NCBI RefSeq assembly: GCF_016722925.1
Contig: NZ_JAEQNC010000006.1
Coordinates: 124,001 to 188,000 of the forward strand
DNA from: Phytoamicus setariae
Lineage (GTDB): Bacteria > Pseudomonadota > Alphaproteobacteria > Rhizobiales > Rhizobiaceae
DNA length: 64,000 nucleotides
Direction of reading: 5' to 3'
The notes under the pieces were generated by a model, which saw nothing but the letters and a program-made list of their open reading frames with translations, did not search any database and was not told the origin of the DNA. The position numbers were made by a program, and so were the translations under genes. Shown piece by piece: positions 1 through 64,000 of this stretch. Each line of letters opens with the position of its first letter. Position 1 is the first letter of the stretch.

Positions 1-1
1 G

Positions 2-562
2 GATGCATGGGCCTGGGGCTTCTCCGGTGTGATGGTGCGCGGTTCGGGGGCTGCCTGGGACCTTCGTCGGTCGCAACCCTACGAGTGCTATTCGGATCTG
101 GAATTCGACATCGCGGTCGGCAAGAACGGCGACTGTTACGATCGTTACCTCATCCGCATGTACGAAATGCGCCAGTCCAACCGCATCATGAAGCAATGCG
201 TCAACCGTCTGCTCGGCGATGCCAAGACCGGTCCGGTGTCTTCCGATGATGGCAAGGTCGTGCCGCCGAAGCGCGGTGAGATGAAGCGTTCAATGGAAGC
301 GCTGATTCACCATTTCAAGCTCTACACCGAAGGCTATCATGTTCCCGCCGGCGAGGCCTATGCAGCCGTCGAAGCTCCCAAGGGAGAATTCGGCGTGTAT
401 CTGGTCGCCGACGGCACCAATAAGCCCTACAGATGCAAGATCCGCGCTCCGGGTTATGCCCATCTGCAGGCGATGGATTTCCTCTGCAAGGGTCATCAGT
501 TGGCGGATATTTCAGCGGTTCTTGGCTCGCTCGACATCGTGTTCGGCGAGGTCGACCGCTGA
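2..562 (+). CDS. nuoD: NADH-quinone oxidoreductase subunit D (49 kDa), C-terminal part
   Basis: This is the last 186 residues of the 49-kDa subunit of respiratory complex I; the reading frame is open through the left edge, so the N-terminal half lies outside the window. Together with NuoB and NuoH this subunit forms the quinone-binding pocket at the base of the peripheral arm. The visible part includes the conserved stretches [27 protein letters not shown] and near the end FGEVDR, which are standard for alphaproteobacterial NuoD. The stop codon overlaps the ATG of the next small gene (ATGA). NuoD is a separate gene here, not fused to NuoC as in E. coli. Confidence 0.97.
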
Positions 563-807
563 TGTCGAGACTTTTGCTCGTTGCCGGTCTGATCGGTTTT
601 TCTTCCATCGCCTCGGCGCAGGAGGCAGGTCAGGCCTTGACGAGTTTCGAAGGCGCCTCCATGGGGAGGTTGCTGTCTGAGGGCTACGAGATCAAGGCTG
701 CTATTCCGAATGGAAAGAAGTTCGTGGTCTTCCTTCAGAAAGATTCAACGGGTTACGCATGCGAGATGGTCAACCTGACCCGTTCGCAGTGTGGCGAAAT
801 CAAGTGA
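562..807 (+). CDS. Small predicted periplasmic protein in the nuo operon
   Basis: An 81-residue protein with an N-terminal signal peptide ([19 protein letters not shown], likely cleaved before QEAG) and a short mature domain with two cysteines near the C-terminus ([15 protein letters not shown]). The ATG at 562 overlaps the nuoD stop codon by one base, so translation is probably coupled. I do not recognise a characterised family; similar small proteins occur at this place in rhizobial nuo operons as I remember them. A link to complex I or to cytochrome/membrane biogenesis is inference from position only. The frame stays open upstream, but the signal peptide clearly marks 562 as the start. Confidence 0.75.
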
Positions 808-823
808 TAGGGCGTGTAAGCGA

Positions 824-1804
824 ATGTCCGTACGTCGATTAGCCGAGGATAGCGTCCAGCCGGCAAGCTTTGCATTCAGCAAGGACAATGCGGTCTGGGC
901 CAAGGCAACGATCAAGAAGTATCCGAAGGGCCGGGAGCAGTCTGCTGTTATTCCGTTGCTCATGCGCGCGCAGGAACAGGACGGCTGGGTTACCAAGGCG
1001 GCAATCGAGTCGATCGCCGACATGCTCGGCATGGCCTATATCCGTGTTCTCGAGGTTGCCACGTTCTATACCCAGTTCCAGTTGCAGCCGGTCGGCACGC
1101 GCGCCCATATTCAGGTCTGCGGAACGACACCGTGCATGCTGCGTGGCGCTGAGGACCTGATTTCGGTCTGCAAGTCCAAGATTCACGCGCAGCCCCACCA
1201 CCTGAATGCCGATGGTACGCTGTCGTGGGAAGAGGTCGAATGTCTCGGCGCCTGCGTCAATGCGCCGATGGTGGCGATCTTCAAGGATACCTTTGAAGAC
1301 CTCACCCCGCGCCAGCTCGAATACGTCATCGAACGCTTCGAAGCCGGTCGCGCCTCCGAGGTCAAGCCTGGGCCGCAGATCGATCGCGTCTTTTCCGCAC
1401 CGATCGGTGGTCTGACGACGCTGACGACGCCGGATCCCAAGCCTAAGGTTGCGCGGACTAAATCCGCCGCTGCTGAAGAGGTTGCCGCCGTAGCGCCGAC
1501 AGATTCGGCCAAGCCGTCGCTGGACGATCCGAACCGTCCCGCCGGCATCGAAAAACCCTCCCAGCCGGACGATCTCAAGATGATTTCCGGTGTCGGTCCC
1601 AAGATCGAGGGAATTCTCAACGAACTGGGAATATACACCTTTGCGCAGGTGGCAGGCTGGAAGCAGGCCGAACGCGACTGGGTCGACGGCTATCTGAACT
1701 TCAAGGGCCGGATCGACCGCGACGACTGGGTCAAGCAGGCTGACGCCTTGGCCAAGGGCGGCGAGGCGGAGTATATCAAGGTCTTCGGTAAGAAGCCGCG
1801 GTAA
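824..1804 (+). CDS. nuoE: NADH-quinone oxidoreductase subunit E with C-terminal helix-hairpin-helix domain
   Basis: The 24-kDa subunit of complex I. Residues 1 to about 170 form the thioredoxin-like domain that holds the [2Fe-2S] cluster N1a; the ligands are visible as C99 and C104 (VCGTTPC) and C140 and C144 (CLGAC). The protein is 326 residues, about twice the length of E. coli NuoE. The extra part is a low-complexity Ala/Lys/Pro linker (about 195-245) and then a helix-hairpin-helix domain from about 249 ([17 protein letters not shown]). This extension is known from alphaproteobacterial NuoE; its role is unclear. The start at 824 (MSVRRLAED) fits the family; an upstream in-frame codon at 791 would overlap the previous gene. 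Confidence 0.96.
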
Positions 1805-1815
1805 GGATAGAAGTG

Positions 1816-3120
1816 ATGCTGGACGACAAGGATCGTATTTTCACCAATATCTACGGCCTCAAGGACAAGTCCTTGAAGGGCGCGATGTCACGCGGCCATT
1901 GGGATGGTACCAAGCAGATCCTCGAAAAGGGTCGCGACTGGATCATCAACGAGATGAAGGCTTCAGGTCTGCGCGGCCGTGGTGGCGCGGGCTTCCCGAC
2001 GGGTCTGAAATGGTCCTTCATGCCGAAGGAAAGCGACGGGCGCCCGCACTATCTCGTGGTCAACGCCGACGAATCCGAGCCCGGTACCTGCAAGGACCGC
2101 GATATCATGCGCCACGATCCGCATACGCTGATCGAAGGCTGCGTGGTTGCCTCTTTCGCGATGGGCGCGCATGTCGCTTATATCTACGTGCGCGGCGAAT
2201 ATATCCGCGAACGCGAAGCGCTGCAGGCTGCCATCGACGAATGCTACGATGCCGGTTTGCTTGGCAAGAACAACAAGAACGGCTGGGATATGGACATTTA
2301 CGTCCATCACGGTGCCGGCGCTTATATCTGCGGCGAGGAAACCGCTCTGCTCGAAAGCCTCGAAGGCAAGAAGGGCCAGCCGCGTCTGAAGCCGCCGTTC
2401 CCGGCCAATATGGGTCTTTATGGCTGCCCGACCACGGTCAATAACGTCGAGTCCATCGCGGTTGCTCCGACCATTCTGCGCCGCGGCGCTGGCTGGTTTT
2501 CGGCAATCGGCCGGCCGAACAATGTCGGCACCAAGCTGTTCATGGTCTCCGGTCATGTCAACAGGCCTTGCACGGTCGAAGAAGCCATGGGCATTCCTTT
2601 CCGTGAGCTGATCGAGCGCCATTGCGGCGGCATTCGCGGCGGCTGGGACAATCTTCTGGCCGTCATTCCCGGTGGGTCGTCCTGCCCGGTCGTGACAGCC
2701 GAAAACATCATCGATGCACCGATGGATTTCGACGGCATGCGCGACGTCAAGTCGTCGTTCGGCACTGCCGCTGTTATCGTCATGGACCGCTCGACCGACA
2801 TCATCAAGGCAATCTGGCGGCTGTCGGCTTTCTACAAGCACGAGAGCTGTGGCCAGTGCACGCCATGCCGGGAAGGTACCGGCTGGATGATGCGGGTGAT
2901 GGAGCGCATGGTGAAGGGCAATGCCCAGAAGCGCGAGATCGACATGCTGATGGAAGTGACCAAGCAGGTGGAAGGCCATACGATCTGCGCGCTTGGCGAC
3001 GCCGCTGCATGGCCGATCCAGGGGCTGATCCGCAATTTCCGCCCGGAAATCGAAAAGCGGATCGATGAATACACGCACAATGCAACGGCGCACGGCGCCG
3101 TTCTGGAAGCGGCGGAGTAA
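1816..3120 (+). CDS. nuoF: NADH-quinone oxidoreductase subunit F (NADH-binding, FMN)
   Basis: The 51-kDa subunit that binds NADH and FMN and passes electrons to cluster N3; it forms the tip of the hydrophilic arm with NuoE and NuoG. Near residue 55 the glycine-rich nucleotide motif [14 protein letters not shown] is visible, followed by the FMN-region motif [14 protein letters not shown]. The [4Fe-4S] N3 ligands are in [11 protein letters not shown] (about 345) and TICALGD (about 390). Length 434 aa is normal. The ATG at 1816 directly follows an in-frame GTG at 1813 and sits behind a purine-rich stretch (aaggatagaag); the ATG is the better start. Confidence 0.98.
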
Positions 3121-3124
3121 ACAT

Positions 3125-3616
3125 TTGACAGGCGAGGGCTCGGAGAGAGGCAGTATTGCAAGAGATCCGGTCGCTCCGGCTGATTTTGCGAGCCTCGCTG
3201 ATGCTTCCGCCCGTTTCTTCGTCGATCAGGCCGCTGTCATGACTATGATGACGGCAATGGGACTGAACTTCACGGCCCAGATGGCCGGCGCCCTGATGGG
3301 CGTGACGGCGAACTCGCTGGATGCGAGCGCGGATAAGAGCGCCGCGGCGAAAGAGAATGACGCGACCGCGGCGACTGTTGTGCCGTTGCGTGTGGTGAAA
3401 AAGGGTCGTGCCGTTCAGGCGGATGATCTGAAGCGGATTTCGGGCGTAGGCCCGAAACTGGAAAAGATGCTGAAGAGCATGGGCGTCAACTCGTTTGCGG
3501 CAATCGCAAACTGGGATGACGCCGAAATGCGCAGGATTGACGAAATGCTTGGCCTGGACAACCGGGTAATCCGCGATAATTGGGCGGGCCAGGCGAAAGC
3601 GCTGTTGGAAGGCTGA
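3125..3616 (+). CDS. Helix-hairpin-helix protein of the nuo operon (NuoE-tail paralogue)
   Basis: A 163-residue protein between nuoF and nuoG. The N-terminal 60 residues contain a hydrophobic Met/Ala-rich segment (MTMMTAMGLNFTAQMAGAL), then an Ala/Asp/Lys linker, and the C-terminal 60 residues are a helix-hairpin-helix domain (DDLKRISGVGPKLEKML) clearly homologous to the extension of NuoE in this operon: both continue with a Trp-centred segment and an R-D-(N/D)-W motif followed by QA. The likely start is a TTG at 3125, seven bases after a GGAG Shine-Dalgarno that overlaps the end of nuoF; an internal ATG at 3239 is an alternative. Function unknown; association with complex I assembly is inferred from operon position and domain sharing. 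Confidence 0.75.
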   Translation: MTGEGSERGSIARDPVAPADFASLADASARFFVDQAAVMTMMTAMGLNFTAQMAGALMGVTANSLDASADKSAAAKENDATAATVVPLRVVKKGRAVQADDLKRISGVGPKLEKMLKSMGVNSFAAIANWDDAEMRRIDEMLGLDNRVIRDNWAGQAKALLEG

Positions 3617-3617
3617 A

Positions 3618-5699
3618 ATGGCGAAGCTGAAAGTTGACGGAAAAGAGATCGAGGTTCCCGATCATTTCACGCTATTGCAGGCGTGCGAAGAGGCTGGCGC
3701 CGAAGTTCCGCGCTTCTGTTTTCACGAGCGGCTGTCGGTTGCCGGCAATTGCCGCATGTGTCTGGTAGAAGTGAAGGGCGGACCGCCCAAGCCTGCTGCT
3801 TCCTGCGCCATGGGCGTGCGCGACGTACGCGGAGGCCCGAACGGCGAACTCCCGGAGGTGTTTACCAACACCCCGATGGTCAAGAAGGCCCGCGAAGGGG
3901 TGATGGAGTTCCTGCTCATCAACCACCCGCTCGATTGCCCGATATGTGACCAGGGCGGCGAATGCGACCTGCAGGACCAGGCGATGACCTTCGGCGTCGA
4001 CGCCTCGCGCTACAGCGAGAACAAGCGTGCGGTCGAGGACAAGTATATCGGTCCGCTGGTCAGTACGGTGATGAACCGCTGCATTCACTGCACGCGCTGC
4101 GTACGGTTTACCACCGAAGTTGCCGGTATTGCTGAACTCGGCCTGATCGGCCGTGGCGAAGATGCCGAGATCACCACCTATCTCGAGCAGGCGATGACCT
4201 CCGAGCTGCAGGGCAACGTTGTTGACCTTTGCCCGGTTGGCGCGCTGACCTCCAAGCCGTTTGCGTTCACCGCGCGTCCTTGGGAACTGAACAAGACTGA
4301 GTCCATCGATGTGATGGATGCGCTTGGTTCGGCGATCCGCATCGATACGCGCGGCCGTGAAGTGATGCGCGTCATGCCGCGCGTCAACGAAGACATCAAC
4401 GAAGAGTGGATTTCCGACAAGTCGCGCTTCATCTGGGATGGCCTGAAGACCCAGCGTCTCGATCGCCCATATGTCCGCAAGGATGGCCGCCTGGTGCCGG
4501 TCACCTGGCCGGAAGCCTTCGCAACCATCAAATCTGCGGTCGCTGCGACGTCCGGTGACAAGATTGGCGCGATTGCCGGCGATTTGGCCACCGTCGAGGA
4601 AATGTATGCGCTGGGCGAGCTCCTGCGGTCTCTCGGCTCCGAGAATCTCGACTGCCGCCAGGATGGCGCGCAGCTCGATCCGTCGCTGGGTCGCGCAAGC
4701 TACATCTTCAATCCAACGATTTCGGGCATCGATGAAGCCGACGCACTTCTCATCGTTGGCGCCAATCCCCGTTTTGAAGCGGCAGTTCTCAATGCTCGTA
4801 TTCGCAAGCGCTGGCGCCGCGGTGAATTCCCGATCGGCGTGATCGGTGAAGCTGGCGAACTGCGCTACGACTATGAGTATCTTGGTGCCGGCACCGAAAC
4901 GCTTTCCGAACTGGTCGACGGGACCAACAAGTTCGCCGCCAAGCTGAAGAAGGCCAAGAAACCGATGATCATCGTCGGGCAGGGCGCACTCGCCCGTGCC
5001 GATGGCCGTGGCATTCTTGCGACCATTGCTGGCCTCGCCGAAACGGTCGGTGCCGTGAAGGGTGATTGGAACGGCGTCGCTGTGCTGCACACGGCTGCGG
5101 CCCGTGTTGGCGGCCTCGACCTCGGTTTTGTTCCAGGCGAGACAGGCATCGATGCGGCCACCCAGGTTGCCACGATGGATGTGCTCTTCCTGCTTGGTGC
5201 AGATGAGCTCAACCTTACCAAGAAGGCGACCAACCTGCTCGTTTACATCGGCTCGCACGGCGACAATGGCGCCCAGCATGCCGATGTGATCCTGCCGGCC
5301 GCTGCCTATACCGAAAAGTCCGGCACCTGGGTTAACACCGAAGGTCGCGTCCAGATGGGCAATCGAGCCAATTTCGCGCCGGGAGAAGCCAAGGAAGATT
5401 GGGCGATCATTCGTGCTCTGTCGGATGTCCTCGGCAAGCGCTTGCCCTTTGATTCGCTTCCACAATTGCGTTCCAAGCTCTATGCGGCTTTCCCGCATTT
5501 TGCTGAACTCGACGAAATCAAGCCGGGTTCGGGCGATGAAATTCTCGCGGTTGCGAAAAAACCGAGGAAAATGGGCAAATCCGGATTTGCTTCTCCGGTC
5601 AAAGACTTCTATTTGACGAACCCGATAGCGCGCGCTTCGGCTGTGATGGCTGAATGCTCTGCATTGGCCCGCAACAACTTCAAGGCTGCGGCCGAATAG
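3618..5699 (+). CDS. nuoG: NADH-quinone oxidoreductase subunit G
   Basis: The 75-kDa iron-sulfur subunit of complex I. The N-terminal ferredoxin-like domain binds N1b ([2Fe-2S]; C34, C45, C48, C63). Next come the N5 ligands H103, C107, C110, C116 ([14 protein letters not shown]) and the N4 ligands C155, C158, C161 and C205 (CIHCTRC, LCPVGAL). The remaining 480 residues are a molybdopterin-oxidoreductase-like fold that no longer binds the cofactor. The extra N7 cluster of E. coli-type NuoG is not seen, which fits the 693-residue alphaproteobacterial/mitochondrial type. It starts one base after the preceding stop codon. Confidence 0.98.
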
Positions 5700-5718
5700 G
5701 CGCGAGGGATTAGGGATT

Positions 5719-6762
5719 ATGGACGCAATTTTATCGACCTATGTCTGGCCGGGGCTGATCATGGCGGGGCAGTCGCTCCTGCTTCTGGTCGCGCTTCTGG
5801 TTTTTATCGCTTTCATCCTGCTCGCCGACCGCAAGATCTGGGCTGCCGTTCAGCTGCGCCGCGGACCGAATGTGGTGGGTCCGTGGGGACTTTTCCAGTC
5901 CTTCGCCGATCTTTTGAAGTTCGTCTTCAAGGAGCCGGTTATACCGTCCGGCGCCAACAAGGCCGTGTTTCTTCTCGCGCCATTGGTAGCCGTGACGCTC
6001 GCGCTAGCCACTTATGCCGTTATCCCGCTCAACAACAATTGGGTGATCGCCAACATCAATGTCGGCATCCTCTATGTGTTCGCCATTTCCTCGCTTGAGG
6101 TCTATGGCGTTATCATGGGTGGCTGGGCGTCCAACTCCAAATATCCATTCCTCGGTGCGCTACGCTCCGCAGCCCAGATGGTGTCGTACGAAGTTTCGAT
6201 CGGCTTTGTCATTGTCACCGTCTTGCTTTGCGTCGGTTCGCTGAACCTCACCGATATCGTGCTTGCCCAGAAGGATGGCCTCGGGACACGTCTCGGCATG
6301 CCGAACTCGTTCCTCGATTGGCATTGGCTGTCGCTGTTTCCGATGTTCATCGTGTTCTTCATCTCAGCGCTGGCGGAGACCAACCGTCCTCCATTCGATC
6401 TGCCGGAAGCGGAATCGGAACTGGTTGCCGGCTTCATGGTCGAATACGGCTCCACGCCTTATATGATGTTCATGCTTGGCGAATATGCCGCAATCGTGCT
6501 GATGTGCAGCCTGACCACCATCCTTTTCCTTGGGGGCTGGTTGCCGCCGGTGGACTTCTGGCTGTTCAACTGGGTACCGGGCATCATCTGGTTCGTGCTC
6601 AAGGCATCGATGGTGTTCTTCATGTTCGCCATGGTGAAGGCTTTCGTTCCGCGCTACCGCTACGACCAGCTGATGCGCCTGGGCTGGAAGGTATTCCTGC
6701 CGATCTCGCTGGCCATGGTCGTCATCACCGCTTTCGTCCTCAAGTTGATGGGATGGGCATGA
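5719..6762 (+). CDS. nuoH: NADH-quinone oxidoreductase subunit H
   Basis: The membrane subunit that joins the peripheral arm of complex I to the proton-pumping arm and lines the quinone channel. The 347-residue sequence has about eight hydrophobic segments and the conserved loop motifs [16 protein letters not shown] (first loop) and [17 protein letters not shown] (acidic loop at the quinone site). C-terminal helices ([26 protein letters not shown]) are also typical. It begins 19 bases after nuoG. Confidence 0.98.
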
Positions 6763-6800
6763 TGGTCGCTCGGAATTTTGGAATGAAGGGAGAATAGACG

Positions 6801-7292
6801 ATGGCGGCTATTACACAGACTGTCCGTTCGCTGTTCCTGAAAGAATTCGTGCACGCGTTTTTTCTGACGATGCGCTATTTCTTCTCGCAGAAAGCAACTG
6901 TGAACTACCCCTTCGAGAAGGGGCCGATCAGCCCGCGCTTCCGTGGCGAGCACGCGCTTCGTCGTTACCCGAACGGTGAAGAGCGTTGCATTGCCTGCAA
7001 GCTTTGCGAGGCCATCTGTCCCGCTCAGGCGATCACCATCGAGGCCGGACCGCGCCGCAACGACGGCACCCGCCGGACGGTGCGCTACGACATCGACATG
7101 GTGAAGTGCATCTATTGCGGTTTCTGCCAGGAAGCATGCCCGGTCGATGCGATCGTTGAGGGACCGAATTTCGAATTCGCCACCGAGACCCGTGAAGAGC
7201 TTTACTACGACAAGGAAAAGCTTCTTGAGAACGGCGACCGGTGGGAACGGGAAATAGCGCGCAACATTGCGCTGGATTCGCCCTATCGGTGA
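6801..7292 (+). CDS. nuoI: NADH-quinone oxidoreductase subunit I
   Basis: A 163-residue 2x[4Fe-4S] ferredoxin-type subunit that carries clusters N6a and N6b toward N2 and the quinone. The two motifs are C63-x2-C66-x2-C69-x3-C73P ([12 protein letters not shown]) and C103-x2-C106-x2-C109-x3-C113P ([12 protein letters not shown]). The N-terminus has an amphipathic segment ([18 protein letters not shown]) that attaches it to the membrane subunit. Family length is normal. Confidence 0.98.
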
Positions 7293-7412
7293 TACAGAAC
7301 ATTGGCCCCGGCACTCGCCTGGGCCTCCTACACTAGCATCCGGCGGATAGGCCGGACATTGGACGGGCAGGGGTTCTGAAACGGACTTCCCCGCGAAGAA
7401 AAAGGCGCCAAA
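7293..7412 (+). other. Unusually long spacer between nuoI and nuoJ
   Basis: A 120-base gap in an operon where other gaps are under 40 bases. It contains two short GC-rich inverted repeats: GGCCC/GGGCC around 7302-7325 and CCGG-CCGG around 7340-7356. No T-run follows, so it does not look like a terminator. It could form a small intercistronic RNA structure; I see no coding potential. Confidence 0.35.
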
Positions 7413-8027
7413 ATGGGTCTGCAGGCTCTGTTTTTCTATTTGTTTGCTTTCGTCGCTGTGGCGTCGGCATTCATGGTCATCTGGGCGAAGAACCCGGTTC
7501 ACTCCGTGTTGTTCCTGATCCTGACCTTCGTCAATGCGGCAGGTTTGTTTCTGCTTCTGGGGGCGGAGTTCCTGGCGATGATCCTGCTGGTCGTTTATGT
7601 CGGCGCGGTCGCGGTTCTGTTCCTCTTCGTCGTCATGATGCTGGACATCGACTTTGCCAAACTCCGGGCTTCCGCGCTGGAATACGCCCCCATCGGCGTG
7701 CTGGTTGGTCTGATCGTGGCAGCTGAGCTGATCATCGTGATCGGCGGCTCCTCATTCACCCCAGACGTGGCAAAGAGCATTTCGATGCCGATCCCGTCGG
7801 TTGAGACCAGGACCAACACGGCTGCTCTCGGCGATGTGCTCTACACCCACTACGTCTATTTCTTCCAGATTGCCGGTCTCGTGCTGCTGGTTGCGATGAT
7901 CGGTGCGATCGTCCTGACCCTCAAGCACCGCACCGATATCAAGCGGCAGAACATCGCCCGTCAGGTCGCCCGTTCGCCCGAAACCGCAATTTCGATCGTC
8001 AACCCGAAGCCCGGTCAGGGCCTTTAA
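7413..8027 (+). CDS. nuoJ: NADH-quinone oxidoreductase subunit J
   Basis: A 204-residue membrane subunit of complex I with five predicted helices, homologous to mitochondrial ND6. The family signature is visible in the third helix region (EFLAMILLVVYVGAVAVLFLFVVMML), which includes the pi-bulge helix linked to coupling. The C-terminal tail after the fifth helix is basic (LKHRTDIKRQNIARQ). A Shine-Dalgarno-like AAGGCG lies just before the ATG. Confidence 0.97.
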   Translation: MGLQALFFYLFAFVAVASAFMVIWAKNPVHSVLFLILTFVNAAGLFLLLGAEFLAMILLVVYVGAVAVLFLFVVMMLDIDFAKLRASALEYAPIGVLVGLIVAAELIIVIGGSSFTPDVAKSISMPIPSVETRTNTAALGDVLYTHYVYFFQIAGLVLLVAMIGAIVLTLKHRTDIKRQNIARQVARSPETAISIVNPKPGQGL

Positions 8028-8048
8028 GGAAGGCGAAGGAACAAAGTC

Positions 8049-8357
8049 ATGGAAATCACTCTCGGCCATTATCTCACCGTCAGCGCAATCCTCTTCATGC
8101 TTGGCGTGTTCGGTATCTTCCTGAACCGCAAGAACGTCATCGTCATCCTGATGTCGGTCGAGCTGATGCTGCTTGCGGTGAACATCAACATGGTGGCTTT
8201 CTCGTCGTTCCTCAACGACATCACCGGCCAGGTGTTCGCGCTGTTCATTTTGACTGTTGCTGCGGCTGAAGCGGCCATCGGTCTTGCAATACTCGTCGTC
8301 TTCTATCGTAACCGGGGCACGATCGCGGTCGAAGACGTCAACATGATGAAGGGCTGA
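8049..8357 (+). CDS. nuoK: NADH-quinone oxidoreductase subunit K
   Basis: A 102-residue three-helix membrane subunit (ND4L homologue). Two conserved membrane glutamates of the proton channel are recognisable in [11 protein letters not shown] and [11 protein letters not shown]. The length and the position between nuoJ and nuoL are standard. It starts 21 bases after nuoJ with GGCGAAGGAAC as ribosome binding region. Confidence 0.97.
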
Positions 8358-8364
8358 GAAGGCT

Positions 8365-10401
8365 ATGATCATCTACAGCAAGCTTATTGTCTTCTTGCCA
8401 CTTCTCGGCGCGATCATCGCCGGCCTCGGCGGCAACTCCATCGGTGCAAAAGCATCCGAATACATCACGACCGGATTGATGCTGATCGTGGCTGCCTTGT
8501 CATGGGTGGTGTTCTTCAATGTCGCCCTTGGCGATCAGGAGCTCTTCACCATCCCTGTTCTGCGTTGGGTGCAGTCTGGCGGCATCGATGTCGAATGGGC
8601 CTTGCGTATCGACACGCTGACGGCCGTGATGTTCGTCGTGGTCAACACGGTGTCGAGCCTGGTGCATCTGTATTCGATCGGCTACATGCATCACGATCCG
8701 CATCGCCCGCGCTTCTTCGCCTATCTGTCGCTGTTCACATTTGCGATGCTGATGCTCGTGACAGCCAACAACCTGCTGCAGATGTTCTTTGGCTGGGAAG
8801 GCGTGGGTCTGGCGTCCTACCTGTTGATCGGTTTCTGGTTCAAGAAGCCCTCGGCAAATGCCGCCGCGATGAAGGCGTTCATCGTCAACCGCGTCGGTGA
8901 CTTCGGGTTCATTCTCGGTATTGCCGGTATCTTCGTGCTGTTCGGCTCGGTCAATCTGGATTCGATTTTCGCAGCTGCCGCGACCTACCTGCCGGCCGTT
9001 GCCGAACACGGCGCCGAAACGGCCGCAGCCGCAACTACCGAGCACGGTGCCATGACCGATGTGGTCATCAACCTCTTTGGCCTGCAGCTCGATCGGGCAG
9101 GTGCCATTACCGGTATCTGCCTGCTGTTGTTCATGGGGGCCATGGGCAAGTCGGCGCAGTTCTTGCTGCACACTTGGTTGCCTGACGCCATGGAAGGCCC
9201 GACACCGGTTTCGGCCCTCATTCATGCCGCAACGATGGTGACCGCAGGCGTGTTTCTCGTCGCCCGCATGTCGCCACTGTTCGAACTGTCACACACCGCT
9301 CTGACGGTCGTGACGCTGGTGGGCGCGATCACCGCTTTCTTCGCGGCTTCGGTCGGCCTGGTCCAGAACGACATCAAGCGCGTCATCGCTTACTCGACCT
9401 GTTCGCAGCTCGGCTACATGTTCGTGGCGCTTGGCGTCGGCGCGTATGGCGCGGCAATTTTCCATCTCTTTACGCACGCCTTCTTCAAGGCTCTGCTGTT
9501 CCTGTGCGCGGGTTCTGTAATCCACGCCGTGTCGGACGAGCAGGACATGCGTTACATGGGTGGCCTGCGCAAGCACATCCCGAAGACGTTCTGGACTATG
9601 ATGATCGGCACGATTGCCATCACCGGCGTTGGTATACCGGGCACGCTCGTTGGTACAGCCGGCTTCTTTTCCAAGGACGCCATCATCGAGGCTTCCTTTG
9701 CCGCCCATAACCCGCTCTCGACCTTCGCGTTTACGCTGCTTGTGATCGCTGCGGTATTCACGAGCTTCTACTCGTGGCGCCTGATTTTCATGACTTTCTT
9801 CGGCAAGCCGCGTGCTCCCCATGATGTTATGCATCACGTGCACGAATCTCCGAATGTCATGCTGGTTCCGCTTTACCTCCTGGCTGTTGGTGCACTGTTT
9901 GCCGGCTTCCTGTTCCACGACAACTTCTTTGGTGCCGAATATCTCGCATTCTGGAAGGGAGCGCTCTTCACGCTGCCGACCAACGAGATCCTCGAACACT
10001 ACCATCACGTCCCGCTCTGGGTGAAATGGTCTTCGTTCGTCGCCATGGTGGTCGGTCTGTTCACGGCCTGGGTGTTCTACATCCGCTCACCGTGGGTACC
10101 GTCGTACCTCGCGAACCAGCATCGGGGGCTCTATCAGTTCCTGCTCAACAAGTGGTATTTCGATGAGCTCTACGACCTTCTTTTCGTACGCTCGGCCAAG
10201 TGGCTCGGTCGCTTCCTGTGGAAGCAGGGCGACGGAACCGTCATAGACGGCCTCGGCCCCGACGGAGTTGCGGCGCGCGTCATCGATATAACAGGTCGTG
10301 CGGTCCGTCTCCAGACAGGCTACCTCTACCACTACGCCTTCGTAATGCTCCTCGGCATTGCAGCCCTTGTAACCTGGATGATGCTCGGGAGTTCGCTCTG
10401 A
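8365..10401 (+). CDS. nuoL: NADH-quinone oxidoreductase subunit L
   Basis: The largest antiporter-like proton-pumping subunit (ND5 homologue), 678 residues with about 16 hydrophobic helices including the long lateral helix region at the C-terminus. Diagnostic motifs: [38 protein letters not shown] and [15 protein letters not shown], followed by [18 protein letters not shown] His/Ala/Thr-rich insertion is seen near residues 212-232. The stop overlaps the nuoM start (ATGA). Confidence 0.98.
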
Positions 10402-11912
10402 TGTCCGGTTGGCCTCTTCTTTCGCTAGTAACCTTCCTGCCTTTGGTGGGTGCTGGCCTGCTGCTGCTGATGCGCAGCGATAGCGATGCCGGACGGCAGA
10501 ATGTTCTTTACATCTCGCTTGCAACGACCGTCGTGACCTTCCTGCTTTCGCTGCTGATCTGGATCGGGTTCGACAATTCGAACGCCGGCTTCCAGTTCGT
10601 GGAGAAAGCCAACTGGCTGACAAGCGGCATTTCCTATCATGTCGGCGTGGATGGCATTTCGATGCTGTTCGTGATCCTCACGACTTTCCTGATGCCGTTC
10701 TGCGTGCTCGCGAGCTGGTTCTCGGTCGAGAAGCGCATCAAGGAATACATGATCGCCTTCCTGCTGCTGGAAACGCTGATGGTCGGCGTGTTCATCTCGC
10801 TCGACATCGTTCTGTTCTACGTGTTCTTCGAAGCAGGCCTGATTCCGATGTTCATCATCATCGGTGTCTGGGGCGGCAAGGATCGTGTCTACGCTTCCTA
10901 CAAGTTCTTCCTCTACACGCTGCTCGGCTCCGTGCTGATGCTGCTCGCCATCATGGCGATGTACTGGAATGCCGGCACCACCGACATTACCCAGCTGCTG
11001 GGCCACAAGTTCCCGGAGGGCATGCAGACGTGGCTTTGGCTCGCGTTCTTCGCGTCTTTTGCGGTGAAAATGCCGATGTGGCCGGTACATACCTGGCTGC
11101 CGGATGCGCACGTTCAGGCGCCGACCGCAGGCTCGGTGATCCTGGCGGGCATCCTGCTGAAGCTTGGCGGATACGGTTTCCTGCGCTTCTCGCTGCCGAT
11201 GTTCCCGCTGGCCTCCGAGTATTTCACGCCCTTCGTGTTTTCGCTGTCGGTCATTGCCATCGTCTACACCTCGCTGGTGGCGTTGATGCAGGACGACATG
11301 AAGAAGCTGATCGCCTATTCGTCTGTTGCCCACATGGGCTATGTGACGATGGGTATCTTTGCCGCCAACGTTCAGGGCGTGCAGGGTGCGATCTTCCAGA
11401 TGCTGTCGCACGGCATCGTCTCCGGTGCACTGTTCCTTTGCGTCGGCGTGGTTTACGACCGGATGCATACCCGCGAGATCGACGCTTATGGCGGCCTGGT
11501 CAACAACATGCCGAAGTATGCTGTCGCATTCATGGTCTTCACCATGGCCAATGTCGGCCTTCCGGGCACGTCTGGTTTCATCGGTGAATTCCTGACCCTG
11601 ATTGGCGTCTTCCGCGCCAATACCTGGGTTGCGTTGATTGCCACCTCCGGCGTCATCCTGTCGGCGGGCTATGCACTCTGGCTCTATCGCCGGGTCGTTT
11701 TCGGCGCGCTCGAGAAAGAAAGCTTGAAGAAGCTGTTCGACCTTTCGCCGCGCGAGCAGCTGATCCTGTATCCGATGGTCGCGCTGACCATCTTCTTCGG
11801 TGTCTATCCGGCTCCGGTCTTCGATGCGACGGCGGCTTCGGTCGACCTGCTCGTCAACAACTATTCCGCCGCTATTCAGGCAGCGAATGATGTCGCCTCG
11901 GCGGCGCACTGA
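10401..11912 (+). CDS. nuoM: NADH-quinone oxidoreductase subunit M
   Basis: A 503-residue antiporter-like subunit (ND4 homologue) with about 14 helices. Key motifs are [18 protein letters not shown] (with the pumping glutamate), [20 protein letters not shown] and [18 protein letters not shown]. The start at 10401 overlaps the nuoL stop by one base; the frame stays open upstream inside nuoL but that part is not coding. Expected to be cotranslated with nuoL. Confidence 0.98.
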
Positions 11913-11929
11913 TCACGGGACTTTGCAAA

Positions 11930-13372
11930 ATGACTGCTGATACCATTCTCGCAAGTCTAAGCCTCTCGGCGCCGGAGATATTTCTCGCGGTAGGCGCCAT
12001 GGTGCTTCTGATGATTGGTGTGTTTTCTGGAGCCAGGGCGGCGCCTACCGTCACCTGGCTGGCGATCCTGCTGTTTGTTGTGACCGCGATCTGGATCGTC
12101 TGGGTACCTGCCGAAGGCCTGGCCTACGGTGGAGCGTTCCGCACGGATGGGTTCTCGCGCTTCATGAAGGTGCTGGCGCTGATCGGTTCCGGTGTGGCCC
12201 TCTACATGTCTTCGGGTCTGGCCAAGGCCGAGAAGATCGACAAGTTTGAGTATCCGGTTCTGGTCGTGCTTGCGACCCTCGGCATGATGTTGATGATTTC
12301 CGCCAACGATCTCATCTCCCTCTATATGTCGCTCGAACTGCAATCGCTGGCGCTTTATGTCGTCGCCGCGATGAATCGTGAATCGGCGCGTTCAACAGAA
12401 GCCGGTCTGAAGTATTTCGTGCTAGGCGCTCTGTCGTCGGGCCTGATGCTATACGGTATGTCGCTGGTCTACGGCTTCACCGGCCATACCGGCTTCGTCC
12501 AGATTGCCGAGATCCTTGCAGGCGAGACTCGCTCGCTTGGTCTGGTGTTCGGCCTTGTGTTCGTGCTCGCCGGTGTTGCGTTCAAGATTTCGGCAGTGCC
12601 ATTCCACATGTGGACGCCCGATGTCTATGAAGGTGCGCCGACCCCGGTAACGGCCTTCCTGGCCGGTGCTCCGAAGATCGCTGCGATGTCGATTTTCGTC
12701 CGCGTCGTCATCGATGCATTCCAGCCGATCTCGGCTGACTGGCAGCAGATCGTGGTTTTCATGTCGATTGCTTCGATGGTGCTCGGATCGTTTGCCGCTA
12801 TCGGCCAGACGAACATCAAGCGGCTGATGGCCTATTCCTCGATTGGTCACATGGGTTACGCGCTCGTAGGCCTTGCGGCGGGCAGCCAGGAAGGCATCTC
12901 CGGCGTGGTTCTCTACATGACGATTTACCTCGTCATGACGCTGGGCGCGTTTGCCATCATCCTGTCGATGCGCAACAAGGACGGGGAGGCGCTTGAACGT
13001 GTCGATGACCTTGCAGGTCTGTCGTCCACCAACCCGATGATGGCGACTGTGCTGACCGCGCTGATGTTCTCGCTGGCCGGCATTCCGCCGCTGGCTGGCT
13101 TCTTCGCCAAGTATTTCGTCTTCGTCGCTGCCATCAAGGCCGGTCTTTATGTGCTGTCGGTCGTCGGTGTTCTCGCCTCGGTCGTAGGTGCTTACTACTA
13201 CCTCCGCGTCGTCAAGCTGATGTGGTTTGATGCGCCGACACGTGAGTTTGCGCGGGTGCCCGGCAGTCTGGCTATTGTCTTCGGCCTGTCCGGCGTGTTC
13301 GTGATCGGTTACGTGTTGTTCGGCGGCTTTATTGGTACGGCAGCTGAAGCGGCAGCTGCAGCGCTGTTCTGA
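11930..13372 (+). CDS. nuoN: NADH-quinone oxidoreductase subunit N
   Basis: The third antiporter-like subunit (ND2 homologue), 480 residues, with about 14 hydrophobic helices. Motifs include [38 protein letters not shown] and [19 protein letters not shown]. It is the last nuo gene; its stop codon overlaps the start of birA by one base, so biotin ligase is likely cotranscribed. Confidence 0.98.
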
Positions 13373-14133
13373 TGGCGATGGGACGGGGGCGCTACGGTGT
13401 CGACAACTTTCGGCACCAGGCGCTTGGTGACGTCTCGTCGACCAACACGGTTTGCATGGAACTGGCGCGCGCCGGTGACCCAGGTAATGTCTGGGTCACG
13501 GCGCGCAGACAGCTTGGCGGACGGGGGCGTCGTGGACGCGCCTGGATCTCCGAGGCCGGTAATCTCTACGCATCGCTTTTGTTGATCGATCCTGCACCGC
13601 TCTCAGCGATCGGCTCCCTGCCGATCGCTGTTGCATTGGCGCTTTACCGCGCGATTGCGGATGAAATGCCATGGGCCGGCGAGCGTATCCGGATCAAGTG
13701 GCCGAACGACGTGCTGATCGATGCCGCCAAGGTGTCGGGTATTCTCATAGAAGCGGAAAATCTGCCGGATGGTCGTTATGCCGTCGTTATCGGCTGCGGC
13801 GTCAACATTGCCCACAAACCGGAGAACCCGCTTTACCCTGCCGCGACACTGAATAGCGAAGGCGCATCGAGTTCGGCAGACAGCCTGTTCGCGCATCTTC
13901 TGCAGGAGATGGCAATAGTGCTGGAGGAGTGGGACGAGGGGCGTGGGGTTTCACGCGTCGTCGATGACTGGAAGCACCATGTTAAAGGCATCGGCAGCCA
14001 GATAACCGTAAATTTTTCGGACAGATCGCTCTCGGGGATTTTTTCCGCTATAGAAGATGACGGCCGGCTCGTACTTACGCTGCCGTCAGGCGAAGTCATG
14101 CACATTGCCTCCGGCGATGTTTTTTTCTCATAA
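13372..14133 (+). CDS. birA: Biotin--[acetyl-CoA-carboxylase] ligase
   Basis: A 253-residue enzyme that activates biotin to biotinyl-AMP and transfers it to the biotin carboxyl carrier protein. The adenylate-binding loop GRGRRGR is at residues 50-56 and the catalytic KWPND motif at 109-113; both are complete. There is no N-terminal DNA-binding domain, so this is a monofunctional ligase and not a repressor like E. coli BirA. It overlaps nuoN by one base. The arrangement nuoN-birA-rnj is common in rhizobia. Confidence 0.95.
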   Translation: MAMGRGRYGVDNFRHQALGDVSSTNTVCMELARAGDPGNVWVTARRQLGGRGRRGRAWISEAGNLYASLLLIDPAPLSAIGSLPIAVALALYRAIADEMPWAGERIRIKWPNDVLIDAAKVSGILIEAENLPDGRYAVVIGCGVNIAHKPENPLYPAATLNSEGASSSADSLFAHLLQEMAIVLEEWDEGRGVSRVVDDWKHHVKGIGSQITVNFSDRSLSGIFSAIEDDGRLVLTLPSGEVMHIASGDVFFS

Positions 14134-14141
14134 ATTGGACA

Positions 14142-15818
14142 ATGGATCATATGGCCGGCAATGACGAACTGGTGTTTCTGCCTTTGGGCGGTGTTGGCGA
14201 AATCGGTATGAACCTTGCCCTATACGGGTTTGGTCCTTCTGCGAAGCGCCAATGGATAATGGTGGATTGCGGCGTTTCCTTTGCTGGCCCGGAATTGCCC
14301 GGCGTTGAACTTATCCTGCCCGACATCAAGTATGTAGAGACGATCAAGAAAGACCTGCTTGGCCTTTTCATCACACATGCACATGAGGATCACTATGGTG
14401 CCGTCAGGGATCTGTGGCCGCGCCTGAATGTGCCGCTTTATGCATCACCGTTCACCGAAGGCTTGCTCGAGGCAAAAGGCGACTACGACAAATCAGGAAA
14501 TGCCATTCCGGTGCAGACGCTTCAGCCTGGCATGCGCATCGAGGTCGGTCCATTCACCATCGAGCCGATTACGGTTGCCCATTCCATCCCGGAAGCTATG
14601 GCGCTTTTGATCCGTACGCCACTCGGAAATGTCGTCCATACCGGCGACTGGAAGATCGATCCCGCGCCATCGCTGGGCAGCGGGACAGACGAGGCACGGT
14701 TCAAAGAAATCGGCGACGAGGGAGTGCTTGCACTCATCTGCGATTCCACCAACGCTCAGCGTGAAGGGGATTCTCCGTCTGAAATGGAGGTGTCGGCAAG
14801 TCTGGCGGATATCATTCGCAACGCTGCCGGCCGCGTGGCCGTGACGACATTTTCGTCGAATGTCGGGCGTATCAAGTCGATTGCATTGGCCGCAGAGCAG
14901 GCGGGCCGCGAGGTCATGCTTCTGGGATCGTCGATGCGTCGCGTTACCGATGTCGCTCGCGATTTGAATATGCTCGAAGGAATGCAGCCGTTCATCGCCG
15001 AGGACGAATTCGGCTACCTGCCGCGTGAGAACGCGGTCGTCATTTTGACCGGCAGTCAGGGCGAGGCGCGCGCGGCGCTTGCCAAGATCGCGCGCGATGA
15101 GATGCGCAATATCGGATTCACGAAAGGCGACACATTCGTCTTTTCCTCTCGGCCCATTCCCGGAAACGAAAAAGCTATTCTCGACATCAAGAACGCGCTG
15201 ATCGACCAGGGGATGATCGTCATATCTGACACCGATACATTGGTGCACGTGTCCGGTCACCCGCGCCGCAACGAATTGAAGCGCATGTATGAGTGGGTGC
15301 GGCCGCAGATTCTGGTCCCGGTGCATGGTGAGGCAGCGCATTTGCATGCCCATGCCGAACTCGGTCGAGCAACCGGCATCCCTGATGTTGCCGAGGTACG
15401 CAACGGCCGCATGCTCAGGCTTGCGCCGGGCCCGGCGACCATCGTTGCCGAAGCTCCACATGGGCGAATTTTCAAGGACGGGAATTTCATCGGCGATGTC
15501 GATGAAATGGGCATCGGCGAGCGCCGCAAACTTTCTTTTGCCGGCCACGTCGCCGTCAATGTCATCCTCGACAGCCGCTACGATTTCATCGACGATCCTG
15601 ATGTGACGGCCTTCGGCCTGCCGGCGTTCGATGAAGATGGCGAAGACATGGAAGACCTTCTCTATGACGCTGTCCTGGGCGCGGTCGAAAGCATCCCCCG
15701 CGTCAAGCGCAAGGATCTCGACATGGTCAAGGAAGCGGTACGGCGTTCCGTGCGGTCTGCGGCAAATAATAGCTGGGGCAAGAAACCGATTGTGACCGTG
15801 TTCGTGACGAGAGTATAA
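14142..15818 (+). CDS. rnj: Ribonuclease J
   Basis: A 558-residue metallo-beta-lactamase/beta-CASP ribonuclease with 5'-3' exonuclease and endonuclease activity in RNA maturation and decay. The zinc motif H79-x-H81-x-D83-H84 (THAHEDHYG) is intact; later motifs HTGDWKID, ICDSTNA and the beta-CASP region VFSSRPIPGNEKAI and HVSGHPRRNEL are present. An internal ATG at 14151 (MAGNDEL) is an alternative start closer to the family consensus. It lies eight bases after birA. Confidence 0.95.
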   Translation: MDHMAGNDELVFLPLGGVGEIGMNLALYGFGPSAKRQWIMVDCGVSFAGPELPGVELILPDIKYVETIKKDLLGLFITHAHEDHYGAVRDLWPRLNVPLYASPFTEGLLEAKGDYDKSGNAIPVQTLQPGMRIEVGPFTIEPITVAHSIPEAMALLIRTPLGNVVHTGDWKIDPAPSLGSGTDEARFKEIGDEGVLALICDSTNAQREGDSPSEMEVSASLADIIRNAAGRVAVTTFSSNVGRIKSIALAAEQAGREVMLLGSSMRRVTDVARDLNMLEGMQPFIAEDEFGYLPRENAVVILTGSQGEARAALAKIARDEMRNIGFTKGDTFVFSSRPIPGNEKAILDIKNALIDQGMIVISDTDTLVHVSGHPRRNELKRMYEWVRPQILVPVHGEAAHLHAHAELGRATGIPDVAEVRNGRMLRLAPGPATIVAEAPHGRIFKDGNFIGDVDEMGIGERRKLSFAGHVAVNVILDSRYDFIDDPDVTAFGLPAFDEDGEDMEDLLYDAVLGAVESIPRVKRKDLDMVKEAVRRSVRSAANNSWGKKPIVTVFVTRV

Positions 15819-15844
15819 TTGCGCCTACGACGAAAGAGACTGAC

Positions 15845-16114
15845 ATGCCCTGGATATCGATTTTTGCCGAGTATTTCATTTGCTGGTGGATTACCCTGTT
15901 CATGGTGCTGCCGTTTGGCCTTCGCACGCAGGCGGAAGACAATAACGTTGTAAACGGCACCGTTCAGAGCGCGCCCACCCGTTTTCGGCCGTGGCGGGTG
16001 TTTCTGACGACGACAGTGGTCGCCGCGATAATCTACGCTGTCTGGTATTATGCGACCGCTGTGGTGGGCCTGAATGCACTGTCGCTGCCGCGGATCGTGC
16101 CTGAGTTCCGTTAA
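15845..16114 (+). CDS. DUF1467 family membrane protein
   Basis: An 89-residue protein with two predicted transmembrane segments (residues about 7-25 and 52-76) separated by a short polar loop. The N-terminal WWITLFMVLPFGLRTQ motif is characteristic of DUF1467, a small alphaproteobacterial family of unknown function normally found just before proS. It follows rnj by 26 bases and is probably cotranscribed with it. In many rhizobia a methylmalonyl-CoA epimerase gene stands between these two; it is absent here. Confidence 0.85.
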   Translation: MPWISIFAEYFICWWITLFMVLPFGLRTQAEDNNVVNGTVQSAPTRFRPWRVFLTTTVVAAIIYAVWYYATAVVGLNALSLPRIVPEFR

Positions 16115-16543
16115 TCAGATATAGTGGGAGCCGGGTTCGATTCCGGATCTCGCCCGCTATTCGAACGTCGTCCAGAGGTCCAAAGATTCGTGGCGCTATG
16201 CTCTGAAGATTGAGACGACTGATTGGTGGTTTTGATTTCATACTGCCCTGCACGCCTCGATAATTCGGCCGCCGATGACCAAACGATCCCCATGATCGAA
16301 AGCTGCGAATTCAGCTAATCGTCTCGACTATGCAAGCTTGTGACAAGATTCGTGCTGGTGTCCTGTAATCGTAGCGAGAAGATCATTCATCGCGATCGAC
16401 ATACGAATGGCATTGTCGCCATTCACCTCACAACAAGAACAGCTGTTGATATCTTCTAAAGTATAGGCGATGCTTCTGTTATGATGTAGCAAAGATGGCA
16501 GTTTCCTTTCTGCCGAATATTTCTCTTAATCGAGGAAGTTGCC
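16115..16543. other. Non-coding AT-richer region upstream of the RTX gene
   Basis: About 430 bases without a credible gene. Apart from the tRNA-like fragment near its left end I see no further structure that I can name. The right part is AT-richer than the neighbours and must hold the promoter of the RTX-type gene; AATCGAGGAAG before its ATG is a good Shine-Dalgarno region. Confidence 0.4.
16122..16158 (+). pseudogene. Possible tRNA 3'-half remnant (T-arm-like sequence)
   Basis: The segment TGGGAGCCGGGTTCGATTCC followed by a GC-rich stretch resembles a tRNA T-arm and acceptor strand. TGGGAGC also looks like the anticodon region of tRNA-Pro. The T-stem pairs only partly, there is no CCA, and no 5' half is visible, so it is not a functional tRNA. 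It sits at the left side of an AT-rich accessory segment and may be a relic of integration. It could also be chance similarity. Confidence 0.25.
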
Positions 16544-17179
16544 ATGGCAAAGGTTAAGCATTGCAATGCTTTAGACCAACATGGTCAACTCGAGCAGATA
16601 TACGCAGTAGACACGCTTGAGCTTGTTTTAGAAAGTACGACCCGCGGCGTTTATGTCGATGATGACGGCGATAAGATCATCTTTAATGGGTCAAATCTAT
16701 CCTTCAACGGCGAAGTTATTGTGAGTGGTAGGTTAAACGGTTTCAAATTCGTAGATAGCGATGGCGATACGCTTATCAGCGTTACAAACGGGGACTGGAT
16801 TGCAAAAGCTCTATACAATGCTCTGGCGGGCCCAAATGAGATTAGAGGATTGCTGACCGCATCATATGCCAGCAAAGATCAGTTCCAAGGCTCCGACAAA
16901 GGCGACATCATTTATGGGGCTGGGGGAAACGATCGGCTGACGGGCGGAAAGGGTGAAGATTGGTTCCTGTTCGGGCACGGAGACGGCAGGGACGTAGTTA
17001 CGGACTTCGATGCTGTCGGTGGCACTGGTAAACAGGACTTCGTGAGGCAGTTTAGCAATGATTTTCACATGCGGAGATCTGGTGAGGATACTATCGTAGA
17101 TTTTGGAAATGGCGACACACTTATATTGCTCGACGTAAAACGCTCAGATGTTACATTGGACGACTTTATGATTTTCTAG
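16544..17179 (+). CDS. RTX/hemolysin-type calcium-binding repeat protein
   Basis: A 211-residue acidic protein. The first 115 residues hold several short repeats with aspartate-rich turns (YVDDDGDKIIFNG, FVDSDGDTLISV). Residues about 116-150 carry two RTX-type nonapeptide repeats (GDIIYGAGGNDRLTGGKGED) that bind calcium in a beta-roll. The rest resembles the C-terminal module of serralysin-type exported proteins, ending in a hydrophobic DDFMIF, as expected for a type I secretion signal. No signal peptide is present. Its AT-richer codon use differs from the neighbours, and no ABC exporter or membrane fusion gene is adjacent; a TolC is encoded about 32 kb downstream. Probably horizontally acquired; exact function unknown. 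Confidence 0.75.
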   Translation: MAKVKHCNALDQHGQLEQIYAVDTLELVLESTTRGVYVDDDGDKIIFNGSNLSFNGEVIVSGRLNGFKFVDSDGDTLISVTNGDWIAKALYNALAGPNEIRGLLTASYASKDQFQGSDKGDIIYGAGGNDRLTGGKGEDWFLFGHGDGRDVVTDFDAVGGTGKQDFVRQFSNDFHMRRSGEDTIVDFGNGDTLILLDVKRSDVTLDDFMIF

Positions 17180-17889
17180 TTGTGAGTCCGGCATCCGCCA
17201 AGGCACATCTTTCACAGATGCCCGTTTGCATCGGGAATTCTGTAGGTTTCTTGCTGAAAATACTTGCTGAAAAATCAAGCGGCGCCAAGTGAATCGCGAG
17301 CAGATTGCCGCAAATTTCGGGGCGATACGTAGAATTTGTCAGTGTAACTGCTCGTGGCCAGCAACAAGGCAAAAAAAAACAAGGCATAAAGCCTTGTTTT
17401 CTAGAAATTTTCGCGTGATCTATTTCCCTAACCGGGGGCAGCGGGTAAGCGCGCCTAAGATCCCATCCTCCCAAGACTTGACCGCGAAGTTTGGCAAAGA
17501 TTTGAACTCCCTGCCTTATTTATGGCCGGAACCTAGCCCAAGAATTAATCGTTGTCATCCGCTATTTTGCAAAAATGCGACACAGCCAGAAAAAAAATTC
17601 GTTGACAAAAAATAATGGGTCTCAGTAGCGATTTTGGTCTTCAGGTTGCCACATTCTGAGTTGTGGACGGTGCATTCGATCCATCTTTGATTTGGATGAG
17701 GCTTGGGCTGAACCGGTTTCACGACAAGCGGAAGAGCCTCGGCCGGCTTGTGACAACAAGCAGGCATCACAATTGCCGGAATTGCGCCGGGGCGGGTTTT
17801 CTTCCGGGCCTTAAGCCGATATGAGAGCGAGACAATCGAACCTGTGCCCGCGATTCTGACTGGGATCGCCGTTTTATGGATCCTGTGAC
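17180..17889. other. Non-coding region between the RTX gene and proS
   Basis: About 710 bases with no convincing gene; a 108-codon open frame at 17289-17615 has no recognisable family, codon bias or ribosome binding site. It contains one terminator (annotated separately) and, at its right end, the proS promoter region. The left part is AT-rich like the RTX gene, while sequence after about 17700 returns to normal composition. Confidence 0.5.
17379..17403 (+). terminator. Rho-independent terminator, possibly bidirectional
   Basis: Perfect 8-bp stem AACAAGGC (17379-17386) / GCCTTGTT (17392-17399) with loop ATAAA, followed by TTTTCT and preceded by a run of nine A. The A-run makes it potentially active on both strands. 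It lies 200 bases after the RTX gene. Confidence 0.75.
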
Positions 17890-19218
17890 ATGCGTCTTTC
17901 CCGTTTTTTCCTGCCGATACTCAAAGAAAACCCCAAGGAAGCCGAAATCGTGTCACATCGGCTCATGCTGCGTACGGGTATGATCAGGCAGCAGAGCCAG
18001 GGAATCTATTCGTGGCTGCCGCTCGGCAAGCGCGTCTTGGACAAGGTCAACAAGATCATTCGCGAAGAGCAGAACCGCGCTGGCGCCATCGAGCTTTTGA
18101 TGCCGACGTTGCAGTCGGCTGATCTCTGGCGCGAAAGCGGCCGGTACGACGCCTACGGTAAGGAAATGCTTCGCATCAAGGACCGGCAGGATCGCGATAT
18201 GCTCTACGGTCCCACCAACGAAGAGATGATCACCGAGATTTTCCGCTCCTACGTCAAATCCTACAAGGATCTGCCGCTCAATCTTTATCATATTCAGCTG
18301 AAGTTCCGCGATGAGGTGCGTCCGCGCTTCGGCACCATGCGTTCGCGTGAGTTCCTGATGAAGGATGCCTACTCCTTCGACATCGATCGCGAAGCCGCCG
18401 AGCATTCGTATCGCAAGATGTTCACCGCCTACCTCCGCACTTTCGACCGCCTGGGCCTGCGTGCGATTCCGATGCGCGCTGATACGGGCCCGATCGGCGG
18501 CAACCTCAGCCATGAATTCATCATCCTTGCCGATACCGGCGAGTCTGAGGTTTACTCCCACAAGGATTTCGTCAACTTCGACATTCCGTCGGTCGACACC
18601 GATTTTGACGATGTTGCCGGACTTCAGGCCGTGTTCGACAAGTGGACTTCGGTCTATGCTGCAACATCGGAAATGCACGACGAGGCTGCGTTTGCTGCTA
18701 TCCCTGAAGGCGACAGGCTGTCTGCGCGCGGTATCGAAGTCGGTCATATCTTCTATTTCGGCACCAAGTATTCCGCTGCCATGGGCGCGAGTGTGCAGGG
18801 GCCCGATGGCAAGCAGCATGATGCCCATATGGGCTCGTACGGCATTGGTCCGACACGCCTTGTTCCCGCCATCATTGAAGCCTCCCATGATGAAAATGGA
18901 ATCATCTGGCCGAAATCGGTGGCACCTTTCGACGTCTCTATCATCAACATGAAGGCTGGCGACCAGGCTTGCGATGCGGCCAGCGAGAAGCTGTATGCGG
19001 CACTCGGCAAGGCCGGTTTCGACATGCTTTATGATGATACCGATGATCGCGCCGGAGCAAAATTCGCCACCGCCGATCTGATCGGCGTACCGTCGCAGAT
19101 CATCGTCGGACCGCGTTCGGTTGCAAGCGGCGAGGTCGAAATCAAGGATCGCAAGTCTGGCGCACGCGAGACGCTCTCTATTGATGCGGCAATTAACAAG
19201 CTTGTGGCATCCAGCTGA
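17890..19218 (+). CDS. proS: Proline--tRNA ligase (short alphaproteobacterial type)
   Basis: A class II aminoacyl-tRNA synthetase of 442 residues that charges tRNA-Pro. Motifs: the N-terminal [20 protein letters not shown], motif 2 region [27 protein letters not shown] and motif 3 region [16 protein letters not shown]. coli ProRS is about 570 residues because of an internal editing (INS) domain; at this length the INS domain is missing or tiny, as is usual in alphaproteobacteria, so correction of Ala-tRNA-Pro must be done by a separate protein. ATG 17890 matches the family N-terminus. Confidence 0.96.
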
Positions 19219-19229
19219 ACGGTGAGGGA

Positions 19230-20531
19230 ATGAACGACGATACGATGCAGGCGGGCGTGGCGGCTCAAAAGACGGCTGCCCGACCGTTTTCGACATTCGA
19301 GCGTATCGTTGCGTTGCGTTACCTGCGCCCCCGTCGCAAGGAAGCTTTTATCTCCGTAATTGCCGGATTCTCGTTCGTGGGAATCATGCTCGGCGTGGCA
19401 ACGCTCATTATCGTCATGGCCGTCATGAACGGCTTCCGCAGCGAGCTCATAACCCGCATCCTCGGCATCAATGGGCACATGATCGTTCAGCCGATTGATG
19501 GACCGTTGAACAATTATGCCGACCTTGCGGATAAGTTCTCCAAGATACCGGGCGTCAAGATGGCGATCCCGATGATCGACGGCCAGACGCTCGCATCGGG
19601 CAAGCAGGGCGCCGGCACCGGCGCGCTGGTACGAGGCATCCGTGCCGACGACATCAGCAAGCTGAAGATGGTGGCTGACAATATCAAGCAGGGCGATCTT
19701 GTCGGTTTTGCCGCCGGAGACGGCGTTGCGATCGGTACGCGTATGGCTGAGCAACTCGGGCTTTCCGAGGGCGACTCCATTACTTTGATTTCGCCGGAAG
19801 GCGACGTGACGCCGATGGGGGTCAACCCGCGCGTCAAAAGCTACAAGGTTTCGGCAATTTTCGAGATCGGCATGTCTGAATATGACGCCTCGATCATTTT
19901 CATGCCGCTCGAAGAAGCGCAGCTCTACTTCAATGCCGAAGGGATAGCCCAGTCTATCGAGATCTTCCTCGACAAGCCTGAGGCGGTCGACGACATGCGG
20001 TCAAAGGTCGAGGAGGCTGCTGGCCGGCAGATCTTTATCACTGACTGGAGACAGCGCAACAGGACGTTCTTTTCGGCACTTTCGGTGGAGCGCAACGTCA
20101 TGTTCATGATCCTGACGCTGATTGTGCTGGTGGCGGCCCTCAACATCATTTCCGGCCTGATCATGCTGGTCAAAGACAAGGGCAGGGATATCGCAATCCT
20201 CAGAACAATGGGTGCGACATCAGGTTCGATCATGCGGATTTTCTTCATGACGGGTGCTGCCATCGGCGTAACCGGCACGCTGGCGGGCGTATTGCTTGGC
20301 GTCGTCGTCTGTTTGAATGTCGAGCGCATCCGCCAGTTCTTCTCCTGGCTTTCGGGAACGACGATTTTCAATCCGGAACTCTATTTCCTCAGCCAGCTTC
20401 CGGCGGAGATGAACTTCGGCGAGACGATGTCGGTCATCCTGATGGCGCTGGTTCTGTCATTTATCGCCACGATTTTCCCTGCATGGCGCGCCTCGAAGAT
20501 CGATCCCGTCCAGGCACTACGGTATGAGTAA
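19230..20531 (+). CDS. lolC: Lipoprotein-releasing ABC transporter permease (LolC/LolE family)
   Basis: A 433-residue inner-membrane permease with one N-terminal helix (about residues 45-70), a large periplasmic MacB-like domain and three C-terminal helices with FtsX-fold motifs ([22 protein letters not shown]). With LolD it extracts lipoproteins from the inner membrane for the LolA carrier. Alphaproteobacteria usually have one LolC/E hybrid permease acting as a homodimer. A GTGAGGGA Shine-Dalgarno precedes the ATG. lolD follows at 13 bases. Confidence 0.93.
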
Positions 20532-20544
20532 GGCAAGAGGCACC

Positions 20545-21222
20545 ATGTCCGAGGTACTGAAGATCGACAATGTCGGCCGCTTTTTTGGCGATGGCGATAC
20601 ACGGCTCGATATTCTCAAGGGTGCAGAATTTTCGATGCGCAAGGGCGAGATGGTTGGCCTTGTGGCGCCGTCCGGAACCGGTAAGTCGACGCTTCTGCAC
20701 CTCGCTGGCTTGCTTGAACGCCCTGATACCGGCAACGTTTACGTTAATGGCAGGGATTGTGGCGCGCTGCCTGATGGCGAGCGTACGACGATCCGCCGCT
20801 CGGAAATCGGCTTTGTGTACCAGTTTCATCACCTGCTGCCGGAGTTCTCTGCAGCGGAAAATGTGATGATGCCACAGATGATTGCCGGGCTAGGCCGCCA
20901 TGAAGCACGGGAGAGGGCAGGCCAACTACTCGACTATATGCGTGTCGGCCACCGTGCCGAACACAGGCCGGCAGAATTGTCGGGCGGTGAGCAACAACGC
21001 GTGGCGATTGCTCGCGCGGTTGCGAACGCACCTCTCATCCTGCTTGCCGACGAGCCGACCGGCAATCTCGATCCGGTGACAGCGCATTACGTCTTCGATG
21101 CACTCGAAGCGTTGGTGCGTCAGTCCGGACTTGCAGCCATGATAGCCACCCACAATCATGAGCTAGCCGCCCGCATGGACCGCCGAGTGACGCTGGAGGA
21201 GGGCCGGATCGTCGAGCTCTGA
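20545..21222 (+). CDS. lolD: Lipoprotein-releasing system ATP-binding protein LolD
   Basis: A 225-residue ABC ATPase. Walker [10 protein letters not shown] is at 41-49, the signature [14 protein letters not shown] and Walker [15 protein letters not shown] are complete, and a switch histidine is in ATHNHELA. It powers the LolC/E permease encoded just upstream. The ATG at 20545 has an AAGAGG Shine-Dalgarno five bases before it; an in-frame ATG at 20524 overlaps the end of lolC and is less likely. Its stop lies two bases from the stop of a convergent gene. Confidence 0.95.
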
Positions 21223-21224
21223 TA

Positions 21225-21821
21225 TTACTTCAGTTTGAACCGCTGCTCGATGTCCGTGGATTTTTTGGAGTTGAGGTCGTTGAACGTGTACTTCAGCACG
21301 TAGTCACCAGCTGGCACGGCTGAAACATCAAGTGTCAGTGGTGTATAGATCTCAAACAACGGTTCGCGGCTTGCGATCTTGAAATTGCCAAACGCCTTCT
21401 GCACAGCCAGCACTTCACCGGCAGGGTTGCGGAGCTCGAAATCGACAGTGAATTGCGATTGCACGTCGCCGCCATCAATTTGCTTCCATACCAGACCGAC
21501 AGGCTCGGCATAGGTGATCAGTGACGAGCCAACCGTGAACTCATTGGACTTGGCACGCGAATAGTTGCCGAAAATGACGGGTCTTTCCGTGACGAAAAAT
21601 GCCTTTCGGATATCGAGGGGGATTTTCTCCGAGACTTCGACCATCGACAGCCGCATCTTTTCATACGCAGCCAGGCCATCGCCACTTCCAAGCAACTGTT
21701 CGGCCTGTTGAGCAAGGTCGATAAGCTCCGCGGCCTTGGTGTCGATGGGCGCAACCGGCACCAGCAACATCGGGATAGCGAGAAACCCGCAGAGCCTTCG
21801 GGGTGTTTTGTTCTCTGCCAA
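21225..21821 (-). CDS. Predicted exported protein of unknown function
   Basis: A 198-residue protein with an N-terminal signal sequence (RRLCGFLAIPMLLVPVAP, cleavage near KAAE). The mature part has an Ala/Gln-rich helical start (LIDLAQQAEQLL) and then a beta-rich domain ending in VPAGDYVLKYTFNDLNSKKSTDIEQRF, which looks like an immunoglobulin-like fold. I do not recognise a named family. The best start is a TTG at 21821, preceded by a strong AAGGAGGAG Shine-Dalgarno; ATG codons at 21851 and 21893 lack one. It converges with lolD. Confidence 0.7.
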   Translation of the reverse strand: MAENKTPRRLCGFLAIPMLLVPVAPIDTKAAELIDLAQQAEQLLGSGDGLAAYEKMRLSMVEVSEKIPLDIRKAFFVTERPVIFGNYSRAKSNEFTVGSSLITYAEPVGLVWKQIDGGDVQSQFTVDFELRNPAGEVLAVQKAFGNFKIASREPLFEIYTPLTLDVSAVPAGDYVLKYTFNDLNSKKSTDIEQRFKLK

Positions 21822-21889
21822 GGCTAAACTCCTCCTTGTTATCGGAATCATGCGCACGTCGCGATTAAGCGCCGCATATGTTGATTCAG

Positions 21890-22996
21890 TCAAGAATTAG
21901 GGCTGCGTTTCCCCAAACCGTCTGGCGCCGTTGTAGAATGGCGAAGTACGCCGGACAACCACGCAAGAATGGTATCGGCGACGTCTCTCGTCGAGGAGGG
22001 TGAATAGGCATCGCCGGCCAGAACGTGTCCATTCGGATCCTCGGTGTTCTCGATAGGGCAGAGAGTGTGGTTCCCCCCCCAACGTGCGGCGACACGTAGG
22101 GTCATTACGGGTTCGACTACCTGGTCACGGGGCGAATATAGAAACAGCGCCGGTGTGCTGATGGAGCCGATTTCTGCATGCCGCGCCATTGAAACCGCGT
22201 GCGCCATCGGTAACAGCGCATCGGTCGGATAGGACGTGTCCCAGATCTGGCGTTGCAAATCACTGCCGGCGACAGAGGCTCGCTCTTTTCCAAGGACCAT
22301 CCGTGCGATCTGGCGCGCAAACGGGGCATTAAGCAGAAAAGCGCCGTCTGCCTTCAATCCGTAATTGGGTGAAATAAGGACCGCTGCGGTCACGCGGCCT
22401 CGGAAGATTGGCTGAGCCAGGATGGTGGTCAGCAGGCTCGCTCCAGTGGATGCGGCCAGCACGATGACGTGTTTCCCGATCGTTTCTCCGATCGCAATCG
22501 CCTCGGCGACATCGGTCAGCCATGCATCTACCGTTGCGGTACCAAGAGCGGTACCATCGATTCCGTGCCCCGTTAGCCGGGTGTAGAAGCAATTGGCGCC
22601 CAGCGCCGTGGCGATAGTCTCCGGCAACGGCTGAAGCTCATTTGCGGATGCCGAAAAACCGTGGATGTAAACAAGCGAATAGCGGGTGGGCTGCTTCTGT
22701 TTCTCATCGTGCCAGACGATTCTCTTGCCAGCGCCTCGGCGAATGCCTGCTACGGCATGCTCCGCCGCTTGGATATAGGCGTCCGGATCGGCACCAATGC
22801 TGGTCTTGCTGAAACTTATGTTCGGTATGGCGTTGCGCTTCCGCTGCCAGGTAAAAGTCAGCAGGACAATAATGCCGATAATGATGACCAGTGCTGTCAC
22901 GTGTCGTCCGGTCCTGGTTAGCCATGCCTTTTGTACCATGCCGATGCTTACAGGAAATTTATCGACCTTACGCCCTGCCTGAGTCTCTTCCGCCAC
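21890..22996 (-). CDS. Membrane-anchored alpha/beta hydrolase
   Basis: A 368-residue protein with a basic cytoplasmic N-terminus, one transmembrane helix at about 33-49, and an alpha/beta hydrolase domain that should face the periplasm. The oxyanion-type motif HGFSAS is at 112-117, the nucleophile is probably S183 in AASTGAS (an atypical version of G-x-S-x-G), the acid is near D291 (SPRDQVV) and the base near H324 (NGHVLAG). Likely a carboxylesterase or lipase; the substrate is unknown. Alternative in-frame starts exist (the Met at residue 20). Confidence 0.78.
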   Translation of the reverse strand: MAEETQAGRKVDKFPVSIGMVQKAWLTRTGRHVTALVIIIGIIVLLTFTWQRKRNAIPNISFSKTSIGADPDAYIQAAEHAVAGIRRGAGKRIVWHDEKQKQPTRYSLVYIHGFSASANELQPLPETIATALGANCFYTRLTGHGIDGTALGTATVDAWLTDVAEAIAIGETIGKHVIVLAASTGASLLTTILAQPIFRGRVTAAVLISPNYGLKADGAFLLNAPFARQIARMVLGKERASVAGSDLQRQIWDTSYPTDALLPMAHAVSMARHAEIGSISTPALFLYSPRDQVVEPVMTLRVAARWGGNHTLCPIENTEDPNGHVLAGDAYSPSSTRDVADTILAWLSGVLRHSTTAPDGLGKRSPNS

Positions 22997-23022
22997 AAAA
23001 TGTGCTGTGCTAAACCGGTCTC

Positions 23023-23331
23023 ATGGCTGGATTCTTTTCAAAACTGTTTGGTGGTTCCTCGAGCGTCGCGACGCCAACGAAGGAACAAACGCAAAAAATC
23101 GGTGAGTACACCGTCTACGCGACTCCTCGCAAGGAGGGTGCGCAATACAGGCTGGCTGGACGCATCGAGCACGAGGCCAATGGTCAGAAGATGGTGCGCA
23201 ATTTCGTGCGCGCCGACCTGTTTTCCAGCGAGAGCGATACCGTCGAAACGACCTTCCGCAAGGCAAAGCAGATCATTGACCAGCATGGATCGACATTGTT
23301 CGGTGATGGCGCAGCGGAGCGCCAGGTCTAA
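23023..23331 (+). CDS. HlyU family protein
   Basis: A 102-residue small protein: MAGFFSKLFGG at the N-terminus followed by a compact domain (IGEYTVYATPRKEGAQYRLAGRIE, RADLFSSESDTVETTFRKAKQIID). This is the HlyU family named after a proposed haemolysin activator, but it lacks a helix-turn-helix and its function in alphaproteobacteria is unknown. Divergent from the hydrolase gene with a 26-base gap, so both promoters must overlap. Confidence 0.72.
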   Translation: MAGFFSKLFGGSSSVATPTKEQTQKIGEYTVYATPRKEGAQYRLAGRIEHEANGQKMVRNFVRADLFSSESDTVETTFRKAKQIIDQHGSTLFGDGAAERQV

Positions 23332-23398
23332 ATCCTTCTAACGATCGTCAAGCACTTTCAGGCTAGCTGAAGACACAGCCCCTAACGATGACGCAAAA

Positions 23399-23433
23399 CG
23401 CTGGATCCTCGAAAAATGTCCGAGGATCCAGCG
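23399..23433 (-). terminator. Terminator of the class II aldolase gene
   Basis: A perfect 13-bp inverted repeat CGCTGGATCCTCG / CGAGGATCCAGCG with a 9-base spacer. Read on the minus strand it is followed by TTTT, 35 bases after the stop codon of the aldolase gene. Confidence 0.75.
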
Positions 23434-23467
23434 CTTAATCGCGAGTCCGAGCAAAATACGGCAGGAA

Positions 23468-24235
23468 CTACTGGAGGAAATCCGGTTCCTGCCGCTCAAG
23501 CAGCGTCTTGAGATCGGCAAGATGGCGGTCGGACTGGTCCGGGTAGTCGTCCATTTCCTTCGCCACTTTCTCCGCAACCTCGTCAGAGAGCACCCGCAAT
23601 TTCTGGCCGGTCATTAGCGCCTTGATGTAGGTTTCGGCGGCGCGCTCGAAATAGTACATTCGGTTGAAGGTGTCGGCGACATCCTTGCCGATCACCAGCA
23701 CGCCGTGATTGCCCATGATCATCACCTTGTGCTTGGGATTTCCCAGGAGCCGGGCACAGCGCTCGCCTTCATCCTCGAAGGCGAGGCCGCCGTAGTTGTC
23801 GTCGATCACGTAGCGGCCGAAGAACGTCGCACAGTTCTGGTCGATCGGCAGCAGGCGCGAGTCGGCAAGCGAAGCCAAGACCGTGGCGTGGATCGAGTGC
23901 ACATGCATCAGGCAGCGAGCGTGCGGCACATGGCGATGGATCGCCCCGTGCAGACCCCAGGCCGTGGGGTCTGGCGCATCGGGCTGATCCATCGTCCCGG
24001 GGTCGTTCGCATCGAGCAGCAGCAGGCTCGAAGCCTTTATCAAGGAGAAATGGACCTGATTGGGATTCATCAGGAATTTGCTGCCATCGTCGTTGACTGC
24101 CAGCGAGAAATGGTTGGCGACTGCCTCGTGCATGTTGAGCCGTGCGGTCCAACGGAAGGCGGCAGCAAGATCGACGCGTTCCTGATAGTAAGGCAGATTG
24201 TCCAGTCGGTGGACCGATGCTGTGCTGGCTGTCAT
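23468..24235 (-). CDS. Class II aldolase/adducin family protein
   Basis: A 255-residue cytosolic protein of the fuculose-aldolase/adducin fold. The metal-binding histidines are visible as H111 and H113 (HVHSIH) and H177 (GNHGVLV). Family members are zinc aldolases or related decarboxylases/epimerases; the adducin-like subgroup seen in many rhizobia has no assigned substrate. The N-terminal RVDLAAAFRWTARLNMHEAVANHFS is typical of this subgroup. Monocistronic, with its own terminator. Confidence 0.85.
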   Translation of the reverse strand: MTASTASVHRLDNLPYYQERVDLAAAFRWTARLNMHEAVANHFSLAVNDDGSKFLMNPNQVHFSLIKASSLLLLDANDPGTMDQPDAPDPTAWGLHGAIHRHVPHARCLMHVHSIHATVLASLADSRLLPIDQNCATFFGRYVIDDNYGGLAFEDEGERCARLLGNPKHKVMIMGNHGVLVIGKDVADTFNRMYYFERAAETYIKALMTGQKLRVLSDEVAEKVAKEMDDYPDQSDRHLADLKTLLERQEPDFLQ

Positions 24236-24410
24236 TGTATGAACTCCCCGGATATCGTTTATGAAAAGATGCCTTTCGCCCGAAGGCGCGTCAATCGATC
24301 CCGGCCGTTCGATGACCGGTCTCGCAAAAAGGATTCGATGCCTAGGGTATGCGCAGATTTCGCGGATCGGAAAGGAACGCGGGCAAGCCAGCCCTACAAA
24401 GCGAGCGCAC

Positions 24411-24869
24411 CTATATGATCACATGCGGGCGGTCGATGATTTCGCGCAACGCAAAACTCGAGACGATCTTGACCACATGCGGCAGCGCCGAAAGCCAGTC
24501 GCGGTGAATGCGCTCATAGTCTTCCAGATCCTTGCAGGCGACGCGCAGGATATAGTCGTATTCGCCGGACATGAGGTAACAGACGAGGATGTTCGGAACC
24601 TTTTTCACAGCCGCTTCGAATTCGCTGAGCGTTTTTGCGAACTGACCGGTCAGCGAGATGTGCACGATGACGATCATCTTGTAGTCGAGCGCTTTGTGCG
24701 AGATCTGGGCATAATAGCCGCTGACTACGCCGGATTTTTCCAGAATGTCGAGCCTGCGCGAACAGGAGGATGGTGAAAGGCTGATCCGCTCGGCAAGATC
24801 GGCATTCGAGATTCTGCCGTTCTGTTGAAGGACACGCAATATGGAGATATCCGTATGATCTAGCTTCAT
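24411..24869 (-). CDS. Lrp/AsnC family transcriptional regulator (AldR-like)
   Basis: A 152-residue regulator with an N-terminal winged helix-turn-helix (MKLDHTDISILRVLQQNGRI, then ADLAERISLSPSSCSRRLDIL) and a C-terminal RAM/AsnC ligand domain. The start MKLDHTD at 24869 fits the family; an upstream frame extension to 24908 runs into the operator palindrome. It is divergent from alanine dehydrogenase, and such partners are known activators of ald that respond to alanine. A TTGCG-type palindrome lies 23 bases before this start. Confidence 0.9.
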   Translation of the reverse strand: MKLDHTDISILRVLQQNGRISNADLAERISLSPSSCSRRLDILEKSGVVSGYYAQISHKALDYKMIVIVHISLTGQFAKTLSEFEAAVKKVPNILVCYLMSGEYDYILRVACKDLEDYERIHRDWLSALPHVVKIVSSFALREIIDRPHVII

Positions 24870-24891
24870 CGGTCGAATTTCCTGCGAATTA

Positions 24892-24971
24892 TTGCGGATA
24901 ATGCGCAAGAATATTCCAAGTATTGCTATTTCACAAACTCAATTTGCAAGGACATTGCGCGGCGTTTGCGC
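24892..24971. promoter_or_regulatory. Candidate Lrp/AldR operator region
   Basis: The palindrome TTGCG-GATAATG-CGCAA occupies 24892-24908. Further half-site-like copies are TTGCAA at 24944, TTGCGC at 24955 and TTGCGC at 24966. The cluster fills the divergent intergenic region between the Lrp-type regulator and ald, which is the arrangement expected for autoregulation plus control of ald. Binding is inferred. Confidence 0.55.
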
Positions 24972-25024
24972 TCTAATTTCCGCCATTCGCAAAGAACCAA
25001 GCGCACAAATAACAGGGGAATTCC

Positions 25025-26140
25025 ATGCGTGTAGGCTGCCCGAAAGAAATCAAGAATCACGAATACCGCGTTGGCCTCACACCGGCCTCCGTCCGCGAAT
25101 ATGTCGCGCGCGGCCATGAAGTGCTGATCGAGACCAATGCCGGATCCGGAATTGGCGCATCCGATTCCGACTATGTCGCTGCGGGCGCAGCTATTGTGGC
25201 GACAGCCGCCGAAATCTTCGCGAAATCCGATATGATCGTGAAGGTCAAGGAACCGCAGCCCTCCGAATGGGTGCAGCTGCGTGAAGGCCAGATCCTCTAT
25301 ACCTACCTGCACTTGGCACCGGATCCGGAACAGACCAAGGGCCTGCTCGCATCCGGCGTAACCGCTATCGCCTATGAAACGGTCACGGACGAGCGTGGCG
25401 GCCTGCCGCTGCTGGCGCCGATGTCGGAAGTTGCCGGACGCCTTTCCATCCAGGCCGGCGCCTATGCGTTGCAGAAAGCCAACGGTGGACGCGGCATCCT
25501 GTTGGGCGGTGTGCCGGGCGTGTTGCCGGCCAAGGTCGTAGTCATTGGCGGCGGCGTCGTTGGTCTGCATGCGGCGCGCATGGCGGTGGGCCTCGGTGCC
25601 GATGTAACCATCCTCGACCGGTCGCTGCCGCGTCTGCGCCAACTCGACGATATCTTCCACGGGCAGGTTCACACCCGCTTTTCTTCTATCGACGCACTTG
25701 AAAGCGAAGTGTTTTCAGCTGACCTGGTGATCGGCGCCGTGCTGATTCCGGGAGCGGCCGCTCCCAAGCTCGTGACCCGCAAGATGCTTGGCGGCATGAA
25801 GAAGGGCGCTGTCATCGTCGACGTCGCGATCGATCAGGGCGGCTGCTTCGAAACCTCGCATGCCACCACTCACTCCGACCCGACCTATGAGGTCGATGGC
25901 ATCATCCACTATTGCGTCGCCAACATGCCGGGCGCAGTCCCGGTGACATCGGCGCACGCGCTCAACAATGCCACGATCCAGCATGGGCTGGCGCTCGCCG
26001 ACAGGGGCGTCCAGGCGATCCTGGCGGACAAGCACCTGCGCAATGGTCTCAATGTCCACAAGGGCAAGATCACCAACCAGGCGGTTGCCGATGCGCTGGG
26101 CCTGCAGATGTATGCCCCGGAAACTGTTCTGGCTGCCTGA
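25025..26140 (+). CDS. ald: Alanine dehydrogenase
   Basis: A 371-residue NAD-dependent enzyme that interconverts L-alanine with pyruvate and ammonia. The N-terminal [20 protein letters not shown], the central nucleotide-binding motif [21 protein letters not shown] (about 171-191) and the C-terminal [18 protein letters not shown] are all standard. In rhizobia the enzyme serves alanine catabolism and affects alanine export. ACAGGGGAATTCC precedes the ATG. It has a good terminator just downstream. Confidence 0.97.
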
Positions 26141-26161
26141 TAGCTCCGGATCCTGAACTGG

Positions 26162-26192
26162 AGGCCGTTCCGATTTACCGGAACGGCCTTTT
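26162..26192 (+). terminator. Terminator of ald
   Basis: Perfect 11-bp stem AGGCCGTTCCG / CGGAACGGCCT with loop ATTTAC, followed by TTTT. It starts 21 bases after the ald stop and also touches the end of the convergent DUF1203 gene. Confidence 0.88.
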
Positions 26193-26665
26193 CATGCCCT
26201 GTCTATTCGGCACTGATAGCAATTGTTGCGGGCTGATCTAACGTGGATGTAGGCGATGTCGTCGCGTACCAGCAGGCCCTGTGCGTAGGTGGATACGTCA
26301 CCCGAGAGGATGACGGAGCCCGTGCCATAGACGATGCGGTTGGCGTCGTTATAGCCGCGTAAGATGTAGTCCTTACTGGTGCGCAGGATCGGCGGCGGAA
26401 CTTCGGTTGCTCGATAGCGCTCGCACCGACTTTTGTGCAGGAACACCGGTCCCGTCTCGGCATAGGGTTGCAGGTCGGGGAAGGGACGATAGGCAAAAAC
26501 CAGCAGTTCGTCATCGTCGTCGATATTCTGCAGGCAATGGCGGCATGGATAGCCAGCCCCCTTCGATGTCATGGTCTCCGGCGGCAATCCATAGGCATCT
26601 GTACCGCCCGCCCAGATGGCTTCTGCATCCTCGGTCGGCATGGCCTGGAATAGGATATCGGGCAT
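26192..26665 (-). CDS. DUF1203 family protein
   Basis: A 157-residue cytosolic protein. Recognisable family features are a CRHCLQNI motif (zinc-ligand-like), DDELLVFAYRPFP, a GPVFLHKSRCERY segment and a C-terminal AYIHVRSARNNCYQC. The biochemical role of the family is not known. The start at 26665 is preceded by GGAG; an upstream extension to 26722 has no binding site. Confidence 0.75.
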   Translation of the reverse strand: MPDILFQAMPTEDAEAIWAGGTDAYGLPPETMTSKGAGYPCRHCLQNIDDDDELLVFAYRPFPDLQPYAETGPVFLHKSRCERYRATEVPPPILRTSKDYILRGYNDANRIVYGTGSVILSGDVSTYAQGLLVRDDIAYIHVRSARNNCYQCRIDRA

Positions 26666-26741
26666 GGCAAATCTCCGTGTGGTGACTTGCAATTCTATCT
26701 GTTCGAGCGACTGGTGGGCCACCCGAAAAGAGCAAGCGGCA

Positions 26742-27317
26742 TTATGATCTGTGCAGCAGAGCTAGCCACTCTTCATCGCTCAGCGGGCGTACCAGTGCAT
26801 CCGAGGTTCCGACCGGGTTGAACCCGAACATCTGGTAGAGCTGCAAGGCTCGGGGATGGTCGAGCGAATTTGTCGTGACGGTGACCTTTTTCGGCTCGAG
26901 CGCCCAGGCTGCGTAGAGCGACTGCAGGAGAAACCATTTGCCGACCCCCAGTCCCAGCGCGTGCTCGAACAGGCCGAAATGGCTGAGTTCCACGACCTCT
27001 TCAGATTCCACGAACAGTTCGCAAAAGCCGGCCGGAGCGCCGTTGACATAGAGTACAGCAATGCGCGTACGCTTGTCGCGGAGGATGCTCAGCAGCTTGT
27101 CGTCGGTCATTCTCAGCCGATCGACCCAGTGCCAGCGGCGCCCAACCTGCGTATAGAGAAACCGGTAGAAGGTGAGGGGAATATCCGAGACGCTCATGAC
27201 TGCCGTTTGCAGGTTGACTGGCAGCGGTAGGCTCTGGCGCGGCGGCGCAGCCATTTCGAGCTGCGTGATATGAGCCTTCAGTGCTTTCGGTTTCTTGGCA
27301 GGCGCGGGGATTTTCAT
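26742..27317 (-). CDS. GNAT family N-acetyltransferase
   Basis: A 191-residue protein with a GNAT fold in its C-terminal half: RIAVLYVNGAPAGFCELF (beta strands 2-4), the acetyl-CoA loop region GLGVGKWFLLQSL (the equivalent of Q/R-x-x-G-x-G) and TNSLDHPRALQLYQMFGFNPVG. The N-terminus (MKIPAPAKKPKALKAHITQ) is basic and likely flexible. The start overlaps the sulfurtransferase stop (ATGA), so the two are translationally coupled; the substrate is unknown. Confidence 0.85.
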   Translation of the reverse strand: MKIPAPAKKPKALKAHITQLEMAAPPRQSLPLPVNLQTAVMSVSDIPLTFYRFLYTQVGRRWHWVDRLRMTDDKLLSILRDKRTRIAVLYVNGAPAGFCELFVESEEVVELSHFGLFEHALGLGVGKWFLLQSLYAAWALEPKKVTVTTNSLDHPRALQLYQMFGFNPVGTSDALVRPLSDEEWLALLHRS

Positions 27318-28171
27318 GCGCTCTTCCCGGTAACAACCGGCACGTCCTTCAGGCCGCCCCATTCGGACCAGGAGCCGTCATAGAGCGTGTTGTCATCATG
27401 GCCCAGCGAGGTGAGTGCGAGCGTGATGATCGCTGCCGTAACCCCGGAGCCGCAACTCGTCGTGACCGGTTTGTTCAAATCGATGCCCGCCTCATCGAAG
27501 ACCTTTCTGAGCGCTGGCAATGACTTGAACTTGCCGTTTTCGAAAAAGCTGCCAGACGGCGTATTCTTTGCGCCCGGCATATGGCCGGAGCGTAGCCCGG
27601 CGCGCGGCTCGGGTTCGGAACCGGAAAAGCGCCCCGGCCCACGAGCATCGGCGATCTGCCTGCTGCCTTCGGCGACGATTGTCTTCATCGCTGCCAGCGT
27701 GGTGACCTTGCTTGCGTCGAGCGAGGCGTGGAAGATGGCGGGCCGTGGTTCCGGCAGGTCGGTTTCGAGCGGGCGCCCCTCCGCTTTCCAGCCATCGAGA
27801 CCGCCATCGAGCACATAGACGTTTTTCGCGCCCATCAGCCGGAACAGCCACCAGGCGCGCGGTGCGGCCATGGTGCCCGGACCATCATAAACGACGATCG
27901 TGTCAGTGTCGGCAATGCCGAGCTTGCCGACTTCGGCAGCGAAGAATTCGGGTGAAGGGATCGTATGCGGCAATCCGCTTGTATGGTCGGCAATAACATC
28001 CTGATCGAAGAATACGGCGCCGGGAATGTGGCCTGCAGCATATTCGACGGCACCATTCCGGTTCTGTGCCGCCAGATACCATGAGGCGTCGACGATACGG
28101 AATTCCGGTGCGCCAAGATTTTTTTCCAGCCAGGCGGCGGAGACCACGAACGCGCTTTTTTCTACTGACAC
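27314..28171 (-). CDS. sseA: 3-mercaptopyruvate sulfurtransferase
   Basis: A 285-residue protein of two rhodanese domains. The active cysteine is C240 in the loop CGSGVTA, which is the CGSGVT(A) signature of mercaptopyruvate sulfurtransferase (thiosulfate sulfurtransferases have CRxGx[RT]). It moves sulfur from 3-mercaptopyruvate to thiol acceptors or cyanide. The neighbouring cysteine synthase suggests a role in cysteine sulfur flow. Confidence 0.93.
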   Translation of the reverse strand: MSVEKSAFVVSAAWLEKNLGAPEFRIVDASWYLAAQNRNGAVEYAAGHIPGAVFFDQDVIADHTSGLPHTIPSPEFFAAEVGKLGIADTDTIVVYDGPGTMAAPRAWWLFRLMGAKNVYVLDGGLDGWKAEGRPLETDLPEPRPAIFHASLDASKVTTLAAMKTIVAEGSRQIADARGPGRFSGSEPEPRAGLRSGHMPGAKNTPSGSFFENGKFKSLPALRKVFDEAGIDLNKPVTTSCGSGVTAAIITLALTSLGHDDNTLYDGSWSEWGGLKDVPVVTGKSA

Positions 28172-28213
28172 AATGTCACTCCCAGAATTTGAACCGACTA
28201 ACGTAAGGTAAAG

Positions 28214-28945
28214 TCAGGCGTCCGGATTGCCAAAGCGTATGCGGAAGCGTCTGTTTTCCTTACCTTTCTTTTCGATCTTTGCAATGTGGATGTCGCCGAC
28301 CTCCTGGGTCTCGGAGACATGCGTGCCGCCGCATGGCTGGCTGTCCACAGCCGCATTGTCACCGATACAGACGAGGCTTACGCGCCCCAGTCCAATCGGC
28401 GGTCGCACGTTCTTGGACTTCACAATGCCAGGATTGGCAGCGAGTTCCGCGTCAGTGATCCATTGAAGGTAGACGGGATGATTGGCACGGACGATCTCCA
28501 TCATGCGCGCCGAAACCTCATCCTTGTCGATCGTTTCCGACATGTCGAAATCGACCCTGCTTTCGTCTTCGCCTACCGCTGCTCCCGTAATCGGAAACTG
28601 GCAGACGACCGAGAGGATATGACAAGCCGTATGCATCCGCATCAACCGGTAGCGGCGCGGCCAGTCAACATGCAGCGTCAGTTTTTCGCCGAGGGTAGGC
28701 ACGGGCTGGCCGTCGAGCGGCATATGGACGATGATGCTTTTGTCCTCGCCGTGCACGGTCGCGCCAAGCGCAATTCTTGAGCCGTCGGCGCGCTCCAGAA
28801 ACCCGCTGTCGCCCGGCTGGCCGCCGGAGGTCGCGTAAAAGCAGGTCTGGTCGAGTTCGATGCCGCCATTTTCCCGGATCGCTGTGACCGCTCCCTCTGC
28901 CGTTGCCAGGTAGAAGTCGTCACGGAATAGGGGCAGGGTTGGCAT
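28214..28945 (-). CDS. Alanyl-tRNA editing protein (AlaX-type)
   Basis: A 243-residue stand-alone editing domain homologous to the second half of alanyl-tRNA synthetase. The zinc ligands are complete: H105 and H109 in MHTACHIL, C205 and H209 in CGGTHV. It hydrolyses mischarged Ser- or Gly-tRNA-Ala. The start MPTLPLF at 28945 lies four bases after the cysteine synthase stop; an open extension into that gene (to 29071) is not coding. The length corresponds to the AlaX-M class. Confidence 0.92.
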   Translation of the reverse strand: MPTLPLFRDDFYLATAEGAVTAIRENGGIELDQTCFYATSGGQPGDSGFLERADGSRIALGATVHGEDKSIIVHMPLDGQPVPTLGEKLTLHVDWPRRYRLMRMHTACHILSVVCQFPITGAAVGEDESRVDFDMSETIDKDEVSARMMEIVRANHPVYLQWITDAELAANPGIVKSKNVRPPIGLGRVSLVCIGDNAAVDSQPCGGTHVSETQEVGDIHIAKIEKKGKENRRFRIRFGNPDA

Positions 28946-28949
28946 TGCT

Positions 28950-29990
28950 TCACTCGACAGGTTGGTATGGTGGCACGATTGAAGACTTCCTTGCCATCCA
29001 TTCGGGGATCGGCAGACCCTTCGACGCAAGGAACTCGGGATTGAACAGTTTCGACTGATAGCGGTTGCCATAGTCGCAGAGGATGGTCACGATTGTATGG
29101 CCCGGCCCGAGGTCTTTTGCAAGCCGGATGGCGCCCGCGACGTTGATGCCGGAAGAACCGCCAAGGCACAGGCCCTCATGCTCGACCAGGTCGAATATCA
29201 GCGGCAACGCTTCGGAATCGGGGATCTGGTACTGATAGTCCGGAGTGAATCCCTCGAGATTGGCCGTGATACGACCTTGGCCGATACCCTCGGTGATCGA
29301 TCCGCCCGAGGATTTCAACTCGCCGTGGGCATAGAATTCGTAAAGCGCCGCCCCCTCCGGATCGGCAAGCCCGATCTTGATGTCCGGATTGAAGCCCTTG
29401 AGGCCAGCGGCCACACCGGCGAGCGTGCCTCCCGATCCCACCGAGCAGATGAACCCGTCCACCTCACCCGATGTCTCGGCCCAGATTTCCGGTGCGGTGG
29501 TTTCGACATGCGCCTGGCGGTTGGCCACATTGTCGAACTGGTTGGCCCAGATGGCCCCGTTTGGTTCGGTCTTTGCCAGTTCGGCCGCCAGCCGGCCCGA
29601 AAGCTTCACATAATTGTTGGGGTTCTTGTAGGGAACGGCGGGCACTTCGACCAACTCGGCGCCCAGCAGCTTGAGCGCGTCCTTCTTTTCCTGGCTTTGC
29701 GTCTCGGGAATCACGATCACCGTGCGGTAACCGAGTGCGCAGGCGACCATGGCGAGCCCGATGCCGGTATTGCCGGCCGTGCCCTCGACAATCACGCCAC
29801 CCGGCTTGAGAAGCCCCTGACGTTCCGCATCGCGGATAATATAGAGTGCGGCCCTGTCCTTCACAGACTGGCCAGGATTGAGAAACTCGGCCTTGCCAAG
29901 AATCGTGCACCCCGTCAGCTCCGATGCATGCTTCAGCCGGATGAGTGGCGTATTGCCAATGGATTCGAGGACGTTCGCGCGCACTGTCAT
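28950..29990 (-). CDS. cysK: Cysteine synthase A-type (PLP-dependent)
   Basis: A 346-residue beta-substituting PLP enzyme that makes L-cysteine from O-acetylserine and sulfide. The PLP lysine is K44 in NPGQSVKDRAA; the phosphate loop SVGSGGTLAGVAAGL and the substrate loop EGTAGNTGIGLA are present. The C-terminal extension (FNPEFLASKGLPIPEWM) places it in the longer CysK2-like group, about 30 residues longer than E. coli CysK. Cotranscribed with the editing protein and the sulfurtransferase. Confidence 0.93.
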   Translation of the reverse strand: MTVRANVLESIGNTPLIRLKHASELTGCTILGKAEFLNPGQSVKDRAALYIIRDAERQGLLKPGGVIVEGTAGNTGIGLAMVACALGYRTVIVIPETQSQEKKDALKLLGAELVEVPAVPYKNPNNYVKLSGRLAAELAKTEPNGAIWANQFDNVANRQAHVETTAPEIWAETSGEVDGFICSVGSGGTLAGVAAGLKGFNPDIKIGLADPEGAALYEFYAHGELKSSGGSITEGIGQGRITANLEGFTPDYQYQIPDSEALPLIFDLVEHEGLCLGGSSGINVAGAIRLAKDLGPGHTIVTILCDYGNRYQSKLFNPEFLASKGLPIPEWMARKSSIVPPYQPVE

Positions 29991-30114
29991 GGATTTCCGC
30001 CTGTTGACTTTTCACTAGAGGTACGCCCGGTCTTTTTCACCGGCAAGCCTTCAAGCGCAAGAAATAACGTTTCCCTGACCATACCTGTTGGAAGAATACA
30101 TTTTCACTGCACGC

Positions 30115-31368
30115 TCAGGTGTAGACAACATGGCGGACATCGATGTTGCGGGTTCGGAATCCGGCTTCGCAATAAAAGAAATAGAATTCCCACAGCCGTT
30201 TGAAACGTTGGTCGAAACCGAGCGGCTGAAGCCTTTCCCATACGCCCCAGAATTTCTGCCGCCATTCACTCAGGGTCCGAGCATAGTCGGGTCCGAACCC
30301 GAAGTCACTGACCAGTGAGAAGCCGACTTTTCGGCCTTCTTCGGTCAGGTGTTCGACGGTCGGCAACATCCCACCGGGGAAAATGTACTTCTGGATGAAG
30401 TCCGGATTGGCCTTGTATTCGTCAAAGGATTTTTCATCGATGGTGATTACCTGCAGTCCGGCCCTGCCGCCGGGCTTCAGGCTCGAGCGAAGTTTTTCGA
30501 AATAGACCGGCCAGTATTTTTCACCGACCGCTTCGAACATTTCGATCGACACGATACGGTCGTAGACGCCGCGTTCATCCCGGTAATCCTGAAATTTCAG
30601 TTCCACCTTGTCGGCGAGACCATTGCGTTGGATCCGGTCACGGGCAAACTTGAGCTGTTCGTTACTGATCGTCAGCCCGGTTACGCGGCAACCAATCTCG
30701 CTTGCCGCGAATTCCGCAAAACCGCCCCAGCCGCAGCCGATTTCCAATACATGATCGTCCGGCCCGATGCCTGTCGCTTCGGCAAGCGCGCGGTATTTAG
30801 CCTTCTGGGCGGAGCTCAAGTCGTTAGCGCCGGTAGAATAGAGCGCGGATGAATAGGTCATGGTCGGATCGAGCCAGGCTTTGTAGAATTCATTGCCAAG
30901 ATCGTAGTGCGCCGAGATATTTCGCTTAGAACCCTTTCGGGTGTTGGCATTCATCCAGTGGCGGAATTTCTCCAATAGGCGGAAAAGGCCGCGCGCGCCG
31001 TTGGCGAACTTGCCCCCGACGTGTTGATTGACAAGAAACAGCTCGAGAAAGATGCCGATATCGGGGCTGTCCCAGTCGCCATCGATATAAGTTTCGGCCG
31101 CCGCAATGGTGCCGCCGGAGAGCGACCGCGTCAGGAGATTCCAGTTGGAAAGCCGGATGGCGGCGTTTGGACCGGGGTTGGTCCCGGCAAAGCACGCATT
31201 CCGCCCGTCAGGCAGGGTGATCGAAAGCGAACCGACATCGATATTGACGAGGCCCTTGAAGATCAATTGGGCAGTCAGCGGCAGTCCCTTGGCGAAGGCG
31301 TTCACGTTTTCAGCGGTGACAATTGTCTGTTTGCCCCCTGCAAGCATAGTCTTGAGTTCTCCTGGCAT
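30115..31368 (-). CDS. cfa: Cyclopropane-fatty-acyl-phospholipid synthase
   Basis: A 417-residue SAM-dependent methyltransferase that adds a methylene bridge to unsaturated acyl chains of membrane lipids. Visible are the N-terminal lipid-binding part, the NISAHYDLGNEFYKAWLDPTMTYSSA signature, SAM motif I VLEIGCGWGGFAEFAA and the C-terminal FGPDYARTLSEWRQKFW. The start at 31368 (MPGELKTML) has an AGGGGG upstream; an ATG at 31347 is also possible. Rhizobia often have two such enzymes. Confidence 0.92.
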   Translation of the reverse strand: MPGELKTMLAGGKQTIVTAENVNAFAKGLPLTAQLIFKGLVNIDVGSLSITLPDGRNACFAGTNPGPNAAIRLSNWNLLTRSLSGGTIAAAETYIDGDWDSPDIGIFLELFLVNQHVGGKFANGARGLFRLLEKFRHWMNANTRKGSKRNISAHYDLGNEFYKAWLDPTMTYSSALYSTGANDLSSAQKAKYRALAEATGIGPDDHVLEIGCGWGGFAEFAASEIGCRVTGLTISNEQLKFARDRIQRNGLADKVELKFQDYRDERGVYDRIVSIEMFEAVGEKYWPVYFEKLRSSLKPGGRAGLQVITIDEKSFDEYKANPDFIQKYIFPGGMLPTVEHLTEEGRKVGFSLVSDFGFGPDYARTLSEWRQKFWGVWERLQPLGFDQRFKRLWEFYFFYCEAGFRTRNIDVRHVVYT

Positions 31369-31483
31369 GCAATTGTCCCCCTGCGCCAAGTTTATGCATT
31401 CATCCCTCACCAGGCACTTCCGCAAATTTCCAGCGGGTTGTCGAGATCAAAAGTGCTCTCGCTGCGTTTGATCTGTGTAAATG

Positions 31484-32935
31484 CTATTGTGCAGTCGCTC
31501 TATAGGCAGCCAGAGCACGCTGCCGGGCAAAGGGGTGAGAAACCAGTGGCTTTGGGTAGTTGTGACCGAGCACCACGCCGGCGTCGGTCAATACGGCGTC
31601 CGGCGCATCGAATGGCCGATGCACATAGCGATCTGGAAGGCCGGCGAGTTCGGGGCAGTATCGTTTTACATACGTGCCGGAGGGGTCGAAAGTTTCACCC
31701 TGCTTTATCGGGTTGAAAATACGAAAGAAGGGTGCAGCATCGGCTCCGCTGCCGGCGACCCATTGCCAACTTGCGGCATTGTTGGCCTGGTCCGCGTCGA
31801 GCAGTGTGTTGCGAAACCATCTCTCTCCTTGGCGCCAATCGATGAGCAGGTGCTTGATCAGAAACGAAGCCGCGACCATTCGAACGCGGTTGTGCATCCA
31901 GCCCGTTTGCCAGAGTTCGCGCATGCCCGCATCCACGATCGGATAGCCCGTCATGCCACGCTGCCAGGCCGAAAGATTGTCGCTATCGCCACGCCAAGCG
32001 AAGGAATCAAAGCGGCTGTTGAGATTGGCGGTCGCCATATCAGGACAGTGGAAGAGGAGATGCCAGGAGAACTCCCGCCAGACGAGCTGTCTGCGAAACT
32101 GAACCACGTCCTCGGCAGTACGCTCGTTGAATACGGCGCTGGTGGCATTCCAGACCCGGTGCGGAGATATTTCCCCCATCGCCAGATGGGGTGACAATCG
32201 TGATGTCGACATATCGGCCGGATAGTCGCGCCCATTGCGATAGCGGTCGATTGAATCCTCCGCGAATGCGTCCAGCCTCGCCTGCGCACCGGCTTCGCCG
32301 GGTTGCCAATGAACCTCGAATCCTCGCGCCCAGTTCGGATTGCTTGGAAGCAGGTTCCAGCATGTAAGTGATTCTGAGCCGGGCAGATTCTCTGGCGGAG
32401 CCATGGAGGAGGGCACTAGCAGGTCGTCCTGGATGCGGACCTGCGCCTCGAAGGCCCGCCAGAATGGCGTATATACCTGGTAGCGGCGGTTTTGGCCGGT
32501 TAGCAGCCGCAGGGGCTCGTGCATCAGGAAGCCGGTAAAGCTCTTTGCTTCGATGCCGCGTTCGGTCAGCGCCGCCTTGACCGCAGTATCGGTGCGGACA
32601 CCATCGGCATCATAGCGTCTGTTCCAGAAGACGCTCGCTGCCCCGGTTAGCGTCGTCAATTCTGTAATCGTAGCAAGCGGATTTCCGGTCCGAAGCAGCA
32701 AACGATTTCCTGATTGCGCCAGTGATTGATCAAGCGCATGAAGCGAGTGGTGGAGCCAACAGGCCTGCGCTGCGCCCAGCGCGCCGGCAAATTCGTCCGA
32801 CGGCTCTCTTATATAGATACATACTACAGGCCGTCCGGTGCGGACTGCAGCTAGCAGCGCGAGGTTGTCGCAAAGGCGAAGGTCGCGGCGGAACCATACG
32901 ATGGCGGGCGACTCGGGATCGGGAATTGAGGGCAT
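31484..32935 (-). CDS. phrB: Deoxyribodipyrimidine photo-lyase
   Basis: A 483-residue FAD photolyase that repairs cyclobutane pyrimidine dimers with light. The N-terminal Rossmann domain (IVWFRRDLRLCDNLALL) binds the antenna chromophore and the C-terminal helical domain binds FAD: the motifs MSTSRLSPHLAMGEISPHRVW, WREFSWHLLFHCPDM and NAASWQWVAGSGADAAPFFRIFNP are complete, including the electron-transfer tryptophans. It is 58 bases upstream of cfa on the same strand. Confidence 0.95.
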   Translation of the reverse strand: MPSIPDPESPAIVWFRRDLRLCDNLALLAAVRTGRPVVCIYIREPSDEFAGALGAAQACWLHHSLHALDQSLAQSGNRLLLRTGNPLATITELTTLTGAASVFWNRRYDADGVRTDTAVKAALTERGIEAKSFTGFLMHEPLRLLTGQNRRYQVYTPFWRAFEAQVRIQDDLLVPSSMAPPENLPGSESLTCWNLLPSNPNWARGFEVHWQPGEAGAQARLDAFAEDSIDRYRNGRDYPADMSTSRLSPHLAMGEISPHRVWNATSAVFNERTAEDVVQFRRQLVWREFSWHLLFHCPDMATANLNSRFDSFAWRGDSDNLSAWQRGMTGYPIVDAGMRELWQTGWMHNRVRMVAASFLIKHLLIDWRQGERWFRNTLLDADQANNAASWQWVAGSGADAAPFFRIFNPIKQGETFDPSGTYVKRYCPELAGLPDRYVHRPFDAPDAVLTDAGVVLGHNYPKPLVSHPFARQRALAAYRATAQ

Positions 32936-33302
32936 AAGAAAACCGGATTCAAAATTGATGCAACGTAACTACGCTGGAATCAGACGCAGGGATCAAGTCT
33001 GCCGGCAGACAAGCAGGCGAAACGCAATCAAAGCCAGTGTGTGGACTCTTGCTTCGCCAGAGGCGCTGCGAACCAAAGTGTTGGCCTGCACCTTCATTTA
33101 GGGAGATGCCGGGCGTGTCAAGCGGACGCGATGGCGCGAAGGACATATGGGTTTTTCCGCTTTCCCCACATGGCCAACGAAACGGCAATCGAGCTTTTTA
33201 CCCGTCCGTCCTGGCGTCTCGACCATCGGAGTGGAATGAATAAAAAAAGAAGCGCATCCGCGAGGATGCGCTTCTCAATGAGTTCAGCATTGCTGAAGAA
33301 TT
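32936..33302. other. Non-coding region between phrB and tRNA-Asn
   Basis: About 370 bases with no credible gene. It must carry the phrB promoter (minus strand) and holds the tRNA-Asn terminator at its right end. Nothing else recognised. Confidence 0.5.
33241..33275 (-). terminator. Terminator of tRNA-Asn
   Basis: Perfect 12-bp stem AGAAGCGCATCC / GGATGCGCTTCT with tetraloop GCGA; on the minus strand it is followed by a run of seven T. It lies 27 bases after the tRNA 3' end. Confidence 0.92.
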
Positions 33303-33377
33303 TGGCTCCCCGGGCCGGATTCGAACCGGCGACCTGTCGATTAACAGTCGAATGCTCTACCGCTGAGCTACCAGGGA
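33303..33377 (-). tRNA. tRNA-Asn (GTT)
   Basis: On the minus strand the sequence begins TCCCTGG and ends CCGGGGAGCCA, giving a full 7-bp acceptor stem with one G-T pair. The anticodon loop is CTGTTAA, so the anticodon is GTT (Asn). The T-arm is GCCGG-TTCGAAT-CCGGC. The CCA end is encoded. Confidence 0.97.
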
Positions 33378-33908
33378 ATGACCGCATCGCTGCGGCGTTG
33401 GCGGGGTAATACAAATGCTTTTCTGATTTGCCAAGCGATTTTTTCAAAATAATCGGGAAAAGCGACAATGGCCACTGGTAAATCCACGTGAAGCACTGGA
33501 AATCTCGATGTTGGCGCAAAACATTTTTTTCACGTGATGGCAGCATTGTCCACATTGTTGAGAAAGGTTCCAAATCGAAGTCCAAACCTTCGTGTTGGAA
33601 GCCGGTCATCCCGTCGGGCAGAGGGCTACATGCGGTCTGCCCAATCCAAACAAAGCTTCAAGCTTTTTGGAATATCGGTGGGATATTAGGGCTTCGTGGC
33701 GGAAGGGTTACGCAGAGGACTGCAAATCTCTACAAAACAGAACGAAAACCAGAGTGGCTAGTCACTTCCTCTGCGCACAAGTGCTAGAAAGGTGCGACAA
33801 GATCAGGCCCTCAGGCTTCTTGTCTCCGTAGCCGACTCCATGTTTTCATGCGGGAGAATCCTGTCACCAGTCGCAGGATCGCAATTTGCACAAAGCAGGA
33901 CACGGCTC
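33378..33908. other. Non-coding region with the truncated tRNA-Cys
   Basis: About 530 bases without a supported gene; a 100-codon open frame at 33488-33787 has no family resemblance. It includes the tRNA-Asn promoter side and a 5' tRNA-Cys fragment at 33690. Probably the left junction of the accessory region. Confidence 0.5.
33690..33730 (+). pseudogene. Truncated tRNA-Cys (5' half)
   Basis: The first 39 bases match the intact tRNA-Cys at 45897 at 37 positions, covering the 5' acceptor strand, D-arm and the anticodon stem-loop with its GCA anticodon (GGACTGCAAATC). Similarity then stops abruptly: no variable loop, T-arm or 3' acceptor. It has the same orientation as the intact gene. This pattern suggests a recombination junction at the anticodon arm. 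Confidence 0.85.
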
Positions 33909-36266
33909 ATGAAAACCCCGGTATTCCGCGGCAAGCTTATTGAACAGATCCTGTCGCGTCCGGAGCCCGTGATCGTGCTCGATGCGCCCGCTGGTATGGG
34001 CAAATCCACGCTACTTGGCCAGATTGCTGAACGCCTTGATGTCACGCTGCATATTGCCCACACGCCGCCCGCAGAAGGAGACGGAATCGTCCTTTGGGAT
34101 ATTCCACCCTACGGCACGCCGGCTGCGTTGCCCGAATGCTACGTTACTGGGCGCAGGAGGATCGTCATCGCCAAACGGCCGGACAGCGAATTGATCGGAC
34201 TGGCGCGTGCCACGGCATATCAGCGTGTATACAGCCTCGACCCAGAGGCACTGTTGATTTCCGAAAATGAGGCCCGGGCATTGTTTGGCGCAGATCGCGC
34301 GATGGAGATCCTGAGACTCACAGGCGGTTGGCCTTTGATCGCATTCCGGGAGGGGTTAATCGCGGGGATGGAGGAATTCCTGATGCAGGAATTCCTCGAG
34401 AATGTTCCTAATGACGAACTTGTCGATCTCAAGCTGCTTATCGCTGGCGCGGCGTTGCCGGCGCGCCAGCGAAACAACCTGTTTCCAGTCGCAAGTGCCG
34501 GGTCGGACGGGACGCTTCATTTCCGCGCTGAAGCACTCGCAGGCGTGTTGGATAGCGCGCTGGACGCAATGATCAGGCTGCGACTGGAGACGCCGGGAAA
34601 CGTCAAGTCGATCGCAGAAGCCTATGCTCATCGCGGCAAGGTGGTCGAGGCGATATCAGTTTTCCAGAGAGCCGGCTTCCATGACGATGCTTTTGAGCAA
34701 TTCAACAAGGCGGGCGGCCTGTTCTTCCTCTATTTTCACGGGCCCGCAGCATTCGATCAGGTTCTTTCTGGCTTTCCGCATAGTTATGCACATCAAAGCG
34801 AGATCCTGGTGCTGTCGCTCGGGTTGCAAGCGGTCAAGCGCGGCGATGTTTCCAGGGCACGACGTCTTCTCCTCGACCGGTTCGGCGAACAGATCAACGA
34901 TCTGGAGGCCGTGTACGATTCTCGGTCGGCTTTTTCCCGAGAGTTCCGGGAATTCAGTTTCGTGTTGATGATCTTCGAGGATCACCAGTTCAACGAAGAG
35001 ATGCTGGCGAGACTCTTTAAGCTGAACGCCGAATTTCCGGGTGACGAGCACCTTTTTCGCGGCAGCCTCTACAATTCGGTGCTGGAGTTCTACATTCGCC
35101 GCCGCCAGTTCACTGAGGCCGAAGACGTTGCCCAGCGCGCGATGTACCACTACGAAGCCGCCGGCTCACCGATGCTCTGCTTCTATATCAGCCTGCATCA
35201 GGCGATGATCGGCCTTCTTCAGGGGGATAACGCCACCGCCCGCAAGCACGCGCTGCGCTCGGCCAAAAGCCTTGCGGAGGTGCCGTTCGAGACGCCAAAC
35301 GATATGCGCCTGCAGAAGTTGGTTGATGCCTGCATCGAATATGAAAGTGGGCGGGCAGAGCCGTTGGCGCGGTTTCTCAATTCGGAGATCGACGAATTTA
35401 CGCATGGCGAAATCTGGCCCAGCTTGATGGAGGTGACGTTGCACTATGGCAGTCAGGCCATGATCACGCACTTTTCCCTGGTCGCGGCGCGCGGCTTTCT
35501 TGATCGCTGGCGCGTGTATCAGGCGTCCAACCAGGCTTTCCAGGAGATGGTCAACATTCGCGAGGCGGTCGTGTTGCAACATGCCAATCGCTGGACCGAG
35601 GCGTCGACGCGGCTGAAAGTCGTGGGGCTGGAGATCGATCGCGACCGCATTCTTGCTGATCCCGACGGGCTTGCCTCGTTGACGGATCGCGACGACATCG
35701 GGCTGACGCTTGCCTGGCTACGGCAGATCCTGCACGAGCAACCCGATCTGCCGCAGCTTGAGCGGGCGATCGTCGCCTTGACCGGCAATCTGCGTGTCAC
35801 CGACCGCCAGCGGCTGTCGCTTTCGATCTGGCAGGCGCTTATCTTCAAGCGGCGGCAGGATCTCACCGGTGCGCGTGCAGTGCTGCTGCGGTTGTTTGAG
35901 CACTCCGCACGGCTCGACTCGATTGCGCCGCTTGCCGAGGAGAATGTGTTTCTCGACGAACTGATGGGCAACAAGCGGATTAGCGAGTTCCTCGCTGCTT
36001 CGTCGCCGGCGAGGCAGGTGATCCGCAAGCTGCGAGACAGCGGCCACATGGCGCCGGTGTCAGGTATCGGCAGCGAGCTTTCGCGGCGTGAAAACAAGAT
36101 CCTGGTGATGATATCTGAAGGTGCCGCCAACAAATCAATCGCGGGCATGCTCGGCGTGAGCGAGGCAACGGTCAAGTTCCACTTGGGAAATGTTTATCGC
36201 AAGCTGGGCTGCAAGACGCGGCAGGAAGCAATCGGTGCTGCGCGCGCTGCGGGTATCGTCAACTGA
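33909..36266 (+). CDS. LuxR-family ATP-dependent regulator (LAL/MalT-like)
   Basis: A 785-residue regulator. Near the N-terminus (about 26-34) is a P-loop APAGMGKST of the STAND/AAA ATPase type. The middle 500 residues are alpha-helical with TPR-like repeats (AEDVAQRAMYHYEAAGSPML and similar), which usually sense a ligand. The last 63 residues are a LuxR helix-turn-helix (LSRRENKILVMISEG, then VSEATVKFHLGNVYRKLG). This is the MalT architecture, somewhat shorter than usual (about 900). The start at 33909 follows GCAGGA; the frame is open upstream to 33792. It is directly upstream of a transporter operon with repeated sites in its promoter, so it likely controls that operon. Confidence 0.88.
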   Translation: MKTPVFRGKLIEQILSRPEPVIVLDAPAGMGKSTLLGQIAERLDVTLHIAHTPPAEGDGIVLWDIPPYGTPAALPECYVTGRRRIVIAKRPDSELIGLARATAYQRVYSLDPEALLISENEARALFGADRAMEILRLTGGWPLIAFREGLIAGMEEFLMQEFLENVPNDELVDLKLLIAGAALPARQRNNLFPVASAGSDGTLHFRAEALAGVLDSALDAMIRLRLETPGNVKSIAEAYAHRGKVVEAISVFQRAGFHDDAFEQFNKAGGLFFLYFHGPAAFDQVLSGFPHSYAHQSEILVLSLGLQAVKRGDVSRARRLLLDRFGEQINDLEAVYDSRSAFSREFREFSFVLMIFEDHQFNEEMLARLFKLNAEFPGDEHLFRGSLYNSVLEFYIRRRQFTEAEDVAQRAMYHYEAAGSPMLCFYISLHQAMIGLLQGDNATARKHALRSAKSLAEVPFETPNDMRLQKLVDACIEYESGRAEPLARFLNSEIDEFTHGEIWPSLMEVTLHYGSQAMITHFSLVAARGFLDRWRVYQASNQAFQEMVNIREAVVLQHANRWTEASTRLKVVGLEIDRDRILADPDGLASLTDRDDIGLTLAWLRQILHEQPDLPQLERAIVALTGNLRVTDRQRLSLSIWQALIFKRRQDLTGARAVLLRLFEHSARLDSIAPLAEENVFLDELMGNKRISEFLAASSPARQVIRKLRDSGHMAPVSGIGSELSRRENKILVMISEGAANKSIAGMLGVSEATVKFHLGNVYRKLGCKTRQEAIGAARAAGIVN

Positions 36267-36289
36267 TGTGACGCGCGGCGATATTCAGA

Positions 36290-36351
36290 AACCTAGACCA
36301 TAGGTAATTTCACCATATAACCTAGACTATTTAGGCGAAAACCTAGACCAT
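36290..36351 (+). promoter_or_regulatory. Three AACCTAGAC(C/T)AT direct repeats, putative operator
   Basis: Three 12-base copies occur at 36290-36301, 36319-36330 and 36340-36351; two are identical and the middle one differs by one base. Spacing is 29 and 21 bases. The first two are each followed by TAGG, giving imperfect dyads CCTA-N5-TAGG and CCTA-N7-TAGG. They lie between the LuxR-type regulator and the operon it probably controls, comparable to the repeated MalT boxes. I saw no second cluster of this repeat elsewhere in the window. Confidence 0.7.
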
Positions 36352-36482
36352 CGCTGCGTTGTCATGCCGGCAAAGCCTATGCAATTCTCGGGGCAACTTG
36401 AGGGACCGAAGAGCCCCAAGCCAAACAAACATGATGGCCCAACAATGGGTCACACCGGGAACCTCTTTTACTGGGAAAACAG

Positions 36483-38048
36483 ATGAGCAAGCACAGGCTA
36501 CTTGTATCCACAGCGATCGCGGCCTTCGTCGCTGGAAGCGCTGGCGTTTCTGCCGCATTTGCAGACACGGTCGTGACCATGAACACCGTGCAGATCTTTG
36601 GTACTATCGATCCGGCGAAGATCTCCGACTACACCGATTACATGGCGGTCGTGAACCTCTATGACGGCCTGATCTCCGTCGATTCCAGTGGCAACCTGAT
36701 TCCGGAGCTGGCCGAGAGCTGGACCGTCTCAGACGATGCCAAGGAAGTCACTTTCAAGCTGCGCGCCGACGCCAAGTTTACCGATGGCTCGCCGGTCACT
36801 GCAGCCGATGTCATCTATTCCGTCGAACGGCTATTGAAGATCAATCAGGGCCCGGCCAGCCTTTTCGCCGACGTGTTGAAGCCGGGCTCCGTAACGGCTG
36901 TCGACGACAAGACGGTCAAGTTCGTGCTCAGCAAGACTTTCTCGCCGTTTTTGACGACAGTGCCGTCGATCTTCATCGTCAATTCCAAGGTTGTGGCGGC
37001 CAATGCCGGCAGCGATGACGCCCAGACGTTTCTCGGCACAAAAGTCGCCGGCGCCGGCGCCTATACGCTGAAGGAATGGGATCGTGGCGCGAAGATGACG
37101 ATTGTTCGCGACAAGAACTACTACAAGGGTTTCGGCGAAGGCCCGATCGACGAAGTGCGCTGGATCATCACCAATGACGAAGCGACGGTCCGCTCACTGG
37201 CCGCTTCGGGCGAGTTGACGATGACCAGCCAGTTCCAGTCGCCGGAAACCTATAAGGCGCTCGAGGCGATGGGGCGCTTCAACATCCTGACCCAGCCGAC
37301 AGGTAATGCCTTCTATCTCAAGCTCAACACCAAGATCGCGCCGACCGACGACGTCCATATCCGCCGCGCTATCGCGCTGGCCACGGACTACAAGACGATC
37401 CGGGAAGTGATTTTTCCAGGCGCTGACATGAATGGCCCGTTGCCGTCGGCATTTGCCGATTTCTACGCTGCCGACATCAAGGCTCCGGCCTTTGACATCG
37501 AGGCTGCCAAGGCCGAGATTGCCCAATCGAAATATGCCGGTCAGCCGATCGATATCACCCTGGCTTATGTGGCGGGAACGAAATTCGAAGAAGAAATCAG
37601 TCTGCTGATGCAGGCCAATCTCGAACAAATCGGCTTCAAGGTGACGCAGCAGGCCGACCCCTGGAACAGGATCACCGAGATCGCCACCAAGGTGGAGTCG
37701 ACACCGGCCGTCAATCAGATCTTCTTCGGCCCGACCTATCCGTCACCGGATTCGATGTTCTATACGCAATACCATTCCAACGCGGCCGGCACATGGGCAT
37801 CGATGGAGTGGCTGCAAGATCCTGCCGTCGACAAGCTGATCGATGATGCCCGCGCGACCGGCGATCTGAAGCAGCAGGCCGAGATCTACAAGGAATTGCA
37901 GCACAAACTGGTGGAGATCCAGCCGGACGTTTTCCTCATGGCGCAGAATGTCCAGCATGCAATCGACAAGTGCCTGACCGGTTATAACGCCGTGCCAATG
38001 CAATCCGTCGACTACGATTTCACCCGCTTCACCTGGACCTGCAAATAG
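36483..38048 (+). CDS. ABC transporter substrate-binding protein, family 5 (dipeptide type)
   Basis: A 521-residue periplasmic binding protein with a clear signal peptide (VSTAIAAFVAGSAGVSAAFA). The family-5 pattern is visible: MAVVNLYDGLISVDSSGNLIPELAESW, then TFKLRADAKFTDGSPVTAADVIYSVERL. Such proteins bind peptides, opines, nickel chelates or other amide compounds. First gene of an eight-gene unit. The C-terminus (IDKCLTGYNAVPMQSVDYDFTRF) is normal. The ligand cannot be read from the sequence. Confidence 0.9.
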   Translation: MSKHRLLVSTAIAAFVAGSAGVSAAFADTVVTMNTVQIFGTIDPAKISDYTDYMAVVNLYDGLISVDSSGNLIPELAESWTVSDDAKEVTFKLRADAKFTDGSPVTAADVIYSVERLLKINQGPASLFADVLKPGSVTAVDDKTVKFVLSKTFSPFLTTVPSIFIVNSKVVAANAGSDDAQTFLGTKVAGAGAYTLKEWDRGAKMTIVRDKNYYKGFGEGPIDEVRWIITNDEATVRSLAASGELTMTSQFQSPETYKALEAMGRFNILTQPTGNAFYLKLNTKIAPTDDVHIRRAIALATDYKTIREVIFPGADMNGPLPSAFADFYAADIKAPAFDIEAAKAEIAQSKYAGQPIDITLAYVAGTKFEEEISLLMQANLEQIGFKVTQQADPWNRITEIATKVESTPAVNQIFFGPTYPSPDSMFYTQYHSNAAGTWASMEWLQDPAVDKLIDDARATGDLKQQAEIYKELQHKLVEIQPDVFLMAQNVQHAIDKCLTGYNAVPMQSVDYDFTRFTWTCK

Positions 38049-38106
38049 GCTGGCGCACTTGCGACCCCGGTTCCTTCCCTCGGGAGGGGCCGGACCGCGA
38101 AAGGTT

Positions 38107-38143
38107 GGCTTCGGATCTGCGGGTTGTACCCGCCAGCGAAGCC
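38107..38143 (+). other. Intercistronic stem-loop after the binding protein gene
   Basis: A bipartite hairpin: outer stem GGCTTCG / CGAAGCC and inner stem GCGGGT / ACCCGC with loop TGT. No T-run follows, so it is more likely an mRNA-stabilising or processing element that keeps the binding-protein message abundant, as is known for maltose and oligopeptide operons, than a full terminator. Confidence 0.6.
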
Positions 38144-38186
38144 GTGAGCTGATTTCCTCAATCTCTTCATCCAAGGGGCCGCAGAC

Positions 38187-39209
38187 TTGGAATTCCTCAT
38201 TTTCCTTTTCCGACGGATATTATGGTCGATTCTGGTCCTTGTCGGCCTGTCGATGGTAATCTTCGCGATCGCCCGCGGCATGCCCGGGGATCCCGCCAGA
38301 CTGGCGCTCGGCCCCAGGGCGACCCAGGAGCAAGTGGACGACCTGTCGAGCAAGCTCGGGCTGGACCTGCCACTCTACCAACAATATGGCATGTTCGTTT
38401 CCGGCCTTGCCAAGGGCGATCTCGGCCGCTCGCTGCTTACCGAGCGCCCCGTCAACGACGACATCCGCGACACATTTGCCGCAACCTTCGAGCTGGTTCT
38501 GGCGACCATTACCATCGCCTTCATTCTCGGCGTGCCCCTCGGGGTCATGGCCGCACGCTGGAAGGACAGATGGCCTGATAACCTGGTGCGGTTCGTCGCG
38601 ATCATTTCCGCCGTGATGCCAAGTTTCTTCCTGGCGCTGCTGCTGCAGATCCTTGCCGGCTATGTGCTGCACATCCTGCCGACCACCGGCCGGCTACCGC
38701 CGAGCATGGCGTTTTCGCCAGATATCACCGGCCTGATCACCGTGGACTCGATCCTGCACTGGCGCTGGGATGTGTTCGGTGAATCGCTCCGCTACCTGTT
38801 GCTCCCGTCGATTGCCTTGGCGGCCGCGACAATGGGCCAGATCGCCCGCATCACCCGCGCCTCGATGATCGACGTGTCGAGCCAGGATTACATCGAGGCC
38901 GCGCGTGCTTTCGGCATTCCGGAGCGAGTGCGCGTGTTCAAGTACATGCTGCGACCCAGCTTTGTGCCGCCGATGACGATCATGGGCCTGGAATTTGCCT
39001 CGATGATCGGCAACGCCTTCGTGGTCGAGCTTGTTTTCGCCTGGCCCGGCATGGCGGCCTATGGCGTCCGCACCATCATGCAGAAGGATCTCAATGCGGT
39101 GATGGGCGTGGTGATCGTCTCCGGCGTGTTCTTCGTCGTCGTTAATCTTGTCATCGATGTGTTGGTCGGCTTCGTCGATCCCCGCGTCCGGATCCGGGGA
39201 CATCGTTGA
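38187..39209 (+). CDS. ABC transporter permease, DppB type
   Basis: A 340-residue inner-membrane permease with about six helices. The N-terminal FLFRRILWSILVLVGLSMVIFAIARGMPGDPA is the classic DppB/OppB pattern, and the cytoplasmic EAA-type loop reads YIEAARAFGIPERVRVFKYMLRPSFVPP. The start is a TTG with an AAGGGG Shine-Dalgarno ten bases upstream. The stop overlaps the next ATG (TGATG). Confidence 0.93.
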   Translation: MEFLIFLFRRILWSILVLVGLSMVIFAIARGMPGDPARLALGPRATQEQVDDLSSKLGLDLPLYQQYGMFVSGLAKGDLGRSLLTERPVNDDIRDTFAATFELVLATITIAFILGVPLGVMAARWKDRWPDNLVRFVAIISAVMPSFFLALLLQILAGYVLHILPTTGRLPPSMAFSPDITGLITVDSILHWRWDVFGESLRYLLLPSIALAAATMGQIARITRASMIDVSSQDYIEAARAFGIPERVRVFKYMLRPSFVPPMTIMGLEFASMIGNAFVVELVFAWPGMAAYGVRTIMQKDLNAVMGVVIVSGVFFVVVNLVIDVLVGFVDPRVRIRGHR

Positions 39210-40096
39210 TGGCCGAGTTTGAAGCAATTTCCAACGAACCGGCGCGTCTCTCGAACGCTTACCAGAACTGGTATCGGTTCTCGCGCAATCCGACAGCCGT
39301 GATCGGCGCTGCAATCGTGGTGATTTCGATCCTGGCTGCCCTGCTTGCGCCGTGGATCACCCCCTATCCCGACCATGTGGGCGCTGTCGTCAATTTCCGC
39401 GCGCGCCACCTGCCGCCCTCGACCGAATACTGGTTCGGCACAGACAATGTCGGCCGAGACATCTTTACGCGCGTCATCTACGGCACGCGGATCTCGCTGT
39501 TGCTTGCACTTGTGGTGCTTGGCACCGCAGTGCCGATTGGCACCGTACTCGGGCTGCTCGCCGGCTATTTCGGCGGCTGGGTGGAAACGGTCATCATGCG
39601 GCTGACCGATGTTGCGCTCGCCATTCCGCCGTTGGTGATGGCGCTGGCAATGGCGTCGGTTCTGTCGCCCGATCTCATCAACTCGATGCTGGCGATCGCA
39701 GCGCTGTGGTGGACCTGGCATACGCGGCTCATCTATTCCATCACCCGGCAACTCAGGACCCAGGAATTCGTCGAAGCGGCCGAGACGCTGGGGGCTTCCA
39801 AGTTCCACATCCTTTTCCGGGAAATCCTGCCCAATTGCGTGTCGGCGCTTGCGGTCAAGACGTCGCTCGATTGCGGCTTTGTCATCCTGGTCGGCGCGTC
39901 GCTTTCCTTCCTCGGTCTTGGCATCCAGCCACCGACACCGGATCTCGGCACGATGGTGTCGCAGGGCTCAGCGTTTCTGCCCGACTATTGGTGGGAATCG
40001 ATCCTTCCGGGTTGTGCAATCCTGTTCATCGCACTTGGCTTCAACCTGCTTGGCGACGGTCTGCGCGACCTCTTCGACGTACAGGAGATCAAATAA
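39209..40096 (+). CDS. ABC transporter permease, DppC type
   Basis: A 295-residue permease with the DppC signature: a polar N-terminus, first helix AVIGAAIVVISILAALLAP, then STEYWFGTDNVGRDIFTRVIYG. The EAA loop is FVEAAETLGASKFHILFREILPN. The C-terminal GFNLLGDGLRDLFD is diagnostic. An in-frame TTG lies at 39206; the ATG is preferred. Stop and next start share one base (TAATG). Confidence 0.94.
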   Translation: MAEFEAISNEPARLSNAYQNWYRFSRNPTAVIGAAIVVISILAALLAPWITPYPDHVGAVVNFRARHLPPSTEYWFGTDNVGRDIFTRVIYGTRISLLLALVVLGTAVPIGTVLGLLAGYFGGWVETVIMRLTDVALAIPPLVMALAMASVLSPDLINSMLAIAALWWTWHTRLIYSITRQLRTQEFVEAAETLGASKFHILFREILPNCVSALAVKTSLDCGFVILVGASLSFLGLGIQPPTPDLGTMVSQGSAFLPDYWWESILPGCAILFIALGFNLLGDGLRDLFDVQEIK

Positions 40097-40938
40097 TGGA
40101 ATCGCTGCTTTCGGTTCGCGATCTCTCCGTCGAATTCTCGACCTACGGCCGCGCCAGCAAGGTGTTGCACGAAGTTTCGCTTGATGTCCCGGCCCGTTCC
40201 CAGGTGGCGCTGGTTGGCGAAAGCGGGTCCGGCAAGACCGTGACCATGAAGGCGATCATGGGGCTGCTGCGCGAGCCGCCGGCCAGGATCACCAATGGCC
40301 GTATTCTCTACGATGGCGTCGATCTGCTGACGATGCCGGCCGCCGAGCGGCTGAAGCTGCGGGGAACCGCGATGTCGATGGTGTTTCAGGATCCGATGAG
40401 CTCGCTCAATCCGGTCTTCACCATTGCCGACCAGATGGGCACGATCCTTAAATATGCGGACAAGCGGCTTGGACGCGGCAGGAGCGGCCGGGAACGGATG
40501 GCCCGCGTCCATCAGGTGCTCGAGCAGGTCAGGATGCGCGATCCGGAAAGGGTCTCGGCATCCTATCCCATCCAGCTGTCCGGCGGGATGCGCCAGCGCA
40601 TCCTTATCGCCATGGCATTGTTGAGCGAGCCGAAGCTGCTGATCGCCGATGAACCCGGCACCGCGCTCGACGTTACGACGCAGGCGCAGATTCTGAAACT
40701 GTTGAAAGATCTGGTCGAGGCGCGGGGGCTTGCACTGCTGATGATCACCCACAATCTCGGCGTCGTTCGAGAAACCTCCAGCCATGTCTACGTGATGAAC
40801 AAAGGTGTGGTGGTGGAGAATGGACCGACGGCAGCGATCTTCGAGGCGCCGCAGAACGAATACACCCGCAGCCTGATCGCGGCGGTTCCACGCCTGACTG
40901 GCGGCATGGCCTTTGGCGGAAAGGAGATCCGCGCATGA
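40096..40938 (+). CDS. ABC transporter ATP-binding protein, DppD type
   Basis: A 280-residue ATPase with Walker A GESGSGKTVTMKAIMG near residue 40, Q-loop VFQDPMSSLNP, signature QLSGGMRQRILIAMAL and Walker B LLIADEPGTALD (with G where most have T). The protein is about 40 residues shorter than typical DppD because the C-terminal oligopeptide extension is minimal (NEYTRSLIAAVPRL). The true start is the ATG overlapping the permease stop. Confidence 0.94.
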   Translation: MESLLSVRDLSVEFSTYGRASKVLHEVSLDVPARSQVALVGESGSGKTVTMKAIMGLLREPPARITNGRILYDGVDLLTMPAAERLKLRGTAMSMVFQDPMSSLNPVFTIADQMGTILKYADKRLGRGRSGRERMARVHQVLEQVRMRDPERVSASYPIQLSGGMRQRILIAMALLSEPKLLIADEPGTALDVTTQAQILKLLKDLVEARGLALLMITHNLGVVRETSSHVYVMNKGVVVENGPTAAIFEAPQNEYTRSLIAAVPRLTGGMAFGGKEIRA

Positions 40939-41861
40939 AGCCGATGCTGGAGATCACCAACCTCTGCAAGTTCTTCCCGATCCGCAACGCACTGGGCCGG
41001 CATACCGGCGATGTGCGGGCAGTGGATAATGTCTCCTTCTCGATCCCGCGCGGCGCGGTCTACGGGCTGGCGGGCGAAAGCGGTTCGGGCAAATCGACGA
41101 TCGCCCGGATGATCATGGGCCTGTCGCAGCCGTCCAGTGGCGAAATCCGCATCGACGGCGAGCCTGTCGGATCTGTCCGCAGCTCCCGCGAGCACGGCAG
41201 GAAAGTGCAGATGGTTTTTCAGAATCCCGGCTCGTCGCTCAATCCGCGCCGTACGGTCGGCCAGTCGATCGCCGTGCCGCTCGATGCACATGGCCATCCC
41301 TCGTCCGGGCGGGCGCGGCGGATCTCCGAATTGCTGGAAATGGTGCAACTGCCGACGAACTTCGCCGAACGCTTTCCGCACGAGCTTTCCGGCGGTCAAA
41401 AACAGCGCGTGGCGATTGCCCGCGCCCTGGCGGTTACGCCGCGTCTGGTGGTGCTCGACGAGCCGACATCCGCGCTCGACGTTTCGGTCCAGGCGCGTGT
41501 CATCGACCTGCTGGTCGAGCTCGGCCAACGACTGGATCTGACCTTCCTGTTCATTTCCCACGACCTGAGCCTGATGCGCAATTTCGCTAGCCAGGTCGGC
41601 GTACTCTATCGCGGCAAGATCGTTGAGACCGGCCCCACGGCCGATGTCTTCGTCAACCCGCAACATGACTACACGCAGCTGCTTCTTGCATCGGTGCCGG
41701 TGATATCGGCCGAGGAAGAGGCGATGCGTCCCAAAATTCCGCTGATCGATGGTGAGATCCCAACGGCCGAAAAGCTCATCGAACTGAGATCTGGTGGCCA
41801 CCAGATCTCCGGTCAGGCGTCGAATGCCAAACAGAGTTTCAATGAGGAACAACCAAGATGA
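40935..41861 (+). CDS. ABC transporter ATP-binding protein, DppF type
   Basis: A 308-residue ATPase. Walker A GESGSGKSTIARMIMG is near residue 50, Q-loop VFQNPGSSLNPRR, signature [14 protein letters not shown] and Walker B LVVLDEPTSALD. The C-terminal HDYTQLLLASVPV is the usual oligopeptide motif. It overlaps both neighbours by four bases (ATGA), which indicates one transcript with coupled translation. Confidence 0.94.
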   Translation: MKPMLEITNLCKFFPIRNALGRHTGDVRAVDNVSFSIPRGAVYGLAGESGSGKSTIARMIMGLSQPSSGEIRIDGEPVGSVRSSREHGRKVQMVFQNPGSSLNPRRTVGQSIAVPLDAHGHPSSGRARRISELLEMVQLPTNFAERFPHELSGGQKQRVAIARALAVTPRLVVLDEPTSALDVSVQARVIDLLVELGQRLDLTFLFISHDLSLMRNFASQVGVLYRGKIVETGPTADVFVNPQHDYTQLLLASVPVISAEEEAMRPKIPLIDGEIPTAEKLIELRSGGHQISGQASNAKQSFNEEQPR

Positions 41862-43405
41862 TTAGAATTGGGATCGATGTCGGCGGCACCAATACCGACG
41901 CCGTCGTGATGGACGGCACGCAGGTGATCGCAGGCGTAAAATCCGCCACGACGGCCGACGTGATGGGCGGTGTGGTCAATGCGTTGAGGGATGTGCTGGC
42001 CGCCTCTAAAATGGCTGCTGGCGCCGTCGATGTGGTGATGATCGGAACCACCCATTTCACCAACGCTGTGGTCCAGCGCCGGGACCTGGCACCCACCGCC
42101 GCGGTGCGACTTGGCCTGCCGGCAACGGCCTCGCTGCCGCCGATGGTCGACTGGCCGGAAGACCTCAAGAGTGCGATCGGCAATCACACTTACCTGGCCC
42201 ATGGCGGCAACGAGTTCGATGGCCGCGTGATCTCTCCGCTCGATGAAGAGGAGTTGCTGGGAATCGCCGCAGACATCAAGTCAAAGGGCGTCAATTCAAT
42301 CGCCATCACCTCGGTCTTTTCGCCCGTCTCGAATGCGTTCGAGTTGCAGGCGCAGGAGATTTTCGCCCGGGCATTGCCGGGTGTACATATCACTCTGTCG
42401 AGCGAGATCGGCCGGATCGGCCTTTTGGAGCGTGAAAATGCCGCGATCATGAATGCCTGCCTTCGCGATCTCTCTGCACATGTCATCGCGGCGTTCCGAA
42501 ACGCAATCTCCGAAGCCGGGATCAAGGGACGGTTCTTCCTGACCCAGAACGACGGCACGCTGATGGATGCAGCCTTCGCGGAAAAATTTCCGGTGCTGAC
42601 ATTCGCATCCGGTCCCACCAACTCGATGCGCGGCGCGGCATTCCTCTCCGGCGTCGATGAGGCCATCGTCGTGGATATCGGCGGCACCACATCGGATGTG
42701 GGTTCCCTGCACAAGGGCTTTCCCCGTCAAGCCACGGTTGCGGTCGAAGTGGGTGGCGTCCGTACCAATTTCCGCATGCCGGACGTGTTCTCGATTGGCC
42801 TCGGCGGTGGATCGCTGGTGATCGACGGGGAAGGCGGCATCAAGATCGGTCCGACGTCGGTCGGTTACCGCATCAAGACCGAGGCGCTGATCTTTGGCGG
42901 CGAGACTTTGACGACGACCGACATCACCGTGGCCGCCGGTCACGCCGAACTTGGCGACGCAAGCAAGGTCGCACACCTGCCCAGGAACCTGCTCGACCGA
43001 ACCCAGGCCCAGATTTTGGAAATGCTGGAGGATTGTGTCGAACGATCTCGTCTGTCTCCCGAGCCCCTCCCGGTTATCGTCGTCGGCGGCGGCTCGGTCC
43101 TGGTCAATGGTCCGATTGGCGGGCTGGAAGTTATCAAGCCGGCGCATTTCGGTGTTGCCAACGCCGTGGGCGCCGCGATCGCCCAGGTTTCTGGAGAAAT
43201 CGACCGGGTCTATGCGCTGGCCGAGATCGGCCGGGACCAGGCGCTCGATGATGCCAAGGCGCGCGCCATCGATGCCGCAGTCGCCGCAGGCGCATTGCGC
43301 GAAAGCGTCGAGATCGTCGATGTCGAGGACGTGCCGCTCGCCTATCTGCCGGGCAATGCAACGCGCGTCCGTATCAAGGCTGTAGGAGAACTTCATGTCG
43401 CGTGA
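41858..43405 (+). CDS. Hydantoinase/oxoprolinase family protein (HyuA-like)
   Basis: A 515-residue ATP-dependent enzyme of the ASKHA fold. The N-terminal phosphate loop IGIDVGGTNTDAVVMDG, the middle IVVDIGGTTSDVGSLHKG and VFSIGLGGGSLVIDGEGG are standard HyuA motifs. The family hydrolyses cyclic amides such as hydantoins or 5-oxoproline at the cost of ATP. No HyuB-type partner follows; instead there are two DUF917 genes. It is shorter than full 5-oxoprolinase or acetone carboxylase subunits (about 650-700). Substrate unknown; the neighbouring peptide-type transporter supplies it by inference. Confidence 0.88.
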   Translation: MIRIGIDVGGTNTDAVVMDGTQVIAGVKSATTADVMGGVVNALRDVLAASKMAAGAVDVVMIGTTHFTNAVVQRRDLAPTAAVRLGLPATASLPPMVDWPEDLKSAIGNHTYLAHGGNEFDGRVISPLDEEELLGIAADIKSKGVNSIAITSVFSPVSNAFELQAQEIFARALPGVHITLSSEIGRIGLLERENAAIMNACLRDLSAHVIAAFRNAISEAGIKGRFFLTQNDGTLMDAAFAEKFPVLTFASGPTNSMRGAAFLSGVDEAIVVDIGGTTSDVGSLHKGFPRQATVAVEVGGVRTNFRMPDVFSIGLGGGSLVIDGEGGIKIGPTSVGYRIKTEALIFGGETLTTTDITVAAGHAELGDASKVAHLPRNLLDRTQAQILEMLEDCVERSRLSPEPLPVIVVGGGSVLVNGPIGGLEVIKPAHFGVANAVGAAIAQVSGEIDRVYALAEIGRDQALDDAKARAIDAAVAAGALRESVEIVDVEDVPLAYLPGNATRVRIKAVGELHVA

Positions 43406-44480
43406 TTTCAAAAGACTGGAAGAGGCGGACCTGATGCCGCTCGCAATCGGCGCGGCCCTGCTCGGAACGGGCGGTGGCGGCAATCCCTATGTGGGCATGT
43501 TGCGTACCCGCGAACTCCTTCGCAGCGGCGCCAAGATCGAGATCATGCCACTTGAAGCACTTGCCGATGACGACTGGGTCGCGGAATGCGGCGGCGTCGG
43601 CGCACCGGTCGTGGGCGTCGAGAAGATCGAAGAAGGCGGCGAATGCCACCGTGCCGTGATGGCGGTCGAACAGGCGGCAGGCGTCAAGTGCTCGGCGGTG
43701 ATCTGCGCCGAGATCGGCGGCTCCAACTCGATGGAGCCGATCATCGTTGCCGGCCGTGCGGGCATTCCCGTCGTAGATGGCGATGGCATGGGCCGTGCTT
43801 TCCCCGAAGTCCAGATGACGACCTTTTTCATCTATGGCGCCAAGCCGTCGCCGGCGGCAATTGCTGACGACAAGGGCAACGTCGTGGTGTTCCAAGAGGT
43901 CGTCGATATGTTCTGGCTGGAAAAGTTCGCGCGCGACGTTTCGGTCGGGATGGGGGCAGGGGCTGGCTTTGCGGTTGCGCCGATGCGTGGCGACTTCATC
44001 CGCAAGACGGCGGTTCCCGGGACAGTCACGCAGGCGATCAACATTGGCAAGACGGTGTTGAATGCGCGGCTAAAGCACCAGAATGTGGTCGAAAGGATCG
44101 TCGAGGAAACAGGAGCCAAGCTGTTTTTCACTGGAAAGATCAGCGATATCGAGCGTACGCTTACCGGTGGCTTCTCGCGCGGCAGGGCGAAAATTTCCGG
44201 CGTTGGCCAGTGGGCTGGCTCGGAGGCGGAAATCGCCATCCAGAACGAGAACCTCGTGCTCTGGGTCGATGGCGAGGCTGTAATCATGGTGCCGGACCTG
44301 ATCATGAATCTGGAACTCGAAACCGGCGAGCCGATTACCACCGAAATGCTGCGCTATGGCCAGCGGGTGGCGGTCATCGGGCTTCCGGTGCATGCGCTGC
44401 TGAAAACGCCACGGGCGCTCGAAATCGTTGGCCCGGCCGCGTTCGGTTACCCCGACCTCACGTTCAAGCCGCTCGGCTGA
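43395..44480 (+). CDS. DUF917 family protein, first copy
   Basis: A 361-residue cytosolic protein with the family pattern LPLAIGAALLGTGGGGNPY (near 14-34 with small changes), AEIGGSNSMEPIIVAGRAGIPVVDGDGMGRAFPE and the C-terminal FGYPDLTF. DUF917 genes regularly accompany HyuA-like genes. As I recall, the family was renamed after S-methyl-thiohydantoin desulfurase activity in one member; this is not evidence for the activity here. It starts inside the end of the hydantoinase gene (11-base overlap) with AGGAG at 43384. Confidence 0.88.
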   Translation: MSRDFKRLEEADLMPLAIGAALLGTGGGGNPYVGMLRTRELLRSGAKIEIMPLEALADDDWVAECGGVGAPVVGVEKIEEGGECHRAVMAVEQAAGVKCSAVICAEIGGSNSMEPIIVAGRAGIPVVDGDGMGRAFPEVQMTTFFIYGAKPSPAAIADDKGNVVVFQEVVDMFWLEKFARDVSVGMGAGAGFAVAPMRGDFIRKTAVPGTVTQAINIGKTVLNARLKHQNVVERIVEETGAKLFFTGKISDIERTLTGGFSRGRAKISGVGQWAGSEAEIAIQNENLVLWVDGEAVIMVPDLIMNLELETGEPITTEMLRYGQRVAVIGLPVHALLKTPRALEIVGPAAFGYPDLTFKPLG

Positions 44481-44491
44481 GGATTTCGATC

Positions 44492-45572
44492 ATGCAAATG
44501 CTGCGCACAATCCATGCGGAGGATCTTGAGGACATCGCCATCGGCGGTGCCATTTTGGGCACCGGCGGCGGCGGCGATCCCTACATCGGCAAGCTCATGG
44601 CCCAACAGGCCATCCGCTGGCACGGTCCGGTGAAGATCATCGATGTCGAGGAACTCGCCGACGATGCACTTGTCGTGCCCGTCTGCATGATGGGCGCCCC
44701 GACCGTGATGACCGAAAAGCTGCCGCAGGGCGATGAACTGATCAACGCGTTCCGCCAGCTCGAACAGCTGATGGGTCGAAAGATCGATGCGGTGCTCTGC
44801 GCCGAGGCGGGTGGAGTGAACTCCACCACGCCTTTCATCGTTGCCGCCGCGACCGGCCTGCCGCTTGTCGATGGGGACGGGATGGGCAGGGCCTATCCCG
44901 AGCTTCAGATGGTGACGTTCAGTATGCATGGCGTATCGGCTACGCCGATGGTTCTTTGCGACGACAAGGGCAATTCCATCGTGCTCGAAACGGTCAGCAA
45001 TGCCTGGACGGAACGGTTGGCACGGGCTGCAACTGTGGAAATGGGCGGATCGGCGCTGCTAGTTCTACCCGATGAGCGGTGCGGTGGCGAAGAAAGCGGT
45101 TGTGCGCGGCACCTTGACGCTCTGCGCCAATCTCGGCCTGTCGCTGCGCGAGGCACGGGCAGCGCATGCCGACCCTGTCGCGGCGGTCACGGGCATGCTG
45201 GGAGCGAAGGTGATTTTTCATGGCCGGGTCCGGGACATAGACCGCCGGACGGAGGGCGGCTTTGCGCGGGGCTCTGCATGGTTCGACGGCGTCGAAGACT
45301 GGCGCGGCCACACATTCAAGCTCGATTTCCAGAATGAATTCCTGATGGCCGAGCGCGATGGGAAAATCTTGGTAACGACGCCGGATCTGTTGACCCTGCT
45401 GGAAGCCGACAGCGGCAATTCTGTTACGGCGGATTCGCTGAAATACGGCCTGCGGCTCCTCGCCATCGCCTTTCCCTGCAATGAGCAGTGGCGGACACCC
45501 GAGGGCATCGCACTCGTCGGTCCCCGCTATTTCGGCTACGACATCGACTACACGCCCTTTGATTTCGAATAG
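44492..45572 (+). pseudogene. DUF917 family protein, second copy, frameshifted
   Basis: A second DUF917 gene, a diverged paralogue of the one before (GGAILGTGGGGDPYIGKLM, then AEAGGVNSTTPFIVAAATGLPLVDGDGMGRAYPE). The frame beginning at 44492 runs to about 45062, and the homology continues in the next frame from about 45066 (YPMSGAVAKKAVVRGTL) to the stop at 45572. One base too many near 45062-45068 explains this. The two parts together make about 359 residues, the full family length, and both keep good codon use. So it is either a recent mutation, a sequencing error or a +1 frameshift site. The end motif FGYDIDYTPFDF is intact. Confidence 0.82.
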
Positions 45573-45896
45573 ATTTTTTCAACGCCGCCTATTCCAAGAG
45601 CCGTTAGCTGCACAAGGTGAATGGCTCGCACCGTCATCCCGAACAACCGGTCGGGATGACCTCGCAGATGTTTGGGGAACAGCACAATTGCCTCGCGCGA
45701 GATATTAGTCCCTTGTTGGCTTCCATTTGCGTCCAGGCGTCTGTGTCGAAAACCTGCCTAGATTGCTTCGACAACAGCAAATACTTGGTCACCTCGCTAT
45801 TCAGAATAAAAAAGGGCGAGGGATTCAGAATGGCCCCTTGCGCTTAGAGTGATTCCAGTCTAAACGCCTGCCAACGCTCAAGATATTGAGCAGTGA
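45573..45896. other. Non-coding region between the operon and tRNA-Cys
   Basis: About 320 bases. The only clear structure is an inverted repeat (separate entry). There is no credible gene. It probably holds the operon's end signal and the promoter of tRNA-Cys, and it is the right junction of the bracketed region. Confidence 0.5.
45633..45660. repeat. Perfect 10-bp inverted repeat (GTCATCCCGA)
   Basis: GTCATCCCGA (45633-45642) and TCGGGATGAC (45651-45660) with spacer ACAACCGG. No T-run follows on either side. It may act as a factor-dependent end signal for the DUF917 operon or be a REP-like dispersed palindrome; one copy was noticed in this window. Confidence 0.6.
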
Positions 45897-45970
45897 GGCC
45901 TCGTGGCGGAATGGTTACGCAGAGGACTGCAAATCCTTGCATCCCGGTTCGATTCCGGGCGAGGCCTCCA
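45897..45970 (+). tRNA. tRNA-Cys (GCA)
   Basis: Starts GGCCTCG and ends CGAGGCC-T-CCA, a perfect acceptor stem. The anticodon loop ACTGCAAAT reads GCA (Cys). The T-arm is CCCGG-TTCGATT-CCGGG. CCA is encoded. A 5' half copy lies 12.2 kb upstream at 33690. Confidence 0.97.
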
Positions 45971-46100
45971 ATCTCTTCTTGATTGTCACGCATGATAAGG
46001 CAAACTGTTCGGTGTACCTCGTAAGACGAGGTCCTTCGTCAATACTGTTTGTTTGTACGTCAGCCGGAACGATACGCCCGGGCGAGATGAGGAGACGATC

Positions 46101-46352
46101 ATGACGCGGACAGAAGAGGAAATCCGTAAGAAAGCCTATGCCATATGGGAAAGCGAAGGCCGTCCGGAAGGGCAGCATCACAGGCATTGGCTTGAAGCGT
46201 TGCGAGACAGTGAGCGCAGTTCCGTACAGCTTGCGCCGGCAATCGTGAAAGCCAAGAAGCCTTCGCGCGCAAAGGTCACGTCCGCAGCAGAGTTGGACGT
46301 TACGCCAGCGACCAAAAAATCGACCCGCGCACGCAAGCCGCCGCAGTCCTGA
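46101..46352 (+). CDS. DUF2934 family protein
   Basis: An 83-residue basic protein. The first 35 residues are the DUF2934 motif (EEEIRKKAYAIWESEGRPEG followed by HHRHWLEA); the rest is a Lys/Arg/Ala/Pro-rich tail. The function is unknown; family members often respond to stress in rhizobia. The start has GAGGAG nine bases upstream; an extension to 46053 is not supported. Confidence 0.82.
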   Translation: MTRTEEEIRKKAYAIWESEGRPEGQHHRHWLEALRDSERSSVQLAPAIVKAKKPSRAKVTSAAELDVTPATKKSTRARKPPQS

Positions 46353-46688
46353 CGCCGCTCTTCTTGCGAGATGTTGCCCCATCATGTTGCATGAAGATGC
46401 TGTGGAGGGTCGGGGAACTGCCTTGTGAGTTTGAACAGAACAAGGTGCAAGCAAGGGGTGTTGAAGCGAGGTTGATAAACACGCCTGCGGGCTGCGTTGG
46501 TTGCTCCCGTGCTTTGGGGGGGGGCGACCTCGTCCACATGTAATGTTGCATTGCAGCATGTTTCTGAGGTTACTTGTTCGTGAAAGCCTTAGGCTTATAG
46601 TATCTGCGTTCGAATTTATCCGTCAGTAACCTTGTGCGTTTGAAGTGACAGTGGGATCGAATTGATTCTGCAGAACTGGGTGGAAGAA
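46353..46688. other. Non-coding region upstream of glgA
   Basis: About 335 bases without a gene. It includes a run of nine G (46516-46524). No terminator with a T-run was found after the DUF2934 gene. Confidence 0.4.
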
Positions 46689-48164
46689 ATGCGCATATTG
46701 TCGGTGGCATCCGAAGTCTTTCCGTTCGTCAAGACCGGCGGCCTGGCCGATGTGACGGGAGCCTTGCCCAAAGCGCTTCGTGAGTTCGACATCGCCACGA
46801 TAACACTCGTGCCTGGTTATCCGGCTCTGCTGCCCATGGCCCGGGAAGGTGCGCCACTTGCAGTCTTCGAGGACGTGCTCGGGGAAACTGCCCATATCAG
46901 GCTCTTCCAGACGGAGGAGCAGATCTTTCTGGTGCTGGACATCCCGTCGCTTTATGATCGCCCCGGCACTCCATATCTCGATGAACAGGGCAGGGACCAT
47001 GCCGACAACTGGAAGCGCTTTGCGGCGCTTTCCCTTGCTGCCGCCAAGATAGCCAACGGCGCGCTGCCGGGTTGGGTGCCCGATCTCGTCCACACCCATG
47101 ACTGGCAGACCGCGCTGACTTCAGTCTATCTGCGCAGCATGAACAACCAGACGCCCGTTGTGCTGACCATTCACAACATTGCTTTCCAGGGACAGTTTTC
47201 CTCCGGCATTTTCCCGTGGTTGCAACTGCCGATGAGCACGTTCTCGATGGACTGCCTCGAATATTATGGCGATGTCTGCTTCCTGAAGGGCGGATTGACG
47301 ACGTCCAACATCATCACCACGGTGAGCCCGACCTACAGCCGCGAGATCATGACCCCCAAGTTCGGCATGGGGTTGCAGGGCGTGTTGCGCGCCCGCGCCA
47401 ATGTCGTCAAAGGTATCCTCAATGGCACGGACGACGATATCTGGGACCCCGCCAAAGACCCGTATCTGGAGCGCACATTCGACCTCTCCACCGTCTCGGA
47501 CAGGCGGATCAACCGTCTGAAACTGGAGAGCGAATCCGGCCTCGACAGCGACGACGGGCCGATTTTTGCGGCCGTCAGCCGACTGACGTGGCAAAAGGGC
47601 GTGGATATGCTTGCCGAGGTGGCCGAGGAGATCGCCTATCGTGGCGGCAAGCTCATCGTGTGTGGGCGCGGTGATTCCGCCATCGAGGATTTGTTGTTGG
47701 ATACGGCTCAGAAACTGCCTGGCAGGATGGCCGTGCATATCGGATACGATGAAAGGATCGCTCACCTGATCCACGGCGGCGCAGACGCGATTGTGCAGCC
47801 GTCTCGTTTCGAGCCCTGCGGTCTCACCCAACTCTATGGCCTGCGATACGGCAATGTGCCGATCGTGTCGCGCACTGGAGGACTGGCCGAAACCGTGATC
47901 GACGCAAACGACGCAGCCATGGGCGCAGGCGTAGCAACCGGGTTTCAGTTCCATCCGGTGACGACCGAAGGGTTGCGGCACGCAATCCGTCGCGCGATCG
48001 ACGCGTATGCTTCGCCGGCGCAATGGCGCCAGCTGCAGGCGCAGGGCATGAGCGCACGGTTCACTTGGGATCGCAGCGCGAAGCTCTACGCGGATCTTTA
48101 TCGCGACCTGGTTCCGGAGCGCAAAAGGAGCGGGTTGAACATCGTTCGAGCCGTTGCGTCATGA
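46689..48164 (+). CDS. glgA: Glycogen synthase (ADP-glucose)
   Basis: A 491-residue GT5 glycosyltransferase that extends alpha-1,4-glucan from ADP-glucose. The N-terminal K15-TGGLADV loop binds the nucleotide sugar; the C-terminal RFEPCGLTQLYGLRYGNVPIVSRTGGLAETV loop region is intact. The start MRILSVASE at 46689 follows GGTGGAAGAA; an upstream frame extension is not coding. Unlike the usual glgBCA cluster, glgA stands alone here; glgB and glgC are not in the window. Confidence 0.95.
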   Translation: MRILSVASEVFPFVKTGGLADVTGALPKALREFDIATITLVPGYPALLPMAREGAPLAVFEDVLGETAHIRLFQTEEQIFLVLDIPSLYDRPGTPYLDEQGRDHADNWKRFAALSLAAAKIANGALPGWVPDLVHTHDWQTALTSVYLRSMNNQTPVVLTIHNIAFQGQFSSGIFPWLQLPMSTFSMDCLEYYGDVCFLKGGLTTSNIITTVSPTYSREIMTPKFGMGLQGVLRARANVVKGILNGTDDDIWDPAKDPYLERTFDLSTVSDRRINRLKLESESGLDSDDGPIFAAVSRLTWQKGVDMLAEVAEEIAYRGGKLIVCGRGDSAIEDLLLDTAQKLPGRMAVHIGYDERIAHLIHGGADAIVQPSRFEPCGLTQLYGLRYGNVPIVSRTGGLAETVIDANDAAMGAGVATGFQFHPVTTEGLRHAIRRAIDAYASPAQWRQLQAQGMSARFTWDRSAKLYADLYRDLVPERKRSGLNIVRAVAS

Positions 48165-48278
48165 CGGTGGCATTTTTCCGCATTGCAGCGCGCTTTCACC
48201 TTGAAAGCCTAGGCCCATCAAACTAAGACCAGCGGTGAAGAAGAGCTAATTTCTGTATTTTAAGGATGAGCCAGGACG

Positions 48279-48923
48279 ATGGACTACACGGCGCAGCGCA
48301 ACAAGATGGTCGACAATCAGATCCGCACCACTGATGTGACCTCGCATTCCGTTTTGAATGCGTTCCTCAGCGTGCCGCGCGAGAGCTTCGTTGCCGACAG
48401 GTTGAAGCCCCTGGCATATAGCGACAACGACCTTGAGATCGCCCCCGGGCGTTATCTCATGGAGCCGTCTCCGCTTGCCAAGCTTATCCAGCTGGCCGGC
48501 ATTCGCAAGACTGACAACGTGCTGGAAATTGGTGCGGGCAGTGGCTACGGCTCGGCTCTGCTGGCAGAGCTTGCCGGTTCCGTTGTTGCGCTTGAAAGCG
48601 ATGCGGCGCTGGTCGAAGTGGCAAAGGCCAACCTTGCCGGTTGTCCCAATGTCGCCGTCGTAGCGGGCACGCTTTCCGCTGGTCATGCTGGCAAGGCACC
48701 TTATGATGTCATCTTGGTCAGTGGATCTGTCGATCAGGTCCCAGATTCGCTGTTCTCGCAGCTCAAGGAAGGCGGCCGGCTGGTTGTTGTTATCGGCCAG
48801 GGCCTGTCGTCCAGCGCGCGCATTTTCGTCCGAGAGCAAGGCACTCAGTCCGAGCGATTCGCCTTCAATACTTCTGTGCGGAAATTGCCCGGTTTTGACA
48901 AAGCTGCCGAATTCATCTTTTAG
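48279..48923 (+). CDS. pcm: Protein-L-isoaspartate O-methyltransferase
   Basis: A 214-residue SAM methyltransferase related to the repair enzyme for isoaspartyl residues. Motif I VLEIGAGSGYGSALLA begins at 81; MVDNQIRTTDVTSHSVLNAF at the N-terminus is typical of the alphaproteobacterial branch found next to tolC. The substrate-loop residues of true PCMT are partly different, so activity on isoaspartate is likely but not sure. AAGGATGAG is the ribosome binding region. Confidence 0.85.
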   Translation: MDYTAQRNKMVDNQIRTTDVTSHSVLNAFLSVPRESFVADRLKPLAYSDNDLEIAPGRYLMEPSPLAKLIQLAGIRKTDNVLEIGAGSGYGSALLAELAGSVVALESDAALVEVAKANLAGCPNVAVVAGTLSAGHAGKAPYDVILVSGSVDQVPDSLFSQLKEGGRLVVVIGQGLSSSARIFVREQGTQSERFAFNTSVRKLPGFDKAAEFIF

Positions 48924-48958
48924 TTGTTGGTCGACTAAATTATTGATTAAGCAAAGAT

Positions 48959-48983
48959 AAGGCGGCCTGGGGTCGCCTTTTTC
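48959..48983 (+). terminator. Terminator of pcm
   Basis: A 9-bp stem AAGGCGGCC / GGTCGCCTT with one G-T pair and loop TGG, followed by TTTTTCG. It lies 36 bases after the pcm stop. Confidence 0.85.
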
Positions 48984-49227
48984 GTTTTCGGACAACGATG
49001 ATTTTCCTCGGCACTGCAGGTTGTTGCCGTTTGGCAACGGGACTGCACATTGTGCCATGTATAACGGTCGAATGGATTGCTCCGGAGATTTCATCAGACC
49101 ATATATGCATTTGATCGGCCCGAACTCTGTGACGGCGAACGATGATGGATTCTGAACCGCATGAAGCGGCCATAAACAGAGACGGGTCTCCCAGGCCCGC
49201 GATTTGGCGGCGTTCGCCGCAGGCAGG

Positions 49228-50646
49228 ATGAGTGACGTGTTGAAGCTTAGAATGGCTATGCTGGCCGCTTTTGTGGTCCCGGTTTCGCTTGCCATTGCCA
49301 GCCCGGCTATTGCCGGTAGCATCTATGACGCCATGGCCAAGGCGTATGAAAACAATCCTGACCTCAATGCAGCGCGGGCTGGTCTTAGGGCGACCGACGA
49401 AGGTGTCACCATCGCCAAGGCGGGATGGCGGCCCCAGGTTTCGGGATTTGCTCAGAAGACGACCAACCACTTCGACCGGAATTTGCAAGGTGTCACCACA
49501 GATGCGTTCGGCCGGGAAATTGATGACAAGCAGGGGTTCAATTCGTTCCAGGCTGGCATCACTGTTACTCAGCAGATTTTTGATGGCTTCCAGACGTTGA
49601 ACGATGTCCGGGCTGCCGAATCCAACGTCTATTCCGAGCGGGCTTCGCTAAAGGCCACCGAAATTCAAATTCTGCTTTCCGCAGCCCAATCCTATTCCAA
49701 CATTGCTCGCGATGAGCAGATCGTCTCCATTCGCAAGCAAAACATGGCATTCCTGCGCGAGCAGGTTAAGGCCGCCAATGCCCGGCTTGACGTGGGTGAG
49801 GGGACCAAGACCGACGTAAGTCTTTCGCAGGCTGAGTTGGCGGCGGCCGAAGCGTTGCTGGCAAGTGCGGTTTTCCAGCTCAAGCAGAGCCAGGCGGTTT
49901 TTGTCCAGATCGTCGGAGAGGCCCCGCGGGGGGTCAAGCAGGCCAAGCCGATCAGCAACCAGGTTCCAAAGTCTGTGGATTCCGCCGTCGCGACCGGTTA
50001 CCGCGAGCATCCGTCAATCATTGCGACCATGTATGCGATCGATGCCGCTGGCTTTCAGGTCAAGTCTGCCGAGGGGGCAATGCTTCCGGGTGTCGTCATC
50101 CAGGGGCAGTTGACCAACAATCAGGGCAACTCGCCATTTACCTCGCTGAACGATTACAGTTCCTCGACACTGACCGCCCGGCTGAACGTGCCGATTTACC
50201 AAGGGGGGGCGGAATACGGTCAGATCCGTCAAGCCAAGGAGCGCCTTGGCCAACAGCGGATTATGCTGGATTCAGCCCGGCTCGAGGTCCAGAGAACGAT
50301 CGTATCTGCGATGGCCCAGTATGAAGCAGCCCAAGCCATGATTTCGGCCAACTTGGTGCAATTGCAGGCCTCCAACGACGCGCTAGCGGGCGTCATCGAA
50401 GAACAAAAGGTCGGGCAGGCAACCACGCTCGATGTGCTCGACTCCCAGGCCAAGGTCCTACAGGCGGAGGAAAGTCTCGCCCAGTCGCGCCGGGATGCGG
50501 TGGTGGCGAGTTTCGCCATCGTTGCGGCCATGGGCCATCTCACGATCGATACGATGAACCTGAAGGTCGCCAAGTATCAGCCCGAAACAAACTACGAAGC
50601 GGTCAAGGACGCCTGGATCGGCCTGCGGACAGTAGACGGGCGCTGA
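49228..50646 (+). CDS. tolC: TolC family outer membrane protein
   Basis: A 472-residue outer-membrane channel protein. A signal peptide precedes GSIYDAMAKAYENNPDLNAARA, the first helix of the tunnel. Two halves with long coiled-coil helices and strand segments (LTARLNVPIYQGGAEYGQIRQAKERLGQQR) are visible. It serves type I secretion and multidrug efflux and would be the outer channel for the RTX-type protein encoded upstream in this window. The start at 49228 (MSDVLKL) has AGGCAGG before it. Confidence 0.93.
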   Translation: MSDVLKLRMAMLAAFVVPVSLAIASPAIAGSIYDAMAKAYENNPDLNAARAGLRATDEGVTIAKAGWRPQVSGFAQKTTNHFDRNLQGVTTDAFGREIDDKQGFNSFQAGITVTQQIFDGFQTLNDVRAAESNVYSERASLKATEIQILLSAAQSYSNIARDEQIVSIRKQNMAFLREQVKAANARLDVGEGTKTDVSLSQAELAAAEALLASAVFQLKQSQAVFVQIVGEAPRGVKQAKPISNQVPKSVDSAVATGYREHPSIIATMYAIDAAGFQVKSAEGAMLPGVVIQGQLTNNQGNSPFTSLNDYSSSTLTARLNVPIYQGGAEYGQIRQAKERLGQQRIMLDSARLEVQRTIVSAMAQYEAAQAMISANLVQLQASNDALAGVIEEQKVGQATTLDVLDSQAKVLQAEESLAQSRRDAVVASFAIVAAMGHLTIDTMNLKVAKYQPETNYEAVKDAWIGLRTVDGR

Positions 50647-50844
50647 GACGCAGCGTGCCGGGTTTCGACCGTTCACGAACGATTCCGGTGAGGGTGCCGA
50701 TTGCATTCGATAAAACTGTGTATCATCGCATTTTATTGATTCGAGGGAGTTTTTTCCAATCGGACGATGACATAAGATTCGTTAACTGCGTCGCGTGTCG
50801 GCGCAACAAGAACGAAATGCGGCGCTATTTCCCGAGGACAAATT

Positions 50845-51627
50845 ATGGCTCAGCCCAATGTCGTGCGCGAACCTTCCATGGACGAGATTCTGGCGTCCAT
50901 CCGACGGATTATCGAAAGCAACGATCCGGTGCCGCAGCCTGGTATCGCAACGGGTCGTGCCGAGCCGGAAGGCTTTAGCGGGCGGCCCGCAAATGACGAC
51001 ATGGAAGAGGTAACCCTCACCGTGGACGAGAGGTTCGCTGCTGACGACAGCGAAGACCTCTATGTCGATCCGACTTCGATTGTGTCCAATGTTTCTCGTC
51101 TGTCCGGCGTCGCGCCGGTTGCCAGAGAGGCTGAAGTGTCGAACACCAGCGAGACTCCCGCAAGCCAGCCCGCGCAGATGCAGCCTCGGGCACTGTCGCT
51201 TGCCGATGTTGCTGCGCGGGTGCGTGCTGCTTCGGAGCGGCGCGAGCCGGCAGTTCAGGAGCATGTTGTTGAAGAGGCGCCTGAGTTGGCGGTGCCCTCC
51301 GAGGAGCCTGCCGAGACGGTTTTCGAAGCTCGACAGCAGCCAGTCGAGCACTATGCACCCGAATTGGACACTGCAGAAGAATTGGTAGACGAAGTCGTAC
51401 CGCAGCCGGTGTCATTGCTATCGTCCTCCGTGGGAGAGCAGGTCGCCCGGTCGTTTGAGAGCCTCGCTCTGGCCGTTGATGATGCCGAGCGTCGCTCGTT
51501 CGACCAGATGGCGGAAGACATGCTTCGTCCCATGCTGCAGGAATGGCTGGACGACAACTTGCCGAAGCTCGTCGAACGGCTTGTGCGTGAAGAGATCGAA
51601 CGCGTGGCGCGCGGCGTCCGTCGCTGA
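50845..51627 (+). CDS. popZ: PopZ-type polar organizing protein (DUF2497)
   Basis: A 260-residue acidic protein. The N-terminal EPSMDEILASIRRIIESND is the conserved first helix that binds client proteins, the long middle is Pro/Glu-rich and disordered, and the C-terminal MLRPMLQEWLDDNLPKLVER, continuing LVREEIERVARG, is the oligomerisation domain. PopZ forms a polar matrix that organises the chromosome and cell poles in alphaproteobacteria. A strong terminator follows. Confidence 0.9.
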   Translation: MAQPNVVREPSMDEILASIRRIIESNDPVPQPGIATGRAEPEGFSGRPANDDMEEVTLTVDERFAADDSEDLYVDPTSIVSNVSRLSGVAPVAREAEVSNTSETPASQPAQMQPRALSLADVAARVRAASERREPAVQEHVVEEAPELAVPSEEPAETVFEARQQPVEHYAPELDTAEELVDEVVPQPVSLLSSSVGEQVARSFESLALAVDDAERRSFDQMAEDMLRPMLQEWLDDNLPKLVERLVREEIERVARGVRR

Positions 51628-51653
51628 GTTCAAACAAGGCAGCACGATTTGTG

Positions 51654-51678
51654 AAAGCCACCCTCGCGGTGGCTTTTT
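51654..51678 (+). terminator. Terminator of popZ
   Basis: Perfect 9-bp stem AAAGCCACC / GGTGGCTTT with loop CTCGC, followed by TT. It separates popZ from valS. Confidence 0.9.
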
Positions 51679-51742
51679 CGTTGCATCCTGTGTGAGTTAC
51701 CATTACGGAATGCAGCAAATTCAGACCTCTGGCGGTAAAAAA

Positions 51743-54571
51743 ATGCTCGAAAAAACCTATGACTCTGCGTCCGTTGAACCAAAGATCGCAAAGATCTGGG
51801 AAGAGGCGGATGCATTCGCGGCCGGCGCCAATGCAAAACCGGGCGAGGACAGCTTCTGCATCGTCATTCCGCCACCGAATGTGACCGGCTCGTTGCATAT
51901 GGGCCATGCGCTCAACAACACGCTCCAGGACATCATGATCCGTTTCGAGCGGATGCGTGGCAAGGATGTCCTCTGGCAGCCGGGCATGGACCATGCGGGC
52001 ATTGCCACGCAGATGGTTGTTGAACGCCAGTTGGCCCAGCGCAAGGAACCGTCCCGCCGCGACATGGGCCGTGATGCTTTCGTCGAACGGGTCTGGCAGT
52101 GGAAAGACGAATCCGGCGGCATCATCTTCAACCAGTTGAAGCGCCTCGGCGCGTCCTGCGATTGGTCGCGCGAACGCTTTACCATGGACGAGGGGCTGTC
52201 CGAAGCCGTGCTGGAAGTCTTCGTCCGTCTCTACAAGGAAGGCCTGATCTACAAGGACAAGCGTCTGGTCAACTGGGATCCGAAGCTTCTCACCGCGATT
52301 TCGGATCTCGAAGTCGAACAGGTCGAAATCAAGGGCAATCTCTGGCATCTGCGCTATCCGCTGGAAGAGGGCGTTACATACCAGCACCCGGTCGCTTTCG
52401 ATGAAGAGGGCAAGGCCACGGAGTGGGAAACACGCGACTATCTCGTCGTCGCCACGACACGGCCTGAAACTATGCTTGGTGATACCGGCGTTGCCGTCAA
52501 TCCGGAGGATGAGCGTTACAAGGCGATTATCGGCAAGCATGTCATTCTGCCGATTGTCGGCCGGCGTATCCCCATTGTCGGGGACGATTATGCCGATCCG
52601 ACTGCAGGGACCGGCGCCGTCAAGATGACGCCTGCACATGACTTCAACGACTTCGATGTCGGCAAGCGTCGTGGCCTGCGTCAGGTCAGCGTGCTGACCA
52701 CTGACGCCAAGGTCACCCTCCAGGAGAACGAGGATTTCCTCGAAGGTTTGACGCCGAATTCGCAGCAGCAAGGCATGTGGGACCAGCTCGAGGGCAAGGA
52801 CCGCTTCGAAGCGCGCAAGCTGATCGTTGCAATCATGGAAGAGGGCGGGCTGCTCGACAAGATCGAGCCTCACACGCACATGGTTCCGCATGGCGATCGC
52901 GGCGGCGTGCCGATCGAGCCGCGCCTAACCGAGCAATGGTATGTCGATGCCGCAACGCTGGCGAAGCCTGCAATTGCCTCCGTTCGCGAGGGACGCACGA
53001 ATTTCGTGCCGAAGAATTGGGAAAAAACCTATTTCGAGTGGATGGAGAACATCCAGCCGTGGTGCGTTTCCCGTCAGCTTTGGTGGGGGCATCAGATACC
53101 TGCCTGGTACGGCCCAGATGGTACCGTCTTCGTCGAAAAAACCGAAGAAGCCGCGCTTCACGCTGCAATCCAGCATTATCTGGCGCATGAAGGTCCGATG
53201 AAGGCTTATGTCGAGGATCTGCTCGAAAATATGAAGCCGGGAGAAATCCTGACTCGCGACGAAGACGTGCTGGATACCTGGTTTTCCTCTGCGCTCTGGC
53301 CGTTCTCGACGCTTGGCTGGCCGGACAAGACGGTAGAGCTTTCCCGTTACTACCAGACCGATGTCCTGGTGACTGGATTCGACATCATTTTCTTCTGGGT
53401 CGCCCGGATGATGATGATGGGCCTTCATTTCATGAAGGATGAGGATGGCACGCCGGTCGAGCCGTTCCACACCGTCTATGTGCATGCGCTGGTTCGCGAC
53501 AAGAACGGCCAGAAGATGTCGAAGTCCAAGGGCAACGTCATCGATCCACTTGAACTGATCGACGAGTATGGCGCCGATGCACTGCGGTTCACATTGGCGA
53601 TCATGGCCGCGCAGGGAAGGGACGTGAAGCTGGATCCTGCTCGTATCGCGGGATATCGCAATTTCGGCACCAAGTTGTGGAACGCCACGCGCTTTGCAGA
53701 GATGAACGGCGTCAAGGCAGATCCGGGTTTTCTGCCTGAAGATACCAAGCTGACCATCAACCGCTGGATTCTTACCGAACTCAACAAGACGGTTAAGGAG
53801 GTTACGGCCGGCATCGAGCAGTTCAGGTTCAACGAAGCTGCCGGCGCGCTCTACCGCTTCGTCTGGAATCAGTTCTGCGATTGGTATCTCGAATTGCTGA
53901 AGCCGATTTTCATGGGCGAGGACGAGGCAGCCAAAACCGAAGCACAGGCGTGTGCGGCATACGTGCTGGATCAGACGTACCGCTTGCTGCATCCTTTCAT
54001 GCCGTTCATGACCGAGGAGTTGTGGGAACACACGGAAGCCCGTCAAACCCTGCTGTGCCACGCCGCATGGCCGGCGCCAGTGTTTGCCGATCAGGATGCC
54101 GCCGAGGAAATCAACTGGTTGGTCGATCTCGTGACCGGTATTCGCTCCGCCCGGGCTGAAATGAACGTTCCCCCAGCGGCGACCGCTCCGCTTATTCTGG
54201 TTGATGCGAATGTCGCGACCACCGCACGCGCTGGCCGCCACGACGCTGCCATCAAGCGCCTTGCGCGCGTCGAGACGATCGCTTTCGCCGATCAGGCACC
54301 GAAGGGTGCTGCTCAGGTGCTCGTCGGCGAGGCGACAGCTTGCCTGCCGCTCGGCAGCCTCATCGATGTGGCGGCCGAGAAGTCGCGGCTTGAAAAGGCG
54401 CTGGCAAAAGCCGATGCAGAAATGCAGCGGATTGTTGCAAAGCTTGGCAATGAGAAGTTCGTTGCCAACGCCAAGCCGGAAGTCGTCGACGCCGAACGCG
54501 AGCGTATGACGGAACTGGAACAACAAAAGCAAAGCCTTCTTACAGCGCTCGAGCGGATTGCCGAAGCCTGA
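51743..54571 (+). CDS. valS: Valine--tRNA ligase
   Basis: A 942-residue class I synthetase. HIGH-type motif GSLHMGHALNNT is near residue 50, KMSKSKGNVIDP is the KMSKS loop, and the CP1 editing domain lies between (TTRPETMLGDTGVAVNPEDERY). The C-terminal 70 residues form the valyl-specific coiled coil (EKSRLEKALAKADAEMQRIV). The start at 51743 (MLEKTYDSASVEP) matches rhizobial ValS; the upstream open frame includes the popZ terminator and is not coding. An ATG at 51710 is an alternative. Confidence 0.97.
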   Translation: MLEKTYDSASVEPKIAKIWEEADAFAAGANAKPGEDSFCIVIPPPNVTGSLHMGHALNNTLQDIMIRFERMRGKDVLWQPGMDHAGIATQMVVERQLAQRKEPSRRDMGRDAFVERVWQWKDESGGIIFNQLKRLGASCDWSRERFTMDEGLSEAVLEVFVRLYKEGLIYKDKRLVNWDPKLLTAISDLEVEQVEIKGNLWHLRYPLEEGVTYQHPVAFDEEGKATEWETRDYLVVATTRPETMLGDTGVAVNPEDERYKAIIGKHVILPIVGRRIPIVGDDYADPTAGTGAVKMTPAHDFNDFDVGKRRGLRQVSVLTTDAKVTLQENEDFLEGLTPNSQQQGMWDQLEGKDRFEARKLIVAIMEEGGLLDKIEPHTHMVPHGDRGGVPIEPRLTEQWYVDAATLAKPAIASVREGRTNFVPKNWEKTYFEWMENIQPWCVSRQLWWGHQIPAWYGPDGTVFVEKTEEAALHAAIQHYLAHEGPMKAYVEDLLENMKPGEILTRDEDVLDTWFSSALWPFSTLGWPDKTVELSRYYQTDVLVTGFDIIFFWVARMMMMGLHFMKDEDGTPVEPFHTVYVHALVRDKNGQKMSKSKGNVIDPLELIDEYGADALRFTLAIMAAQGRDVKLDPARIAGYRNFGTKLWNATRFAEMNGVKADPGFLPEDTKLTINRWILTELNKTVKEVTAGIEQFRFNEAAGALYRFVWNQFCDWYLELLKPIFMGEDEAAKTEAQACAAYVLDQTYRLLHPFMPFMTEELWEHTEARQTLLCHAAWPAPVFADQDAAEEINWLVDLVTGIRSARAEMNVPPAATAPLILVDANVATTARAGRHDAAIKRLARVETIAFADQAPKGAAQVLVGEATACLPLGSLIDVAAEKSRLEKALAKADAEMQRIVAKLGNEKFVANAKPEVVDAERERMTELEQQKQSLLTALERIAEA

Positions 54572-54589
54572 ACCATGTGATGGTTATCA

Positions 54590-54624
54590 GTATGCCGGGC
54601 TGTAACAGTCCGGCATACGTTTTT
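54590..54624 (+). terminator. Terminator of valS
   Basis: A long hairpin GTATGCCGGGCTGT / ACAGTCCGGCATAC (one G-T pair) with a very short loop, followed by GTTTTTG. It begins 18 bases after the valS stop. Confidence 0.88.
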
Positions 54625-55174
54625 GAACCGCTCATTATGCCGCCCAAACCCCTTCAGGGATGCCAAACTCCTACAGGGATGATTGTCCGGAACCAACGGA
54701 TCACCTTTCATCTGCTGCAGAATCAGCTTCAAGGACCCCATCCTCAGGTCGGCAAAAGATCCACTGTGGTTAGGGATTCTTTTCACTTGTTGCGCCGGCA
54801 AGATCTCTTGCCCGGTTGTTCTGTGTCGAAGCGACTATTCTTCTGCTCCACTTGAGTTTTGTGACGATTTCGCAACACATTTTTCGATATTCTGACGAGC
54901 GCCTCGGGCCACTGGAAAGCTTGTCCATTTCCTGCCACAAACCGAGCGCACCTGAATGTGCACAGAGAGGCGCGGGGCGATCAGGCCAGCGTCAGGGTCA
55001 GTATGAAAATGTTTGCGAAGCAAGATCACTGTCTTCATATGCCGCCGATCCACACTATGGATTGTTGCGCTGAGAAGGACCTGATTTTCGCATCGCCCCG
55101 CAAATCGGCCACATCTCTGAGACAAAATGCGTTGGAAAGCTGGTTGCTTCCAGTAGCGAAAGATCTTGCGTAAA
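54625..55174. other. Non-coding region upstream of exoR
   Basis: About 550 bases with no supported gene. It must contain the exoR promoter, possibly with autoregulation by the ExoS-ChvI pathway as known in Sinorhizobium. No clear motif could be named. Confidence 0.4.
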
Positions 55175-55975
55175 ATGCCGATACGTGCGTTGAACAGACT
55201 GAGTGGAGTTGTAGTCGGGGCGGCGATGATGGCTATCGTCGGCGCCAGTGGTGCCTACGCCCTTGACCCGAATGTTTCGGTTTCCAAGGAGTCAGGCCCC
55301 TTCGATCTGTTCCGACTCGGTTTCAAAGCCTATCGCGAAGGCAACAAGCAAGAAGCGGTCGAAGCTTATCGCTACGCGGCCGAAAAAGGCCATACAGGCT
55401 CACGCTGGGCGCTTGCCACAATGTATGCCGACGGCGACGGGGTGGTGAAGAACGACTTTGAGGCTTTCAAGATCTACTCGGAAATTGCAAGCCAGGGCGT
55501 AGAGCCAGGCTCCAATGATACGGGCTTCTTTGTTAACGCGCTGATGGCGCTTGCCGAGTATTACAGCAAGGGAATTCCTGCAAGTCCGGTCCAGCCCGAT
55601 CTCAACCAGGCCAGACAGCTCTATTTTCAGGCTGCCTCTGCATTCGGTGATTCCGAAGCTCAATTCCGGCTCGCCAAGATGCTGCTTTCAGGCGAGGGCG
55701 GTCAGGCCAACATCCGCCAGGCCAAGAAGTGGCTTAATCACGCTCGCAAGGGCGGGCATGCCGGAGCCATGGGTATTTTCGGCAATGTGCTTTTTGAGGA
55801 AGGCCAGACTGTCCGTGGACTTGCTTTCATGACAGCGGCGCTCGACTCGTGCGCCCCGCGGGACCGCGTATGGCTTCAGCCCATGCAGGAGCAGGCGTTC
55901 TCGCTGGTCAACGAGAGTGATCGTCGCAATGCCGTCGCGCTCTCGGCAAACATACGCCTCAAAGGCGGCGATTGA
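55175..55975 (+). CDS. exoR: ExoR-type periplasmic regulator with Sel1 repeats
   Basis: A 266-residue exported protein: signal peptide (LSGVVVGAAMMAIVGASGAYA) then LDPNVS and several Sel1-like repeats (EAVEAYRYAAEKGHTGSRWALATMYADGDG, split in units of about 36). It matches ExoR, which holds the ExoS sensor kinase inactive and so represses succinoglycan synthesis and favours motility in rhizobia. The length and C-terminus (ALDSCAPRDRVW) are as in ExoR. A TTG at 55166 is an alternative start. Confidence 0.9.
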   Translation: MPIRALNRLSGVVVGAAMMAIVGASGAYALDPNVSVSKESGPFDLFRLGFKAYREGNKQEAVEAYRYAAEKGHTGSRWALATMYADGDGVVKNDFEAFKIYSEIASQGVEPGSNDTGFFVNALMALAEYYSKGIPASPVQPDLNQARQLYFQAASAFGDSEAQFRLAKMLLSGEGGQANIRQAKKWLNHARKGGHAGAMGIFGNVLFEEGQTVRGLAFMTAALDSCAPRDRVWLQPMQEQAFSLVNESDRRNAVALSANIRLKGGD

Positions 55976-56179
55976 GCCGGACAGTGTTCGGGCGCAAGAT
56001 ATCGCCTGAAATAGGCGGTTCGGCTGGTATAATGCGTTTTGCACCGTACCGGAATGGCCCAAGGCGATAGTGACACCCCTGATCTTTTGCGTTACCACCA
56101 CCTGTGAACGGGCTTTAGAAGCCCCGACTGGGACTAAGCGGCGTAAATGACGCCGGACGGATAGCTAAGGACGAGGACC
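55976..56179. other. Spacer between exoR and ilvD
   Basis: About 200 bases, no gene. No attenuator-like leader peptide or branched-chain codon run was seen. Confidence 0.4.
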
Positions 56180-58021
56180 ATGCCCGCATACCGCTCGAGA
56201 ACGACGACCCATGGACGCAATATGGCTGGAGCGCGTGGACTTTGGCGCGCAACCGGCATGAAGGACGAGGATTTCGGCAAGCCGATCATTGCTGTCGTCA
56301 ACTCGTTCACCCAGTTCGTTCCGGGCCACGTGCACCTCAAGGATCTTGGACAACTCGTGGCACGCGAAATCGAAGCTGCCGGCGGTGTCGCCAAGGAATT
56401 CAATACGATTGCGGTCGATGACGGCATCGCCATGGGCCATGATGGTATGCTCTATTCGCTGCCATCGCGTGAGTTGATTGCCGATAGTGTCGAGTACATG
56501 GTCAACGCGCACTGTGCCGATGCCATGGTCTGCATCTCCAACTGCGACAAGATCACACCAGGCATGCTGATGGCCGCATTGCGCATCAACATCCCTGTCG
56601 TCTTCGTCTCGGGTGGCCCGATGGAAGCCGGCAAGGTGGTGCTGCACGGCAAGAAGCACGCGCTCGATCTCGTCGATGCGATGGTTGCCGCCGCTGACGA
56701 CAAGATAAGCGATGAGGATCTCGGCGCCATCGAACGTGCGGCCTGTCCGACCTGCGGCTCCTGCTCCGGCATGTTTACCGCCAATTCGATGAATTGCCTG
56801 ACTGAAGCCCTCGGCCTGTCGCTACCGGGCAACGGATCGACGCTCGCAACGCATGGTGACCGTAAGCGGCTTTTCGTCGAGGCCGGCCACCTGATTGTCG
56901 ATCTGGCGCGCCGTTACTATGAACAGGATGACGAGCGTGTTCTGCCGCGCAACATTGCATCCAAGGGCGCGTTCGAAAACGCAATGGCGCTCGACATCGC
57001 CATGGGTGGTTCTACCAACACTGTCCTGCATATTCTTGCCGCCGCACATGAAGGCAAAGTCGATTTTACCATGGCCGACATCGATGCGTTGTCGCGCCGT
57101 GTTCCGTGCCTGTCCAAGGTCGCACCGGCCAAGAACGACGTGCATATGGAAGACGTGCACCGGGCAGGGGGCATCATGTCGATCCTCGGTGAGCTTGATC
57201 GCGGTGGCCTCTTGAATCGCGAGTGCCCGACGGTACATGCCGAAACGCTTGGCGATGCCATCGATCGATGGGATATTACGCGGACAAATAGCGAGAGCGT
57301 CCGCGACTTCTATCGCGCTGCGCCAGGTGGCGTGCCGACTCAAGTCGCTTTCAGCCAGAACTCCCGTTGGGAGGAACTCGATACCGACCGCGAAAATGGC
57401 GTCATCCGCTCGGTGGAGCATCCGTTCTCGAAGGACGGTGGCCTCGCGGTGCTCAAAGGCAACATCGCGCTCGACGGCTGCATCGTCAAGACAGCCGGCG
57501 TCGATGAGAGCATTCTGAAGTTTTCCGGACCGGCGAAGGTGTTCGAAAGCCAGGATGCAGCGGTTAAGGGCATCCTCAACAGCGAAGTCGTGGCCGGTGA
57601 TGTCGTCGTCATTCGATACGAAGGGCCGAAGGGCGGACCGGGCATGCAGGAAATGCTCTATCCGACCAGCTATCTGAAGTCCCGCGGCCTCGGCAAGGAG
57701 TGCGCGCTGATCACCGACGGCCGCTTCTCCGGCGGTACATCGGGCCTGTCGATCGGTCACGTTTCACCTGAGGCTGCCAATGGTGGCACGATCGGGCTTG
57801 TAAGACAGGGCGATACTATCAATATCGACATTCCCAACCGCACGATTGAACTCGCCGTCGATGCAGCGACCTTGGCTGCGCGTCGTGCCGAGCAGGATGC
57901 TCTCGGCTGGAAGCCCGCGGCTCCGCGCCGCCGCAACGTCACGACAGCGCTCAAGGCCTATGCCGCGTTTGCAACCAGCGCCGACCGCGGTGCTGTGCGC
58001 GATCTCGGAAGCTTTGAGTGA
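56180..58021 (+). CDS. ilvD: Dihydroxy-acid dehydratase
   Basis: A 613-residue iron-sulfur enzyme of valine/isoleucine synthesis that dehydrates 2,3-dihydroxy acids to 2-keto acids. The family signatures are complete: [34 protein letters not shown], and [21 protein letters not shown] near the C-terminus. Cluster cysteines are in the first two motifs. The ATG at 56180 ([21 protein letters not shown]) fits the family. Terminator downstream. Confidence 0.98.
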
Positions 58022-58481
58022 AAGTACGGCGGCGCTGCTTCACTGCGCCGCCAACGTTGAAAAGCAAAAGCACCGATCATGCCAGTGGTCGGTGCTTTTT
58101 TGCATGTTCGAGCCGGTGCAAATTTTCACTTGCTCAGCTTCGTATTCAGCCTGCTGAACTGCTTCATCGTGAATGCCGGACGTCTACAGTTTGGATCAGC
58201 TGGTTTGTCGAGTGTCTCTCTGTGTTCGGCTGAATGCGGGACAATAAACAACGTAGTGAGCAGGCGTTGCCGACAATGATACGGCGCGGCGATCATGAGG
58301 GAGTTGGTTGGCCCCAGGCTGTGTAGTCCAGCCAAGTGTGGCGCCGACCTCGGAAATGCCGGTGCGAGCAAGAGAGGCCGCTTTCCTCCAGGAACCTATT
58401 AGTTCCATAATCTATCTTATGCAATCTTTGTGTGCCGCGGGTGGGTTCCATTTCCAAGTGCGCCCTGCGCTGCTTTCCGGT
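58022..58481. other. Non-coding region between ilvD and ilvA (convergent)
   Basis: About 460 bases. It contains an inverted repeat GGCGGCGC / GCGCCGCC at 58029-58052, the terminator at 58066, and then about 380 bases where I see no gene or structure. Confidence 0.45.
58066..58101 (+). terminator. Terminator of ilvD
   Basis: Perfect 11-bp stem AAAAGCACCGA / TCGGTGCTTTT with a 12-base loop, ending in a T-run. It lies 45 bases after the ilvD stop. Confidence 0.9.
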
Positions 58482-59762
58482 TCAGATAATCAGGTTTGCG
58501 ACAATTTCATTGTCTGTGATGTCTTCAAAGCCCAACCCCGCATTCTCGAAGCGTTGAACCAGCCCTGAGAAATTCTCCGGTGCCTTGGACTCGATGCCGA
58601 TGAGAATGGAGCCGAAGTTGCGAGCGGATTTCTTCAGATACTCGAACCGTGAGATGTCGTCGTCTGGTCCAAGCAAGCCGAGGAAATCCTTCAGCGCACC
58701 CGGACGCTGCGGAAGCCGCAGGATGAAGTACTTCTTGAGACCGGAATAGCGCATGGCACGCTCCTTGACGTCAGGTAGACGCTCGAAATCGAAGTTGCCG
58801 CCCGAGACGACGCAAACAACGGTTTTTCCCTTGAGTTGCTCCGCGTCCAATCGATCGAGCGCGGCAATAGACAGCGCGCCCGCAGGTTCAAGAACCACGC
58901 CCTCGACGTTCAGCATATCGATAATGGTCACGCAGATTGCGTTCTCCGGTATCAGTTGCACCTGATCGGTACCGAACGCCTTGAGAGCGGCAAAATTCAA
59001 GTCGCCGATCCGCGCCACCGCAGCGCCATCGACAAAATTATCGACCTTGGGCAGCGTTACGATGGAACCGGCTTCGATGCTCTTCTTGAGACTCGGCGCT
59101 CCCGACGGTTCGACGAACAGAAAATCCTTTGCGGCAACGATACCGTTCAGAAAGCCGGTCATTCCGGCGGATAGTCCGCCGCCGCCAACAGGCATGATTA
59201 TCAGGTCGGGCCGCGCATCATCTGGCAACTGAGACATGATTTCGGCCGCGACGGTAGCCTGGCCCTCGATAATGTCATCGTGGTCGAACGGCGGCACCAT
59301 ATGGCCACCAGTGGCTTCGACATGGGCGCGAGCCGCTGCGTAGCATTGGTCGAAGATGTCGCCAACCAGCCGTATGCTGATGAACTCGCCACCGAACATC
59401 CGCGTCTTGTCGATCTTCTGCTGCGGCGTCGTGACCGGCATGAATACCACACCCGGAACGCCGAAATGGCGGCAAACGAAGGCAAAACCCTGTGCGTGAT
59501 TGCCCGCGGAGGCGCAGACGAACGTTCGTCCTTCGCCGCCTCCGGCAATCGCTTTGCGCATGAAATTGAATGCACCACGGATCTTGTAGGACCGGACCGG
59601 CGACAGGTCCTCGCGCTTGAGCCAGATATCGGCGCTGAAGCGGCGGCTGAGATGCTCGTTAAATTGAAACGGCGTTTCGGGAAAAAGACCGCGCATCGCC
59701 TGGGTCGCGTTTACTACACCCTGTCTATTCACGTCATTCGTCCCGCGGTTCACATTACCCAT
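58482..59762 (-). CDS. ilvA: Threonine ammonia-lyase (threonine dehydratase)
   Basis: A PLP enzyme that converts threonine to 2-ketobutyrate, first step of isoleucine synthesis. Near residue 50 the PLP lysine motif SYKIRGAFNF is visible, the phosphate loop PVGGGGLSAGM follows, and the last 90 residues are a single ACT-like regulatory domain (KKYFILRLPQRPGALKDFLGLLG). At about 426 residues it is of the short Corynebacterium type, not the 514-residue E. coli type. The start is uncertain: 59762 (MGNVNRG) lacks a strong Shine-Dalgarno and later in-frame codons are possible; the open frame to 59909 is unlikely to be translated. Confidence 0.92.
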   Translation of the reverse strand: MGNVNRGTNDVNRQGVVNATQAMRGLFPETPFQFNEHLSRRFSADIWLKREDLSPVRSYKIRGAFNFMRKAIAGGGEGRTFVCASAGNHAQGFAFVCRHFGVPGVVFMPVTTPQQKIDKTRMFGGEFISIRLVGDIFDQCYAAARAHVEATGGHMVPPFDHDDIIEGQATVAAEIMSQLPDDARPDLIIMPVGGGGLSAGMTGFLNGIVAAKDFLFVEPSGAPSLKKSIEAGSIVTLPKVDNFVDGAAVARIGDLNFAALKAFGTDQVQLIPENAICVTIIDMLNVEGVVLEPAGALSIAALDRLDAEQLKGKTVVCVVSGGNFDFERLPDVKERAMRYSGLKKYFILRLPQRPGALKDFLGLLGPDDDISRFEYLKKSARNFGSILIGIESKAPENFSGLVQRFENAGLGFEDITDNEIVANLII

Positions 59763-59954
59763 CGCTATTGCACAGGCCGGAGCCGCTTTCAAAGCCCTTT
59801 TGTACCTGAAAGCGTGCATCAATGCACTAAAGATGACCATGGGAGTCATGATAATGGCGGATGCTCTGTCTATTCCAGTGGTTGCTAAAGTTCCCTCCCC
59901 GTGAAACACTTGTGTCAGGAAGTGCGCTAAAAACTGAAAAAGGGAGGAATATCA

Positions 59955-60527
59955 ATGGCATCTGTATCCTTGCATCCATCGATCGACAGTGGCGTCAAAC
60001 CGGGAAGCGGATCTTTCACCGGAGGCACCCTGTCCTGCCTTTGCACGACAGGAACAGTACGCCTCAAGATCAAGGGTGACGTGGCCCACAACCACGCTTG
60101 CGGCTGCACAAAGTGCTGGAAACCGGCTGGCGCGATGTTCTCGGTAGTTGCTGTCGTTCCGTCAGACAATGTCGAGATTGTGGAGAACGGCGACAAACTC
60201 GCCGTGGTCGATAGTTCCGCTCTCATCCAACGGCACGCCTGCAAGGAGTGCGGCGTACATATGCATGGGCCAGTCGAGCGCGATCATGCGTTCAAGGGCC
60301 TGAGCTTCATACACCCGGAACGGTTCGCCGAGAGCGGGTCGGCCGCACCCGGCTTTGCCGCTTTCGTTTCTTCCGTGATCGAATCTGGCGTAAGCCCATC
60401 AAAGATGGACAGCATTCGCGCTCGGTTCAAGGAGCTTGGCCTTGAGCCCTACGATTGCCTCAACCCTACCCTGATGGATGTGCTGGCGACCTTCGCAGCG
60501 AAGAAAGCCGGAACTTATAGGGAATAG
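59955..60527 (+). CDS. gfa: S-(hydroxymethyl)glutathione synthase (Gfa)
   Basis: A 190-residue zinc protein that speeds condensation of formaldehyde with glutathione before oxidation by the glutathione-dependent dehydrogenase. All zinc cysteines are present: C28, C30 (CLC), C49, C51, C54 (CGCTKC), C96 and C99 (CKEC). The N-terminal [17 protein letters not shown] is diagnostic. GGGAGGAAT precedes the ATG. The partner dehydrogenase gene is not in the window. Confidence 0.94.
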
Positions 60528-60535
60528 ATTTTGGC

Positions 60536-60566
60536 GGGCAGGGCTGGTCTCCACCCTGCCCTATTT
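60536..60566 (+). terminator. Terminator of gfa
   Basis: Perfect 8-bp stem GGGCAGGG / CCCTGCCC with a 10-base loop, followed by TATTTT. It lies nine bases after the stop. Confidence 0.82.
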
Positions 60567-60634
60567 TCTATCAATCCGCATGAGAATACACCTGTATCTA
60601 TCTGTTGTTACGTTGGTTTTTGCGAAGATCTTTG

Positions 60635-61264
60635 TTATGCCTGCGGTGAGTTTTCGAGGGCGAATGATCCCGTCCTAAGCTCGCCTGCCGGCTGATAGCG
60701 AGCAAGAACCACTCCGGTCGGAAAGCCGCGAGTCTCAACAAGCTTGAGTGCTGAGGGCACCGTGCCTTCGCCGAAAAGCCGCTTGCCATTGCCCAACATC
60801 AGCGGAAAAATTAGCAACCTAAACTCGTCGATCAGGTTGTTTTCGAGCAGGGTCTGGATCAAATTGCTTGAACCTTGGATCAGCAGGTCGGGGCCGTTGC
60901 TTTTCCTGAGATCGGTGAGAGCCGACACGATATCATCGCCGAGCGATTTGCTGTTTTGCCACTGGAGCTTCGGGTTGGTGCGGGTCGCGACATACTTTGT
61001 AGCGCGGTTGAACAGGCTGGCGATTGGATCCGGCGCGCCGGGTTGCGGCCAATATGCAGCGAATATCTCATAGGTCTTGCGCCCGAGCAGCAGGTCGAAC
61101 GGCTTGGAAAACAGCTCATCCATCGCACCGCCGAGCGCCTCGTCGAAATAGTGGAAGACCCAGCCGCCGTGGCTAAAGCCTCCGGTCGGATCTTCCTCGG
61201 GTCCACCGGGGGCCTGCATGATGCCGTCAAGGCTTACGAAAACGGCTGCAATAATCTTGCGCAT
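60635..61264 (-). CDS. Dihydrofolate reductase family protein (RibD C-terminal-like)
   Basis: A 209-residue NADPH-dependent reductase-fold protein. MRKIIAAVFVSLDGIMQAPGG starts the first strand; LLLGRKTYEIFAAYWP and LLIQGSSNLIQTLLENNLIDEFRLLIFP are the usual cofactor and dimer motifs. This YyaP/YwjB-type group has no fixed substrate; it is not the housekeeping DHFR. Monocistronic as far as visible. Confidence 0.87.
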   Translation of the reverse strand: MRKIIAAVFVSLDGIMQAPGGPEEDPTGGFSHGGWVFHYFDEALGGAMDELFSKPFDLLLGRKTYEIFAAYWPQPGAPDPIASLFNRATKYVATRTNPKLQWQNSKSLGDDIVSALTDLRKSNGPDLLIQGSSNLIQTLLENNLIDEFRLLIFPLMLGNGKRLFGEGTVPSALKLVETRGFPTGVVLARYQPAGELRTGSFALENSPQA

Positions 61265-61366
61265 CGGCCTTCCTCCTTGGTTTTCGCCTCATTCGGGCGA
61301 CTGTACCAAGGACGATGAAAAAAGCCGAGCGCCGACAATGCCGACGAAATATTGTCGCGCCGGGTA

Positions 61367-62497
61367 TCAGACCGGATCGAGGTCGCCCCTCGCCCATTCT
61401 TCCTGCGTCTCGGCCATGAAGTCCGCAAATCGCCCTTCATCAATGGCTTTTCGAATACCGCGCATCAGATCCTGGTAATAGGACAGGTTGTTCCAGCTCA
61501 GCAGCATGCCGCCGAGCGCTTCGTTCGAGCGGACAAGATGGTGCAGATAGGCGCGTGAATAGTCGCGTGCGGCCGGGCAGGACGATTGCTCATCGAGCGG
61601 TCGCATGTCTTCGGCGTGGCGCGCGTTGCGGATGTTGACCTTGCCGCGACGGGTAAATGCAAGGCCGTGGCGTCCGGACCGGGTCGGCATGACGCAGTCG
61701 AACATGTCGATACCGCGTGCCACCGATTTCAGGATATCGTCCGGGGTGCCAACCCCCATGAGATAGCGCGGCTTTTCGGTCGGCAGGTGCGGATTGACTG
61801 TTTCGATCATCTCCAGCATCACGTGCTGTGGCTCACCGACTGCCAGGCCGCCGATGGCGTAGCCCTTGAGGTCGAGTGCCCTGAGCGCCTCGGCGCTTCT
61901 CACACGCAGTGCCGGATTGTCGCCGCCCTGTACGATACCGAACATTGCTTTGCCAGGCTGGTCGCCGAACGCGACCTTGCAGCGTTCTGCCCAGCGGACC
62001 GATAGCTCCATCGCACGTTCGATTTCCTTGGGCTTTGCGGGCAGTGCCAGGCACTCGTCCAGCTGCATCTGGATATCCGAACCGAGCAGGCCCTGAATCT
62101 CGATCGAGCGCTCGGGCGACATGTGATGCAAAGAGCCATCCACATGGCTCTTGAAGGTCACGCCCTTCTCATCCAGCTTGCGCAGCCCGGACAGGGACAT
62201 GACCTGGAAGCCGCCGCTGTCGGTCAGGATCGGGTGCGGCCAGCGGATCAGTTCGTGCAGCCCGCCGAGACGTGCGACGCGTTCCGGACCCGGCCGCAGC
62301 ATCAGATGGTAGGTATTGCCGAGAATAATGTCTGCGCCGGTCTCTCTGACCTGATCGAGATACATCGCCTTTACCGTGCCCACGGTGCCGACAGGCATGA
62401 ATGCGGGCGTGCGGATGGTGCCGCGGGGCATGGAAATCTCGCCGCGCCGTGCCTTGCCATCGGTTTTCAGCAGCTGGAACTTGAAGTGTTCGGTCAT
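61367..62497 (-). CDS. tgt: tRNA-guanine transglycosylase (queuine synthesis), zinc site altered
   Basis: A 376-residue enzyme that exchanges G34 of GUN-anticodon tRNAs for preQ1. The catalytic aspartates are present (D93 in LTDSGGFQ; D267 in MFDCVMPTR) and RNA-binding motifs are normal. The structural zinc site of E. coli Tgt (C302, C304, C307, H333) is largely lost: the matching residues are S305, C307, A310 and N336 (in [17 protein letters not shown] and [10 protein letters not shown]). The fold is otherwise conserved, so the enzyme probably works without this zinc. It is one base downstream of queA, in one unit. Confidence 0.95.
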
Positions 62498-63562
62498 TCA
62501 GATTTTCCGTTTGAGCAGGCTGGTGTCGCCGTAGGAGTAGAAGCGGTAGCCGGTCTTGATGGCGTGGTCGTAAGCGGCCCGCATCGTATCGAGGCCGCTG
62601 AAGGCAGATACGAGCATGAACAGCGTCGAGCGCGGCAGGTGGAAGTTCGTCATCAGCATGTCGATGAACTTGAAGCGGTAGCCGGGGGTAATAAAGATGT
62701 TCGTGTTGCCCGACCATTCGGCCATGTTGCCGTCTTCGCTGGCTGCACTTTCAAGCAGGCGGAGCGACGTGGTGCCAACGGCGACGATCCTGCCGTCCCT
62801 CGCCTTGGCATCATTGAGCTTGTCGGCAGTCGCGGCATCGATATAGCCAGTCTCGTAGTGCATCAGATGATCGGCGGTGTCGTCAGCCTTGACCGGCAGG
62901 AAGGTGCCGGCGCCGACATGGAGCGTCACGAAGGCGCGTTCGATTCCCTTTTTATCCAATAACTCAAATAGTTCCGGCGTGAAATGCAGGCCGGCTGTAG
63001 GTGCCGCTACCGCGCCTTTTTCACGGGCGTAGATGGTTTGGTAGTCGGTCCGGTCGCGGTCATCCTCACGGCGCTTGGAGGCGATATAGGGCGGCAACGG
63101 AATATGCCCGACAGTGGCAATTGCCGTATCGAGCGCCGGCCCGGAAACCCCGAAGCCAAGAGTCACCTCCCCGGCATCGCCCTTTTCCAGCACAGTCGCA
63201 TCCAGTGCGTCGTCTCCAGTTCCGAACCGGAGAATATCACCTTCCTTGATGCGTTTGCCGGGTTTGGCGAATGCCTTCCAGCGGTCCGCAGCAGTGCGCA
63301 TATGCAAAGTGGCGGAAACTGGCACTATGTTGTCGCCGCGTATGCGTGTCCCCTCAAGCTGCGCCGGGATGACCTTGGTGTCGTTGAAGACGAGAACGTC
63401 TCCAGGCAACAACAATGTCACTAGGTCGCGGACGTGGCCGTCAGTCAGTTCCGTGGTGCTGTTGGGGTCGACGACCAGCAGGCGTGCGGAATCGCGCGGT
63501 TCGGCTGGTCTCAGCGCAATCCGCTCATCGGGCAGGTCGAAATCGAAAAGGTCTACACGCAT
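62498..63562 (-). CDS. queA: S-adenosylmethionine:tRNA ribosyltransferase-isomerase
   Basis: A 354-residue enzyme that transfers the ribosyl part of SAM to preQ1 in tRNA to make epoxyqueuosine, the step after Tgt. Motifs: [59 protein letters not shown] and [17 protein letters not shown]. The queA stop is directly followed by the tgt start, so both are cotranslated. Confidence 0.97.
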
Positions 63563-63604
63563 ATTCTAGCTCGAAGGCGCTCCCCTGCTAAGGGAGTGTA
63601 CTCA

Positions 63605-63643
63605 AATGAAAAGCCGCCCCCGCGATTAAACGCGGAGGCGGCT
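63605..63643 (-). terminator. Terminator of the cyclophilin gene
   Basis: On the minus strand the stem AGCCGCCTCCGCG / CGCGGGGGCGGCT (one G-T pair) with loop TTTAAT is followed by TTTTCATT. It lies 19 bases after the cyclophilin stop. Confidence 0.85.
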
Positions 63644-63661
63644 GATGTCTACGAAAAACAA

Positions 63662-64000
63662 TCAGGCGACGTCAGCAGCGACCTTCAACGAGACGATTTC
63701 GTCCGGATCGACGACCGGTTCGCCCTTCTTGATCTTGTCGATGTTGTCCATGCCTTCAATGACCTGACCCCAGACGGAGTACTGCTTGTTGAGCCACGGT
63801 GCATCGGTGAAGCAGATGAAGAACTGCGAGTTGGCGGAGTTCGGGCTCTGCGAGCGTGCCATCGAGCAGGTGCCGCGGATGTGGCTGATTGCCGAAAATT
63901 CAGCTTTCAGGTCCGGCTTGTCGGAACCGCCCATGCCAGCGCGAGAAGGGTTGAAGGATGATCCGCCCTTTTTGCCGAACTTCACGTCGCCTGTCTGCGC
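63662..64000 (-). CDS. ppiB: Peptidyl-prolyl cis-trans isomerase, cyclophilin type (partial)
   Basis: The last 112 residues of a cyclophilin; the frame continues past the right edge, so the N-terminus is outside the window. The visible part holds AQTGDVKFG, a short basic insertion (KKGGSSFNPSRAGMGGSDKP), GTCSMARSQSPNSANSQFFICF (the catalytic core) and the tryptophan loop W(G)QVIEGMDNIDKI. It catalyses proline isomerisation. In rhizobia a pair of cyclophilin genes commonly precedes queA-tgt. Confidence 0.95.
   Translation of the reverse strand, partial: AQTGDVKFGKKGGSSFNPSRAGMGGSDKPDLKAEFSAISHIRGTCSMARSQSPNSANSQFFICFTDAPWLNKQYSVWGQVIEGMDNIDKIKKGEPVVDPDEIVSLKVAADVA

Follow-up and report, generated by a model that had tools for sequence, protein, structure and literature searches.

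A 12-kb block at a tRNA-Cys gene, probably the remainder of an element that integrated through the 5′ half of that gene

The pTN3-like integrases of archaea (Cossu et al. 2017) target tRNA genes in their 5′ half and so place the restored tRNA under the promoter that the element supplies, in an account that describes 5′-half use as seldom met in bacteria (PMC8371274). The locus analysed here is bacterial, whereas these integrases are archaeal, and the likeness lies in the use of the 5′ half as that account describes it. In tRNA-dependent lysogeny, as presented in PMC10865867, phage sequence supplies the tRNA function once attB is broken; a whole phage tRNA gene does so there, whereas our locus appears to have received a promoter and a 5′ half. 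The 53.6-kb prophage Phi1_CFNEI73 of Sinorhizobium americanum is listed with tRNA-Cys(GCA) as its integration site (PMC5537653), and it is by this listed target gene alone that we liken it to our locus. The Pelagibacter phage Jormungand (MT375528) carries a 5′ part of tRNA-Cys about 80 bp from its integrase gene, which is the likeness in this case, but the 271 bp read there contain no TTCAGAA pair, unlike our locus. Integration through the 5′ half of a tRNA gene is already known and seldom reported in bacteria; the system described below was not found in print in the open-licence PMC literature searched, outside which Williams 2002 lies.

We analysed a stretch of 64,000 nucleotides (the window) in which an intact tRNA-Cys(GCA) gene lies at 45897-45970 on the plus strand (ARAGORN). 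A sequence-only reading of the window had reported that the first 39 bases of this gene recur at 33690 in the same orientation with two mismatches, and this holds: 33690-33728 matches nt 1-39 at 37 of 39 positions on the same strand (E 8.9e-11), and it is the sole second tRNA-Cys match at E 0.001 or better in the 5.6-Mb genome. The similarity ends in the anticodon arm, as that reading also had it, at the 3′ side of the anticodon loop, and nt 40-74 are missing from the left copy. There is no tRNA-Cys 3′ fragment at the distal end, nor any further tRNA-Cys match in the whole genome. The two ends are composed as follows.

33303..33377, minus strand: tRNA-Asn(GTT), the conserved left neighbour of tRNA-Cys (ARAGORN)
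33580..33689, plus strand: original host upstream region of tRNA-Cys, now before the broken copy (upstream comparison with congeners)
33690..33728, plus strand: host 5′ half of tRNA-Cys (nt 1-39), attL core (37/39 identity, only second genome match)
45800..45830, plus strand: two TTCAGAA repeats 24 bp apart, putative arm-type sites of the right end
45838..45865, plus strand: tRNA promoter-like sequence TTGCGC ... TCTAAAC, read as imported (sequence; the upstream region matches a phage attP best)
45897..45970, plus strand: intact tRNA-Cys(GCA), attR, read as an imported 5′ half joined to the host 3′ half (ARAGORN and sequence comparison)

The same tRNA-Cys half is found in phages and islands encoding an integrase that we name Int5, a predicted divergent lambda-type tyrosine integrase whose placement beside lambda Int comes from weak PHROG matches and a fold comparison only. 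The five Int5 proteins scanned score far under the PF00589 cut-off, and no PDB chain matches Int5 in sequence. Int5 is present in six of 62 chosen genomes, and in each of them a tRNA-Cys gene or piece lies no more than about 120 bp away from it. Islands of 41-61 kb in G330, G377, G069 and G053 encode it, each with an intact tRNA-Cys preceded by that 5′ half; a further Int5 island lies in G403. By gene content, the islands of G330, G377 and G069 are prophages; that of G053 counts only as an Int5 carrier. Two complete phage genomes, Ssp-JY39 (PP438429) and Yong-M2-251 (OM868082), both recorded as Synechococcus phages, hold an attP about 100 bp from int5, laid out in both as two TTCAGAA, a promoter, tRNA-Cys nt 1-39 and then TTCTGAA; a viral contig (L235) also has attP. 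The right end of the block in the window, with its TTCAGAA pair, promoter region and 5′ half, resembles this phage attP. A TTCAGAA pair before TGGCGGA occurs in 15 of 394 genomes, against 0 of 394 for the reversed-pattern control, and the pair, intact or decayed, is also seen at tRNA-Cys genes without a detected 5′ half (G015, G213, G162 and others). Like the window, the Int5 phages and islands (Ssp-JY39, Yong-M2-251, IMG/VR contigs, G330, G377, G069, G403 and G053) have the nt 1-39 core, an apparently element-borne promoter region with the TTCAGAA pair, and an intact gene rebuilt at the right end. Unlike the window, they have int5 and a left TTCTGAA arm, and the islands of G330, G377 and G069 carry phage genes, none of which turned up in the window when 245 ORFs from five islands were matched against it.

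We compared the 110 bp upstream of each tRNA-Cys copy with 89 distinct tRNA-Cys upstream regions and with shuffled sequence. For the left copy, the top eight of the 89 are the eight congeners, which are the sole regions exceeding the shuffled maximum; for the right copy, the top match among the 89 is the attP of a viral contig. Because the right upstream region is like attP and the left one like the congeners, we take 33690 as the host half (attL) and 45800-45970 as attR, which, judging from the letters, would include an imported promoter region as well as a 5′ half. The sequence-only reading had proposed that the element's own 5′ half restored the gene at the right end, and the phage attP together with this comparison supports it; the 5′ half thus stands as imported, but that reading had omitted the tRNA promoter region, which appears to have come with it. 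While attR is complete in the window, attL is without its arm site: no TTCTGAA (≤1 mismatch) lies in 33729-34000, and the class has one about 27 bp past the 5′ half. An inversion or a staggered duplication was set aside in view of the direct repeat and the different sources of the two upstream regions. Against this assignment, the left half reads GGAAGGG and the right copy GGAATGG, with GGAGTGG in all eight congeners, and either exchange between the copies or an allele of the host's own must be assumed for the A that the two share.

Related genomes also contain the empty tRNA-Cys locus for which the sequence-only reading had suggested looking. The tRNA-Asn gene lies at most 320 bp from tRNA-Cys in seven of eight congeners; in five of the eight it is divergent and 292-315 bp away, compared with 312 bp to the half in the window, and in G005 and G008 photolyase, tRNA-Asn, tRNA-Cys and pcm are contiguous. 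In congeners this position next to tRNA-Asn is taken by tRNA-Cys with no block, which makes 33729-45896 an insertion into the gene, and the earlier reading of it as an island gains from these empty sites and from the attP in phage genomes.

Pfam assigns transport and catabolic genes to the block, in agreement with its earlier description as an accessory regulator-transporter-catabolic module.

33792..36266, plus strand: LuxR-type regulator, likelier start near 33910 (PF00196)
36483..38048, plus strand: SBP_bac_5 solute-binding protein (PF00496)
38187..39209, plus strand: ABC permease, Opp/Dpp/Nik B type (domain/similarity match)
39206..40096, plus strand: ABC permease, C type (domain/similarity match)
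40099..40938, plus strand: ABC ATPase, D type; start estimated from the domain match
40935..41861, plus strand: ABC ATPase, F type (domain/similarity match)
41858..43405, plus strand: HyuA-like hydantoinase/oxoprolinase (PF05378, PF01968)
43395..44480, plus strand: DUF917 / S-Me-THD protein 1 (PF06032, PF20906)
44519..45572, plus strand: DUF917 / S-Me-THD protein 2, N- and C-terminal domains in two ORFs in different frames
45629..45796, plus strand: remnant of an IS21-family IstA transposase gene, about 69-72% nucleotide identity to IS21 transposase genes over most of the stretch

A full relative matches NF033546. Although the remnant adjoins the right arm, we set IS21 aside as the inserting machine, since phages combine Int5 with TTCAGAA pairs, 5′ halves and attP. 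The comparison of base composition that had been proposed gave a weak contrast (G+C 0.602 in the block, 0.575-0.576 in the flanks), with codon bias examined as GC3 only. The block contains no visible integrase, as had been noted: a profile search returned no PF00589 match on the window's contig (C34) and 12 elsewhere in the genome, no Int5 was found in the genome, and the best lax tblastn match to an Int5 remnant in 33000-46500 reached only E 0.14. The accompanying suggestion that the element may have lost its integrase is consistent with this.

We put at roughly 0.85 the probability that an Int5-type element integrated site-specifically at the anticodon region of tRNA-Cys and that 33729-45896 is what is left of it. 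The attP of this element would have run from the TTCAGAA pair, as putative integrase arm sites, through the tRNA promoter and tRNA-Cys nt 1-39 to the left arm TTCTGAA. In the strand exchange, 33690 would have retained the host's own promoter with its 5′ half, and the element's promoter and 5′ half would have come to stand before the host 3′ half at 45897, after which the single tRNA-Cys gene would be read from the imported, presumably active promoter. Integrase, phage genes and left arm would have been lost afterwards, an order of events that we infer, as we do loss of the integrase rather than its original absence. The LuxR-ABC-HyuA-DUF917 operon may be cargo, or may have arrived in the course of the rearrangements behind the IS21 scar. 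Most likely, a phage-type element now devoid of an integrase left the cell using an imported tRNA promoter for tRNA-Cys. Bacterial integration via the front half of a tRNA gene is hereby documented from phage attP to chromosomal attL and attR, and it would give an essential single-copy gene a different promoter. Standard models overlook such elements, since PF00589 stays under its cut-off and the fragment left behind is the 5′ one, not the 3′ one. A simple marker for them and their scars is the TTCAGAA pair with the 5′ half.

The right flank was also rearranged, as DUF2934 and GlgA2 past tRNA-Cys are absent from this place in congeners, and this would suit an import without site specificity, in which illegitimate or homologous recombination joined a foreign segment, bearing the operon and a whole tRNA-Cys with its promoter, to the host tRNA-Cys at the expense of the host 3′ half. 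That the IS21 remnant adjoins the junction favours it as well, and so does the resemblance of some other tRNA-Cys upstream regions of the family to the right one; ranks 3-5 there are tRNA-Cys genes that have an intact or decayed TTCAGAA pair without a detected 5′ half (G089, G364 and G159), and another bacterium's tRNA-Cys could be the source. We nevertheless regard such an import as quite unlikely: the breakpoint, nt 39, is shared with Int5 islands, the right upstream region is closest to the phage attP arm with both repeats present, and GlgA2 is of the congener type (64-73% identity in seven of eight congeners), not foreign. The 3′ half of the intact gene, GCATCCC, is that of congeners G005, G006 and G008, but G196, a member of another genus, has it too.

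It is similarly improbable that the block is a satellite or cis-mobilizable island that never had its own integrase and used Int5 att sites in trans. Short islands with like ends do occur without Int5 (2.8 kb in G250, which was searched for it, and 10 kb in G196), and islands lacking an integration module have been proposed to be cis-mobilizable in Dehalococcoides, according to PMC3146451; yet no helper Int5 is present in the window's genome, and the missing left arm points to decay, not to functional att sites. The outcome that the sequence-only reading saw as speaking against an island, an operon ancestral at this place, is found in part: two Devosia genomes (L073, L075) have the same operon between tRNA-Cys and tRNA-Asn, but in opposite orientation and without a tRNA half, and these differences also do not fit the Devosia arrangement as the block's origin. 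None of eight congeners has the operon here (completeness is just 81-86% for four of the eight genomes), and G003 and G005 have it elsewhere, so that chance or vertical origin is very hard to credit.

Beyond the window, the tRNA-Cys 5′-half footprint recurs in the family: in G069, G196, G261, G330, G377 and G053 an intact tRNA-Cys has a 5′ half on the same strand 10-61 kb upstream of it. Int5 is missing in four of the eight family genomes with a 5′ piece (G196, G261, G289 and G343). The pieces of G289 and G343 lie on other contigs, show no arm sites by eye and were set aside as unlike. An ordinary PF00589 integrase was rejected as the agent, being found beside the 5′ side of tRNA-Cys in G261 only among the eight 5′-piece genomes searched; a profile comparison of Int5 with this G261 integrase gave a probability of 0.2%, no support for kinship.

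A broader and doubtful proposal is that tRNA-Cys of Hyphomicrobiales might be a promoter-swapping integration site, where phages and islands with a clade of lambda-type integrases arrive with a tRNA promoter of their own and short cargo islands lacking an integrase (12 kb in the window, those of G196 and G250) use these att sites in trans. A single-copy essential tRNA gene would then receive a new promoter with every hop, and where tRNA-Cys genes are empty, decayed TTCAGAA pairs would be scars of earlier hops. The cargo of the G196 island is a phosphonate-type binding protein and an ABC ATPase (Pfam).

The 3′ half of tRNA-Cys is used as well. A 24-kb island of congener G007, of the canonical 3′-half kind, shares with the window the tRNA-Cys target and a crossover at the anticodon region, but differs in having a 3′ fragment at its far end, the host promoter kept and a PF00589 integrase adjoining the 3′ end of the tRNA. 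A PF00589 integrase also lies on the 3′ side of tRNA-Cys in G377.

The sequence-only reading had placed a copy of the first 39 nt of tRNA-Cys, on the same strand and with two mismatches, at 33690. We recovered this copy (E 8.9e-11), which is the sole other tRNA-Cys match genome-wide:

33303-33377, minus strand, tRNA-Asn(GTT) (ARAGORN)
33690-33728, plus strand, broken 5′ half of tRNA-Cys (left copy)
45629-45796, remnant of an IS21 IstA gene, between the operon and the right arm
45897-45970, plus strand, intact tRNA-Cys(GCA) (ARAGORN; right copy)

The intervening block encodes a LuxR-type regulator, an Opp/Dpp-type ABC transporter, a HyuA-like protein and two DUF917/S-Me-THD proteins, an operon that is colinear in many Hyphomicrobiales with differing flanks (DNA identity about 64-79%). 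The second DUF917/S-Me-THD gene (44210-45572) has its N- and C-terminal domains split over different frames, through either a frameshift or a sequencing error. A ~100-bp stretch at 33108-33208, with 84% copies near the second GlgA gene (GlgA2) of congeners G001 and G002, is perhaps a dispersed intergenic repeat.

We compared the locus with eight congeners (G001-G008), none of which carries the operon at tRNA-Cys. The distance from tRNA-Cys to a divergent tRNA-Asn is 292-315 bp in five of them (G001, G002, G004, G006, G007), and the window has 312 bp from tRNA-Asn to the tRNA-Cys half. In G005 and G008, tRNA-Asn is reversed and 236-239 bp away; G003 has no tRNA-Asn in the 16 kb upstream of tRNA-Cys. 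The empty locus anticipated for relatives is found in congeners, where the two tRNA genes are joined without the block, contiguous in G005 and G008 with the host neighbours photolyase and pcm. HyuA proteins above 75% identity occur among congeners only in G003 and G005, at other loci. In G001, G002 and G004, the tRNA-Asn/tRNA-Cys segment is inverted relative to the window between photolyase and pcm, with tRNA-Asn doubled. A DUF2934 gene and GlgA2 (45971-48262) separate tRNA-Cys from pcm in the window; GlgA2 in G003 and G005 lies on the same contig as tRNA-Cys, about 53-115 kb off.

At the right end, TTCAGAA occurs at 45800 and 45824, followed by a promoter-like stretch and tRNA-Cys. Taking the 110 bp in front of each copy, we ranked 89 distinct upstream regions (121 sites) against a shuffled control. 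For the left copy, the eight congeners take the first eight places (63.5-85; no shuffled score above 60), and all others score at most 50. For the right copy, the viral contig L235 comes first (score 102, against at most 61 for shuffled sequence; across the right end, 110 identical bases in 136 aligned), the second is the attR side of the related genome G377, and the first 14 of the 89 ranked regions include no congener. These separate affinities, viral on the right and congeneric on the left, bear out the proposal that an imported 5′ half rebuilt tRNA-Cys at the right end. In its 3′ half, the intact gene agrees with congeners G005, G006 and G008, and also with G196. Judged from sequence, the boundaries of the block are the putative attL and attR of an element of the Int5 type, Int5 being our name for a divergent lambda-type tyrosine integrase of tRNA-Cys islands and phages. 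The left arm is missing, with no TTCTGAA (at most 1 mismatch) in 33729-34000.

We found Int5 relatives at 58 viral contig loci (one weak) and in two complete phage genomes. Among the 39 of these 60 loci with at least 200 bp past the integrase C-terminus, 26 have a tRNA-Cys-like 5′ part; the 13 without it are all relatives at 37-45% identity. In 21 of the 26, TTCTGAA (at most 1 mismatch) replaces the tRNA 3′ half. A TTCAGAA pair (at most 1 mismatch each) also precedes seven of these 21, as expected of attP, and we read the other 14 as probable attL of integrated copies. The remaining five continue into a whole tRNA, four with the TTCAGAA pair, as expected of attR. The layout in phages Ssp-JY39 and Yong-M2-251 is two TTCAGAA separated by 16 nt, a promoter-like stretch, nt 1-39 of tRNA-Cys and, after 28 nt, TTCTGAA, with int5 97 bp away; L235 has the same order. 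Both are recorded as Synechococcus phages; we infer that their true host is a Hyphomicrobiales bacterium.

Int5 proteins from islands in G330, G377, G069, G053 and G403 have 407-428 aa and 39-70% mutual identity, and each is encoded at one island end. Pfam Phage_integrase reaches E 0.1 at best; two of the proteins give weak PHROG integrase matches (7.5e-8, 5e-4) and the other three give none. R239, K268, D341, R344, H367 and Y376 are invariant in 25 viral members; we take these to be the tyrosine-recombinase positions, with Asp (D341) replacing the first His of box II. In structure comparison, an AlphaFold2 model (mean pLDDT 78.8, pTM 0.53; pLDDT <50 in segment 357-377, which holds H367 and Y376) aligns with lambda integrase across 387 columns (E 3.5e-11, TM 0.48/0.58, rmsd 13.2), and the alignment takes in the N-terminal strands and helix at the position of the lambda arm-binding domain. 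A profile search found Int5 in six of 62 chosen genomes (the above five and G355), always at most about 120 bp from a whole or partial tRNA-Cys gene. The G355 gene (C43:20459-21789) is separated by 65 bp from a 3′ part of tRNA-Cys (nt 26-74), apart from the intact gene.

tRNA-Cys was matched in 380 of 394 genomes family-wide. We re-searched 48: 45 picked by eye (two matches, not previously examined) and three whose single match was odd. Eight (G069, G196, G261, G289, G330, G343, G377, G403) have a sharply bounded 5′ piece (nt 1-40, 1-41 or 2-41); in five it lies on the strand of the intact gene, 10 to 61 kb upstream, and in three (G289, G343, G403) on a different contig. The second match is a 3′ piece (start nt 25-31) in 11 of the 48, so both footprints occur at tRNA-Cys, the 3′ form being somewhat commoner. 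Congener G007 is an additional 3′ case: a 24-kb canonical island (C43:427935-451770) at the same tRNA-Cys, with a far-end 3′ half and a PF00589 integrase adjoining the gene. Integration through a 5′ half is already known as a kind. Passages of PMC8371274 describe its use by pTN3-like archaeal integrases, the rebuilt tRNA gene being read from the integrase promoter, and one, citing Williams 2002, calls it seldom met in bacteria. Pelagibacter phage Jormungand, like the Int5 phages, has a 5′ part of tRNA-Cys next to its integrase gene. In open-licence PMC literature, we found no account of an Int5 clade with arm repeats, of its recurrence at tRNA-Cys or of reduced cargo islands.

Two TTCAGAA with TGGCGGA occur in 15 of the 394 genomes (reversed-pattern control, 0/394). 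With the window excluded, the pattern is present in four of the eight 5′-piece genomes versus 10 of 385 others (p 6.5e-5; Fisher table computed with 386). Nine of these ten have it at tRNA-Cys; the exception, G093, is probably a chance match. Among the nine, G250 has, 2.8 kb upstream, a diverged 5′ half with TTCTGAA after it. Third to fifth in the right-end ranking are tRNA-Cys genes (G089, G364, G159) with the pair, decayed in G364, and no known half. By eye, decayed pairs also precede tRNA-Cys in G270, G295, G371 and G376, and the host-side half in G403. We read these pairs as scars of earlier insertions; the pair may instead be an older host feature, captured by phages.

We scanned nine large island proteins against PHROGs and seven proteins against Pfam. 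Tape measure and tail fibre proteins in G330 and G069, and a portal protein in G377, identify these islands as prophages. In G053, from a different family of the same order, a 41.5-kb island (C4:202300-243920) has Int5 and a 5′ half 41.5 kb upstream of tRNA-Cys, and its largest scanned proteins are helicase-like or without assignment, none phage structural; Int5 may move non-phage islands too. The Int5 profile had no match in the window's genome, the eight congeners, ten pattern-only genomes or the 5′-piece genomes G196, G261, G289 and G343. In G261, an ordinary PF00589 integrase lies inside the island, 5′ of tRNA-Cys, in place of Int5. Islands with like ends and no Int5 span 10 kb in G196, which carries a phosphonate-type binding protein and an ABC ATPase between imperfect arm sites (TTCAGGA/TTCAGAA right, TCTGCA left), and 2.8 kb in G250; such short islands would be either decayed or travelling in trans. 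Five islands (G330, G377, G069, G053, G261) supplied 245 ORFs, of which a single one has a match in the block, hitting its two ABC ATPases. Devosia L073 and L075 also have the operon flanked by tRNA-Cys and tRNA-Asn, but reversed in orientation and lacking a tRNA half; L073 has one TTCAGAA upstream of tRNA-Cys.
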